Of a DNA stretch of 41,426 nt, positions 1 through 41,426 are shown one piece after another. This DNA comes from Salibacterium aidingense DSM 18341 (GTDB taxonomy: Bacteria > Bacillota > Bacilli > Bacillales > Marinococcaceae), in assembly GCF_000429685.1 (NCBI RefSeq), contig NZ_AUCI01000028.1:1-41426 (forward strand), read 5' to 3'. The first letter of the stretch is position 1. Each line of letters starts with the position of its first letter. A model generated the notes under the pieces. That model saw nothing but the letters and a program-made list of their open reading frames with translations. It was not told the origin of the DNA and did no database searches. The translations under genes were made by a program, and so were the position numbers.

Positions 1-1
1 G

Positions 2-1393
2 TGGACAGGAACCAGCCTGGATAAAATGGATGTGACGAATCCGTCGACCGGCGAAACGGTAGCTGCGGTGCCGTTTGCCGGACAGAAGGAGGCGGAAGCA
101 GCTGTTGATGCGGCGGCGGAAGCCTTCCCGGCCTGGGCGGCCAAAACGGCGAATGAACGAGCAGCCCGGTTGAAAAAATGGCACGAGTTGATCGAAGCCA
201 ACCGGGAAGCCATGGCCTCGTTGATGACGAGTGAACAGGGCAAGCCTTATAAGGAGGCTTATGGGGAAGTCGGCTACGCCAACAGCTTCATCGAATGGTA
301 TGCCGAAGAAGCCAGACGGATCTACGGCGATACGATTCCGGCTTCGGCCCCGGATAAGCGGATTGTTGTCCAGAAACAGCCGGTTGGCGTGACGGCTGTG
401 ATTACCCCGTGGAATTTTCCGGCGGCGATGATTACCCGGAAAGTCGGACCGGCGCTGGCCGCCGGCTGCACGGTCGTCATCAAACCGGCGGAAGACACGC
501 CGCTGACCGCGTTGATGCTGGCGGAACTGGCGGAGGAGGCCGGCATTCCGGCCGGTGTGGTCAATGTTGTAACCGGCGATGCCCCCGCGATCGGCCAAAC
601 CTGGCTCGACGATAAACGGGTTCGCAAGCTCACCTTCACCGGCTCCACCCCGGTCGGGAAAAAACTGATGGAAGGATCAGCGCAGACGATGAAAAAAGTC
701 TCGCTCGAACTCGGCGGCCACGCTCCGTTCATCGTGATGGACGATGCGGATCTGGAACAGGCGGTGGAAGGCGCGATCCAATCCAAATTCCGTAACGCCG
801 GCCAGACGTGTGTCTGTGCCAACCGGATTTACGTGCAGGAAAGTCTTGCAGAAGCGTTTGAAGAAACATTCACCGCCGCTGTGCAGAAGCTGCAGGCCGG
901 AGACGGCTTTGAAACGGGCGTTGACGTCGGCCCGCTCATCAATGAAGCGGCCCTGGAAAAAGTCGAAGCCCATGTCGCCGACGCGAAAGAAAAAGGAGCC
1001 CGGATTTTGAGCGGCGGCTCGCGGGTGGAAGGAAAACCCGGATTTTATGAGCCAACTGTCATCGCCGGAGCAGACGAAACCATGCTTTGTATGCAGGAGG
1101 AAACCTTCGGGCCGGTTGCGCCGATTGCCACGTTCCGGGACGAAGACGAAGCGGTGCGGCTGGCGAATAACACCGATTTCGGACTCGCTGCCTACGCCTT
1201 TACCCGTGACCTTTCCCGGGCCATGCGGCTGAGCGAAGCGCTGGAATACGGAATTGTCGGCATCAACGACGGCCTGCCGTCGGTTCCGCAGGCGCCGTTT
1301 GGCGGCATGAAAGAAAGCGGCCTCGGCCGGGAAGGCGGGTACTACGGTTTAGAGGAATTTCTGGAAGTGAAGTACACGTCGTTTAAGATATAA
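2..1393 (+). CDS. gabD: NAD(P)-dependent succinate-semialdehyde dehydrogenase, 5'-truncated by window edge
   Basis: Oxidises succinate semialdehyde to succinate in the cytoplasm (GABA shunt or related semialdehyde disposal). The reading frame is open to the first bases of the window (W-T-G-T-S-L-D-K before the first ATG at 26), which fits the usual N-terminal NGEW region, so the true start lies upstream. Visible ALDH signatures: ITPWNFPAAM, KPAEDTPLTA, the FTGSTPVGK cofactor loop, catalytic Glu in ELGGHAPF, catalytic Cys in NAGQTCVCANR, and EETFGPVAP. The C-terminus is complete. The gene is GC-rich (one sampled 60-base block is about 63% GC) compared with the operon that follows. A bidirectional-looking hairpin closes it. 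The ALDH class is certain; the substrate is inferred from motif similarity to GabD. Confidence 0.88.
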   Translation, partial: WTGTSLDKMDVTNPSTGETVAAVPFAGQKEAEAAVDAAAEAFPAWAAKTANERAARLKKWHELIEANREAMASLMTSEQGKPYKEAYGEVGYANSFIEWYAEEARRIYGDTIPASAPDKRIVVQKQPVGVTAVITPWNFPAAMITRKVGPALAAGCTVVIKPAEDTPLTALMLAELAEEAGIPAGVVNVVTGDAPAIGQTWLDDKRVRKLTFTGSTPVGKKLMEGSAQTMKKVSLELGGHAPFIVMDDADLEQAVEGAIQSKFRNAGQTCVCANRIYVQESLAEAFEETFTAAVQKLQAGDGFETGVDVGPLINEAALEKVEAHVADAKEKGARILSGGSRVEGKPGFYEPTVIAGADETMLCMQEETFGPVAPIATFRDEDEAVRLANNTDFGLAAYAFTRDLSRAMRLSEALEYGIVGINDGLPSVPQAPFGGMKESGLGREGGYYGLEEFLEVKYTSFKI

Positions 1394-1426
1394 TTAAAAT
1401 CTCCCGGTGCTCCGGGAGATTTTAAT
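1393..1426. terminator. Hairpin terminator between convergent genes
   Basis: A 15-bp perfect stem (1393-1407 with 1412-1426) around a 4-base loop, with A/T tracts on both sides. It can end both the upstream dehydrogenase and the M20 operon arriving from the right. Confidence 0.85.
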
Positions 1427-1472
1427 GTAATAAGGATTTAGCTGCTGAAAGTAAGCAGACATTGTCTAAATT

Positions 1473-2696
1473 CTATATTTTATTATATTGAACGATCCAT
1501 TCATAAATGACGTCTACAGCAGGACCAATATCTTCCCACCGGGAGACCTCCTCTTTATTGTGGCTTTTCCCATTGATACTGGGAACAAACACCATCACGG
1601 CGGGGGCAAGTTGATTCATATGCATCGCATCATGCCCGGCACCGCTTGTCACTGTTTGGTAAGCATAATCATTATTCCGGCAGATCTGCTCCAGCTCTTT
1701 GACAAATGGTGGATGAAAAGAAACAGGTGCCATGTAAGATAATGATTCATGATCCCATGAACATCCTTCTAATGTAATGATGTCATTTATCCGTTTCAAA
1801 CATTCTTCCTGACGTTTTAGCAGTACATTATTATCCGGGTGACGAATATCCAGGGAAAATTTTGATCCACCGGGGATGACATTGATCGTATCCGGTATGG
1901 TTTGAATCTTTCCAAAAGTGACTAGCGTGCCGTCATTTAAATGATTTACCCAATCATGAATAGAAAGCATGGCGCGCATGGCTGCAATACCAGCATCTTT
2001 GCGGTAAGACATTGGGGAAGGACCGGCGTGATCTGCCTCTCCATAAACACTGATGGTCTGCCAGGACAATCCTTGTATACCGTCCACTATCCCGATATGG
2101 GCTCCTTTTTCTTCGAGGACCGGGCCTTGTTCAATATGAAGCTCCAGAAAAGCTTCTAAATCTGTAATGCGGTATTTTTCCTTTCCCTGAAAGCCTATCC
2201 GTTGCAGTTCTTGTTCGATTGTGTCACCATTTTCATCATGAAGGTGATACATTTTTTCTTTAGGATAAATACTGCTGAGAACCCCGCTGGCAGTCATTGG
2301 AATCGGAAATCTGGCTCCTTCTTCATTTGTGAAATTGACAACTCCCACAGGAAAGCGGTGGGAAATTTGATTCTCTTTTAAAGTTTCGATCACTTCGAGA
2401 CCGGTTAATACACCGAGAACACCGTCGAAAGCACCGCCGTCAGGAACGGAGTCTAGATGGGAACCGATTAGAATAGGTTTCAAAGAGTCATCTACTCCCG
2501 GTTTAACCCCATATATATTTCCCAGGTCGTCCCATTGTAATTCCAAATCCAGCTCTTTTAACCACGCAAGAAACAGATCTCTGGCTTCTTTATCTGTATC
2601 CGTTAAGGCAAGACGGTTGATACCTCCACCGTGACTTCTGCCAATTTTATTTAACTGCTGAAATCTACGTTTCATTCTGTCTACATTAATGTTCAT
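1473..2696 (-). CDS. M20-family hydantoinase/carbamoylase-type amidohydrolase
   Basis: Zinc/Mn-dependent cytoplasmic amidohydrolase of the AllC/AmaB group, which cleaves N-carbamoyl amino acids, allantoate or ureidoglycolate. At 407 aa it has the family length. Metal and active-site motifs are GSHLDSVPDGGAFDG (His and bridging Asp), NEEGARF (Glu pair), LHIEQGPVLE, and the C-terminal SGAGHDAM and SHNKEE histidines. It is the last gene of the minus-strand operon, 12 bases after the preceding M20 gene, so translation is probably coupled. Together with the symporter it suggests import and then hydrolysis of an N-substituted amino compound. N-carbamoyl-L-amino acid hydrolase is likely but allantoate-type activity cannot be excluded. 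Confidence 0.82.
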   Translation of the reverse strand: MNINVDRMKRRFQQLNKIGRSHGGGINRLALTDTDKEARDLFLAWLKELDLELQWDDLGNIYGVKPGVDDSLKPILIGSHLDSVPDGGAFDGVLGVLTGLEVIETLKENQISHRFPVGVVNFTNEEGARFPIPMTASGVLSSIYPKEKMYHLHDENGDTIEQELQRIGFQGKEKYRITDLEAFLELHIEQGPVLEEKGAHIGIVDGIQGLSWQTISVYGEADHAGPSPMSYRKDAGIAAMRAMLSIHDWVNHLNDGTLVTFGKIQTIPDTINVIPGGSKFSLDIRHPDNNVLLKRQEECLKRINDIITLEGCSWDHESLSYMAPVSFHPPFVKELEQICRNNDYAYQTVTSGAGHDAMHMNQLAPAVMVFVPSINGKSHNKEEVSRWEDIGPAVDVIYEWIVQYNKI

Positions 2697-2708
2697 AGTT
2701 ATTAGGAC

Positions 2709-4004
2709 CTACCTTTTTGTTTTGTCAGGAACAAGACCGCACCAGGAAGAAATGAAGTCTGCGTAAACTTTAGTGACTTTTTTAACACTATCAAGATCGA
2801 CCCATTCATCGGGACCATGCATATTTCCTCCAACCGGGCCGTAACAGGTAGCAGGAATGTCATAATATAGATTGAAGAAACGAAGATCAGTTGTGCAGGT
2901 TAATGCATTTCTTCCAGGAGAAGTACTTGTGATTTTTTCGTGACTGGCATCCAGCGTCTGGAATAATGGCGATTGATCATCGATCGATACACCCGCGGCA
3001 TGAAAGCCGAAAAAGGTGATATCCGGCGGTGTGGTGGAAAGCCACGGGTCTTTCTGTGAAGCTTCCATCAACCAGTTTTCCACTTCTTTCTTGATATCTT
3101 CGGGATCTTCTCCCGGATAAAAACCGATCCGCACTTCCATAGAAGCCGTTGATGGTACATTGGACGGCCAGTCCCCTCCCTTAATCGTGCCGATATTCAC
3201 ATTCAGCGGATGATCATGATGGGAAAAATCCGGATGTTTCGGTTTTTCATTGATAAAGGTTTCATACTGTTTTAAGGCATCCATCATGACATATAACTTT
3301 TCAATCGCATTAACCGCTTCACTGGCACGCTCGGTATGAGCTCCTGCCCCTTTGACGGTGACCCGCATCCACAGCACGCCCAGCTGGGAGCGGGTGGCTT
3401 TTAGTCCAAAAGGTTCGGGAATAAGTGCTCCATCAGCGGTCCATCCTTTTTCCAGTGCGGCAAGAGCACCGTTTCCCGTACATTCCTCTTCAATCACAGT
3501 CTGCAGATAAAAATCAGCTGCAGGGAGGTAGCCTGCCGCGCGGATGGCTTTATAGGCGAAAACCATGGCGGCCAGCCCGGATTTCATATCCTGAAGGCCG
3601 CGTCCGTATACTTTCCCGTCGATACGCTGGGCGCCCCAGGGATCCACAGACCATAAAGACAGGGGTTCCGGGCTCACAACATCCACATGACTCTGAAAAA
3701 TAAGACTCCTGCCCGTTTTTTCTGCGGCGGTGGGAGAGGATGCAACCACAACAGAGCGTCCGTCATAGCTCCATTCCGGCACCGAAAATCCCGGGTGGGT
3801 GGATAATTCTTTTATATCAGGGGTAAATTGATCCACTTCGAGATCCAGTTCTTCAGAAAAATAAGAAGCGAGATAATGCTGCAGGGCCTGTTCGTTCCCG
3901 AGCGTGCTCGGGAAACGGCCGATATGCTGCAGGAACTGTACTTCCTCCTCCCACATGTTCTCTATTTCTGTTATGACCTGACTCGTTATTTCTGATGAAT
4001 TCAT
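2709..4004 (-). CDS. ArgE/DapE-family M20 deacylase
   Basis: A 431-aa metal-dependent deacylase or aminopeptidase-like amidohydrolase. Motifs are QSHVDVVSPE (first metal His/Asp), GRGLQDMKSG (bridging Asp), IEEECTGNGA (catalytic Glu pair), the dimerisation insert around residues 205-320, and a late GGNMHGPDEW histidine. Homologues act on N-acyl amino acids or N-formyl compounds (ArgE, DapE, YlmB); the exact substrate cannot be read from sequence. It lies 21 bases downstream of the symporter and just upstream of the carbamoylase-like gene, so both hydrolases probably act in series or on related substrates. An AAAGGAG site lies about 12 bases before the ATG. Confidence 0.82.
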   Translation of the reverse strand: MNSSEITSQVITEIENMWEEEVQFLQHIGRFPSTLGNEQALQHYLASYFSEELDLEVDQFTPDIKELSTHPGFSVPEWSYDGRSVVVASSPTAAEKTGRSLIFQSHVDVVSPEPLSLWSVDPWGAQRIDGKVYGRGLQDMKSGLAAMVFAYKAIRAAGYLPAADFYLQTVIEEECTGNGALAALEKGWTADGALIPEPFGLKATRSQLGVLWMRVTVKGAGAHTERASEAVNAIEKLYVMMDALKQYETFINEKPKHPDFSHHDHPLNVNIGTIKGGDWPSNVPSTASMEVRIGFYPGEDPEDIKKEVENWLMEASQKDPWLSTTPPDITFFGFHAAGVSIDDQSPLFQTLDASHEKITSTSPGRNALTCTTDLRFFNLYYDIPATCYGPVGGNMHGPDEWVDLDSVKKVTKVYADFISSWCGLVPDKTKR

Positions 4005-4025
4005 CGTTGTCTATTCTCCTTTGTA

Positions 4026-5618
4026 TTAAAGTCCTAATCGTATGAAGAAATAACCCCAGATAAGTGCTGCAACAAAGATAAAGGACACAGAAATCACCAT
4101 CGTCTGTTTATACTGTTTTTTCAGCTTGGAAAGTCCGTTCTTTTCGGCAGTGATTTCCTGAATGGTTTTATCAGCGATGCTTGTGTTTTTCATCGTATGA
4201 AAGTACTCCATTTCATACTCATTGGGACGGGTGCTGAATCCGATGATGAGCAGTGCGGCAACGCCGACAGCGAACGAGATCATGAGCGAATCGATCTGTT
4301 CCGGAAGCGGTATAACTCCCCTTCGTGACAGTTCATCAATCAGAATAAAAGCACCTGTGCCGATCAGCATGCTTCCTACCGCTGCTTTGCTGTTCATCCG
4401 TTTCCATTCCAGCCCTCCGACTACCGTAGGGAGCCAGCCTACACCAAAGACAGCTCCGGCATAAATGGAAATCCAGTAAATGGCGGATGGTCTCATGATT
4501 GCGATAATACATACGACGGCTGCAACTAGAATTTGTGCGTAACGGCCGAGGCAGAGGCTCTGTTTTTCGTCCATTTTCTTCTCATTCAAATGCTCATACA
4601 GGTCCCGGGCAAGGGCGAAACCTACAAGGACAAACAGGGTTGAAGCTGTGGACATGATGGAAGCCATCAATCCGGCAAGCCCGATGCCGCCGAGGAAAGA
4701 AGGGACATGCTCTAAAAATCCGATAATCATGACATTGTCTGTGTTTTCGATTCCGGGCTGCAGCACTCTCATGCTCCCGGCAGCGATAAACACGATCACT
4801 TGCATGAAAGGAGCAAGGAATACACCAATGACGGCGGATTTCAAAATGACAAAATCGTTTCTGGCCGGAAATACCCGTGAAACAAGGGCCGGGGTACATG
4901 AGAAAAACAGGATCCAGACAAGAAACTGGGAAATGGACCAGCCGATCGGACGCTGCTCTGTCCCGCCAATACTCCAGTAATAAGGAAGCTGCTCTCCTAA
5001 TGCTTTCATGTTTTCAAACCCTGCCTGTCCAATTAAGTAAGGCGCAATAATGCAGGAAATGGCAAGCATCGTGAACAGCATAATCGTATCCGTGATGACG
5101 ACTCCGTACATACCTCCAAGAGCGCAGAAAACAAGCAGAGCAACAGTAAACAGAACGATCATCCAAGGAAAAGCGATGCCGGTTACCTGGCTCAATACCA
5201 GACCTGCCCCGATAAGTTGAATGACACCGTATCCAAGAAGACCTATAATCATAATGATTAATGCAATAATGCTTACTTTCTTATTGTTGAACCGTTTTTC
5301 GAAAAAATCAGGCATTGTATGGCAGCCGAGAGCTTTCATTTTTCTTCCGATATAAATAACGGCAAGCAGTGTACCTATCCATGCTCCGAAGGAACCGAGA
5401 GTGGCAATGACAAGCGGCCCCTCCGCATAGGACTGTCCTGATATTCCGAGCAGTGTAACCGCACTTAGATACGTTGCCGCCAACGTACCAACGATAAGAA
5501 CGGTCGTGCCTTTCTCCCCCATTACGTAAAAATCAGCTTTACTTTTGACAAATCTGGCAACGACTCCGCCTGTGATGACATATATCGCTAACACAATAAA
5601 AAATATAGTCGAGGTCAC
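4026..5618 (-). CDS. Sodium:solute symporter (SSS family)
   Basis: Integral membrane Na+-coupled importer of about 530 aa with roughly 13 hydrophobic segments and a charged C-terminal tail. SSS-like features are the early GEKGTTVLIVGTLAATYLSAVT segment region, the GGMYGVVITD turn and the GLMASIMSTASTLF segment (Na+-site region of TM8). A longer reading from a TTG at 5636 would place the AAGGAGG Shine-Dalgarno inside the coding sequence, so I choose the GTG at 5616-5618, eight bases after it. It lies 21 bases downstream of a 47-aa membrane protein and upstream of two M20 hydrolases, all under a sigma-54-type promoter. The substrate is unknown; an N-acyl or N-carbamoyl amino acid is suggested by context. 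Confidence 0.85.
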   Translation of the reverse strand: MTSTIFFIVLAIYVITGGVVARFVKSKADFYVMGEKGTTVLIVGTLAATYLSAVTLLGISGQSYAEGPLVIATLGSFGAWIGTLLAVIYIGRKMKALGCHTMPDFFEKRFNNKKVSIIALIIMIIGLLGYGVIQLIGAGLVLSQVTGIAFPWMIVLFTVALLVFCALGGMYGVVITDTIMLFTMLAISCIIAPYLIGQAGFENMKALGEQLPYYWSIGGTEQRPIGWSISQFLVWILFFSCTPALVSRVFPARNDFVILKSAVIGVFLAPFMQVIVFIAAGSMRVLQPGIENTDNVMIIGFLEHVPSFLGGIGLAGLMASIMSTASTLFVLVGFALARDLYEHLNEKKMDEKQSLCLGRYAQILVAAVVCIIAIMRPSAIYWISIYAGAVFGVGWLPTVVGGLEWKRMNSKAAVGSMLIGTGAFILIDELSRRGVIPLPEQIDSLMISFAVGVAALLIIGFSTRPNEYEMEYFHTMKNTSIADKTIQEITAEKNGLSKLKKQYKQTMVISVSFIFVAALIWGYFFIRLGL

Positions 5619-5639
5619 GGCTTTTTCCTCCTTCAAAGG

Positions 5640-5783
5640 TTATTTGTTTTCTTCTTGTTGTTCTTTTTCCATTTTTCTGATAACAGGAAGGTATTTTTTA
5701 CGCAGAATCCAAATGACAACAGCGGAAGACAACAGGGTAGTTAAAAAAGCATTGAAAAATAAAATGAAAACATCGATATTCAT
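5640..5783 (-). CDS. 47-aa single-pass membrane protein, possible symporter accessory
   Basis: A short gene with a near-perfect AAGGAGGTGA site nine bases before its ATG. The peptide begins MNIDVFILFF, has one hydrophobic helix (about residues 5-27), then a basic stretch (RKKY) and a very charged tail ending EEENK. By the positive-inside rule the tail should be cytoplasmic. It is the first gene of the sigma-54-type operon, immediately before the SSS symporter. Many SSS carriers have tiny membrane partners encoded directly upstream (for example YhdT with PanF), so an accessory or stability role is inferred. I do not recognise the exact family. Confidence 0.72.
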   Translation of the reverse strand: MNIDVFILFFNAFLTTLLSSAVVIWILRKKYLPVIRKMEKEQQEENK

Positions 5784-5828
5784 TGGATTGATTCACCTCC
5801 TTTTTCGATAAGTGTTATCAGCGTACAT

Positions 5829-5844
5829 TGCAAATACTATGCCA
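5829..5844 (-). promoter_or_regulatory. Sigma-54 (-24/-12) promoter
   Basis: The minus strand reads TGGCATAGTATTTGCA: GG and GC dinucleotides with the invariant 10-base spacing, against consensus TGGCAC-N5-TTGCW. Transcription should start near 5817, about 34 bases before the 47-aa gene. The divergent neighbour encodes a sigma-54 activator. Confidence 0.85.
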
Positions 5845-5924
5845 AATACTATATTTACATGGAACCGGCAAATCAGTCATTGACCAGGCAGGATCTCATC
5901 AAGTAAGATCAACATAATCGGAAG

Positions 5925-5992
5925 TTGAACCGTTACTGATTCGATTGAACCAAAAATAATTCAAAATAATGAAGGGTTAAGCGGCATGAACC
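5925..5992. promoter_or_regulatory. Candidate upstream activator sites (TTGAACC repeats)
   Basis: TTGAACC occurs at 5925-5931 and 5945-5951, exactly 20 bp apart (two helical turns). A third half-match, ATGAACC (5986-5992), faces GGTTAA at 5975-5980 as an imperfect dyad. The repeats lie about 80-165 bp upstream of the sigma-54 promoter, a normal distance for enhancer sites, and beside the activator gene. The binding assignment is inference. Confidence 0.45.
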
Positions 5993-6029
5993 AATATTCA
6001 TTCAATAAACGGGAATAGGAGTCCTTATA

Positions 6030-7427
6030 TTGAGTATGAAACAGATATTACATCAGGATTCTGTCAAAAAAATATTAAACGTACTGAATGATGGATTATA
6101 TTTTTCTGATGGAACAGGGAACACCATTTGGCTGAATGATGCCAGCGAAAAAATTCTCGGCACGTCCCGGCACGAGCTGATAAGCCGCAATGTATATGAT
6201 CTCGAACAGGAAGGTGTTATGACGCCGTCGATCACACGTATGGTTCTGGAAGCGGGGGGTTCGATCAATACGGTACAGACTTCATTAGGAAGCAGGCAGT
6301 ACCTGGTAAGCGGCCATAAAATGGATATCGAAGGGGAACCGTTAATTATTGTACACTCCCGTGACATAACCAAAAATGTGAAAACATCCATGCAGCTGGA
6401 AGAAACGGAAAGTCTTCTGCGGAGGTACAGTCAGGAGATCCGTAATATTCAGGTTGCTAAGAAAGAACAGGACCGTCCCGACTTTTTAGGGAAAGGTCCG
6501 AGTTTTGTTAAGCTGCTCGATTTAATCGGCAAAGTTGCGGGAGTTCAGACGACCGTGTTGATTACGGGGGAGACAGGGGTGGGAAAAAACGCCGCAGCAG
6601 AACGGATACATGATTTGAGTGAACGCCATTCGGGATCATTTATGCAGGTGAACTGCGGAACAATTCCCGAATCATTAATTGAATCTGAATTGTTCGGTTA
6701 TACGAAAGGAGCCTTCACTGGAGCATACAGCGGCGGAAAAACAGGTCTGGTAAAGCTGGCCGATAAAGGAACGCTGTTTCTGGATGAAATCGGGGAACTG
6801 CCGCTGCATGTTCAGCCGAAACTTCTAGAGCTGCTGCAGGATAAAACGTTTCTGCCGGTAGGGGAGACGTCCCGGCAGCGGGTGGATATACGGATTATTG
6901 CAGCCACCAATAAAAACCTGAAGAAGATGGTGGAAGAAGGGAAATTCAGAGAAGATCTATTTTACCGGCTCCATGTTTTACCGATCCATGTCCCCGCTTT
7001 AAGGGAACGGAGAGAAGATATTGTCCCCATTCTGCAGGCTTCTCTGGAACGGTTTAATGAAGAGCATCATACAAACCGCCACTTCTCTAATAAAGTTCTG
7101 GATATTTTGCAGAAGTATGAATGGCCGGGAAATATACGGGAGCTGGAAAATGTAGTGGAACGGATGGTGATTACCTCCGGCGGAGAGACGATTACCGTAG
7201 AGGATCTTCCAGAAGATGTTGTCCAAAACCGTTCCTCTTCCACTTTTATCACAGAAACGAAAAGCCTGCCGGAAACGCTGGCAGCGGTGGAAAAAGAAAT
7301 GGTCGATAATGCCTATGAAAAGTACGGGTCGACGAGAAAAGCCGCCGAAGCACTGGGGATTACACAGTCTTCCTTTATGCGCCGGTGGAAAAAATATAGA
7401 GATCACAGCCCGGAAGACGAGCAGTAA
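6030..7427 (+). CDS. Sigma-54-dependent transcriptional activator (PAS-AAA+-Fis)
   Basis: Enhancer-binding protein of 465 aa that remodels the sigma-54 holoenzyme. Order: PAS sensory domain (about residues 10-115), short linker, AAA+ domain with Walker A GETGVGK (180-186), the sigma-54-contacting GAFTGA loop (227-232) and Walker B TLFLDE (248-253), then a C-terminal Fis-type helix-turn-helix around STRKAAEALGITQSSFMRRW. No receiver domain, so it probably senses a small ligand through PAS. I prefer the TTG start at 6030, eight bases after AGGAG; an ATG at 6036 is too far. It is divergent from the symporter/M20 operon, its likely target. Confidence 0.9.
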   Translation: MSMKQILHQDSVKKILNVLNDGLYFSDGTGNTIWLNDASEKILGTSRHELISRNVYDLEQEGVMTPSITRMVLEAGGSINTVQTSLGSRQYLVSGHKMDIEGEPLIIVHSRDITKNVKTSMQLEETESLLRRYSQEIRNIQVAKKEQDRPDFLGKGPSFVKLLDLIGKVAGVQTTVLITGETGVGKNAAAERIHDLSERHSGSFMQVNCGTIPESLIESELFGYTKGAFTGAYSGGKTGLVKLADKGTLFLDEIGELPLHVQPKLLELLQDKTFLPVGETSRQRVDIRIIAATNKNLKKMVEEGKFREDLFYRLHVLPIHVPALRERREDIVPILQASLERFNEEHHTNRHFSNKVLDILQKYEWPGNIRELENVVERMVITSGGETITVEDLPEDVVQNRSSSTFITETKSLPETLAAVEKEMVDNAYEKYGSTRKAAEALGITQSSFMRRWKKYRDHSPEDEQ

Positions 7428-7508
7428 GCACTGGAATGTTGTTAGGGGCATCCTTTTTACAGGAAGAACGTTTCGATTGTGTACATTAGCAGCCTGGAAA
7501 TACAGCAA

Positions 7509-7541
7509 TAGTGTCCGCAAGACATTGTCATGCGGACACTA
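7509..7541. repeat. Perfect inverted repeat hairpin downstream of activator gene
   Basis: TAGTGTCCGCA (7509-7519) and TGCGGACACTA (7531-7541) form an 11-bp perfect stem; the loop contains GAC-ATT-GTC, which could add three pairs. No T-tract follows, so it is not a classical terminator. Variants of the arm recur nearby (TTAGTGGATGC at 7560, TAGTGTCTGCA at 7664), suggesting one composite element. Confidence 0.6.
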
Positions 7542-7559
7542 AAGCATTGGAGCAAGGTG

Positions 7560-7645
7560 TTAGTGGATGCTTGCGGATGATCGTACCCATTATCCGCCCA
7601 TGATAGAGTAATAGTGTTCCCAAAGATACTCTATACGTCCACTAA
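7560..7645. other. Possible three-way-junction element
   Basis: Three nested perfect stems: outer P1 TTAGTGGA/TCCACTAA (7560-7567 with 7638-7645), P2 GCGGAT/ATCCGC (7573-7578 with 7592-7597) and P3 ATAGAGTA/TACTCTAT (7603-7610 with 7627-7634). No coding potential is evident. It may be a dispersed palindromic repeat or a structured RNA. Confidence 0.45.
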
Positions 7646-7685
7646 AAGCGGGATCCGACCATCTAGTGTCTGCATCCTTCCCCGG

Positions 7686-8678
7686 TTAAGAAATGTGAAA
7701 TCCGATATTGCCGATCTGCGCAGCTTGATGGAGACGGTCAAATGCTTCTTCAAAGGAAGCAAGAGGAAATGATTTGTCCATGACTGGTTTAATATCATGT
7801 TTCTTAATAAATGCCAGCATCTCCTGCAGTTCTTCCGTGCTTCCCATCGTAGAACCGAGGAGGTTGTACTGCCCGTAAAAGAACGGACGGATATTCAATT
7901 CGACGGTGTCATCCGTGGAGGACCCGAAGGTGACCATCGTCCCGCCGCGTCGCAGCTGTGCCAGGGATTTATTAAAAGTAGCTCCGCCGATCGATTCGAT
8001 CACGATGTCCATTTTTTCCCCGTTTAAGGCTTCTGTCCAGTCTTCATGGCTGTCGATCGCTTTTTCGGCGCCAAGCTCCAGGGCCTGTTTTCTCTTTTCT
8101 TCGGAGCGGGAGGTGACATAAACGGTGGCTCCTGCTGCCTTGGCGAACTGTAGGAGAAAGGTGGCCACTCCACCACCGATCCCCGGTATGAAAACTTTAT
8201 CACCGGGGTGGACACGTGCTCGTGTAAATAAAACACGGTACGCTGTAAGAGCCGGCAGGGCGAGGACACCGGCTTCTTCCCAGCTCAACTGCTCCGGTTT
8301 CGGTTCCACATTGTCTGCTGAGATGACAATATATTCCGCGAAGGTGCCGTCCGTGGGAACTCCGAGAATATCAAACCCTTCCGGCGGGGCATCGCTGTTT
8401 TCTTTCCACCCCAGCCCGGGATTGACGATTACTTCGTCCCCTGTTGAGATCCTGGTAACGTTATCGCCAACGGCATCAATAATGCCGGCTCCGTCTGAAC
8501 CGATAATGCAGGCTGGATCTTCGGGCTGGTGCCGGTGCAGGATGGATAAATCGCGGTGATTCATTCCTGTCGTTTTCAAACGTACCCGCACCTGCCCGGC
8601 TTCCGGCTCGGGGGTTTTGGTTTCTTGATAATGCAGACCTTCCATTCCAAGCTTCTTTTCATGTACCAATGCTTTCAT
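7686..8678 (-). CDS. yogA: Zinc-type alcohol dehydrogenase/quinone oxidoreductase family protein (YogA-like)
   Basis: Cytoplasmic NAD(P)H-dependent medium-chain reductase, 330 aa. N-terminal GroES-like fold with NHRDLSILHRHQPEDP and IIGSDGAGI, then a Rossmann fold with PGIGGGVATFLLQFAKAAGA, and a C-terminal YGQYNLLGSTMGS segment. The overall pattern resembles Bacillus YogA. The usual structural-zinc cysteine cluster is not visible, as in the quinone-oxidoreductase branch. The start is the ATG at 8676-8678 with GGAGGG upstream; the longer open frame to 8789 adds a non-homologous cysteine-rich extension with no ribosome site. Divergent from the SDR gene. Physiological substrate unknown. Confidence 0.82.
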   Translation of the reverse strand: MKALVHEKKLGMEGLHYQETKTPEPEAGQVRVRLKTTGMNHRDLSILHRHQPEDPACIIGSDGAGIIDAVGDNVTRISTGDEVIVNPGLGWKENSDAPPEGFDILGVPTDGTFAEYIVISADNVEPKPEQLSWEEAGVLALPALTAYRVLFTRARVHPGDKVFIPGIGGGVATFLLQFAKAAGATVYVTSRSEEKRKQALELGAEKAIDSHEDWTEALNGEKMDIVIESIGGATFNKSLAQLRRGGTMVTFGSSTDDTVELNIRPFFYGQYNLLGSTMGSTEELQEMLAFIKKHDIKPVMDKSFPLASFEEAFDRLHQAAQIGNIGFHIS

Positions 8679-8804
8679 CTTATCCCTCCAGTTTCTGCCG
8701 CTTATCAATTCTATGCTATCACATAATGGGGCAGGGAGACATTTTTCTGGTTGAAAAGCAGGATTTTTAATAAAGGATCTGGAAAACAAGAGACGGAGGT
8801 GAAA

Positions 8805-9572
8805 ATGATGATTGATAGTGATCTAACAGGAAAAAAAGCATTAGTGACAGGAGGAGCCAGCGGAATCGGACGAGACGTTGCCCTCGGATTGGCAAAGGCC
8901 GGGGCGGACGTAGCCGTTCATTATGGCAGTAACACAACCGGCGCCGAAGAAGTGAAAGATAAAATTACGAATATGGGTCGTAAGTGTGTCACGATCCAGG
9001 CGGATATGTTGAAAACAGAAGAGATAGATGAGCTTTTTGCTGAAATGAATGAAAAATTTTCCAGAAGTCTGGATATATTGATCAACAATGCTGGAAATCT
9101 GGTGAAACGCAGTCCGATTGAAGAAATGAACGAAGAGCTGTGGCATCAGGTGATGGACTTGAATGTTACAAGTGCATTTCTAGTGTCGCAGCGGACGATT
9201 CCCATGATGAAAGAAAACGGCGGGAAGATGGTGAATATCACGTCGCTTGCGGCACAGAACGGCGGCGGCCCGGGAGCTTGCGCTTATGCTGCATCAAAAG
9301 GGGCATTGATGACTTTTACCAAAGGACTGGCGAAGGAACTTGCCCCCCATATTACCGTGAACAATGTATCACCTGGTTTTATCGGAGAAACAGCGTTTCA
9401 TGATACGTTTACGTCTGACGAAGGGCGAAAAAATACGGTGAACAGCACACCGTTAAAACGGGAAGGCACTCCGAAAGATGTGTTCGGCGCCGTCTACTAT
9501 CTCGTTTCCGAATACGGTGATTTTGTCACCGGTGAAACAATAGAAGTCAACGGCGGGGTGCTGATGAGATAA
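8805..9572 (+). CDS. SDR-family oxidoreductase (3-oxoacyl-ACP reductase-like)
   Basis: Cytoplasmic short-chain dehydrogenase of 255 aa. It has the cofactor motif VTGGASGIG, the NNAG motif in LINNAGN, catalytic Ser in NITSLAAQ, the YAASK active-site Tyr/Lys, and the VNGGV C-terminal signature of classical SDRs. The cofactor loop after strand 2 (HYGSNTTGAEE) is compatible with NADPH. The start is the ATG at 8805, six bases after ACGGAGGT; an in-frame upstream TTG at 8751 has no ribosome site. It is divergent from the YogA-like gene and followed by its own terminator. The substrate cannot be deduced; FabG-like sugar or acyl reductases are possible. Confidence 0.88.
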   Translation: MMIDSDLTGKKALVTGGASGIGRDVALGLAKAGADVAVHYGSNTTGAEEVKDKITNMGRKCVTIQADMLKTEEIDELFAEMNEKFSRSLDILINNAGNLVKRSPIEEMNEELWHQVMDLNVTSAFLVSQRTIPMMKENGGKMVNITSLAAQNGGGPGACAYAASKGALMTFTKGLAKELAPHITVNNVSPGFIGETAFHDTFTSDEGRKNTVNSTPLKREGTPKDVFGAVYYLVSEYGDFVTGETIEVNGGVLMR

Positions 9573-9632
9573 TTTACGATACTCAACAATCTTTTATTAC
9601 GTAGTGGAACGTTTTACATTGACTTATAGTCC

Positions 9633-9662
9633 GTCCGCTTAGCTGCTGAGGCGGGCTTTTTC
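9633..9662 (+). terminator. Intrinsic terminator after SDR gene
   Basis: GTCCGCTT (9633-9640) pairs with GAGGCGGGC sequence ending at 9656 (8 pairs, two of them G-U), followed directly by TTTTT. Confidence 0.7.
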
Positions 9663-9796
9663 TATATCCCTTCCCTGCACTTCCTTTCATTCCGCAGTTT
9701 GAGAAAAATTATATACAAAACTAGAAGGGAAGTGGAGGTTTTTGCAGGAAATGCCGATGGTATTATAGGAGCAATTCGTTGAAAGAAGGGATAGGA

Positions 9797-10048
9797 ATGA
9801 AAAAATTAGCTGTGGGATTGTCATTTTTGTTTCTAAGTACAATTATTTATGGCTTTACATTAATCTCAGCATCGGTCTATTCGCACACTTTAGCAGGTGT
9901 GGATGGACAAGGATGGGATACTAATTATGGCGTTTTTGGGACCGCCTTGAGAGAAATAGGGGGAGCACCGGTAACATTATCCATTCTGTCAGGAATAATA
10001 GGACTGGTCTTTGTTGTTTTATCCTTAAAAAAGATAGAAGAATTATAA
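9797..10048 (+). CDS. Small two-helix membrane protein, unknown function
   Basis: An 83-aa protein with an N-terminal hydrophobic segment (about residues 4-27, possibly an uncleaved signal anchor), an external loop with WDTNYGVFG, and a second helix near residues 55-75 ending in KKIEEL. I prefer the ATG at 9797, preceded by AAGGGATAGGA, over the TTG at 9779. It stands alone between two terminator or spacer regions. I do not recognise a family. The next gene is also a small membrane protein, so both may belong to a lineage-specific envelope set. Confidence 0.6.
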   Translation: MKKLAVGLSFLFLSTIIYGFTLISASVYSHTLAGVDGQGWDTNYGVFGTALREIGGAPVTLSILSGIIGLVFVVLSLKKIEEL

Positions 10049-10186
10049 AGTCCAGGAAGAGGCTTTTATCGAAAAATATTTTATAAAAGGTCGGGAGAAG
10101 AGGGGGGACAGGGAGCTTGATCTCTGCTTTTTCTTTGTTTTCTCCATTTCTGTAAAATTATAAAAAGGTGTAAAAAAAGGGGATTA

Positions 10187-10681
10187 ATGATGATAAAGAA
10201 ATGCGCTCACTGGTCTTTTAGTTTATGTCTTTTTACTATTTTGCTGTTTTTTTATTCTATTGTTGACCCCAGCCTATCTGACTGGTCGGTGCTTCCCCCG
10301 GGCTGGGAGCTCCTTGTTTTTGCTGCCCTCTCCGTGGTTATGGGAGGGATAGGGTTTCAGAATACAAACTGGATGGCTGTATCAAGAAGCCTATTTACGA
10401 TATTTGCCTCATTCTTTTTGACAGCGGCACTGACTTTTACTCTGCTGCTCCCGAATCAAATGTTGGGGGTGTCGGAATCCCCGAATGGCAGTCATGAGGT
10501 GAGTGTGTACCTGAGAAATGGGGGAGCCGCAACGTCTTATTTCGTCGTTGGGAAGCTGGAAGGACCGTTGTGGTTTTCGAAAACGATTTATTCCGAGAAA
10601 GGAACCGACAAAGCAAATGTTACCTGGGAAGACGACCATACGCTGTCGATTAACGGAGAAACGATTCAAATTGATTATTGA
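10187..10681 (+). CDS. DUF5412-like membrane protein
   Basis: 164 aa. Three hydrophobic segments occupy residues 1-95, followed by an extracytoplasmic domain with SPNGSHEVSVYLRNGGAATSY-type pattern, KANVTWEDDHTLSINGE and a C-terminal IDY. That SPNG...NGGA...W-x-DD-x-x-x-SING layout is what I remember for DUF5412 proteins of bacilli. Two adjacent ATGs (10187 and 10190) follow AAGGGGATT. No function is known for the family. A longer minus-strand open frame overlaps it but is explained by a frameshift in the neighbouring gene. Confidence 0.68.
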   Translation: MMIKKCAHWSFSLCLFTILLFFYSIVDPSLSDWSVLPPGWELLVFAALSVVMGGIGFQNTNWMAVSRSLFTIFASFFLTAALTFTLLLPNQMLGVSESPNGSHEVSVYLRNGGAATSYFVVGKLEGPLWFSKTIYSEKGTDKANVTWEDDHTLSINGETIQIDY

Positions 10682-10709
10682 TGAAGAGTAATCATCATCA
10701 AAAAGAATT

Positions 10710-11059
10710 TTACATCCTCGACACCCCCTGAAGAAACAACGCGAATAAGGTACTGAAAAGAGATAAGCTTCATATAAGGATGGCGGCATTGTATTATTTT
10801 TATACTCTATCCCTCCTGTAATAAATCCCCATCCACACAGCACAAACCAAATCGGTAAAAATATGATACTGCCGATGTCAGGGAACGTGGCATAGATGCC
10901 TGACCCGTACAGAACCCAATGGACCAAAAGCATGCCTATCAGAATGTACGTTATCAAGTATGGAGGGTGTCTGTCCTTTTGTTTCATGAAAAACAGGATA
11001 GTAAACACTGCGATCAGGAATATGCTTATAAATACGACAAAAGCTCCGGTCAAAGCCAC
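10710..11059 (-). pseudogene. Small polytopic membrane protein gene with probable 1-base frameshift
   Basis: A GTG start at 11057-11059 follows an excellent AAAGGAGGAG site. About 90 residues of clear membrane protein follow (three helices, including FVVFISIFLIAVFTILFF and GSIIFLPIWFVLCGWGFI). After MPPSLYEA (near 10768) the frame turns into arginine/cysteine-rich sequence and runs antisense through the DUF5412 gene. Stepping back one base restores a hydrophobic end, LSLFSTLFALFLQGVSRM, and a TAA at 10710-10712. I therefore read it as a roughly 115-aa four-helix protein with a single-base deletion, or a sequencing error. It lies 68 bases after the Gfo/Idh/MocA gene. Family not recognised. Confidence 0.5.
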
Positions 11060-11127
11060 AATTCTCCTCCTTTCCGTAACGATAGACGTTTTAACCAGGG
11101 AGGATGTTACGAGAACCTCTCAGTATG

Positions 11128-12093
11128 TCATTCAAACGGGAAAGGATAGCGGAGCTGCCACTGCTTCCTGACGTTATCCATAATCTCTATGACATCCATC
11201 GATAAGGACAGCGTATCTGCTTGCTCTCCGCTGGATACATAACGATTCATTGCGCTTACTTCATAGGTCAATCCTTTATCGGTGTCTCCGGTGGAAATCG
11301 TTTTGGTGGCGCCGTCAAGGTACTGTGCCACAGCCTGAGAGGCTCTCGGGAAATCATCGACGGTGATATAGCCTTTTTCAAAAGCAAGGACCCCGCGTTT
11401 CGGAAACTTGGCGCTGAAACTCAAGGATATTACCGCCATTTCTCCCTCTTTATTTTGCAGAATAATGCCGGACTGGTCATCCACGCCGGTGTTGTATTTT
11501 TTTACGGTTGTTTGAATGTCATTAGGCTGGCTGGATAAGAAGTAACGGGTGAAGGACAGAGCGTAGCTTCCGATATCGAACAGGGCCCCGCCGGCAAGGT
11601 CTTCGTTGAAAAAGCGGTTGCTTCCATCCTTTTCTTTCACACTTCCAAAGCTGACCTGAATCATGTGAAGCGGACCGAGTTCGCCGGAAGCGATGAATTC
11701 TTTTAACTTTTCGTAAAGCGGCATGTGATAAATGGTCATGGCTTCGGCAACGACAAGGTCCCTGTGCTGGGCAAGCTCTTTAATTTCCCGGAGCTGCCTG
11801 CTGTTGACGGTGATCGCTTTTTCACAGAGGACGTGTTTGCCGTGCTGCAGGCAGTCGATCATGTATTCATAATGATTGGAATGAGGGGTGGCGAGGTATA
11901 CAATATCGACCTGTTCATCGGATAATAGCTCTTCATAGCTCCCATAGGCGTGTATTACTCCGTGGCGGGAGGCGAAATCCTCGGCTTTTTCAAGCTTACG
12001 TGAGGCGACCCCGTAAATACTTTCGTTTTCTTGCTGGATTGCTGCGGCAAACTTTTCAGCAATCGAACCTGGGCCTAAAATTCCCCAATTCAT
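11128..12093 (-). CDS. Gfo/Idh/MocA-family oxidoreductase
   Basis: Cytoplasmic NAD(P)-dependent sugar or polyol dehydrogenase, 321 aa. N-terminal Rossmann motif ILGPGSIAEKFA, then YLATPHSNHYE, the catalytic-lysine motif CEKAIT (EKP-like, with Ala instead of Pro), and GGALFDIGSYAL with the Asp/Tyr region of the substrate domain. The start is the ATG at 12091-12093, which overlaps the stop of the ROK gene by four bases with a GGAGG site inside that gene; the open frame to 12177 is an artefact. Last clear gene of the sugar cluster; it may oxidise or isomerise the sugar released by the GH1 enzyme. Confidence 0.85.
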   Translation of the reverse strand: MNWGILGPGSIAEKFAAAIQQENESIYGVASRKLEKAEDFASRHGVIHAYGSYEELLSDEQVDIVYLATPHSNHYEYMIDCLQHGKHVLCEKAITVNSRQLREIKELAQHRDLVVAEAMTIYHMPLYEKLKEFIASGELGPLHMIQVSFGSVKEKDGSNRFFNEDLAGGALFDIGSYALSFTRYFLSSQPNDIQTTVKKYNTGVDDQSGIILQNKEGEMAVISLSFSAKFPKRGVLAFEKGYITVDDFPRASQAVAQYLDGATKTISTGDTDKGLTYEVSAMNRYVSSGEQADTLSLSMDVIEIMDNVRKQWQLRYPFPFE

Positions 12094-12995
12094 GATGATA
12101 CGCCTCCTCGTACTTCCAAATTCTGAATAAAACCATGGACAGCACCAAGCAGATTTGCATGCTGACGGAACTCGCATACTGCAAGATCCGGGCGAATGGT
12201 ACCCAGGGTCACGGTATCCAGCAGGTTATCCAATTTTTCATTGATTCGTTCTACTAAATTTTCCCTGGCGCTGATGCCGCCGCCGATTAAAATGACTTCC
12301 GGATCATAAATATACTGGAGGTTATAGAGTCCAATCGCGAGAAGACGATAAAACTCTTCGATTGCCTGCCTGCAGTCCGGATCGCCGCTGTCTGCCCGTT
12401 CAAAGACTTTTTCCCCGGACAGGGTGTGTGGCTCCACGTCTTTTTTTGCTGCTGCGTTTTTAACCAGCGCTTTCGTGGAAGCCAGGCGGCTCCAGACTGC
12501 GTCATTTCCGGAAACACTGTCATGCAGCAGCATATAGCCAAATTCTCCGCCGTGCAGGTTGGCCCCCTTATGAATTTTTCCGTCCTTGATGACCGCGCCG
12601 CCGATTCCGGTGCCGATGACAACGGTGAGAACATCCTGTCTGCCTTTGGCGGACCCTTTCCATAGTTCGGCGGAGCCCGCGCAATTGGCATCATTTTCTA
12701 TGAACACAGGCATGCCGGTTTCTTCTTGGAGGAGCTGTTTCATGTTCGGGCCGTGTATGTAAGGAACGGCACTGGATCCATATATGATACCTTCCTCTGA
12801 TACCGCTCCCGGAGAGCTGACGGCTACGCCGGCGGAGACGGAATGAGTATGCACAATAGCGGATATCCGCTGGATCAATGCATCCAGAGACTCGGGGGTC
12901 TTCATTTTGTCATGCTCCCGCAGGTCTCCGTTTTCTTTAACAATGCCGTATTTAATGAAAGAACCTCCGATATCAAACGCTGTATATTCTTTCAT
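12090..12995 (-). CDS. ROK-family sugar kinase
   Basis: Cytoplasmic ATP-dependent sugar kinase, 301 aa. ATP-binding motif DIGGSFIKYGIV, VSSPGAV, IENDANCAGSAE (catalytic Asp), TVVIGTGIGGAVI and HGGEFGYM. The ROK zinc motif CxCGxxGCxE that normally follows HGGEFG is absent; the sequence goes to LLHDSVSGNDAVW instead, as in the zinc-less beta-glucoside-kinase-like branch. No DNA-binding domain, so it is a kinase and not a NagC/XylR-type repressor. It lies 15 bases after the GH1 gene and overlaps the oxidoreductase gene. Probably phosphorylates glucose or a disaccharide from GH1 substrates. Confidence 0.85.
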   Translation of the reverse strand: MKEYTAFDIGGSFIKYGIVKENGDLREHDKMKTPESLDALIQRISAIVHTHSVSAGVAVSSPGAVSEEGIIYGSSAVPYIHGPNMKQLLQEETGMPVFIENDANCAGSAELWKGSAKGRQDVLTVVIGTGIGGAVIKDGKIHKGANLHGGEFGYMLLHDSVSGNDAVWSRLASTKALVKNAAAKKDVEPHTLSGEKVFERADSGDPDCRQAIEEFYRLLAIGLYNLQYIYDPEVILIGGGISARENLVERINEKLDNLLDTVTLGTIRPDLAVCEFRQHANLLGAVHGFIQNLEVRGGVSS

Positions 12996-13010
12996 ACCTT
13001 TCCCTCCGGT

Positions 13011-14450
13011 CTATCTATAGATCTCCTCATCTTCCGCTTCAAAGCGGCCGGTTTCTATTAAGCTTTTATACCAGTGTGCTGATTTTTTCAAGGCACGGTT
13101 CCTGTTATTTTCCAGATCGATTTCGACCAGCCCGTACCGGTTCTTAAAGGCATTCATAGGGGAAACGTTGTCTGTAAACGCCCACAGCATGTAGCCTTGG
13201 CAGTTGGAGCCTTCATGAATGGCCTGCAGGAGCCACTTTAAATGGCTGCTGATGAAATCAATACGGTAATCATCTTCTATTATACCTTCTTTGTTTTTAA
13301 ATCGGGGTTCATTTTCCACGCCCATTCCGTTCTCCGCAATAAACCACTTAATATTGCCGTATTCTTCTTTCATCCGCATTCCCATATCATACATGATTGT
13401 AGGATAGATTTCCCAGCCGCGGTAAGGATTCATTTTCTTGCCGGGCAGGTCAAAGGTGTCAAAGTATCGTTCAGGATGAAACGGGATGTCTTCGTTCCAG
13501 GCGGAAGTGCGGGCTTTGACACGATTGGGGAAATACAGGTTCAATCCAACCGTATCCACGGTGTTTTCTCTGATCATGCTGCGCTCCTGTTTTGTTGACT
13601 CAAACATAATATCGTGTTTTTTCAGCAGGTCGAGCAGTTCCTCTGGATATTCTCCTTTGATGGAAGGATCAAGAAAGACGCGGTTGAAAAATAGATCATA
13701 GATGCGCGCGGCTTCCTGATCATGAGCTGCTGTAGAACGGGCATAGGTTACTTCTGGGTTTAAAATCACACCGATTTCCGCCCCTGTTTTTTCTTTTAAG
13801 CCCATCTCCTTGAACAGCTTGACAACATGGGCGGTGGCAAGCGCTTTGTGGTAGTTCCACTGCATCCATTTCTTTGTATTCTGTTCAAACGGGTAGCGGA
13901 TCGCATCCAGATACATCCGGGTCTGCGGAACAATCGGTTCATTAAAGGTAAACCAGTGCTTCACCCGGTCTCCGAGTCGTTCCAATACTTTTTCCGTGTA
14001 TTTTAGGAATAATTCAAGAACGTGCTTAGAAGCCCAGCCTCCGTACTGCTCGAATAAGACAGCGGGGACTTCGTAGTGTTCGAGACAGATCATCGGTTCG
14101 ATGCCGGCCGCTTGCAGTTCATCAATCATATCACTGATATAGGCGGCGTATTCTTCATCCACCACCGCGTTTTCATAATCTGTCAGAAACCGGGACCAGT
14201 TGATGGACGTGCGGAAGTGAGTAAGGCCGATTTCTTTCATATACTCGATGTCTTCCTTGTAGCGGTTGCGGAAATTCGTGGCCACCGCCGGGCCGTACCC
14301 ATCGTGCCAAACATGTTTATTATTTTTATACCAGAGATCAAGATAGGAATCCTGGTGCTCTTTCTTGCCGGACCAGCCCTCCGACTGCCAGGCCGACAAT
14401 GCTGCTCCTATGATGAAGTTATCCGGCAGCTGCCATGTTTTTGTCTGCAT
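13011..14450 (-). CDS. Glycoside hydrolase family 1 (beta-glucosidase/6-phospho-beta-glucosidase type)
   Basis: A 479-aa cytoplasmic retaining glycosidase; no signal peptide. Acid/base Glu171 in HWFTFNEP, nucleophile Glu373 in WFIAENGMG, and the N-terminal GAALSAWQSEG motif. In ordinary beta-glucosidases the -1 subsite carries Glu-Trp in a DNFEW-like motif; here it reads DNVSPMNAFKNRYG (Ser430, Pro431, Lys436, Tyr439). Ser, Lys and Tyr in this loop recall phosphate-binding 6-phospho-glycosidases, although the Lys is one position off. With an ABC importer and a ROK kinase beside it, either a phosphorylated or an unusual glycoside is possible. AGGAGGA lies before the ATG. Confidence 0.87.
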   Translation of the reverse strand: MQTKTWQLPDNFIIGAALSAWQSEGWSGKKEHQDSYLDLWYKNNKHVWHDGYGPAVATNFRNRYKEDIEYMKEIGLTHFRTSINWSRFLTDYENAVVDEEYAAYISDMIDELQAAGIEPMICLEHYEVPAVLFEQYGGWASKHVLELFLKYTEKVLERLGDRVKHWFTFNEPIVPQTRMYLDAIRYPFEQNTKKWMQWNYHKALATAHVVKLFKEMGLKEKTGAEIGVILNPEVTYARSTAAHDQEAARIYDLFFNRVFLDPSIKGEYPEELLDLLKKHDIMFESTKQERSMIRENTVDTVGLNLYFPNRVKARTSAWNEDIPFHPERYFDTFDLPGKKMNPYRGWEIYPTIMYDMGMRMKEEYGNIKWFIAENGMGVENEPRFKNKEGIIEDDYRIDFISSHLKWLLQAIHEGSNCQGYMLWAFTDNVSPMNAFKNRYGLVEIDLENNRNRALKKSAHWYKSLIETGRFEAEDEEIYR

Positions 14451-14465
14451 GTGTATTCCTCCTCT

Positions 14466-15344
14466 TTATCCTTTTACAGCGCCCTGCGTCATTCCTTCCA
14501 CAATCTGTTTTTCCATCACGAGATAAAAAATGATCGTGGGGATCAGCACAATCGTTAAGCCGGCCATCTGGGCGGGATAATTGGTAGTATAGGCTCCGGC
14601 AAAGTTGGCGAGTCCTAACGGCAGGGTCTGCAGGGCTTCGTCGCTTATTAAAACTAAAGCAAAAGCGAATTCATTCCAATTATTGATAAAATTGATTACA
14701 ACGGCTGTGGCAATTGCGGGTTTAGTCATAGGAAGCATAATGGACCAAAAAATTCGGAATACGCCAGCTCCATCCATAATAGCAGATTCTTCAATTTCTT
14801 TTGGAAACGTACTCATAAAGCTTGTTAATAAGAATATAGTTATCGGGAGATTAAATGCCACGTAAGGGAAAATCAGCGCCCAGTAAGTATTAAGCATTCC
14901 GAGATTCTGCATGAGAATATACATTGGGACTAACGTAGAGTGAATGGGGATCAATAATCCCACCACGAGGAAACCGTATAAATATTTTTTTCCTTTAAAA
15001 TCGAATCTTGATAAAAAGAATGCTGCCAGTCCCCCTGTAATTACTGCTATAAGGACCGCAGTTAAACCAATGAAAATACTGTTGAAGAAGAAAGTACCGA
15101 TGTTTGCAGTGAACCAGGCTTCCCTGAAATTTGTGAAAATCCAGTCGATTGGCAGCCCAAACGGATTTAAGGAAAACTCTTGGCTGGATTTGAATGAATT
15201 CATTACCATCCAAATGATTGGATATCCATTTACGATAGAAAATAAAAGAAGTATAAGGTAAATTAGTGTTCTTCTACCCCTTTTTTTAATGCCCGGGATA
15301 TTTATAGTTGTGGAGTGATCCATCTGCCTTTTTCTAGTCTGCAT
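14466..15344 (-). CDS. Carbohydrate ABC transporter permease (MalG type)
   Basis: Inner subunit of a CUT1-type sugar importer, 292 aa, six predicted helices. The EAA loop that contacts the ATPase is at EIEESAIMDGAGVFRIFWSI-like residues (E-x-x-x-A-x-x-D-G-A). A basic N-terminus precedes TM1; the C-terminus ends VEGMTQGAVKG, a typical MalG end. AAAGGTGG precedes the ATG. It lies upstream of the GH1 gene by 15 bases and downstream of the MalF-type permease. No ABC ATPase is encoded in the cluster, so a shared MsmX-like ATPase is expected. Base composition shifts from AT-rich in its 5' part to mixed in its 3' part. Confidence 0.9.
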   Translation of the reverse strand: MQTRKRQMDHSTTINIPGIKKRGRRTLIYLILLLFSIVNGYPIIWMVMNSFKSSQEFSLNPFGLPIDWIFTNFREAWFTANIGTFFFNSIFIGLTAVLIAVITGGLAAFFLSRFDFKGKKYLYGFLVVGLLIPIHSTLVPMYILMQNLGMLNTYWALIFPYVAFNLPITIFLLTSFMSTFPKEIEESAIMDGAGVFRIFWSIMLPMTKPAIATAVVINFINNWNEFAFALVLISDEALQTLPLGLANFAGAYTTNYPAQMAGLTIVLIPTIIFYLVMEKQIVEGMTQGAVKG

Positions 15345-15407
15345 GATAAGTCCACCTTTCTATAACTGATAAACATGTCGATAACAACAATCCACTTTTT
15401 TAAAAGC

Positions 15408-16280
15408 TTAATCTTGTCTGATTCTTATAATTTTGGTGGTTATGAATACTAGAATCAGGCTGAATACAAAAATCAACACGGAGATAGTGCTGCCATACCC
15501 GTAGTTAAGGCCTGAAAATGTCTCGTGATACATGTAGGTGGCCATGACTTCTGTTGAATGGGCGGGGCCGCCGTTGGTCATAACGTAAATTAAATCAAAT
15601 GTTTTTAGACTTCCGCTGATACAGAGCACAATGGAAACAAGAATAACGTTTTTGATTGCCGGCACGGTTATATAAAACGTTTTTTGTATTTCTGACGCAC
15701 CATCTAATACTGCTGCTTCCAACATTTCCTTAGGAACCGTTTGTAAAGCAGATAAAAAGATTATAAAGTATAAACCTACGAACTGCCAAATTATAGTAAT
15801 TAGAATAGCATACATGGCGGTCTCAGGATTGCCAAGCCAATTCCGGGCTAAGAAATCTAAATGGATTATTCCCAAGAAGTTATTGAGCATCCCGTCTTCG
15901 GAGTTATAAATCATTTTCCATGTTATGGAGATCACAACCGTTGAAATAACTACAGGTAAAAATCCAATAGTCCGGAAAAATTTGCCCCCACTCAGTTTTT
16001 GATTTAATAGAAGGGCTAAGGTAAGTCCTATCGATATTTGCCCTATTACAGAGGCCAGCACAACTAAAATATTATTTTTTACGGATCTCCAGAATGTCGA
16101 ATCCTTAAAAGCCTCAATATAATTATTTAAGCCTATAAACTGCATGTCAGCGAAACCGTCCCATGACATAAAGGAATAATAAAATGATATGAAAATAGGG
16201 ATAATGCTGAAAATCAAATAGATCAAAAGAGGAGGCAGCAGGCCGATTGCTATTTTCCAAGGACTATTTAATAAGTGCAC
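15408..16280 (-). CDS. Carbohydrate ABC transporter permease (MalF/UgpA type)
   Basis: About 290 aa, six helices, with the EAA motif KEMLEAAVLDGASEIQKTF region and the TNGGPAHSTEV segment typical of CUT1 MalF-like subunits. The open frame extends to a TTG at 16343, but the extra 21 residues (rich in N, G and Y) cross a promoter and a cre site. I choose the GTG at 16278-16280, seven bases after GGGAG. It pairs with the MalG-type permease 63 bases downstream. The location right after the two-component system suggests transcription both from upstream and from its own promoter. Confidence 0.88.
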   Translation of the reverse strand: MHLLNSPWKIAIGLLPPLLIYLIFSIIPIFISFYYSFMSWDGFADMQFIGLNNYIEAFKDSTFWRSVKNNILVVLASVIGQISIGLTLALLLNQKLSGGKFFRTIGFLPVVISTVVISITWKMIYNSEDGMLNNFLGIIHLDFLARNWLGNPETAMYAILITIIWQFVGLYFIIFLSALQTVPKEMLEAAVLDGASEIQKTFYITVPAIKNVILVSIVLCISGSLKTFDLIYVMTNGGPAHSTEVMATYMYHETFSGLNYGYGSTISVLIFVFSLILVFITTKIIRIRQD

Positions 16281-16297
16281 GTAACCACTCCCATCAT

Positions 16298-16312
16298 AGT
16301 AACCGTTTACAT
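16298..16312 (-). promoter_or_regulatory. CcpA cre site at permease promoter
   Basis: The minus strand reads ATGTAAACGGTTACT, a full match to the cre consensus WTGNAANCGNWNNCW. It overlaps the expected start point of the promoter just upstream, a repressing position. A LacI-family operator is an alternative reading. Confidence 0.7.
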
Positions 16313-16317
16313 TTACT

Positions 16318-16346
16318 ATTATAAAAGGGGCGGAAATCAGCAAGAA
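16318..16346 (-). promoter_or_regulatory. Promoter for permease/GH1 part of the sugar operon
   Basis: A perfect -10 TATAAT (16318-16323, minus strand) follows a poor -35 TTCTTG (16341-16346) at 17-base spacing. A weak -35 fits dependence on an activator such as the adjacent YesN-like regulator; that link is inference. Confidence 0.5.
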
Positions 16347-16375
16347 TCTCCTTTTTTCAGATTATATCCATTTTT

Positions 16376-17947
16376 CTATGGAATGTGCTTCGTACTTAAA
16401 CTTCTATAATGAGTAGGGGTGACCCCCATATTTTTTTTAAATACTTTGACAAAGTACTTATATTCTTTATAACCTACGTATTCAGCTATTTCGAAAACCT
16501 TATTCGAAGTATTCGCCAATAGTTCAGATGCTTTATTTATTCGCAGAGAATTAAGATATTCGGAAAAACTCAGGCCGGTTTCTTGTTTGAAAAGTAAACT
16601 AAAATAATTAGGAGTTATAAAATGCTCTTCTGCAACTTGTTGCGCTTTTATATCATGTTGGAAATTTTTATAGATATAGTGAACCGCATTTTCTATGATC
16701 CAGTTTGTTTTCTGTCGATGCAGATGTAACGTATCGCACAATTGATTTAAGTCTGAGAGTAATAACAATTTTAATGCTCTAAAGGTGTTATACGTTTTTA
16801 AGTCAACTTCTTTTTGAAGCTGAAAAGTTCTAGTAAAACTGTGCATTTTACTGGTTCGATCATGAATGTTATTCACTATAATAATTTCAAGCTCCCGGTT
16901 GAGCTGCAGAGTTTCTGTTAACGACAAATCTGTTTGAACTAGATAATCAAAATGTTCATTTAATAGTTCTTTGATGTGTTCTCGTTCATCGTTGAATACA
17001 GCTTTCTGTAATTCTTTTTTTATAGTATTTGTACTCGGGATTTCCGAGTTATTTGCTTCTTTATAGGAGGAAATGGTTTCCCTTTTTCCTCGATGTTGAG
17101 ATAATGCCATGCTTGCTTCCTGAAACAACAAGGGGGTACCTTTGATAGCTGAACCAATGGAAGAAATACCATGTTGTAAAGGGAAGGGTTGTTTTTTATT
17201 CATTTCAAAACAAAAGTTTTGGAAGACAGACATGCTGATGTTTTCTTGAGCTTCGGTAAAGAAAACGGTAATAGCTTCATTTATATGATTAGACATAAAA
17301 GTACATTGAATATGTTCCTCTTCACATTTTTTATGAAGAAAGGATTTCCATTTATTTTTCCATAATAACTCGGGTTTTTGATTAGATGATGTATTACCTG
17401 AATAATCTGTCATCTCACTTACCAAAACACGATAAAAATATCTATTAGGCACTTCGGTTTTTTCTTTGAAATTACTTGGTATAGGAGAATTATAGATATA
17501 ATAGTTTATCCACTCAGAAATAATTTGAAGTTTCTTATCTCCTTTTCTTTTTTCCTTCACCTTTTTTTGTTCTATTTTCTTTTTAATGGAAGCCACTAAA
17601 TCAAGAAGTTCATCAATATCGACAGGTTTAAGCATATAATCGTTTACCCCCAGCCGGAGAGCCTGCCGTGCATATTCAAACTCGTCATATCCGCTGAACA
17701 TTACAATTTCTATAGCAGGATATTCGTCAGACAAATATTCTGTAAGTGCCAATCCATCCATTTCAGGCATGTATACATCCGTTAAAACAATATCCACGTC
17801 ACAGTTTTTTATAATATTCACGGCTTCGTTTCCATTATAAGCTGTTCCCACCACAGTGACTCCTATATCGTCCCATGAAATAGTAGAAGCCAGCCCGTCA
17901 CATATCATTGCTTCGTCATCGACAATAAGCATCTTAATTTTATCCAT
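16376..17947 (-). CDS. YesN-like response regulator, receiver plus AraC-type HTH
   Basis: A 523-aa cytoplasmic regulator. Receiver domain at residues 1-125 with acidic DDE, phospho-acceptor Asp57 in LTDVYMPEMDG and Lys in YMLKPVD. A long middle region of unknown fold follows, then an AraC double helix-turn-helix at about 415-520 (HDIKAQQVAEEHFITPNYFS, GYKEYKYFVKVFKK). Its start overlaps the stop of the sensor gene by eight bases. It probably activates the sugar transporter genes. The gene is AT-rich (one sampled block is about 33% GC). Confidence 0.9.
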   Translation of the reverse strand: MDKIKMLIVDDEAMICDGLASTISWDDIGVTVVGTAYNGNEAVNIIKNCDVDIVLTDVYMPEMDGLALTEYLSDEYPAIEIVMFSGYDEFEYARQALRLGVNDYMLKPVDIDELLDLVASIKKKIEQKKVKEKRKGDKKLQIISEWINYYIYNSPIPSNFKEKTEVPNRYFYRVLVSEMTDYSGNTSSNQKPELLWKNKWKSFLHKKCEEEHIQCTFMSNHINEAITVFFTEAQENISMSVFQNFCFEMNKKQPFPLQHGISSIGSAIKGTPLLFQEASMALSQHRGKRETISSYKEANNSEIPSTNTIKKELQKAVFNDEREHIKELLNEHFDYLVQTDLSLTETLQLNRELEIIIVNNIHDRTSKMHSFTRTFQLQKEVDLKTYNTFRALKLLLLSDLNQLCDTLHLHRQKTNWIIENAVHYIYKNFQHDIKAQQVAEEHFITPNYFSLLFKQETGLSFSEYLNSLRINKASELLANTSNKVFEIAEYVGYKEYKYFVKVFKKNMGVTPTHYRSLSTKHIP

Positions 17948-19733
17948 TTTGTCCTTTCCTTTCTAAGAATAGATTCAGCTGTTTTTCCCCATAAACGAGA
18001 GGCAGATAAATTCTAATTAACGTACCAGTATGTTCCTTTGCTTCTAAACCAAAACAGGGCCCAAATGCATTCGTAATTCTTTCATTAATATTACGAAGAG
18101 CGAATCCCTCGTGTTTGCAATGATCAGATGAAAAAATAGAGTTAATACGATTACAATCTACTCCTTTTCCATTGTCGATCACATCAATAATGAGCTCTTC
18201 TTGATTAACTGCATAAGCGCGTATATATATGAAATTTTCCTTGCTGTGATTGGAAAAACCATGTTTGATACTGTTTTCCACGAGCGGCTGCAAAATGATT
18301 TTCATCATCAGTGTATGTTCCAACCCTGCTTCTTTTATTACTAAAAAGGAAAGTTTCCCTCCTAAGCGTCTTTTTTGAAGTTCGAGATAACTATGAACGT
18401 TTTTTAACTCTTCGTTGAGAGTGATCCACAGTTTTCCGTCACTTAAACTGATACGAAATATTCTGGATAAATCTTCGATACTCTTCCCCGTTTCTGCAGC
18501 ATTTTCAAGCCGGGCAGACCAGCGGATCATATCTAATGTATTATATAAAAAGTGGGGATTGATTTGACTTTGTAATGCTTTCATTTCTGATTCTTTATTT
18601 CTTATTTCTAATTTGTATTTTGTATCTATAAGAAATTGAACTTGAGATACCATATTATTAAATCTGCTGCCAAGGTTACCTATTTCATCATTGGAACGTA
18701 CTTTTACCCTGGCTTGAAAGTCTCCCTTTTCCACACGCTTTGTTTCTCTTATTAGTTCCATAATGGGTCTTAAGATCGTAATAAAAAACCCTATGATCGC
18801 AATTAAGGCTAAAGCAACAGTTGCTATGACAATACTTTTCATAATATTTCTAATTTCCGATAGTTCTTCTAGTACAAATTTTTCCTTCACTACAGAGACT
18901 AGATAAAAATCTTCTACCTTTTCCGATACGATGTGAGATTTCTCTCTATTGATGCTGTATTGAAAAATTGATTGATTCGATTGAGTAATTTTATCAGCGA
19001 ATGACTTTTCAACAAAGGACCCGGTTTTTTCTTTTTTCTTATGGGATAAAATCAAACCGTTTTCTCTCATGATGAAGAACTCATGTTTTTCATCAATTGC
19101 TTCATTTCTAATGAAATTGTAGAGTTCCTTTTCATTTAGTCGAATTCTTACTTCACCAATGGATTCACTGGGATCGCGTGTGCTGTTGATAATACGAAAG
19201 AGGGATACAACGCGGGTCTTTTCCGGGGGCCACCCGCTTTCTATCTGGTAGGGATTGGTCCAAAGGATGCTTCCATTTAAATCTTCAGCTTGTTCCATCC
19301 ACGTTTCTTCACTATTTTTTACTGTTTCTCCTTTATTTATGATCAATCCATTATTTCCCTTTACTGTTACGGAGTTGAAATAAGGTTTATTGGATAAGTG
19401 AAAAGTGAAAAATCCACGTAACGATTCATTTAGTTGATTTATTTCTCCCTGGCTGACCGTATCAGGTGTAAGTGTCATAAAACGGTAAAATTCATCGCTA
19501 AAAATAATATACTCCGATATGTCTTCAATATCTTGGATAACTCCATTAAAATTCGATGTCACTACATTCAAATTCCGATAGGAAGTATCGATTACCTGCT
19601 GTTGAAGTATTTTATTTGATTGATAGAAAAACATTGTACTTATTGAAGCGATGGGGAGCATGGTAAGAATAGATAAAATGATAATAGATTTCCATCTTAA
19701 ACTCCAATTGTGTAATTTGAAATTTTCCAGCAT
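17940..19733 (-). CDS. YesM-like sensor histidine kinase
   Basis: A 597-aa membrane sensor. TM1 near residues 15-35, a large extracytoplasmic sensor domain (about 40-290), TM2 near 298-320, HAMP linker, then the His_kinase domain with LQSQINPHFLYN (His near residue 393) and an HATPase with PLVENSIKHGF and DNGKGV. This NPHFLYN type is usual for sensors paired with AraC-type regulators in sugar clusters. It lies between the binding protein gene and the response regulator, so extracellular glycoside sensing, possibly through the binding protein, is likely. AAGGA precedes the ATG. Confidence 0.9.
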   Translation of the reverse strand: MLENFKLHNWSLRWKSIIILSILTMLPIASISTMFFYQSNKILQQQVIDTSYRNLNVVTSNFNGVIQDIEDISEYIIFSDEFYRFMTLTPDTVSQGEINQLNESLRGFFTFHLSNKPYFNSVTVKGNNGLIINKGETVKNSEETWMEQAEDLNGSILWTNPYQIESGWPPEKTRVVSLFRIINSTRDPSESIGEVRIRLNEKELYNFIRNEAIDEKHEFFIMRENGLILSHKKKEKTGSFVEKSFADKITQSNQSIFQYSINREKSHIVSEKVEDFYLVSVVKEKFVLEELSEIRNIMKSIVIATVALALIAIIGFFITILRPIMELIRETKRVEKGDFQARVKVRSNDEIGNLGSRFNNMVSQVQFLIDTKYKLEIRNKESEMKALQSQINPHFLYNTLDMIRWSARLENAAETGKSIEDLSRIFRISLSDGKLWITLNEELKNVHSYLELQKRRLGGKLSFLVIKEAGLEHTLMMKIILQPLVENSIKHGFSNHSKENFIYIRAYAVNQEELIIDVIDNGKGVDCNRINSIFSSDHCKHEGFALRNINERITNAFGPCFGLEAKEHTGTLIRIYLPLVYGEKQLNLFLERKGQNG

Positions 19734-19777
19734 GAATAATTTTCCTTTTTAATTATATAAAATAGTAATGAAGAAAA

Positions 19778-19807
19778 CAGAGGGTGATCCAAATCGATCA
19801 CTCTCTG
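19778..19807 (-). terminator. Terminator between binding-protein and sensor genes
   Basis: A 12-bp stem (19778-19789 with 19796-19807, one G-U pair) with a six-base loop; on the minus strand it is followed by TTTTCTTC. Partial termination here would give much more binding protein than sensor kinase. Confidence 0.72.
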
Positions 19808-19863
19808 TATAACTATGATATTCATCATAAACATATGGAACTTATTCGTCTACTAATAGAGAA

Positions 19864-21171
19864 CTACTCTTCTATCTGAACCTCTGCTTGTATATTCTCT
19901 GCAACTTCCTCAGGGGTGGCTTCCCCGATAGTGATGGATTGTAAGCCGTTTTGAATCGTATCAATGATGCCTGTTGGTAATACTGCATCATAAACGGGGG
20001 CAGGGTCGGATGTTTGAGTAAGTTCGATCATTTCCAAACTCAACGGTTCAATATCATCTTCCGGAATTTTAATGTCTGAAGGCACGGGCCGGCCCAAAGA
20101 TAAGAACCCCTTAAAGACATCTTCATCATACACTTCTTTTAGAAACATTTCCGCTGCTTCTCTTTTTTTATCTGACAAATCGCTGTTAATTGCGCTTACC
20201 GTTCCCATAGTGGTAGGTATACTGTTTGAATCACCAAGAGGTAGAGAAGCGATAGCAATGTTTTTATCTTCTGGTTTATTTTCAGAAATGGTGGATGCTG
20301 ACCAATTTCCATCAATAACCATTGCCGAGTTTCCTTGTAAAAACTTATTAACCATCTGTTCATTATCTATTGTATTCAAATCTTCATTAAAGGCTTCTAC
20401 TTCCACAAGTTCTTCAATAACCTCAAGTGCTTTAATGAATTCTGGGTCTGTGAATTTTTTCTCTCCGTTCATTACTTTTTCAAGAAAATCACTCCCTGTA
20501 AAACGATCAGCAATACCCGAGAGGTACACGGACTGTAACACCCAGGGAGCGGAATTACCAAGAGTAATTGGAGTGGTACCGGCTTCATTTAAGTCATTTA
20601 TTAATGAGATGAATTCATCATAGGTTTCAGGAAATGTATCGTAGCCAGCCTTTTCCAGCATGTCTTCGTCGTAGTAAATAAATTGAGTTGGGTTAGTGTT
20701 AAGTGGAAGAGCATAAGTGCTGCCCTCCATTACGAATTCATCAAATGACTCTTCCGTTAAAAGGCCATTGTCGATCCAATGATCTTTGATGTTATCAATC
20801 GTTCCCGCACTGCCGCTTTTGACAATGTTGTCTAGTGCAGAAATAGGAGTAATCTGATACATATCAGGTAATTCACCGCCGGCTGCCTGCGTTGTGAGTC
20901 GAGTTGAATAATCATTATGAGAAACGCTGTCAATTTGTAAATTAATATCCGGATGCGATTCATCGAATTCTCTTACAGATTCCATAAATACCTCGTAATC
21001 AGGATTCCCTTCCTCAGAGGCAACAAAATATTCCAGATCAACAGTGCCATCTGTATTATTTTCGTCTTCTTCCTCGTTTGAAGTACTTGAATTTCCACAA
21101 GCTGTCAAACTTGCTGTAATAATACTTAGTAATAGGGTATTCCATATTACGTTTGGATTATTGTTTTTCAT
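19864..21171 (-). CDS. Sugar ABC transporter substrate-binding lipoprotein
   Basis: A 435-aa extracytoplasmic solute-binding protein of the CUT1 class. It has a signal peptide with lipobox LTAC (Cys25), then a very acidic linker rich in E, D and N. The body has the usual VNKFLQGNSAMVIDGNWSAS and GRPVPSDI type segments. An ideal GAGGAGGT site precedes the ATG. It is the first gene of the sugar cluster and is followed by a terminator, which favours its high expression. The acidic surface suits a saline environment. Ligand unknown; a beta-glucoside or oligosaccharide is implied by the GH1 gene. Confidence 0.9.
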   Translation of the reverse strand: MKNNNPNVIWNTLLLSIITASLTACGNSSTSNEEEDENNTDGTVDLEYFVASEEGNPDYEVFMESVREFDESHPDINLQIDSVSHNDYSTRLTTQAAGGELPDMYQITPISALDNIVKSGSAGTIDNIKDHWIDNGLLTEESFDEFVMEGSTYALPLNTNPTQFIYYDEDMLEKAGYDTFPETYDEFISLINDLNEAGTTPITLGNSAPWVLQSVYLSGIADRFTGSDFLEKVMNGEKKFTDPEFIKALEVIEELVEVEAFNEDLNTIDNEQMVNKFLQGNSAMVIDGNWSASTISENKPEDKNIAIASLPLGDSNSIPTTMGTVSAINSDLSDKKREAAEMFLKEVYDEDVFKGFLSLGRPVPSDIKIPEDDIEPLSLEMIELTQTSDPAPVYDAVLPTGIIDTIQNGLQSITIGEATPEEVAENIQAEVQIEE

Positions 21172-21246
21172 TATAAACCTCCTCTATGCCAAAAATGTTA
21201 TCCAAGTTTAGTTGAATATACAAAAAAACCCCCTTCTTTAATAAAG

Positions 21247-21274
21247 TTAATTTTGAAATCGCTTCCAAAATTAA
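21247..21274 (-). promoter_or_regulatory. CcpA cre site inside a longer dyad upstream of binding-protein gene
   Basis: TTGAAATCGCTTCCA at 21253-21267 (plus strand) fully matches WTGNAANCGNWNNCW. It sits inside a 28-bp imperfect palindrome whose 9-base ends are perfect (TTAATTTTG/CAAAATTAA). It lies about 80 bp upstream of the gene start, consistent with catabolite control of the sugar cluster. Confidence 0.7.
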
Positions 21275-21350
21275 TTTATCATAACAATAATCAGGAGGGG
21301 ATACTATAAAATTCAGATAACACCTAATATTTTAATTTAATGAAAATAGG

Positions 21351-21617
21351 TTACTCCGCTGCTTTTTTCAATAATTCCTCCCGAAACTTTTCATAATACC
21401 GGTTCGCTTTTCCGTTCTGCCATCCTTTTTCATACCCCTGCCTATATGCAATATCGGCCTGAAGATCGCCTACATCGTGGGAAGCGTCAATGACATCGTG
21501 CAGCAGAGAAATATCAATGTGGCAGGCTTTTAATTCCTCGGCCAAAAGATGGAACTTCCGGGCATACGTCTCCCGTTTTTCCTGAAACATGATATGTTCA
21601 TGAATGGGATACTTCAT
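21351..21617 (-). CDS. Small charged cytoplasmic protein, unknown
   Basis: 88 aa, from the ATG at 21615-21617 with AAGGA eight bases upstream; the longer frame to 21821 is not supported. The protein is soluble and mostly helical by appearance, with charged stretches (FQEKRETYARKFHLLAEEL, YEKFREELLKKAAE) and the motif IDASHDVGDLQADIAYRQGYEKGWQ region. I do not recognise a family. It is divergent from the sulfotransferase-like gene and isolated from the sugar cluster by about 180 bases. Confidence 0.6.
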   Translation of the reverse strand: MKYPIHEHIMFQEKRETYARKFHLLAEELKACHIDISLLHDVIDASHDVGDLQADIAYRQGYEKGWQNGKANRYYEKFREELLKKAAE

Positions 21618-21772
21618 AGAAACCGTCCTTTCGTACCAAAACTTTGATTCTAGTATGGTCATGATTTTGATATTTATACGCAGGAAGCGTGCAAGCGTGT
21701 GGTTGGATGTAGCGAAACGGGGGAAAAATGATGTATGATAAGAAGAAAGATTAATGACTTGGAGTTTAGCTG

Positions 21773-22678
21773 ATGAAAAAAACCATTTATGTTCATATAG
21801 GATTTCATAAAACAGCAACATCGTTTTTGCAGCGCTGCATCTATCCGAATATGCAAAGCGTCCGTTATGTAAAGTACGGCAAACTAAAACAGGAGCTTTA
21901 CGATCTCAGGCTGAAAAAGCTGTCAGATGAGCATGTGAAACAAATCCGGGAAAAGGTTTTGAAGTTTTATAAAAAGAAACCGTTACTGATCTCCTATGAA
22001 GGGTTGTCGGGAAGCCCGTTTTCGCAAAAACGGTCGAAAAACAATATTCGGGTGCTGGAGGATATACGCCGGGTGTTTCCGGAAGAGGAGTTTGACGTCC
22101 ACATTATTGTCGGTATCCGGGAGCAGGTGAATCTGCTGGCCTCATTGTATGTGCAGTATGTCCATCAGGGCGGGGTGAAAAAACCGGAGGATCACCTAAG
22201 GGATCTGGAGAATCAGGGGATCCTTGATCACTATCATTATGATTATTACCTGGGCAAAGTAGAAGAGCTGTTTGGGAGTGATCATTATCATCTCCTGATC
22301 TACGAGCAATTCAAAAGCGAGACAGACAAGCATATGCTCGATCTTTTACGTTACATGGGAGAAGAAGAAATTCCCCCTTATGAAAATGAACAGGTCAACC
22401 GGAGCTATGGAACGATGCAGGTCGCCCTTGGGCGCCGGGTGAATTATTTATTTAAAACGCCGCTTCATCCGAAAGGACTCATCCCGGTCAATCCGTCTCC
22501 TATTAAAGGAAGGTTTTCTCCGAGAAAGGTGCTTCAGAGTAAATGGAGTTTCAAACTTCATTATAAGCGGTACCATCTCCCGGAAAAGCTGGAAGAGTAT
22601 ATAAAAGCCCAGTACGTGGAAAGCAATCGCAATCTGCAGAAGAAATATAACCTGGAGCTGCCTGATATTTATTTTTAA
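21773..22678 (+). CDS. Sulfotransferase-like protein
   Basis: A 301-aa protein with the N-terminal P-loop-like 5'-phosphosulfate-binding motif VHIGFHKTATSFLQ (residues 7-20), and a later IIVGIREQVNLLASLY that matches the 3'-phosphate-binding RxPxxxxxS-type strand. Such enzymes move sulfate from PAPS to a glycan, lipid or peptide hydroxyl and release PAP. No signal peptide, so cytoplasmic or membrane-peripheral. TTGGAG lies eight bases before the ATG. The next gene, 18 bases away, is CysQ, which removes PAP, so the two probably form a functional pair. The acceptor is unknown. Confidence 0.72.
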   Translation: MKKTIYVHIGFHKTATSFLQRCIYPNMQSVRYVKYGKLKQELYDLRLKKLSDEHVKQIREKVLKFYKKKPLLISYEGLSGSPFSQKRSKNNIRVLEDIRRVFPEEEFDVHIIVGIREQVNLLASLYVQYVHQGGVKKPEDHLRDLENQGILDHYHYDYYLGKVEELFGSDHYHLLIYEQFKSETDKHMLDLLRYMGEEEIPPYENEQVNRSYGTMQVALGRRVNYLFKTPLHPKGLIPVNPSPIKGRFSPRKVLQSKWSFKLHYKRYHLPEKLEEYIKAQYVESNRNLQKKYNLELPDIYF

Positions 22679-22696
22679 AAGGAAAGGAGCAGGGAT

Positions 22697-23503
22697 ATGA
22701 ATCAAGTTATTCAGGCGGCACTGGACGCCGGTGCTGCCATTATGGATATTTATAAAAAGGATTTTGATGTTGAATATAAGGAAGATGATTCCCCGCTGAC
22801 GATCGCGGATCAGAAAGCCCATCAGCTGATTGCGGATGTTTTGCGTGATGCGTTTCCGGATATACCTGTATTAAGCGAAGAAGGAAAACAGCTGCCCTTT
22901 CCTGAAAGGGCAGCGTGGAAGGACCTTTTTCTCGTGGACCCGCTGGACGGGACCAAGGAATTTATAAAGAAAAATGACGAATTCACCGTCAATATTGCGC
23001 TTGTGAAGCAGGGGGCTCCGGTTTTCGGAGTCATTTATGCGCCGGCCCTTGATCTTTTATATATAGGAGAGGTCGGCGAAGGATCGCTCAAAGTGGAGCA
23101 GGCCAGTGTTACGGCCAAAGAGATCAGGGAGGGGGAGAGTTGGTTTTCCCATGGGACCCGTCTGCCCGAACAGGAGCCGCAACAGAACAAAGCCCGGGTG
23201 GTGGCAAGCCGGTCCCACATGTCGGAGGAGACAGAGGCGTTCATCGAGAAGCTTAAGAAGGAGTATGACAGCGTCGATACGGTCTCTTCCGGGAGTTCCC
23301 TGAAGCTCTGTTTAATTGCGGAGGGGGCTGCTGATATCTATCCGCGGTTTGCCCCGACGATGGAGTGGGATACAGGAGCCGGACAGGCCATTATCGAAGC
23401 GGCCGGCGGTACTGTTCATACGACGGACTCTTCGAAAAATTTGACATATAACAAAGAAAATCTGCGTAATCCCTGGTTTGTAGCTGAATCTGTAAAATCA
23501 TAA
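22697..23503 (+). CDS. cysQ: 3'(2'),5'-bisphosphate nucleotidase CysQ
   Basis: A 268-aa cytoplasmic Mg2+-dependent phosphatase of the inositol monophosphatase fold that converts PAP to AMP. Metal ligands are visible: SEEG (Glu61/62), VDPLDGTKEF (Asp81, Asp84) and EWDTGAGQAI near the C-terminus. DSPLTIADQKAH is the usual N-terminal signature. GGAAAGGAG precedes the ATG. It follows the sulfotransferase-like gene closely and precedes a Gfo/Idh/MocA gene by 20 bases, so the three may be one transcript. PAP removal relieves product inhibition of sulfotransferases. Confidence 0.88.
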   Translation: MNQVIQAALDAGAAIMDIYKKDFDVEYKEDDSPLTIADQKAHQLIADVLRDAFPDIPVLSEEGKQLPFPERAAWKDLFLVDPLDGTKEFIKKNDEFTVNIALVKQGAPVFGVIYAPALDLLYIGEVGEGSLKVEQASVTAKEIREGESWFSHGTRLPEQEPQQNKARVVASRSHMSEETEAFIEKLKKEYDSVDTVSSGSSLKLCLIAEGAADIYPRFAPTMEWDTGAGQAIIEAAGGTVHTTDSSKNLTYNKENLRNPWFVAESVKS

Positions 23504-23523
23504 AACAAAGGAGCGTTTTATTA

Positions 23524-24519
23524 ATGGAAGAGACACTGCAGTGGGGTATTATCGGAGGAGCGAGAATAGCTATCAGTGAATTTCTGCCTGCGTTACATAA
23601 AGCCTCGGAGGGGGAAATCCGTGCCATTGCAAGCAAATCCGGGTCAGCAGCAGACTTTGAAGATGTCCCTGTATTTTATCAGACATATGAAGAGCTGTTA
23701 GATGATGTCATGATAGATGCTGTATATATTGCTCTTCCAAACTCTCTTCATGCGGAATGGGCGTTAAAAGCGATGGAAAAAGGCAAGCATGTACTGTTGG
23801 AAAAACCGGCCGGCATTTCTTCTGAAGAAGTGAAGCAGATGAGGGAGGCGGCGGAACAGCATCATGTCATCCTGATGGAAGCCTTCATGCATCAGTTTCA
23901 TAAACAGCATGACGTGGTAAAAAAAGTATTGCAGACGAATAAATTGGGAGACTGGAAGTTTTACAGAGCTCATTTTTCCTTTACCATTACCAATGAAAAC
24001 AATATTCGCCTGAATAAGGAGCTGGGCGGAGGCGCATTGTATGATGTAGGCTGTTACGGCATCCATACCATGAATCAGCTTCTTGGCTGGAAACCGGAAA
24101 AAGTCACCACAAGAGGCAGAAACCATGACACCAGCGGCGTAGATGTCATGTCGATTGCGCTGTTTGAAGATGGCAGCGGCAGGTTAGGCGAAGTGGTGGC
24201 AGGTTTTGATCTACCGGCAGCGAACCGATATGAAATCATTTGTGAGAAAGGCTCCATTCAGGTCGAAGATGCCTATCGTCCTGATGCCTCAGCTAATGGC
24301 TGCGGTACGATTATTGTAAAAGACCGCTCGGGAGACATCGTATCTTCGATCAACGTAAAAGATGACGCCTATCGAAATGAGATTGAGCATTTTCAGGAAT
24401 GTGTCCGGGAAGATAAACCGCCGCGCTACACGATGCGGGACGCCAAAGAAGTCAACACCCTTGTGGAATTTGCCTATCAGGCGTTGAGAACACAGAAAAA
24501 ATCAAATATTCGATATTAA
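23524..24519 (+). CDS. Gfo/Idh/MocA-family oxidoreductase
   Basis: A 331-aa NAD(P)-dependent dehydrogenase. Rossmann motif IIGGARIAISEFLPAL, then YIALPNSLHAEWA, LEKPAGISSEE with the catalytic-type EKP lysine, and GGGALYDVGCYGIH in the substrate domain. It resembles the glucose-fructose oxidoreductase/dihydrodiol dehydrogenase branch. AAAGGAG lies before the ATG. Possibly co-transcribed with the sulfotransferase and cysQ genes, which could mean it works on a sugar or polyol that is later sulfated; that is speculation. A terminator follows. Confidence 0.85.
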   Translation: MEETLQWGIIGGARIAISEFLPALHKASEGEIRAIASKSGSAADFEDVPVFYQTYEELLDDVMIDAVYIALPNSLHAEWALKAMEKGKHVLLEKPAGISSEEVKQMREAAEQHHVILMEAFMHQFHKQHDVVKKVLQTNKLGDWKFYRAHFSFTITNENNIRLNKELGGGALYDVGCYGIHTMNQLLGWKPEKVTTRGRNHDTSGVDVMSIALFEDGSGRLGEVVAGFDLPAANRYEIICEKGSIQVEDAYRPDASANGCGTIIVKDRSGDIVSSINVKDDAYRNEIEHFQECVREDKPPRYTMRDAKEVNTLVEFAYQALRTQKKSNIRY

Positions 24520-24527
24520 GAGGAGTA

Positions 24528-24557
24528 AGCCGGGCTGTATACCAGCCTGGCTCTTTT
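24528..24557 (+). terminator. Intrinsic terminator
   Basis: AGCCGGGCTG (24528-24537) pairs with CAGCCTGGCT (24543-24552, one G-U), followed by CTTTTC. It ends the sulfotransferase-cysQ-oxidoreductase transcript. Confidence 0.75.
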
Positions 24558-24613
24558 CATACTGTAAAATATGATATTCTAATAGAAGAAAAGGGAGAAG
24601 GAGTGGAGAGCCT

Positions 24614-25420
24614 ATGAAATTTGATCTGCATACGCATCACTATCGCTGCGGCCACGCCAGGGGAGAAATGGAAGACTATATTCAGGCAGCACTGGCGCGG
24701 GGACTTGATGTCATTGGCATATCGGATCATTCCCCGTACTTTGGAAGGGAAGAAAACCATCCTTATCCGACATTGACAATGGCGAAAAGTGAGTTTGCTG
24801 AATATGTAAACGAAGTCAGACGACTGAAAGAAAAATACAGAGATAAAATTGAAGTACTGCTTGGCGTAGAATCTGATTACTTCGAAAAATCCGCCCAGAC
24901 ATACAAAAATGTCTATGATCACTACCCGATGGATTACATTATCGGTTCGGTTCATTTTGTTCACGGGGTTAATATCTTTGATAAAAACCGCTGGAATGGA
25001 TTAAGTGAAAAAGAAATCCTTGATACCAAAGAAGAATATTACCGGTTGATTGAAAAATCAGCAAAAAGCGGCATGTTCCAAGTGCTTGGCCACATCGATG
25101 CGATTAAAGGGTATTTCCCTTCTATTTCCGATGTGAAAACGAATAAGGTGGATCATGCCTTACACGTAATAGCGGATCAGGAAGTAGCGATTGAAGTAAA
25201 TACCTCCGGTAAAATGAAAGACTGCGGCGGCTGGTATCCTTCCGCAGACTTATTGGAACGAGCAAAGTATTATAACATCCCCATCACGCTCGGATCGGAC
25301 AGCCATGACCCGGAACGGATCGGGGAGGATTTGGATCTTGTCCGGAGACATCTCAAGTCAATAGGTTACCAGGAATGGTATTTTTTCAGAAATAAAAAAC
25401 CGGTGGCTGTTTCTCTGTGA
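24614..25420 (+). CDS. PHP-domain phosphatase, histidinol-phosphatase-like
   Basis: A 268-aa cytoplasmic metallo-phosphoesterase of the PHP family. Metal-binding motifs in order: DLHTHHYRCGHA, GISDHSPYF, GVESDYF, GSVHFVHG, LGHIDAIK, EVNTSG and the final LGSDSHDPERIGE. Length and motifs match HisJ/HisK-type histidinol-phosphatases (histidine biosynthesis), but it is not beside other his genes, so another phosphate monoester is possible. AAGGAGTGGAG precedes the ATG. The gene appears monocistronic. Confidence 0.8.
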   Translation: MKFDLHTHHYRCGHARGEMEDYIQAALARGLDVIGISDHSPYFGREENHPYPTLTMAKSEFAEYVNEVRRLKEKYRDKIEVLLGVESDYFEKSAQTYKNVYDHYPMDYIIGSVHFVHGVNIFDKNRWNGLSEKEILDTKEEYYRLIEKSAKSGMFQVLGHIDAIKGYFPSISDVKTNKVDHALHVIADQEVAIEVNTSGKMKDCGGWYPSADLLERAKYYNIPITLGSDSHDPERIGEDLDLVRRHLKSIGYQEWYFFRNKKPVAVSL

Positions 25421-25522
25421 TTTAGTGATCATAACCAGTGGAAGACACCTTTTTTATTGACATTGCTGCATGACAAGCTCCCCTCTGTCCTCGATAATGA
25501 AACAAAGGGGGGATCGGGGGAA

Positions 25523-26680
25523 ATGGGTGAATTCAACGCTTATATTGATAAGGACACAGTCAGAACTCCGCTGGGTAAGGGAGTTTTATCGGGGAGGACC
25601 TTTTCGATTAAAGATGTCATAGCAGTCGAAGGGGTTGCCAATGGAGCGGGAAATCCAGATTGGCTCCGTACAGCCCGGCCGGCTCTCGACGATGCACCAG
25701 TTGTCACAGCACTGCGGCGTCAAGGCGCGGAGCTGCAGGGAAGAACGATCACGGATGAGATGATGTACAGTTTAAACGGAGAAAATTATCATTACGGCAC
25801 TCCTCAAAACCCCAAAGCACCGGATCGCATACCAGGCGGCTCTTCCAGTGGATCAGCCTCCGCAGTGGCGGGCGGGTGTGTTGATTTTGCGCTTGGCACT
25901 GATACGGGGGGTTCTGTGCGTATTCCCGCCGCTTACTGCGGTCTGTATGGATTTCGTCCAACCCACGGGGCATTGCCGATCGAAGGCGTCATTCCGCTGG
26001 CGAAAAGCTTTGATACGATCGGCTGGATGGCAGAAGAACCGAAGCTGATGAAAAAAATCGGGGACGCCTTACTCGATGATTTCCATGCGGGCCCCGGTCT
26101 ACGGCGGGTGGTTATCCCGGAAGAACCCTGGGAACTGCTGGACCCGGAGCTGCAGTCCGTTTATTCCCCGCTTCTGTCCACTATTTCTAGTCAGGCGGAA
26201 ACAGTGGAACAGAAAACATTGACGACCGGAGGACTGAAGGCGTGGGCGGAGACCTTCCGCACGATGCAGGCCATGGAAATCTGGCAGGAACACGGGGAGT
26301 GGATCCAACAGGAAAACCCGGGATTCGGTCCTGATATTGCCCAACGATTTTCGTGGGCAGCTACATTGGATCAAAACCGTTATTCGCAGTTAGTAAACCT
26401 CCGAGAACAAATACAAAGTTATCTTTCTTCTTTTTTGAAAAACGATACGATACTAGTACTTCCGACAACGCCTGGGCCGGCCCCAATACGAAATCAATCG
26501 CTGGAAGAAATGAATGACCGAAGAGCCAAAACGATGCAGCTTACTTCGATTGCAGGGCTTGGAGGACTTCCTCAACTTACGGTTCCTGTTTCAGGAGCGA
26601 AAGAGGCACCGGCAGGTATCTCTCTTATTGCGGGCAGGTTTCAAGATAAACATTTATTGAAATGGGGGGATACGTTTTAA
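25523..26680 (+). CDS. Amidase signature family protein
   Basis: A 385-aa cytoplasmic amidase (GatA-like fold, shorter than GatA's usual 480 aa). Catalytic triad: Lys30 in FSIKDVI, cis-Ser in GGSSSGSAS (about 107) and nucleophile Ser131 in GTDTGGSVRIP. I take the ATG at 25523 with a G-rich site (GGGGG) just upstream; the open frame to 25457 gives 22 extra residues without homology signals. It hydrolyses a carboxamide of unknown identity. It precedes the GntR operon but that has its own promoter, so a link is not proven. Confidence 0.83.
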   Translation: MGEFNAYIDKDTVRTPLGKGVLSGRTFSIKDVIAVEGVANGAGNPDWLRTARPALDDAPVVTALRRQGAELQGRTITDEMMYSLNGENYHYGTPQNPKAPDRIPGGSSSGSASAVAGGCVDFALGTDTGGSVRIPAAYCGLYGFRPTHGALPIEGVIPLAKSFDTIGWMAEEPKLMKKIGDALLDDFHAGPGLRRVVIPEEPWELLDPELQSVYSPLLSTISSQAETVEQKTLTTGGLKAWAETFRTMQAMEIWQEHGEWIQQENPGFGPDIAQRFSWAATLDQNRYSQLVNLREQIQSYLSSFLKNDTILVLPTTPGPAPIRNQSLEEMNDRRAKTMQLTSIAGLGGLPQLTVPVSGAKEAPAGISLIAGRFQDKHLLKWGDTF

Positions 26681-26711
26681 AAAATTCTCTCCCTCCCTGT
26701 TGATCGAGTGA

Positions 26712-26740
26712 TTGACAAAAGATCAATAGGGATTTATAGT
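26712..26740 (+). promoter_or_regulatory. Sigma-A promoter of the GntR operon
   Basis: TTGACA (26712-26717), 17-base spacer, TATAGT (26735-26740). Expected start is near 26747. Confidence 0.78.
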
Positions 26741-26748
26741 ATTATTAA

Positions 26749-26760
26749 CTGATATATCAG
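26749..26760. promoter_or_regulatory. Candidate GntR operator
   Basis: CTGATATATCAG is a perfect 12-bp palindrome lying on the expected transcription start and about 20 bp before the GntR start codon. A partial second copy (AGATATCA) follows. The position suits autoregulation of the operon by its GntR protein. Confidence 0.55.
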
Positions 26761-26780
26761 ATATCAAAGGAGGTGGAAAT

Positions 26781-27473
26781 ATGGATGCGGAACTCGAACA
26801 ATTTTTGATGTCGCGCACGAATAATATTCAGTCCCTCCGGCAGATGGCGGTCGATACGATCCGGGAAGCGATTGTAATGGGCTATTATAAGCCGGGAGAG
26901 CCGATCCGGGAAAGGCAGATTGCCGAAAAAATGAATATCAGCACCACTCCGGTAAAGGAAGCATTCCGTACGCTCGAATATGAAGGGCTGGTGGAAACGG
27001 TGCCGAGGAAAGGAACGTTTGTTTCCAATATGGCGGACACCTCCATTGAAGAAATATTAATGCTTCGGGCGTCGGTGGAAGGGTTGTGTGCCAGGCTGGC
27101 AGCAGAAAAAATGACACCGGCAGATAAACAGAAGCTAAAACAACAGCTTGAACGTATGGATATTCTTCTGCAGGAACAGCGGGTGGAAGAGCTTGTGCAG
27201 GAAAATACAACCTTTCACCGGATGATTGTTACTTACGCTCAAAGCCCGATGATGGAGCAGACGTGGAATACCGTTTCTGCTTTTGACCGGGCCTTCCGCA
27301 AGCTGGCCCTGCAGCAGAATAAGGAACAGACGGAAGGGTTTGCCGAGCATTGGCGGGTGTTTGAAGCGGTGGAACAGAGTGATGGAGAAACAGCGGAATT
27401 GGAAATGAAGAGTCATATCCTGAGAACGCTTGATCATGTCATGAAGCAGGAACAGCGGAGGAGAGGAGAATAA
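26781..27473 (+). CDS. GntR-family regulator (FadR/FCD subfamily)
   Basis: A 230-aa cytoplasmic regulator. Winged HTH at about residues 15-85 (REAIVMGYYKPGEPIRERQIAEKM, TTPVKEAFRTLEYEGLV, PRKGTFV). The FCD effector domain follows, with the metal-binding positions of FadR-C visible as TTFHRMI, EHWRVFEAVE and KSHILRTLDHV. FCD regulators usually bind sugar acids or other carboxylates and repress their own operon. An AAAGGAGGTGG site precedes the ATG. The next gene starts one base after its stop. It probably responds to the substrate or an intermediate of the following pathway. Confidence 0.9.
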   Translation: MDAELEQFLMSRTNNIQSLRQMAVDTIREAIVMGYYKPGEPIRERQIAEKMNISTTPVKEAFRTLEYEGLVETVPRKGTFVSNMADTSIEEILMLRASVEGLCARLAAEKMTPADKQKLKQQLERMDILLQEQRVEELVQENTTFHRMIVTYAQSPMMEQTWNTVSAFDRAFRKLALQQNKEQTEGFAEHWRVFEAVEQSDGETAELEMKSHILRTLDHVMKQEQRRRGE

Positions 27474-27474
27474 T

Positions 27475-28398
27475 ATGGAGACGAAAACAGCAGCGGAAAA
27501 ATTGAAAACGATTTCTGCTATTAATATTACGCCATTTCATCCAGATCATTCGATCGATTGGGAGGCGCTGAAGCGGAATGTCGATTATCTGCTCGATAAA
27601 CATTTGGAAGTCATTGTGCCATGCGGCAACACAGGAGAATTTTATTCGTTGACCGTGGAAGAAGCAAAAGAAGAAAACAGAAAGGTAACAGAATGGGTAT
27701 CCGGCCGTGCAACGGTCATAGCCGGTATTGGATATTCCGTAGATACAGCTGTAGAGATGGGGCTCGATGCTAAAGAAGCAGGAGCGGATGCCGTTTTGAT
27801 TCACATGCCGATTCATCCTTATATGAACGAAGGCGGGACGGCAGCTTATTTTCGAAATATTATGGAAGCTATCGATATGCCGGCGGTGATTTATTTTAAA
27901 AACCCCGCATTAGGGGACGCAGTGTTGAAAGAATTGACACCGCTGCCGCAGCTGGCAGGTGTGAAATACGCGATTAATGATCTTCCGCGCTTTACCAAGA
28001 TTGTAAGGGAAACGCCGGAAGAACACGGAGTTACCTGGGTGTGCGGAACAGCCGAAAAGTGGGCCCCGTATTTCTGGGCGGCCGGGGCAGAAGGATTTAC
28101 CTCCGGTCTCGTAAACTTGTATCCGGAGATATCTTTTGAATTATTACAGGCACTGCGTCAGGGAAACTGGCAGCGGACCTGGGAACTGTGGCATACGATG
28201 GTTCCGTTTGAGGATTTGCGGGCAAGACACAACGCCGGCAACAATGTCGTTGTCATCAAAGAAGCGCTGCAAATGCTGGGATTCCCGGCCGGGCCGACCC
28301 GGGAGCCTGTGTCTGCGTTAAGTGCAGAAGAAAATCAGGAAGTGGCGGATCTGCTGGAAGATTGGCAGCTTAGCAAAGAGACATTTCTGAAAGTCTAA
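27475..28398 (+). CDS. DapA/NAL-family lyase or dehydratase (sugar-acid type)
   Basis: A 307-aa TIM-barrel Schiff-base enzyme. INITPFHPD, VPCGNTGEFYSLT (GxTGE-type loop with Asn in place of Thr), catalytic Tyr in AVIYFKNP and Schiff-base Lys in AGVKYAIND. Members act on 2-keto-3-deoxy or 5-keto-4-deoxy sugar acids, hydroxyproline-derived pyrrolines, or in lysine synthesis. The neighbours (enolase-superfamily protein and a ketoglutarate-semialdehyde-type dehydrogenase) favour a decarboxylating dehydratase such as 5-dehydro-4-deoxyglucarate or 2-keto-3-deoxyarabonate dehydratase. It does not closely resemble Bacillus KdgD, so I give no symbol. Confidence 0.83.
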   Translation: METKTAAEKLKTISAINITPFHPDHSIDWEALKRNVDYLLDKHLEVIVPCGNTGEFYSLTVEEAKEENRKVTEWVSGRATVIAGIGYSVDTAVEMGLDAKEAGADAVLIHMPIHPYMNEGGTAAYFRNIMEAIDMPAVIYFKNPALGDAVLKELTPLPQLAGVKYAINDLPRFTKIVRETPEEHGVTWVCGTAEKWAPYFWAAGAEGFTSGLVNLYPEISFELLQALRQGNWQRTWELWHTMVPFEDLRARHNAGNNVVVIKEALQMLGFPAGPTREPVSALSAEENQEVADLLEDWQLSKETFLKV

Positions 28399-28427
28399 TC
28401 ATTCTACTGGGGAAAGGTTGTGCGTAA

Positions 28428-29597
<1,170 letters not shown>

Positions 29598-29609
29598 GGA
29601 GGCCTTTCT

Positions 29610-31058
29610 ATGAGTATTGTCACACAGCAAACTTATTCCAACTATATCAATGGAACATGGGAATCATCCGCCGGGGACACCAAAGCAAGCATTAACCCGG
29701 CACGTCCCGATGAAGTCGTGGGATATTACACCCTTTCCAGCGCGGATACGCTGAATAAAGCGGTGGAAGCAGGAATGGCGGCAAAAGATGCCTGGAGAAA
29801 AATGGCCGAGCCGGCAAGAGGAAACATTTTATTTAAAGCGGCCGATTTTCTGGAGGGCCGCCTGGAAGAAATCGCAGAAACGATGACAAGAGAAATGGGA
29901 AAAACATTTCCGGAGGCAAAGGGAGAAACGATGCGCGGCGTTCAGCTCCTGCGTTATTATGCCGGCGAAGGCATGAGAAAAAACGGCGATGTCATCCCCT
30001 CCACCGATCAGGAGGCATTGATGTTTACTACACGGACACCGCTTGGGGTAGTAGGCGTTATCACCCCCTGGAACTTCCCGGTAGCCATCCCCATTTGGAA
30101 AATCGCGCCGGCTCTCGTTTATGGCAATGCCGTTGTGTTCAAACCGGCACAGGAAGCGGTCATCACTGCAGCAAAAGTGATGGAATGCCTGGCGGAAGCA
30201 GGCTTTCCTGAAGGCGTGATTAATTTTGTCACAGGGACCGGTTCCGTGATAGGGCAGGGACTGGCCGAACACCCGCATGTTCACGGCATCACCTTTACCG
30301 GCTCAGAACAGGTGGGACGGGGCATCGGACAGACGGCGCTTTCCAGAGGCGCTAAATATCAACTCGAAATGGGCGGAAAAAACCCGGTCATTGTGACCGA
30401 AGATGCAGACCTTGATTTGGCCGTCAATGCAACCATCAGCGGCGGACTGAAGTCCACCGGCCAGAAATGTACAGCAACCAGCCGTGTGATCGTGCAAAGT
30501 ACCGTTTATGATTCCTTTAAAGAGAAACTGCTTGAAAAAGTAAAGGATATCAAAGTCGGGGACGGCATGAAAGAGGACAGCTGGATGGGGCCGTGTGCCA
30601 GTGAGAGCCAGTTTCAGACCGTCTCCTCCTATATTGAAAAAGGGAAAGAAGAGGGAGCCGAACTTCTCTGCGGAGGAGAGACGGTCCCGGAGGAAAAAGG
30701 GTATTATATTACGCCGGCTGTCTTTGATAGAGTGAGCCCCGATATGACGATTGCCCGCGAAGAAATCTTCGGCCCGGTCCTCGCGTTAATGAAGGTAGAG
30801 ACCGTAGAAGAAGCAATTGAACTGGCAAACGACACAGAATACGGACTCAGCGCTTCGATTTTCACCACCAGCATTCAGCACTTTCTATCGTTTCTCGACG
30901 ATATCGAAGCCGGTCTCGTCCGTATCAACGCAGAAAGCGCAGGGGTCGAGCTGCAGGCTCCATTCGGCGGCATGAAAAACTCGAGTTCTCATTCGCGGGA
31001 GCAGGGCGAAGCCGCCAAGGAGTTTTTTACATCAATCAAGACGGTGTTTGTGAAATAA
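29610..31058 (+). CDS. gucD: Alpha-ketoglutaric semialdehyde dehydrogenase-like ALDH
   Basis: A 482-aa cytoplasmic NAD(P)+ dehydrogenase. Motifs: [34 protein letters not shown], catalytic Glu in LEMGGKNP, catalytic Cys in [11 protein letters not shown], and [10 protein letters not shown]. The tail ([20 protein letters not shown]) closely recalls Bacillus YcbD/GucD, which makes 2-oxoglutarate from its semialdehyde in glucarate/galactarate breakdown. It ends the operon: GntR, DapA-family enzyme, enolase-superfamily enzyme, ALDH. AAGGAGG precedes the ATG and a strong terminator follows. The symbol is by resemblance from memory. Confidence 0.85.
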
Positions 31059-31102
31059 ATCATACAACTATAAATCGAAAATCGGACAGATTATGCTATA
31101 AT

Positions 31103-31136
31103 AAACCCAACCTTGCGTATAAGGTTGGGTTTTGAT
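31103..31136 (+). terminator. Intrinsic terminator of sugar-acid operon
   Basis: A 12-bp perfect stem, AAACCCAACCTT (31103-31114) with AAGGTTGGGTTT (31121-31132), six-base loop, T-rich tail. Confidence 0.9.
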
Positions 31137-31173
31137 TTTCATTTTTAATTCTATCGAGTGAGGCTGATACGTT

Positions 31174-31356
31174 TTAATTATATGGATAATCGCAGATTTC
31201 TTCGTAGGCCTCCACAACTTTCTGCAGGGTGTTCTTTTTCGTACACGTGGTAAGATCATTTTGATTCATTATGGTTTGGGACAAGGATAAAAAACTGATG
31301 TGCGGGTTGGAAGAGGATAATAACAGCTCTACGTACGGTTTATCTTCGTTCAACAT
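31174..31356 (-). CDS. 60-aa small protein, unknown
   Basis: The ATG at 31354-31356 follows TAAGGAGGAATC, an ideal ribosome site, which is the main support for this short gene. The peptide begins MLNEDKPYVELLLSSSNPH, has a Ser/Thr-rich middle with one Cys (TTCTKKN) and a mildly acidic helical end (VVEAYEEICDYPYN). No membrane helix. It is divergent from the SinR-like gene across a 228-base spacer. It is not SinI-, SlrA- or Sda-like by eye. A regulatory role is only suggested by position. Confidence 0.62.
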   Translation of the reverse strand: MLNEDKPYVELLLSSSNPHISFLSLSQTIMNQNDLTTCTKKNTLQKVVEAYEEICDYPYN

Positions 31357-31412
31357 GATTCCTCCTTAGGGGTTCCAGAATTGACCATGTTATGGTTCAA
31401 ATCTCCATTACA

Positions 31413-31432
31413 ATTACATATTATCATGTAAT
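31413..31432. promoter_or_regulatory. Dyad in the spacer between 60-aa gene and SinR-like gene
   Basis: ATTACAT (31413-31419) and ATGTAAT (31426-31432) form a 7-bp dyad. A second imperfect dyad, TTGACCAT-GTT-ATGGTTCAA, lies at 31381-31400. Both are possible operators; no binding protein can be assigned. Confidence 0.35.
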
Positions 31433-31584
31433 ATATTTGTAATAAATGCTAGAAAAGTTGTGATTATTGCAATAGAGAAGGACGAATGCTCCTATTTAAC
31501 TGCTTATTTGGGTGGAGAAAATCGTAACAAAATGGGGGAAGGTCTTTAACCGGAAGAAAAGTAGAAGGGAAGGGAGGATTTCTT

Positions 31585-31935
31585 TTGATCGGGGAACGGA
31601 TTGTCCGTTATCGAATGAAAAAGGACATGTCTATTCATGATTTGGCGGCACGTACAGATATATCGCTGACCTACTTACACGACATCGAACAGAATAGATG
31701 GCTGTACCCTTCCGTACAGTATGTGGAAAAAATTGCTGCAGCTCTGGATGTTCAGGTTCATGATATACTAGGTCCAAAAACGGAGAAAGAAGCAGCAGAA
31801 GAACTGGATGAAAAATGGCTGGAAGTAGTTAGAGAAGCCATGTCCTCCTATGTAAGCAAGGAGCAGTTCAAAGAATTTTTGGACGCCAAAAAAAGAGAAA
31901 AAGAAAGAAAACAGCAGGGGCTGGATTATTACTAG
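31585..31935 (+). CDS. sinR: SinR-like XRE repressor
   Basis: A 116-aa DNA-binding regulator that aligns from memory with Bacillus SinR along its whole length: N-terminal MIGERIVRYRMKK, HTH_3 domain to about residue 62 with PSVQYVEKIAAALDVQVHDIL, then a C-terminal SinI-type dimerisation helix (LDEKWLEVVREAMSSYVSKEQFKEFLD) and a basic tail. SinR represses biofilm matrix genes and is antagonised by SinI in bacilli. The start is a TTG at 31585-31587 after GGGAGGATTTC. No sinI-like gene lies next to it, unlike in B. subtilis. A terminator follows. Confidence 0.85.
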   Translation: MIGERIVRYRMKKDMSIHDLAARTDISLTYLHDIEQNRWLYPSVQYVEKIAAALDVQVHDILGPKTEKEAAEELDEKWLEVVREAMSSYVSKEQFKEFLDAKKREKERKQQGLDYY

Positions 31936-31948
31936 TTTACTGACTGCA

Positions 31949-31979
31949 GGGGCTGCCCTTTTGGACAGCCCCATTTTTT
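31949..31979 (+). terminator. Intrinsic terminator after sinR
   Basis: GGGGCTG (31949-31955) pairs with CAGCCCC (31966-31972); ATTTTTTG follows. Confidence 0.85.
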
Positions 31980-32019
31980 GATGCTTGGATGGAGAAAATA
32001 GAAAGGCAAGGGAAGAGGT

Positions 32020-33630
32020 ATGAAACGTTGGTTAAATAATAGGAGGCCGATCCGGCTTCAGAGTTGGATTACCCTGCTCGTTTCTTTTGTCACGCTGGTT
32101 GCCCTGCTGGTTACAGGGGTGTTAATTGCAAGGGATACAGCAGAGCAGGCAAGAGAGGCTCAAAAGGAAAAAACAATGGATGTCGCTCATGCTGTGGCCT
32201 TCTCAGACATTGTCCGAAATGGACTGCAGGAGGAGTTCCAGGATGGAAAAATTCAAGCTTATACCAAACAGGTGCAGGATGAAACCGATGTTGCTTATAT
32301 TGTTGTCATGAATATGGACCATATCCGTCAGTCCCATCCGGTGGAGGAACGAATTGGGCAGTATTTTGTAGGAAACGACGAAGACCGTGCATTTGAAGGA
32401 GAAAGCTACTCTTCTGTCGCTGAAGGTACCCTTGGGGAATCCCTGCGTTCTTTTGTACCCATTACCAACGAGGAGGGCAGGCAGATCGGGGTGGTGTCTG
32501 TCGGTATTTTATTGGATAACATTGAGAGTGTTATGATGGATCGACAGAAGATCGTTTATCTTGGCTCCGGAGCAGGAATGCTGATTGGTGTCCTGGGAGC
32601 ATTGTGGCTGGCGCGGCGTATCAAATACACAATGCATGGATTGGAACCCCGTGAGATTGGGCAGCTGCTCCAGGAAAGAGAAGCCATGCTTGCCTCTGTC
32701 CGGGAAGGTATTATTGCGATTAATGATAAGGGGTATATTATTATTGTCAATGATGCGGCCAGAGCATTATTTCAACGAGCGGGTATTAGGAAGGATCCGA
32801 TGGGCGAACGGGTCGATGTCTTTTTTCCGGAGTCCCGTTTGAGAGAGATCTTATCTCATCAACATGCTGAATACGACCAGGAAATGAATCTGAACGACCT
32901 TTCTATTATCGTAAATCGAATGCCGGTGGCTTTAGAGGAAAAGGTCGTCGGTGCCATTGCTACTTTCCGGGAAAAAACGGAACTGACCACTCTTCTCGAA
33001 CAGCTTACCGGGGCAAGACACTATGCAGAGCGGCTGCGGGCTCAAACTCATGAATTCATGAACAAGCTTCATGTGATATCAGCCATGGTTCACACCGAAT
33101 CATACCAGGAGTTGGAGGAGTATATTTCTCAGATCTCCACGGCCTATCAACGGGATACTGGGTCTGTTTCTAAGTTGGTGAAAGACCCGGTTCTAGCAGG
33201 GTATCTGCTGAACAAATTCAATACGTTTCAGGAGCAGGACATTGAGATCGAGCTGGAAGGGGGATCTCCGCTTCCTGTACTTCGAAAGACGGAACAAATG
33301 GACGGGCTGATCACGGTTATTGGAAATCTGATGGATAATGCCATGGAAGCAGTGCAGAACCAGGCACGCAGACATATAAAAATAACCATCCATTACATGG
33401 ACGACGTTCTCTATTTTGCGATTCGCGATAATGGCAGAGGCATGACAGAGGAGGAAATGGAGAATATATATCAATCAGGTATATCTGCGAAAGGAAGGAA
33501 CCGGGGGTATGGCATGGAGCTTACCCGAAAAGCTTTGCAGGAAATGAACGGGGATATCGAAATATTTTCTGAAAAAGGAACAGGCACAAGAATAGAAGTG
33601 ACCGTTCCCTATGAAGGGGACCACGTATGA
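32020..33630 (+). CDS. CitA/DcuS-family sensor histidine kinase
   Basis: A 536-aa membrane sensor for di- or tricarboxylates. TM1 at about residues 14-36, a periplasmic-type Cache/PDC sensor domain (about 40-170), TM2 at about 172-195, a cytoplasmic PAS domain (about 215-320), then the family's SPOB-type dimerisation helix with THEFMNKLH (His344), and an HATPase with GNLMDNAMEA, IRDNGRGM and GYGMELTRKA. Its stop overlaps the start of the response regulator by four bases. The SLC13 carrier downstream is the likely target. Resembles DctS/MaeK/CitS; the exact ligand is unknown. Confidence 0.9.
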   Translation: MKRWLNNRRPIRLQSWITLLVSFVTLVALLVTGVLIARDTAEQAREAQKEKTMDVAHAVAFSDIVRNGLQEEFQDGKIQAYTKQVQDETDVAYIVVMNMDHIRQSHPVEERIGQYFVGNDEDRAFEGESYSSVAEGTLGESLRSFVPITNEEGRQIGVVSVGILLDNIESVMMDRQKIVYLGSGAGMLIGVLGALWLARRIKYTMHGLEPREIGQLLQEREAMLASVREGIIAINDKGYIIIVNDAARALFQRAGIRKDPMGERVDVFFPESRLREILSHQHAEYDQEMNLNDLSIIVNRMPVALEEKVVGAIATFREKTELTTLLEQLTGARHYAERLRAQTHEFMNKLHVISAMVHTESYQELEEYISQISTAYQRDTGSVSKLVKDPVLAGYLLNKFNTFQEQDIEIELEGGSPLPVLRKTEQMDGLITVIGNLMDNAMEAVQNQARRHIKITIHYMDDVLYFAIRDNGRGMTEEEMENIYQSGISAKGRNRGYGMELTRKALQEMNGDIEIFSEKGTGTRIEVTVPYEGDHV

Positions 33631-34343
33631 TACAAACATTAATTGTGGAAGATGACCCGATGGTTGCGAAATTTAACCGATTATATCTCGAAAAAGTAGA
33701 GGGGTTTAAAGCGGCAGCTGCCGTGGAAAATGTGGAAGAAGCATGGAAGTACCTAAACGGCCGTGACATTGATCTGATTTTACTGGATATTTATATGGTA
33801 AAGAAAACAGGGATGGAAATGCTGAAAGATCTGCGTAAAACCGGAAGTCCGGTGGATGTGATTGTTATCACTGCCGCTGATGATAAGGAAACGGTACAGG
33901 ACGCTCTCCGATATGGGGCGGTAGATTACTTAATTAAACCTTTTCATTTTGAAAGGTTCCAGGAAGCGTTGAGGCGCTATCGTTATCAACAGGATATCAT
34001 CAAAAAGGAAGAGCCGGTGACGCAGAAAGATCTGGATCCCTTTTTTCAACACCAGCCGGCTCTTCAAAGCAAGGAAACGGATCTTCCCAAGGGCCTTACC
34101 CCGCTGACCTTCTCCCGTATCGCGGAGGTGGTGGAGAGCTTTCATGAGGAGGCTTTTTCTGCCGGTGATGTGGCCGAACATACTGGAATCTCCCAAGTTT
34201 CTGTACGAAAATACCTTCATTACTTAGTAGATCAGGATGTGCTTGGTATGGATGTTATTTTCCAGGCAACCGGAAGGCCCTTGCATCAATTCCGGCTCAA
34301 ACCCGGGAAGCTCGAAATGGTGCAGCGTTTTCAAGCGAAGTAG
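33627..34343 (+). CDS. CitT/DctR-family response regulator
   Basis: A 238-aa cytoplasmic regulator. Receiver domain with EDD (residues 8-10), phospho-acceptor Asp54 in LLDIYMVKKTG, and Lys in YLIKPFHFERF. The C-terminal DNA-binding domain contains FSAGDVAEHTGISQVSVRKYLHYL, as in CitB/DcuR-type regulators. Translationally coupled to the sensor by an ATGA overlap. Likely activates the SLC13 carrier gene 126 bases downstream, whose promoter has a decent -10 but no clear -35. Confidence 0.9.
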   Translation: MIQTLIVEDDPMVAKFNRLYLEKVEGFKAAAAVENVEEAWKYLNGRDIDLILLDIYMVKKTGMEMLKDLRKTGSPVDVIVITAADDKETVQDALRYGAVDYLIKPFHFERFQEALRRYRYQQDIIKKEEPVTQKDLDPFFQHQPALQSKETDLPKGLTPLTFSRIAEVVESFHEEAFSAGDVAEHTGISQVSVRKYLHYLVDQDVLGMDVIFQATGRPLHQFRLKPGKLEMVQRFQAK

Positions 34344-34431
34344 TTCCATTTTTGCTTTTTTTACTTTAAAAAGGGTTGGAATATTTAACAAAGGTATACT
34401 TTCGAAGCAGACACATGTATATTCGATAATC

Positions 34432-34446
34432 AGTAAGCGTTTACAA
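34432..34446 (-). promoter_or_regulatory. CcpA cre site before SLC13 carrier gene
   Basis: The minus strand reads TTGTAAACGCTTACT, a full match to WTGNAANCGNWNNCW. It lies about 30 bp downstream of the start expected from a -10-like TATACT at 34395-34400, and 23 bp before the start codon: a roadblock position for catabolite repression. Confidence 0.75.
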
Positions 34447-34469
34447 TGAAAGAGTGAGGAGGAATGGAC

Positions 34470-36167
34470 GTGGCGAAAGGAACGATTACTTCTGTGTGGA
34501 GAAGTCTGTGGTCATCCCATACGAAAACGAAAAAATTGTTGACGTTTTCTCAGATCAGGGAGGCAGCAAATGCTTCTTCCGCCGGGAGCAGCAAAGGAAA
34601 TTCAGCAGTTGGCAGCGGTCCCGGAGGCCCGGGCGGCAACGGAAAATCAGGCGGTGGCTCAGGGGACGGAGAGGATAACCCAGCCTACACCCGTGCCCAA
34701 TTGGTGGGGCTTATTCTTGGGCCGTTGTTATTTGTTCTTGCCATGCTTTTTTTTCAGCCAGATGACTTAAGTGCCGCGGCTCAAACCGTATTAGCCGCCA
34801 CGCTGTGGATTGCAACATGGTGGATTACCGAAGCTATTCCGATCCCGGCGACCTCCCTTTTACCGATAATCTTACTGCCGTTATTCGGAGCGGTGGATGT
34901 GGATACGGTGGTCTCCTCTTATGGAAATGATATTATATTCTTGTTCCTGGGCGGCTTTTTTATAGCCACGGCGATGGAAAAATGGAATCTTCATAAACGT
35001 ATCGCATTAAATATTATAGACTTCATAGGAACAAGCACCAATCGTATTATTCTGGGATTCATGGTTGCCACAAGCTTCTTATCGATGTGGGTGTCGAATA
35101 CAGCATCTACGATGATGATGATTCCGATTGGAATGGCGATTGTTTATCAGGTGACAGAAGCACTGAAAGAAGAAGAGGGAAATAAGGACCTGAAAAAATT
35201 TGAAAAAGCGATTATTTTCGGGATCGGCTATGCCGGCACCATCGGCGGTCTCGGCACGTTGATCGGCACGCCGCCAAACAGTCTGCTGGCGGGAACGGTC
35301 GAGGAACTTTATGGGGTGGAAATATCTTTTGCCGGCTGGATGGCGTTTGCGGTTCCTGTGGTGGCCATTCTGCTGGTGAGTGCCTGGGTTTATCTCACTA
35401 AAATCATTTATCCCATCAACATGAAACAGCTGCCCGGCGGACGGGAATTAATAAAACAGGAAAAAACAGCCCTCGGCCACATTGGCCCGGAGGAAAAAGC
35501 GGTGCTGGCCGTCTTTGTATTCGCAGCGTTCATGTGGATTACAAGAACATTTATATGGGAGGATATCGTAAGTCTGCCGGAAATTAGCGATGGGATGATT
35601 GCCATCACGGCAACGCTATTACTATTCTCTATTCCATCCGCCCACAAGGAAGAAACAAAAGTACTCGAATGGAAAGATTCCAAAAATATTCCATGGGGTA
35701 TTTTGTTGTTATTCGGCGGAGGTCTGGCGATTGCTTCCGGTTTTGAAAATACTGGTCTTTCTAATTGGATGGCCGAGCAGTTAACGGTTCTGGAAGGAAT
35801 GAATTTTGTCCTGATCGTGTTTGTATCCACGGCGCTTGTGCTGTTTTTAACCGAAATTACATCAAACACGGCAACGGGAACCATGATTCTACCTGTTGTG
35901 GCGTCTCTTGCCATTGCATTGAATATACATCCCTATGCTTTGATGGTTCCGTGTGCGATGGCAGCAAATTGTGCCTTCATGCTTCCGGTGGGAACGCCGC
36001 CGAACGCCATTATTTTTGGAACAGGAAAATTGAAAATCATTCAAATGGTTCAAAATGGATTTTGGCTGAATGTGCTGGCTATTATTCTTATTGTCGTGGC
36101 TGTCAATCTCTACCTGCCGGCGGTGTGGAGTATAGATCTGCAGAATATCCCATCACAGTTCCAATAA
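34470..36167 (+). CDS. SLC13/DASS-family Na+/dicarboxylate symporter
   Basis: About 565 aa, an inner-membrane Na+-coupled carrier for succinate, malate, fumarate or citrate-like acids. The two Na+/substrate SNT motifs are present: WVSNTASTMMM and ITSNTATGTMI, with GGLGTLIGTPPN and LPVGTPPNAI hairpin repeats. Start: a GTG at 34470 lies seven bases after AGGAGG, whereas an ATG at 34464 is only one base away, so GTG is more likely. An unusual Gly/Ser-rich stretch (about residues 40-70: GSGPGGPGGNGKSGGGSGDGE) separates a basic N-terminus from TM1. Controlled probably by the CitST-like pair upstream and by CcpA. Confidence 0.9.
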   Translation: MAKGTITSVWRSLWSSHTKTKKLLTFSQIREAANASSAGSSKGNSAVGSGPGGPGGNGKSGGGSGDGEDNPAYTRAQLVGLILGPLLFVLAMLFFQPDDLSAAAQTVLAATLWIATWWITEAIPIPATSLLPIILLPLFGAVDVDTVVSSYGNDIIFLFLGGFFIATAMEKWNLHKRIALNIIDFIGTSTNRIILGFMVATSFLSMWVSNTASTMMMIPIGMAIVYQVTEALKEEEGNKDLKKFEKAIIFGIGYAGTIGGLGTLIGTPPNSLLAGTVEELYGVEISFAGWMAFAVPVVAILLVSAWVYLTKIIYPINMKQLPGGRELIKQEKTALGHIGPEEKAVLAVFVFAAFMWITRTFIWEDIVSLPEISDGMIAITATLLLFSIPSAHKEETKVLEWKDSKNIPWGILLLFGGGLAIASGFENTGLSNWMAEQLTVLEGMNFVLIVFVSTALVLFLTEITSNTATGTMILPVVASLAIALNIHPYALMVPCAMAANCAFMLPVGTPPNAIIFGTGKLKIIQMVQNGFWLNVLAIILIVVAVNLYLPAVWSIDLQNIPSQFQ

Positions 36168-36200
36168 CCCGGCTGAAAAATTTTAAAAAAAATATTGTTG

Positions 36201-36234
36201 TTGACATCAAGCTGACATAAGGTTCTTTTAAAGT
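36201..36234 (+). promoter_or_regulatory. TGACAT direct-repeat promoter 1
   Basis: TTGACAT (36201-36207) and CTGACAT (36212-36218) repeat with an 11-bp period. Exactly 10 bp later lies TAAAGT (36229-36234), a -10-like element. This is the layout of promoters activated by OmpR/PhoB-type regulators. The same layout occurs at 39949-39982. It drives the repeat-protein gene at 36292. Confidence 0.68.
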
Positions 36235-36243
36235 AATAAATGT

Positions 36244-36262
36244 GATCGGCAGAGAGCCGATC
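36244..36262 (+). other. 5'-UTR hairpin
   Basis: GATCGGC (36244-36250) pairs with GCCGATC (36256-36262). It sits within a few bases of the start point predicted from the TGACAT promoter, a typical position for an mRNA-stabilising hairpin. Confidence 0.55.
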
Positions 36263-36291
36263 CAATAGATAATCTTCAGGAGGGAAGCGAG

Positions 36292-36999
36292 GTGCTATGG
36301 AATAAAAAAGGAAACTATTTACTGGCGTCTGTATTATCCATTAGTATGATCGGTGCAGTGCCAGGCATTGCAGCTGCAGAAAATAGTCCCGTAGATAACG
36401 TAGTCACCAAAGAGGAAGCTCCTCAGGGAGACGCCAGCTTTTCTCAACATCAAGCCAGCCAGCCGTCTGCCTATAAAAGCAGACGAGCCATGAAAACCGA
36501 GGAACTGGAACAGTATGCTGCAGAACTTGGTATTGACACAGAAGACAAGAATATTTATGAAATTTCCCAGGAAGTCAAAGAAGTCGCAGTAAAACAACGA
36601 GCAAAAGAATTAGGAATAAGCACACTGGGAAAGAACCTCAGTACCCTGACAGAAGAAGTCAGAGAAGCTGTTCTAACGGAAAGAGCAGCGGAACTCGGCA
36701 TTGACACCCGCGACAAAGAATTGTCGGAAATCGTGGACGCCGTAAGTGAAGCGGAATTAAAAGCCGAAAGCAAAGAACTGGGCATTGACCCTGAAGGAAA
36801 AGAAGTCCCCCAACTAATCATGGAAGTGAAAGAAAAACAAGCATTACAAGCAGCGGAAGAACTTGGTATAGAGACCAAGGGAAAAAGCATACGACAAATT
36901 TCCGATGAAATCGTAAACGAACATGAGGAAGAAGCTAGAGACATGAACTTCTTTCCCTCAGCAACCCATGATGCTGACCCCTTGCATGCATGGATATAA
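36292..36999 (+). CDS. Secreted protein with five 28-residue repeats
   Basis: A 235-aa exported protein. Signal peptide with basic start and hydrophobic core, cleavage likely after IAAA (about residue 29). A disordered segment (30-70) precedes five back-to-back repeats of exactly 28 residues: 76-103, 104-131, 132-159, 160-187 and 188-215. The repeat consensus is xELGI-D/S/E-T/P-x-D/G-K-x-hydrophobic-x-x-I/L-x-x-E/A-V/I, probably helical pairs. A 20-residue tail ends in HAWI. There is no lipobox, LPxTG or cell-wall domain. The GTG start follows AGGAGGG by seven bases. Controlled by a TGACAT promoter, probably by the two-component system just downstream. Function unknown. Confidence 0.8.
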   Translation: MLWNKKGNYLLASVLSISMIGAVPGIAAAENSPVDNVVTKEEAPQGDASFSQHQASQPSAYKSRRAMKTEELEQYAAELGIDTEDKNIYEISQEVKEVAVKQRAKELGISTLGKNLSTLTEEVREAVLTERAAELGIDTRDKELSEIVDAVSEAELKAESKELGIDPEGKEVPQLIMEVKEKQALQAAEELGIETKGKSIRQISDEIVNEHEEEARDMNFFPSATHDADPLHAWI

Positions 37000-37109
37000 T
37001 AACATGCGGGTTGTCCCCCCAGCAGCCCGCCTTGCTATCTGCAAGCAGCAACAAGTGAACACAGCGATAAAAGCAGCTAACTTTTTTCATTGACCCCCTT
37101 TTTAAATAT

Positions 37110-37145
37110 GGAAATCCCTGATGATGTATCGGGGATTTCCTTTTG
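37110..37145 (+). terminator. Intrinsic terminator before response-regulator gene
   Basis: GGAAATCCC (37110-37118) pairs with GGGATTTCC (37132-37140), followed by TTTTG. It separates the repeat-protein transcript from the two-component genes. The 110 bases between the stop codon and this hairpin hold one G/C-rich stem (37006-37030) without a T-tract. Confidence 0.8.
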
Positions 37146-37202
37146 TATACATAGCTTTATTACCTGTATATCTTATATAATGATGACAAGGAGTGACCTG
37201 AG

Positions 37203-37886
37203 ATGCAGAGAATACTGATCATTGAAGATGAGCCGGCTATCAGTAAAGTGCTTCAGGCTTATTTTCAAAAAGAAGGTTATGAAGTAAAAGCTGTATTACA
37301 CGGGGATGAAGCGCTGCCTGCTTTTCGGGAGTTTAAACCGGAGCTTGCGATTGTAGACGTGATGCTCCCCGGCCGGGACGGGTGGAGCATACTCGAAACA
37401 ATCCGGGAAGAATCTGCCGTTCCTGTTATTATGCTTACGGCCCTCGGAGACGTAGATTACCGCCTCAAAGGCCTCGATGGCGGGGCCGATGATTATATAA
37501 GTAAACCCTTTGATTCAAGCGAAGTGGTAGCACGGGCGAAAGCCGTTCTGCGGCGGTCGGGGCAGGTGCTGCAGGAAGAGGAAGTCAATCATTATGGCAG
37601 TTTAACCATCAATCAAAAAGCACACACGGTAAAACTGAATGGAGCGGATGTTCCGCTGACCCCACGGGATTTATCCCTGCTTCTTTTTTTGGCAAGACAC
37701 CCGAATCAGACCTTTGACCGGGAACAGCTGATTGAGAGGGTTTGGGGGATCGATTATGAAGGAAGTGACCGGGCCGTGGACTTATCGATCAAGCGCATCC
37801 GCAAGTCCCTGCAAAATTGGCCGGAGTCGGAGGGGGAAATAAAGACGCTGCGTGGATTGGGGTATCAATTCTGTGTTTATGAATAA
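37203..37886 (+). CDS. OmpR/PhoB-family response regulator
   Basis: A 227-aa regulator. Receiver domain with EDE (8-10), phospho-acceptor Asp52 in VDVMLPGRDG, Thr in MLTALG and Lys in YISKPFD. The C-terminal winged helix contains LTPRDLSLLLFLARHPNQTFDREQL, the VWG turn and DRAVDLSIKRIRKSL, ending in LRGLGYQF. It probably binds direct repeats with an 11-bp period, exactly the arrangement of the TGACAT promoters on both sides of this gene pair. The downstream kinase gene overlaps its stop by eight bases. Signal unknown; an envelope-stress-type role is a guess. Confidence 0.92.
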   Translation: MQRILIIEDEPAISKVLQAYFQKEGYEVKAVLHGDEALPAFREFKPELAIVDVMLPGRDGWSILETIREESAVPVIMLTALGDVDYRLKGLDGGADDYISKPFDSSEVVARAKAVLRRSGQVLQEEEVNHYGSLTINQKAHTVKLNGADVPLTPRDLSLLLFLARHPNQTFDREQLIERVWGIDYEGSDRAVDLSIKRIRKSLQNWPESEGEIKTLRGLGYQFCVYE

Positions 37887-39303
37887 ATCAGACAAGAAAA
37901 TCTCACTGCTTCGTTATTGGACGACGCGCTATTTAATGACACTTGTCATTGGACTTATTGTAGTAGGTATTGTATCGGTGTTTTGGCTGAGACAGACAAA
38001 CCTTGAACATCGACTGGATATGACCAAATATCTGGGACAGGAAATAGCGGACCGTTTTGTCGAGGAACAATCAGGAGAAACCGTTCCTCAGGAGGGGATT
38101 TTTGATTATATCCAACAGCGGCAGAATATTTTAGATACGGAACTGGATCCTATTATATATATTGTGGACCGTAACGGCCGGATTCTATCCAACCCATTTG
38201 AAAGGAACCCTTTTACGTTTGAAATCTTTCCCGTAAGTATTCTGGAAAATGAAAACAATGTCCAGCGCCTGCGGCTGGAAAGCGGCGAGGAGTCCTATCT
38301 GGTAAAAACACCGATTATGGCGGAGGATGTCATTGTCGGCTGGGTGGTCGTGATTCAGTCAGCCAACCAGCTTACGCAAATGAACGAAGAATTCCGGCTT
38401 CTCGCGATTATGCTGGTTTCTTTGGCACTCATCGGCTGGGCCGTTATTTACGTTTTGTCGCGAAAACTCTCAAGGCCTATCCAGGATGTAGCTACGGCCG
38501 CCAAACATGTTCAGGAACAGGATTATGACTTTACCCTGCCGGCCAACATAAAAGAACAGGAAGTGCATGAACTCGTTCATTCCTTCCGGGAAATGTCCGG
38601 GCGCCTGCAGGAGCTCGAAAAACTTCGCTCGGAGCTTTTGGCCGGAGTGACGCATGAATTAAAAACCCCCGTTACTTCGATGACGGGGCTGATTCAGGCC
38701 GTAAGGGACGACGTCGTAAGTGGAGAAGAAGCGAAAGAATTTCTTGATGTATCCTTAAACGAAGCCAATCGAATGAAAACGATGGTAGCGGATTTATTAG
38801 AATTTAATTCGTTTGCTGCCTACTCGGTGCCGATTTCTAAAGAAGAACATGATATTAATACCCTGCTGAAGGAAATTATCCACCAGTGGGAGGTAGCTAA
38901 CGATGAGGAAACACTGCAGTTATCCCTGCATCTGCTGGAGGACGCTGTCTATGTCAGCGTAGACTCTTTACGGCTCCAACAAATTATCGTCAATCTTTTA
39001 AATAACGCAAAGCAGGCCTTAAAAGGGGAAGGAAACATGGATGCCGTCCTCTATCACAAAGATCCATCCACGATAGGAATAGATATTATAGACAACGGGC
39101 CGGGGATAGCCGAAGAAGAAAAACATCTTATATTCGAACGCTTCTTCCGGGGAGAAAATAAAAAGTATGACACCCACGGCCTGGGACTGGGACTTCCTTT
39201 CAGCAAAATGATTGCCCGCAGTATGGAGGGCGATCTGGTGCTTGCAGAAAGCGCTCCGGGAAGAACTGTCTTCACCCTTGAGCTGCCAAAGCATCAAGAG
39301 TGA
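37879..39303 (+). CDS. HAMP-containing sensor histidine kinase
   Basis: A 474-aa membrane sensor: TM1 near residues 17-40, an extracytoplasmic domain of about 130 residues, TM2 near 170-192, HAMP (to about 245), HisKA with AGVTHELKTPVTSM (His259), and an HATPase with NLLNNAKQAL, IIDNGPGI, FFRGENKKYDTHGLGLGL. The start is the ATG at 37879 inside the regulator's last codons; an in-frame TTG at 37852 would need a longer overlap. Cognate to the OmpR-type regulator. The extracytoplasmic domain resembles the small PAS-like sensors of envelope-monitoring kinases, but the ligand is unknown. Confidence 0.92.
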   Translation: MNKSDKKISLLRYWTTRYLMTLVIGLIVVGIVSVFWLRQTNLEHRLDMTKYLGQEIADRFVEEQSGETVPQEGIFDYIQQRQNILDTELDPIIYIVDRNGRILSNPFERNPFTFEIFPVSILENENNVQRLRLESGEESYLVKTPIMAEDVIVGWVVVIQSANQLTQMNEEFRLLAIMLVSLALIGWAVIYVLSRKLSRPIQDVATAAKHVQEQDYDFTLPANIKEQEVHELVHSFREMSGRLQELEKLRSELLAGVTHELKTPVTSMTGLIQAVRDDVVSGEEAKEFLDVSLNEANRMKTMVADLLEFNSFAAYSVPISKEEHDINTLLKEIIHQWEVANDEETLQLSLHLLEDAVYVSVDSLRLQQIIVNLLNNAKQALKGEGNMDAVLYHKDPSTIGIDIIDNGPGIAEEEKHLIFERFFRGENKKYDTHGLGLGLPFSKMIARSMEGDLVLAESAPGRTVFTLELPKHQE

Positions 39304-39317
39304 AGACGTCCCAGGGT

Positions 39318-39890
39318 TCAGAGTTGGAGCAGCTGGTTGGTCAATTCATATACGACCAGTTTTTGATAACCGCTGTCCTTCCCATACCTCGCATGAATCC
39401 CTTCATACGCAGCCTTTTTGGCTTCTTCGGCCTGGGGATCGTCCGGCGCATAGTTCTGCCGCTTAAATTCGGTCATTGGTTCCTGGATGTATGCAGGACG
39501 AGGTCCCCATGTGAACAGGACATCTCCCCCTGGATTTGTGACAATTACTTTCGGTACGGAACGGCCGCCCATAGTTAAAAAATGTCCCATTAAATCATCG
39601 TGCTTCTCCATGATAAATAGCTCAACAGGAATATCCGCCTCCTTCATAACCTCAAGCACCGGTCCGAGGCTGCGGTGAACGTCCCCGCACCAGTCACCGG
39701 CAAGAACCGCACAGCGAAGGCTGGTGTTGTCTTTCAAGGGAGCAAGGGCTTCCCGATCATGGTCGTCCCAGGTGAATAGTTCGTGCCATTGATCAAGTGT
39801 GGCGCGATAGCGATGATTCATGCTTTCCATAAATTCCTGCGGCGTCACGCCGTGTCCAAGCTTTTCTTTTATATTGGCCGATGTTATCAT
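39318..39890 (-). CDS. Thioredoxin-like family protein with degenerate CxxC
   Basis: A 190-aa cytoplasmic thioredoxin-fold protein. The active-site region reads AGDWCGDVHRS: Cys68 is kept but the second Cys is Val71, so it cannot form the usual CxxC disulfide. SVPKVIVTNPGG matches the cis-Pro loop. Such single-cysteine proteins may act on bacillithiol-mixed disulfides or as redox-linked chaperones; the function here is not established. GGAGGG precedes the ATG. Convergent with the kinase gene, with only 14 bases between their stops. Confidence 0.78.
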   Translation of the reverse strand: MITSANIKEKLGHGVTPQEFMESMNHRYRATLDQWHELFTWDDHDREALAPLKDNTSLRCAVLAGDWCGDVHRSLGPVLEVMKEADIPVELFIMEKHDDLMGHFLTMGGRSVPKVIVTNPGGDVLFTWGPRPAYIQEPMTEFKRQNYAPDDPQAEEAKKAAYEGIHARYGKDSGYQKLVVYELTNQLLQL

Positions 39891-39948
39891 TTTATCCCTC
39901 CTCTATTGGAGTTTATCATGAAAGAAAAAAATTAGAAAAAATGTCGTT

Positions 39949-39982
39949 CTGACATTGGGCTGACATATAAATCTCATAAGAT
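39949..39982 (+). promoter_or_regulatory. TGACAT direct-repeat promoter 2
   Basis: CTGACAT at 39949-39955 and again at 39960-39966 (11-bp period), exactly 10 bp, then TAAGAT (39977-39982) as -10. The same architecture as at 36201-36234. Expected transcription start near 39989. Confidence 0.68.
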
Positions 39983-39988
39983 GAAATT

Positions 39989-40212
39989 GTAAGGATAGAA
40001 GACATATTACACACTATCCTGTCCCCCTTCTTATAAGGAGACAAACAAGCATAAAGGACCCTTCTTCTGGTGAACATGATAATTCCTCCTTTTAACAGCT
40101 GATCAGGCAGAGGTCAGCTATCGACTGATTTTCGCCATGAAGTAAATGCAAGCCCAAATGTCTCCTTATAATCATAAATCCCCGATGGCAGCGATCGGGG
40201 ATTTATTTTTGT
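39989..40212 (+). ncRNA. Candidate structured small RNA or regulated leader
   Basis: The 376-base stretch without an assigned gene (39891-40266) holds a promoter-to-terminator unit of about 220 bases. Elements in order: hairpin AGGATAG/CTATCCT (39992-39998 with 40014-40020), a C-rich linker GTCCCCCTTC (40021-40030), a 13-bp perfect long-range stem (40031-40043 with 40159-40171), an enclosed hairpin AGCTGA/TCAGCT (40097-40102 with 40114-40119), and a strong terminator. No plausible plus-strand ORF is present. The C-rich unpaired segment next to hairpins is typical of Firmicute sRNAs that pair with Shine-Dalgarno sites. Alternatively it is an attenuated leader of the YrhK-like gene. Confidence 0.5.
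40174..40212 (+). terminator. Strong intrinsic terminator
   Basis: A 13-bp perfect stem, ATAAATCCCCGAT (40174-40186) with ATCGGGGATTTAT (40194-40206), seven-base loop, then TTTTTG. Confidence 0.9.
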
Positions 40213-40266
40213 TTTATCCAGGAATGATACCGGGAAGATTTATTAGGAAAGGGGAGGCAAAGATAG

Positions 40267-40551
40267 ATGAGTGAAAAAAGGACCACGGAAAACTATGTGG
40301 ATATCTCACTCGGACGTTATGAGTTCTTTGTTCAGAAAAAATATACCATCCTTCATACCCTCAATGATTTTCTGCTTGGACTGTGGTTTTTCATTGGAAG
40401 CTTCTTCTTTTTTTCAGAACCGTTAAAGAGCATTGGAATTTGGCTGTTTGTCATCGGAAGTTTTCAGCTTATGGTCCGCCCGGCCATACGGCTGGTTCAT
40501 GATTTTCATTTGCAAAAACACATCGAAAAACAGCACAAAAATGATGATTGA
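40267..40551 (+). CDS. YrhK-like membrane protein
   Basis: A 94-aa protein with two adjacent hydrophobic helices (about residues 36-52 and 56-72) joined by a short loop. It has a YEFFVQKKYTILHTLNDF start and RLVHDFHLQKH end, matching the small YrhK domain known from Bacillus. No reaction is known for it. GGAAAGGGGAGG precedes the ATG. It follows the strong terminator by about 55 bases and precedes the FAD protein by 62 bases, likely one transcript. It may depend on read-through from the TGACAT promoter or on an unseen one. Confidence 0.75.
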   Translation: MSEKRTTENYVDISLGRYEFFVQKKYTILHTLNDFLLGLWFFIGSFFFFSEPLKSIGIWLFVIGSFQLMVRPAIRLVHDFHLQKHIEKQHKNDD

Positions 40552-40613
40552 TAAACGGGGGAAACGGGTAAGAGATAAGGTGGATGGAAAAGAACAAGGG
40601 AGGGAGTAAAAGT

Positions 40614-41183
40614 ATGTATGATGTGATTGTTGTTGGCGGCGGCCCTGCCGGAGCAAGTGCAGCTATTTTTACAGCAAAAGCCGGAAAGAAAACGCTGGTT
40701 CTTGATAACGAGCAAAGTATGACAAAAGCAGCCTGGGTGGAAAACCATTACGGAGCGCCGGCAGTAGAAGGTCCGGAATTATTAAAAACCGGCCGGGAGC
40801 AGGCGGAAAACTTCGGGGCCGAATTTGTGAATACCCAAGTAAACCGTGTGGAGAAAGTGGATAATCAACGGGTGAATGTAGAAACAGAGGACGGAGAATA
40901 TGAAGCGGCTCATGTGATTCTCACCATCGGCGGCAATACCAAACTTGCCGAAACATCCGGCATTAAAACAACAGAAGGCACCGAGCCACGCATAAAATCG
41001 ATCATTGATGTCGATGACAAAGGAAAAACAAGCGTAGTAGGAGTCTGGGCAGCTGGAACCGCTGCCGGCGTCAGTGTTCATACCATCATAACGTCCGGGG
41101 ATGGAGCAAAAACAGCGATTAACGTACTTACAGAAATGAATGGAGAACGCTACGTAGACCATGATGTGTTAAAATCCAAATAA
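40614..41183 (+). CDS. Minimal FAD-dependent oxidoreductase (thioredoxin-reductase-like)
   Basis: A 189-aa cytoplasmic flavoprotein. FAD dinucleotide motif VVGGGPAGASAAIF and C-terminal FAD motif GVWAAGTAAGVSVHTIITSGDGA are joined nearly directly; the central NADPH domain and the redox CxxC of thioredoxin reductase (about 310 aa) are absent. The start at 40614 follows AGGGAGG with nine-base spacing; an upstream ATG at 40584 lies too close to its G-rich site. Such short proteins may use another reductant or act as flavin-binding partners. Position after the YrhK-like gene suggests a membrane-linked redox unit. Confidence 0.8.
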   Translation: MYDVIVVGGGPAGASAAIFTAKAGKKTLVLDNEQSMTKAAWVENHYGAPAVEGPELLKTGREQAENFGAEFVNTQVNRVEKVDNQRVNVETEDGEYEAAHVILTIGGNTKLAETSGIKTTEGTEPRIKSIIDVDDKGKTSVVGVWAAGTAAGVSVHTIITSGDGAKTAINVLTEMNGERYVDHDVLKSK

Positions 41184-41221
41184 ACAGGCAGCGAGTCTGG
41201 GACAAAACATTATCATGGACA

Positions 41222-41263
41222 AAAAATCCGAACGATTTTTTCCATAAATCGTTCGGATTTTTG
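41222..41263 (+). terminator. Strong terminator at end of FAD-protein gene
   Basis: A 17-bp perfect stem, 41222-41238 with 41246-41262, seven-base loop. Flanked by A-tract and T-tract, so it can act on both strands. Confidence 0.9.
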
Positions 41264-41283
41264 TGTATTGTTCTATCGCTGCG

Positions 41284-41392
41284 TCAAAATAGGTCGCTTT
41301 CCGCGGGCACGGCTCGAGCCTCCTCGGAAGAAAGCCACTTCCTGCGGGGTCTCGAGACTCGTGCTTTTCCCGCAGGAGTCGACCTATTTTGA
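41284..41392. repeat. Large imperfect palindromic element
   Basis: Outer arms TCAAAATAGGTCG (41284-41296) and CGACCTATTTTGA (41380-41392) are a perfect 13-bp inverted repeat. Inside are GC-rich imperfect arms, CCGCGGGCACGG (left) and CGTGCTTTTCCCGCAGG (right), and CTCGAGCC/CTCGAGAC near the centre. I recall similar GC-rich palindromes as dispersed multicopy repeats in bacilli. No ORF. Confidence 0.6.
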
Positions 41393-41426
41393 CTCCGCTG
41401 AATGGACGTTCTTGTTATATAAACCC

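Follow-up and report, generated by a model that had tools for sequence, protein, structure and literature searches.

Does the gene-free interval beside a two-component operon in this genome give rise to a regulatory RNA, and if so, is it an independent transcript that would act on other mRNAs? We addressed this question for positions 39989-40212 of the window, by which we mean the whole 41,426-nt stretch of DNA that was analysed and which is one of the contigs of the 4.4-Mb source genome (G000). As far as sequence comparison can tell, the analysis supports an RNA that is structured, non-coding and regulated by a two-component system, and that carries a C-rich single-stranded element. This RNA is probably an independent, trans-acting transcript of ~220 nt with an anti-Shine-Dalgarno element, which would be activated by the neighbouring response regulator as part of an envelope or secretion-stress regulon; its transcription, mode of action and targets are what we infer from the evidence below. 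The features concerned are collected in Table 1.

Table 1. Features of the two-component locus, the predicted RNA and related predicted transcripts. Positions are those of the window unless a locus is named.
Feature	Position	Strand	Remarks
Second box with -10 element (TAAAGT)	36202..36234	+	Upstream of the two-component operon; -10 at +11
Secreted-looking repeat protein	36292..36999	+	First gene after the operon box; ELGIDTxxK-type repeats
Second C-run RNA element	37080..37148	+	Predicted; 3' UTR of 36292-36999: CATTGACCCCCTTTTTAAATA, then a terminator-like hairpin
OmpR-family response regulator	37203..37886	+	Putative activator of the RNA
Histidine kinase (HAMP, HisKA, HATPase_c)	37852..39303	+	
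Response-regulator box TGACATTGGGCTGACA	39950..39965	+	TGACA direct repeat with 11-bp period; perfect before 7/7 RNAs
-10 element TAAGAT	39977..39982	+	Exactly 11 nt past the box; TANNNT at +11 in 7/7 RNA promoters
Predicted small RNA, ~220 nt	39989..40212	+	Start placed by -10 spacing, end by terminator
5' hairpin AGGATAG/CTATCCT	39992-39998 / 40014-40020	+	Predicted in 7/7 homologues; g3 versions slightly longer
Putative first targeting element, single-stranded C-run GTCCCCCTTC	40021-40030	+	
Long-range perfect 13-bp stem TTATAAGGAGACA / TGTCTCCTTATAA	40031-40043 / 40159-40171	+	Closes exactly 115 nt
Anti-translation-initiation element CATGATAATTCCTCCTT	40075..40091	+	Complement of AAGGAGG-spacer-ATG
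Inner hairpin AGCTGATC/GGTCAGCT	40097-40104 / 40112-40119	+	
Conserved stretch TTTTCGCCATGAAG	40129..40142	+	TTTTCGCnATGAA in 6/6 aligned sequences
Intrinsic terminator with T-rich tail	40174..40215	+	13-pair stem 40174-40206
g11 stretch	L117 (G013) 1092-1570; same place in G019, G024, G027, G028		One CCCCC in terminator loop

Homologues and architecture of the predicted RNA

A preliminary description had proposed that the interval is free of genes and contains a 5' hairpin, an unpaired CCCCC, a 13-bp stem over 115 nt, an inner hairpin and a 13-pair terminator. All of these parts were recovered at the same positions, and no ORF of at least 80 aa is present at 39989-40212. A BLASTN search with the interval in 101 genomes, G000 included, revealed relatives in three genomes of the same genus (G001-G003; genus g1) and in two genomes of genus g3 (G015 and G021), and matches of about 30-35 bp only in three further genomes. 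A sequence-only core model built from the six sequences, and hence bound to match them, reached E ≤ 1.2e-20 in its six source genomes when 29 family genomes were scanned; the other 23 gave 22 weak matches (E of 0.0069 or worse) and, in one genome, none. The weak match in G005, which has a regulator box ~110 nt upstream, is a diverged seventh copy. The homologous RNA is thereby present in seven of the 29 family genomes, and was undetected in eight of the 15 family genomes that bear the regulator. The order of the elements is the same in all seven: box, 5' hairpin, unpaired CCCCC, left arm, anti-Shine-Dalgarno element, right arm and terminator.

The long stem is retained in all seven homologues. 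When the arms alone were counted, in five distinct versions from the seven genomes, 90.8% of the cells pair and 5 of the 13 pairs have changed on both sides, compensatory changes that bear out the stem as it had been proposed. This number of two-sided changes was reached by 2 of 500 shuffles and slid registers attained at most three, with the limitation that the unslid register has an advantage, the structure having been derived from one of the sequences. Further pair types were not above the shuffles (194 of 500 reach the count), and pairs at the outer ends are broken in some species; as the genomes are related, independent covariation events are few. The arms of the inner hairpin co-vary as well between species of g1 (CUGA/UCAG to CCGG/CCGG); one outer pair is mismatched in G015, and a counterpart in G005 was not visible by eye. 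The stretch at 40129..40142 is reduced in G005 to TTTTCGCC, which runs into the right stem arm. The architecture of the RNA, its covariation and the shared promoter described below are demonstrated at the level of sequence.

The stretch 39950-40230 folds with a z-score of -3.4, and 0 of 200 dinucleotide shuffles were as good. When the seven homologues were trimmed to the transcript, their z-scores ranged from -3.2 to -5.6, values to which the terminator adds, and shuffles that fold as well numbered 0 of 100 in six homologues and 1 of 100 in G001. The 5' 120 nt alone are unexceptional (z = +0.47), indicating that most of the fold signal resides in the long stem, inner hairpin and terminator. 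In the fold model, the CCCCC is unpaired with a probability of 0.96-1.00 in all seven RNAs.

A terminator-like stem with a T-rich tail ends all seven homologous sequences, and in G005 it occupies the same place with an unrelated stem sequence. By count, terminator-like sites are unremarkable (1 found versus 1.3 expected from shuffles of the 1.4-kb region), and the case for the terminator is therefore carried by its conservation among relatives. That conservation also bears on the question whether the element is a cis-acting leader or attenuator, in which the terminator would control read-through into the downstream yrhK and thioredoxin-reductase-like genes. A thioredoxin-reductase-like gene does follow the RNA in all seven genomes. 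However, in G008 and G016 the same gene is preceded by neither box nor RNA, no yrhK was found beside the RNA in the three g3 genomes, every copy ends in the terminator-like stem and T-rich tail, and the best-conserved part is the mostly unpaired anti-Shine-Dalgarno stretch. We therefore regard a cis-acting leader as unlikely and favour an independent RNA.

The promoter is shared with the two-component operon

The predicted promoter of the RNA consists of a response-regulator box at 39950-39965 and the -10 element TAAGAT. Together, the positions of box and -10 element place the start of the RNA at about 39989-39991, in agreement with the coordinate given before. A scan for generic sigma-70 promoters detected none at the RNA and one site elsewhere in 1.4 kb (2.1 expected); a generic promoter at the RNA was discarded, and the regulator box takes its place. 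The promoter signature reads TGACAT-N4-CTGACA-N11-TANNNT.

We found the box with TANNNT at +11 at all seven RNA promoters and at all seven operon promoters of the same genomes, the operon box of G002 having one mismatch. Elsewhere in the seven RNA-bearing genomes there are six further perfect boxes, one of which has TANNNT at +11. Within G000, the pattern TGACATNNNNCTGACA is matched perfectly at three places, namely at the RNA, at 36202 and at C10:1165; the last was rejected as a promoter because it has no -10 element at +11. Among the family genomes, the operon is preceded by the box in 14 (13 perfect boxes, and G002 with one mismatch). Perfect boxes with a -10 element amount to 21 sites in the 29 family genomes, of which 13 belong to the operon, 7 to the RNA and 1 lies elsewhere, before a VTC-domain gene in G001. 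Of the 15 genomes that have a close regulator orthologue (E ≤ 1e-70), 14 contain such sites, compared to none of the 14 others. Allowing one mismatch yielded 22 additional sites, five of them in regulator-less genomes (one each in 5 of the 14), compared to 2 sites in all for the reversed-pattern control. This distribution makes a good case for assigning the box to the regulator.

The regulator also led to at least 80 related loci, of which we examined 11 from named Bacillales (L304-L313 and L341). A perfect box is found nearby in nine of them. In the Domibacillus locus (L311), the sole box has two mismatches and is followed by TAAACT at +11; in Brevibacillus (L313), whose regulator is 52% identical, there is no box near the regulator. 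The box precedes a similar secreted protein in 5 of the 11 loci, and the sequences TGATAATTCCTCC and CCCCCTTTT are absent from all 11. Overall, control of the RNA by the adjacent two-component system, as suggested in the preliminary description, is well supported by the box that the RNA and the adjacent operon have in common, and this regulator is the protein that would bind it.

The predicted regulon points to envelope or secretion stress

The first gene of the operon encodes a protein without an NCBIfam match and with a Pfam match below cutoff only. Relatives of this protein adjoin the regulator in several Bacillales; it is possibly a sensor partner or a feedback protein of the system. Beyond the operon and the RNA, a one-mismatch promoter precedes a gene with Trypsin_2 and PDZ domains (HtrA-like) in all four g1 genomes; the Pfam search was run on the G000 copy, to which the other three are 77-80% identical. 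Two other one-mismatch sites with a -10 element in G000 lie before a SurA_N-domain lipoprotein gene and an oxidoreductase-like ORF. Comparable arrangements were seen in named Bacillales, where a perfect box 3' of the kinase is followed by an HtrA-like gene in Siminovitchia (L312) and by a short ORF and then an HtrA-like gene in Halalkalibacter (L341). In three Peribacillus loci, the gene behind the perfect box 3' of the kinase belongs to the ArsC family in the one case tested. The HtrA-like gene in the predicted regulon suggests envelope or secretion stress, as for CiaRH, and the regulon as a whole looks like a response to such stress.

A conserved element complementary to translation start regions

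The most conserved element of the RNA is ATGATAATTCCTCCTT, which is identical in all seven copies and lies about 50 nt past the C-run. Its mean unpaired probability in the fold model is 0.61-0.75 in the seven RNAs (0.64 in G000), i.e. it is partly paired. Read in reverse complement, it gives a near-ideal Shine-Dalgarno sequence with spacer, extended by the start codon in six of the seven; the anti-AUG part is lost in G005 (AAGGAGGAATTATCATT).

Conservation of this kind might also arise from coding, and two such readings were considered. In the first, ATGATAATTCCTCC is the start of a tiny peptide (MIIPP...), so that the transcript would be a leader-peptide mRNA or a dual-function RNA. The codons ATG-ATA-ATT-CCT-CCT are indeed in frame in all seven copies, but the predicted lengths vary from 5 to 29 aa and no well-conserved Shine-Dalgarno sequence lies upstream. 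Moreover, all 16 nt are invariant, third positions included, which fits base pairing better than coding and makes the peptide very unlikely. In the second, the conserved block belongs to a minus-strand gene (AAGGAGGAATTATCATG, then an ORF) and the plus-strand RNA is incidental. Here, the Shine-Dalgarno sequence, spacer and ATG are perfect, and in the four genomes of g1 the frame stays open over 34-53 codons; yet in G015 and G021 the frame starting at 40075-40077 has three codons and then a stop, and the start codon is the part that G005 has lost. As the promoter box and the T-tail of the terminator both point to the plus strand, we consider a minus-strand gene extremely improbable.

The two exposed elements of the RNA suit the blocking of ribosome loading, and the following course of events can be proposed. 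The OmpR-type regulator would bind TGACAT-N4-CTGACA and fire from the TANNNT located 11 nt downstream, driving its own operon and the HtrA-like quality-control protease as well as the RNA. The RNA would expose CCCCCUU and AUGAUAAUUCCUCCUU between the 5' hairpin, the long closing stem and the terminator, and these elements would base-pair with target mRNAs at their Shine-Dalgarno and start region, with the effect that ribosome loading is blocked. Under stress, the synthesis of chosen proteins would fall while the protease is made. Alternatively, the RNA driven by the regulator could be a sponge or a protein-binding RNA that does not act on mRNAs directly. Its folded body is long, and the AAGGAG of the left stem arm could pair with C/U-rich RNAs, including the C-run RNA in the 3' UTR of the operon. 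This arm, however, is predicted to be paired in all seven RNAs, whereas the C-run and much of the anti-Shine-Dalgarno element are exposed, and such a role appears improbable to us compared to direct pairing with mRNAs.

With regard to the mRNAs that might be affected, the best lead is a candidate gene which we take to be CalY/TasA-like from its protein sequence. One of its two copies has the start region RAGGAGGAATTATYATG in each of G000, G001 and G002. A search for homologues passed none in G003, G005, G015 and G021, with a distant relative in G015. The predicted duplex energies are -19.3 to -32.2 in genomes with the RNA (three copies) and -18.8 to -30.3 in those without it (17 copies), 4 of the 24 loci given having yielded no start region. 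Since these ranges overlap, the assignment of the CalY/TasA-like gene as a target is left open. Further predicted targets are genes for what are presumably SLH-domain proteins, a GntR regulator (G000 and G003) and several solute-binding lipoproteins, names that we again assigned from sequence. In G000, the CalY/TasA-like start region is on C43 and the GntR regulator at C1:16875. No target common to all seven RNA-bearing genomes was found. Exported proteins are not clearly enriched among the candidates (21 of 88, compared to 6 of 35 genes of the window when a crude rule is applied; 18 of 106 loci without an ORF of at least 40 aa were dropped, and RNA loci had been left out beforehand). Start regions of the AGGAGG type are common, and pairing predictions are weakly specific for this reason. 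Likewise, AAAAGGGGG start regions were dismissed as targets of the C-run because they are too common, with 50 in G000 compared to 12 for the reversed pattern among the matches listed.

A second C-run RNA and other predicted transcripts

The 3' UTR of the first operon gene contains another C-run. A run of at least five C followed by a terminator-like hairpin is present in all 10 aligned sequences, which come from 10 of the 15 genomes that bear the regulator. Although similar in appearance, the terminators of the two window RNAs match only weakly (78% over 35 bp, E of 2.4). In G004, no relative of the protein gene was found at the operon site, which retains the C-run and the hairpin: a two-mismatch box with TATATT at +11, a short stretch with a C-run and a terminator are located directly before the regulator. 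In five closely related genomes of g11, a perfect box stands before a conserved stretch of ~450 nt, in which there are three CCCCC runs as well as a terminator. An open frame of ~62 codons runs through the terminator in four of these five, and G027 is without it; the ~450-nt stretch is probably non-coding.

These cases raise the possibility that the regulator box precedes differing C-run RNAs across genera, i.e. the 220-nt RNA in g1 and g3, the 3'-UTR element in g1, g3 and g6, the short RNA in G004 and the ~450-nt stretch in g11. The two RNAs of the window would then be sibling riboregulators that share CCCCCUU, convergent with the pairs CiaR/csRNA and LisRK/LhrC. We put this forward tentatively and consider it rather doubtful, given that the likeness of the terminators is not significant and that 4 of the 5 g11 stretches share the frame. 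It is to the same degree uncertain that one RNA would be mRNA-derived and the other stand-alone, with both serving the secretion-stress response.

Two other sequences came to our attention. At about 41270-41400 of the window, near the contig end, there is a long imperfect palindrome with AAAATAGGTCG ... CGACCTATTTT, which by reading resembles a repeated mobile element. Additionally, an identical AAAAGGGGGTTTTCCTATG block is present in two genera (G000:C7:49838 (L205), G005:C23:201315, G015:C1:1106682 and G021:C5:72768), and the ORF behind it in G005 has just 14 codons; the block could be an unrelated conserved RNA.

Comparison with known RNA systems

None of the 4227 Rfam families, RsaE among them, matched the window at its gathering score. 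At E up to 5, nine unrelated families appeared below threshold for 39890-40280, none of them credible. In the loci of five relatives, only the Bacillaceae-1 RNA was found (RF01690, 51.9 bits), which lies away from the RNA in G003 (L123, 923-990), between a DASS-transporter gene and the operon box; the window is without it.

The preliminary description had compared the RNA to RsaE/RoxS. This comparison holds for the way of working, as both are small RNAs of Firmicutes with a C-rich single-stranded element, and it fails for the family, since the RNA has no Rfam match at gathering score. RoxS is reportedly regulated by nitric oxide, and it differs from the RNA described here in regulator, length and architecture. 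Because the most conserved element is the anti-Shine-Dalgarno stretch and not the C-run, the csRNAs of CiaR and LhrC are the closer parallels.

The CiaR-dependent csRNAs of streptococci have a TTTAAG-N5-TTTAAG promoter and a length of 51-202 nt (PMC3091779), and in pneumococcus CiaR controls htrA and the csRNAs alike (PMC4507080). The predicted RNA is similar in its direct-repeat promoter site with an 11-bp period, in an unpaired stretch complementary to the Shine-Dalgarno sequence and AUG that is flanked by stem-loops, and in having htrA in the same regulon, here by promoter site. It differs in the box (TGACAT-N4-CTGACA) and in length, the stretch delimited by the 5' hairpin and the terminator measuring 210-255 nt in six genomes; it further has an extra long-range closing stem, occurs in Bacillales, and is represented by one copy plus the 3'-UTR element instead of several similar copies.

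LhrC1-5 of Listeria comprise five copies, each of which has three redundant UCCC sites, and lapB is a known target (PMC4132741). LhrC resembles the present RNA as a two-component-controlled envelope-stress RNA whose CU-rich single-stranded sites are proposed to cover Shine-Dalgarno regions, and differs from it in structure, in promoter and in having a known target, lapB. The RNA described here is predicted to expose a single UCCCCC linker and a single UUCCUCCUU stretch, and three UCCC sites together were not observed in it.

In Bacillus, the secretion-stress system CssRS exerts two-component control over HtrA-type proteases (PMC6057675); by its promoter site, an HtrA-type protease would likewise belong to the regulon found here. 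Literature searches, which covered open-licence papers, brought up none on this RNA, whether for Bacillus or Firmicutes small RNAs linked to secretion stress or CssRS/HtrA, or for C-rich response-regulator RNAs in alkaliphiles. In view of the differing csRNA promoter and size features and the missing Rfam match, we assign the RNA to a new family within a functional class that is already known.

Implications

The signature TGACAT-N4-CTGACA-N11-TANNNT is a ready predictor of the regulon. Sigma-E in enteric bacteria recruits translation-blocking RNAs, and the present locus would make testable the idea that envelope-stress systems of Gram-positive bacteria likewise do so repeatedly. If our reading is true, it would add a further pair of a Firmicute envelope-stress sensor and an anti-Shine-Dalgarno RNA beside the CiaR-csRNAs and LisRK-LhrC, and it would provide the Bacillales with an RNA family, without an Rfam match, that is attached to an HtrA-controlling two-component system.
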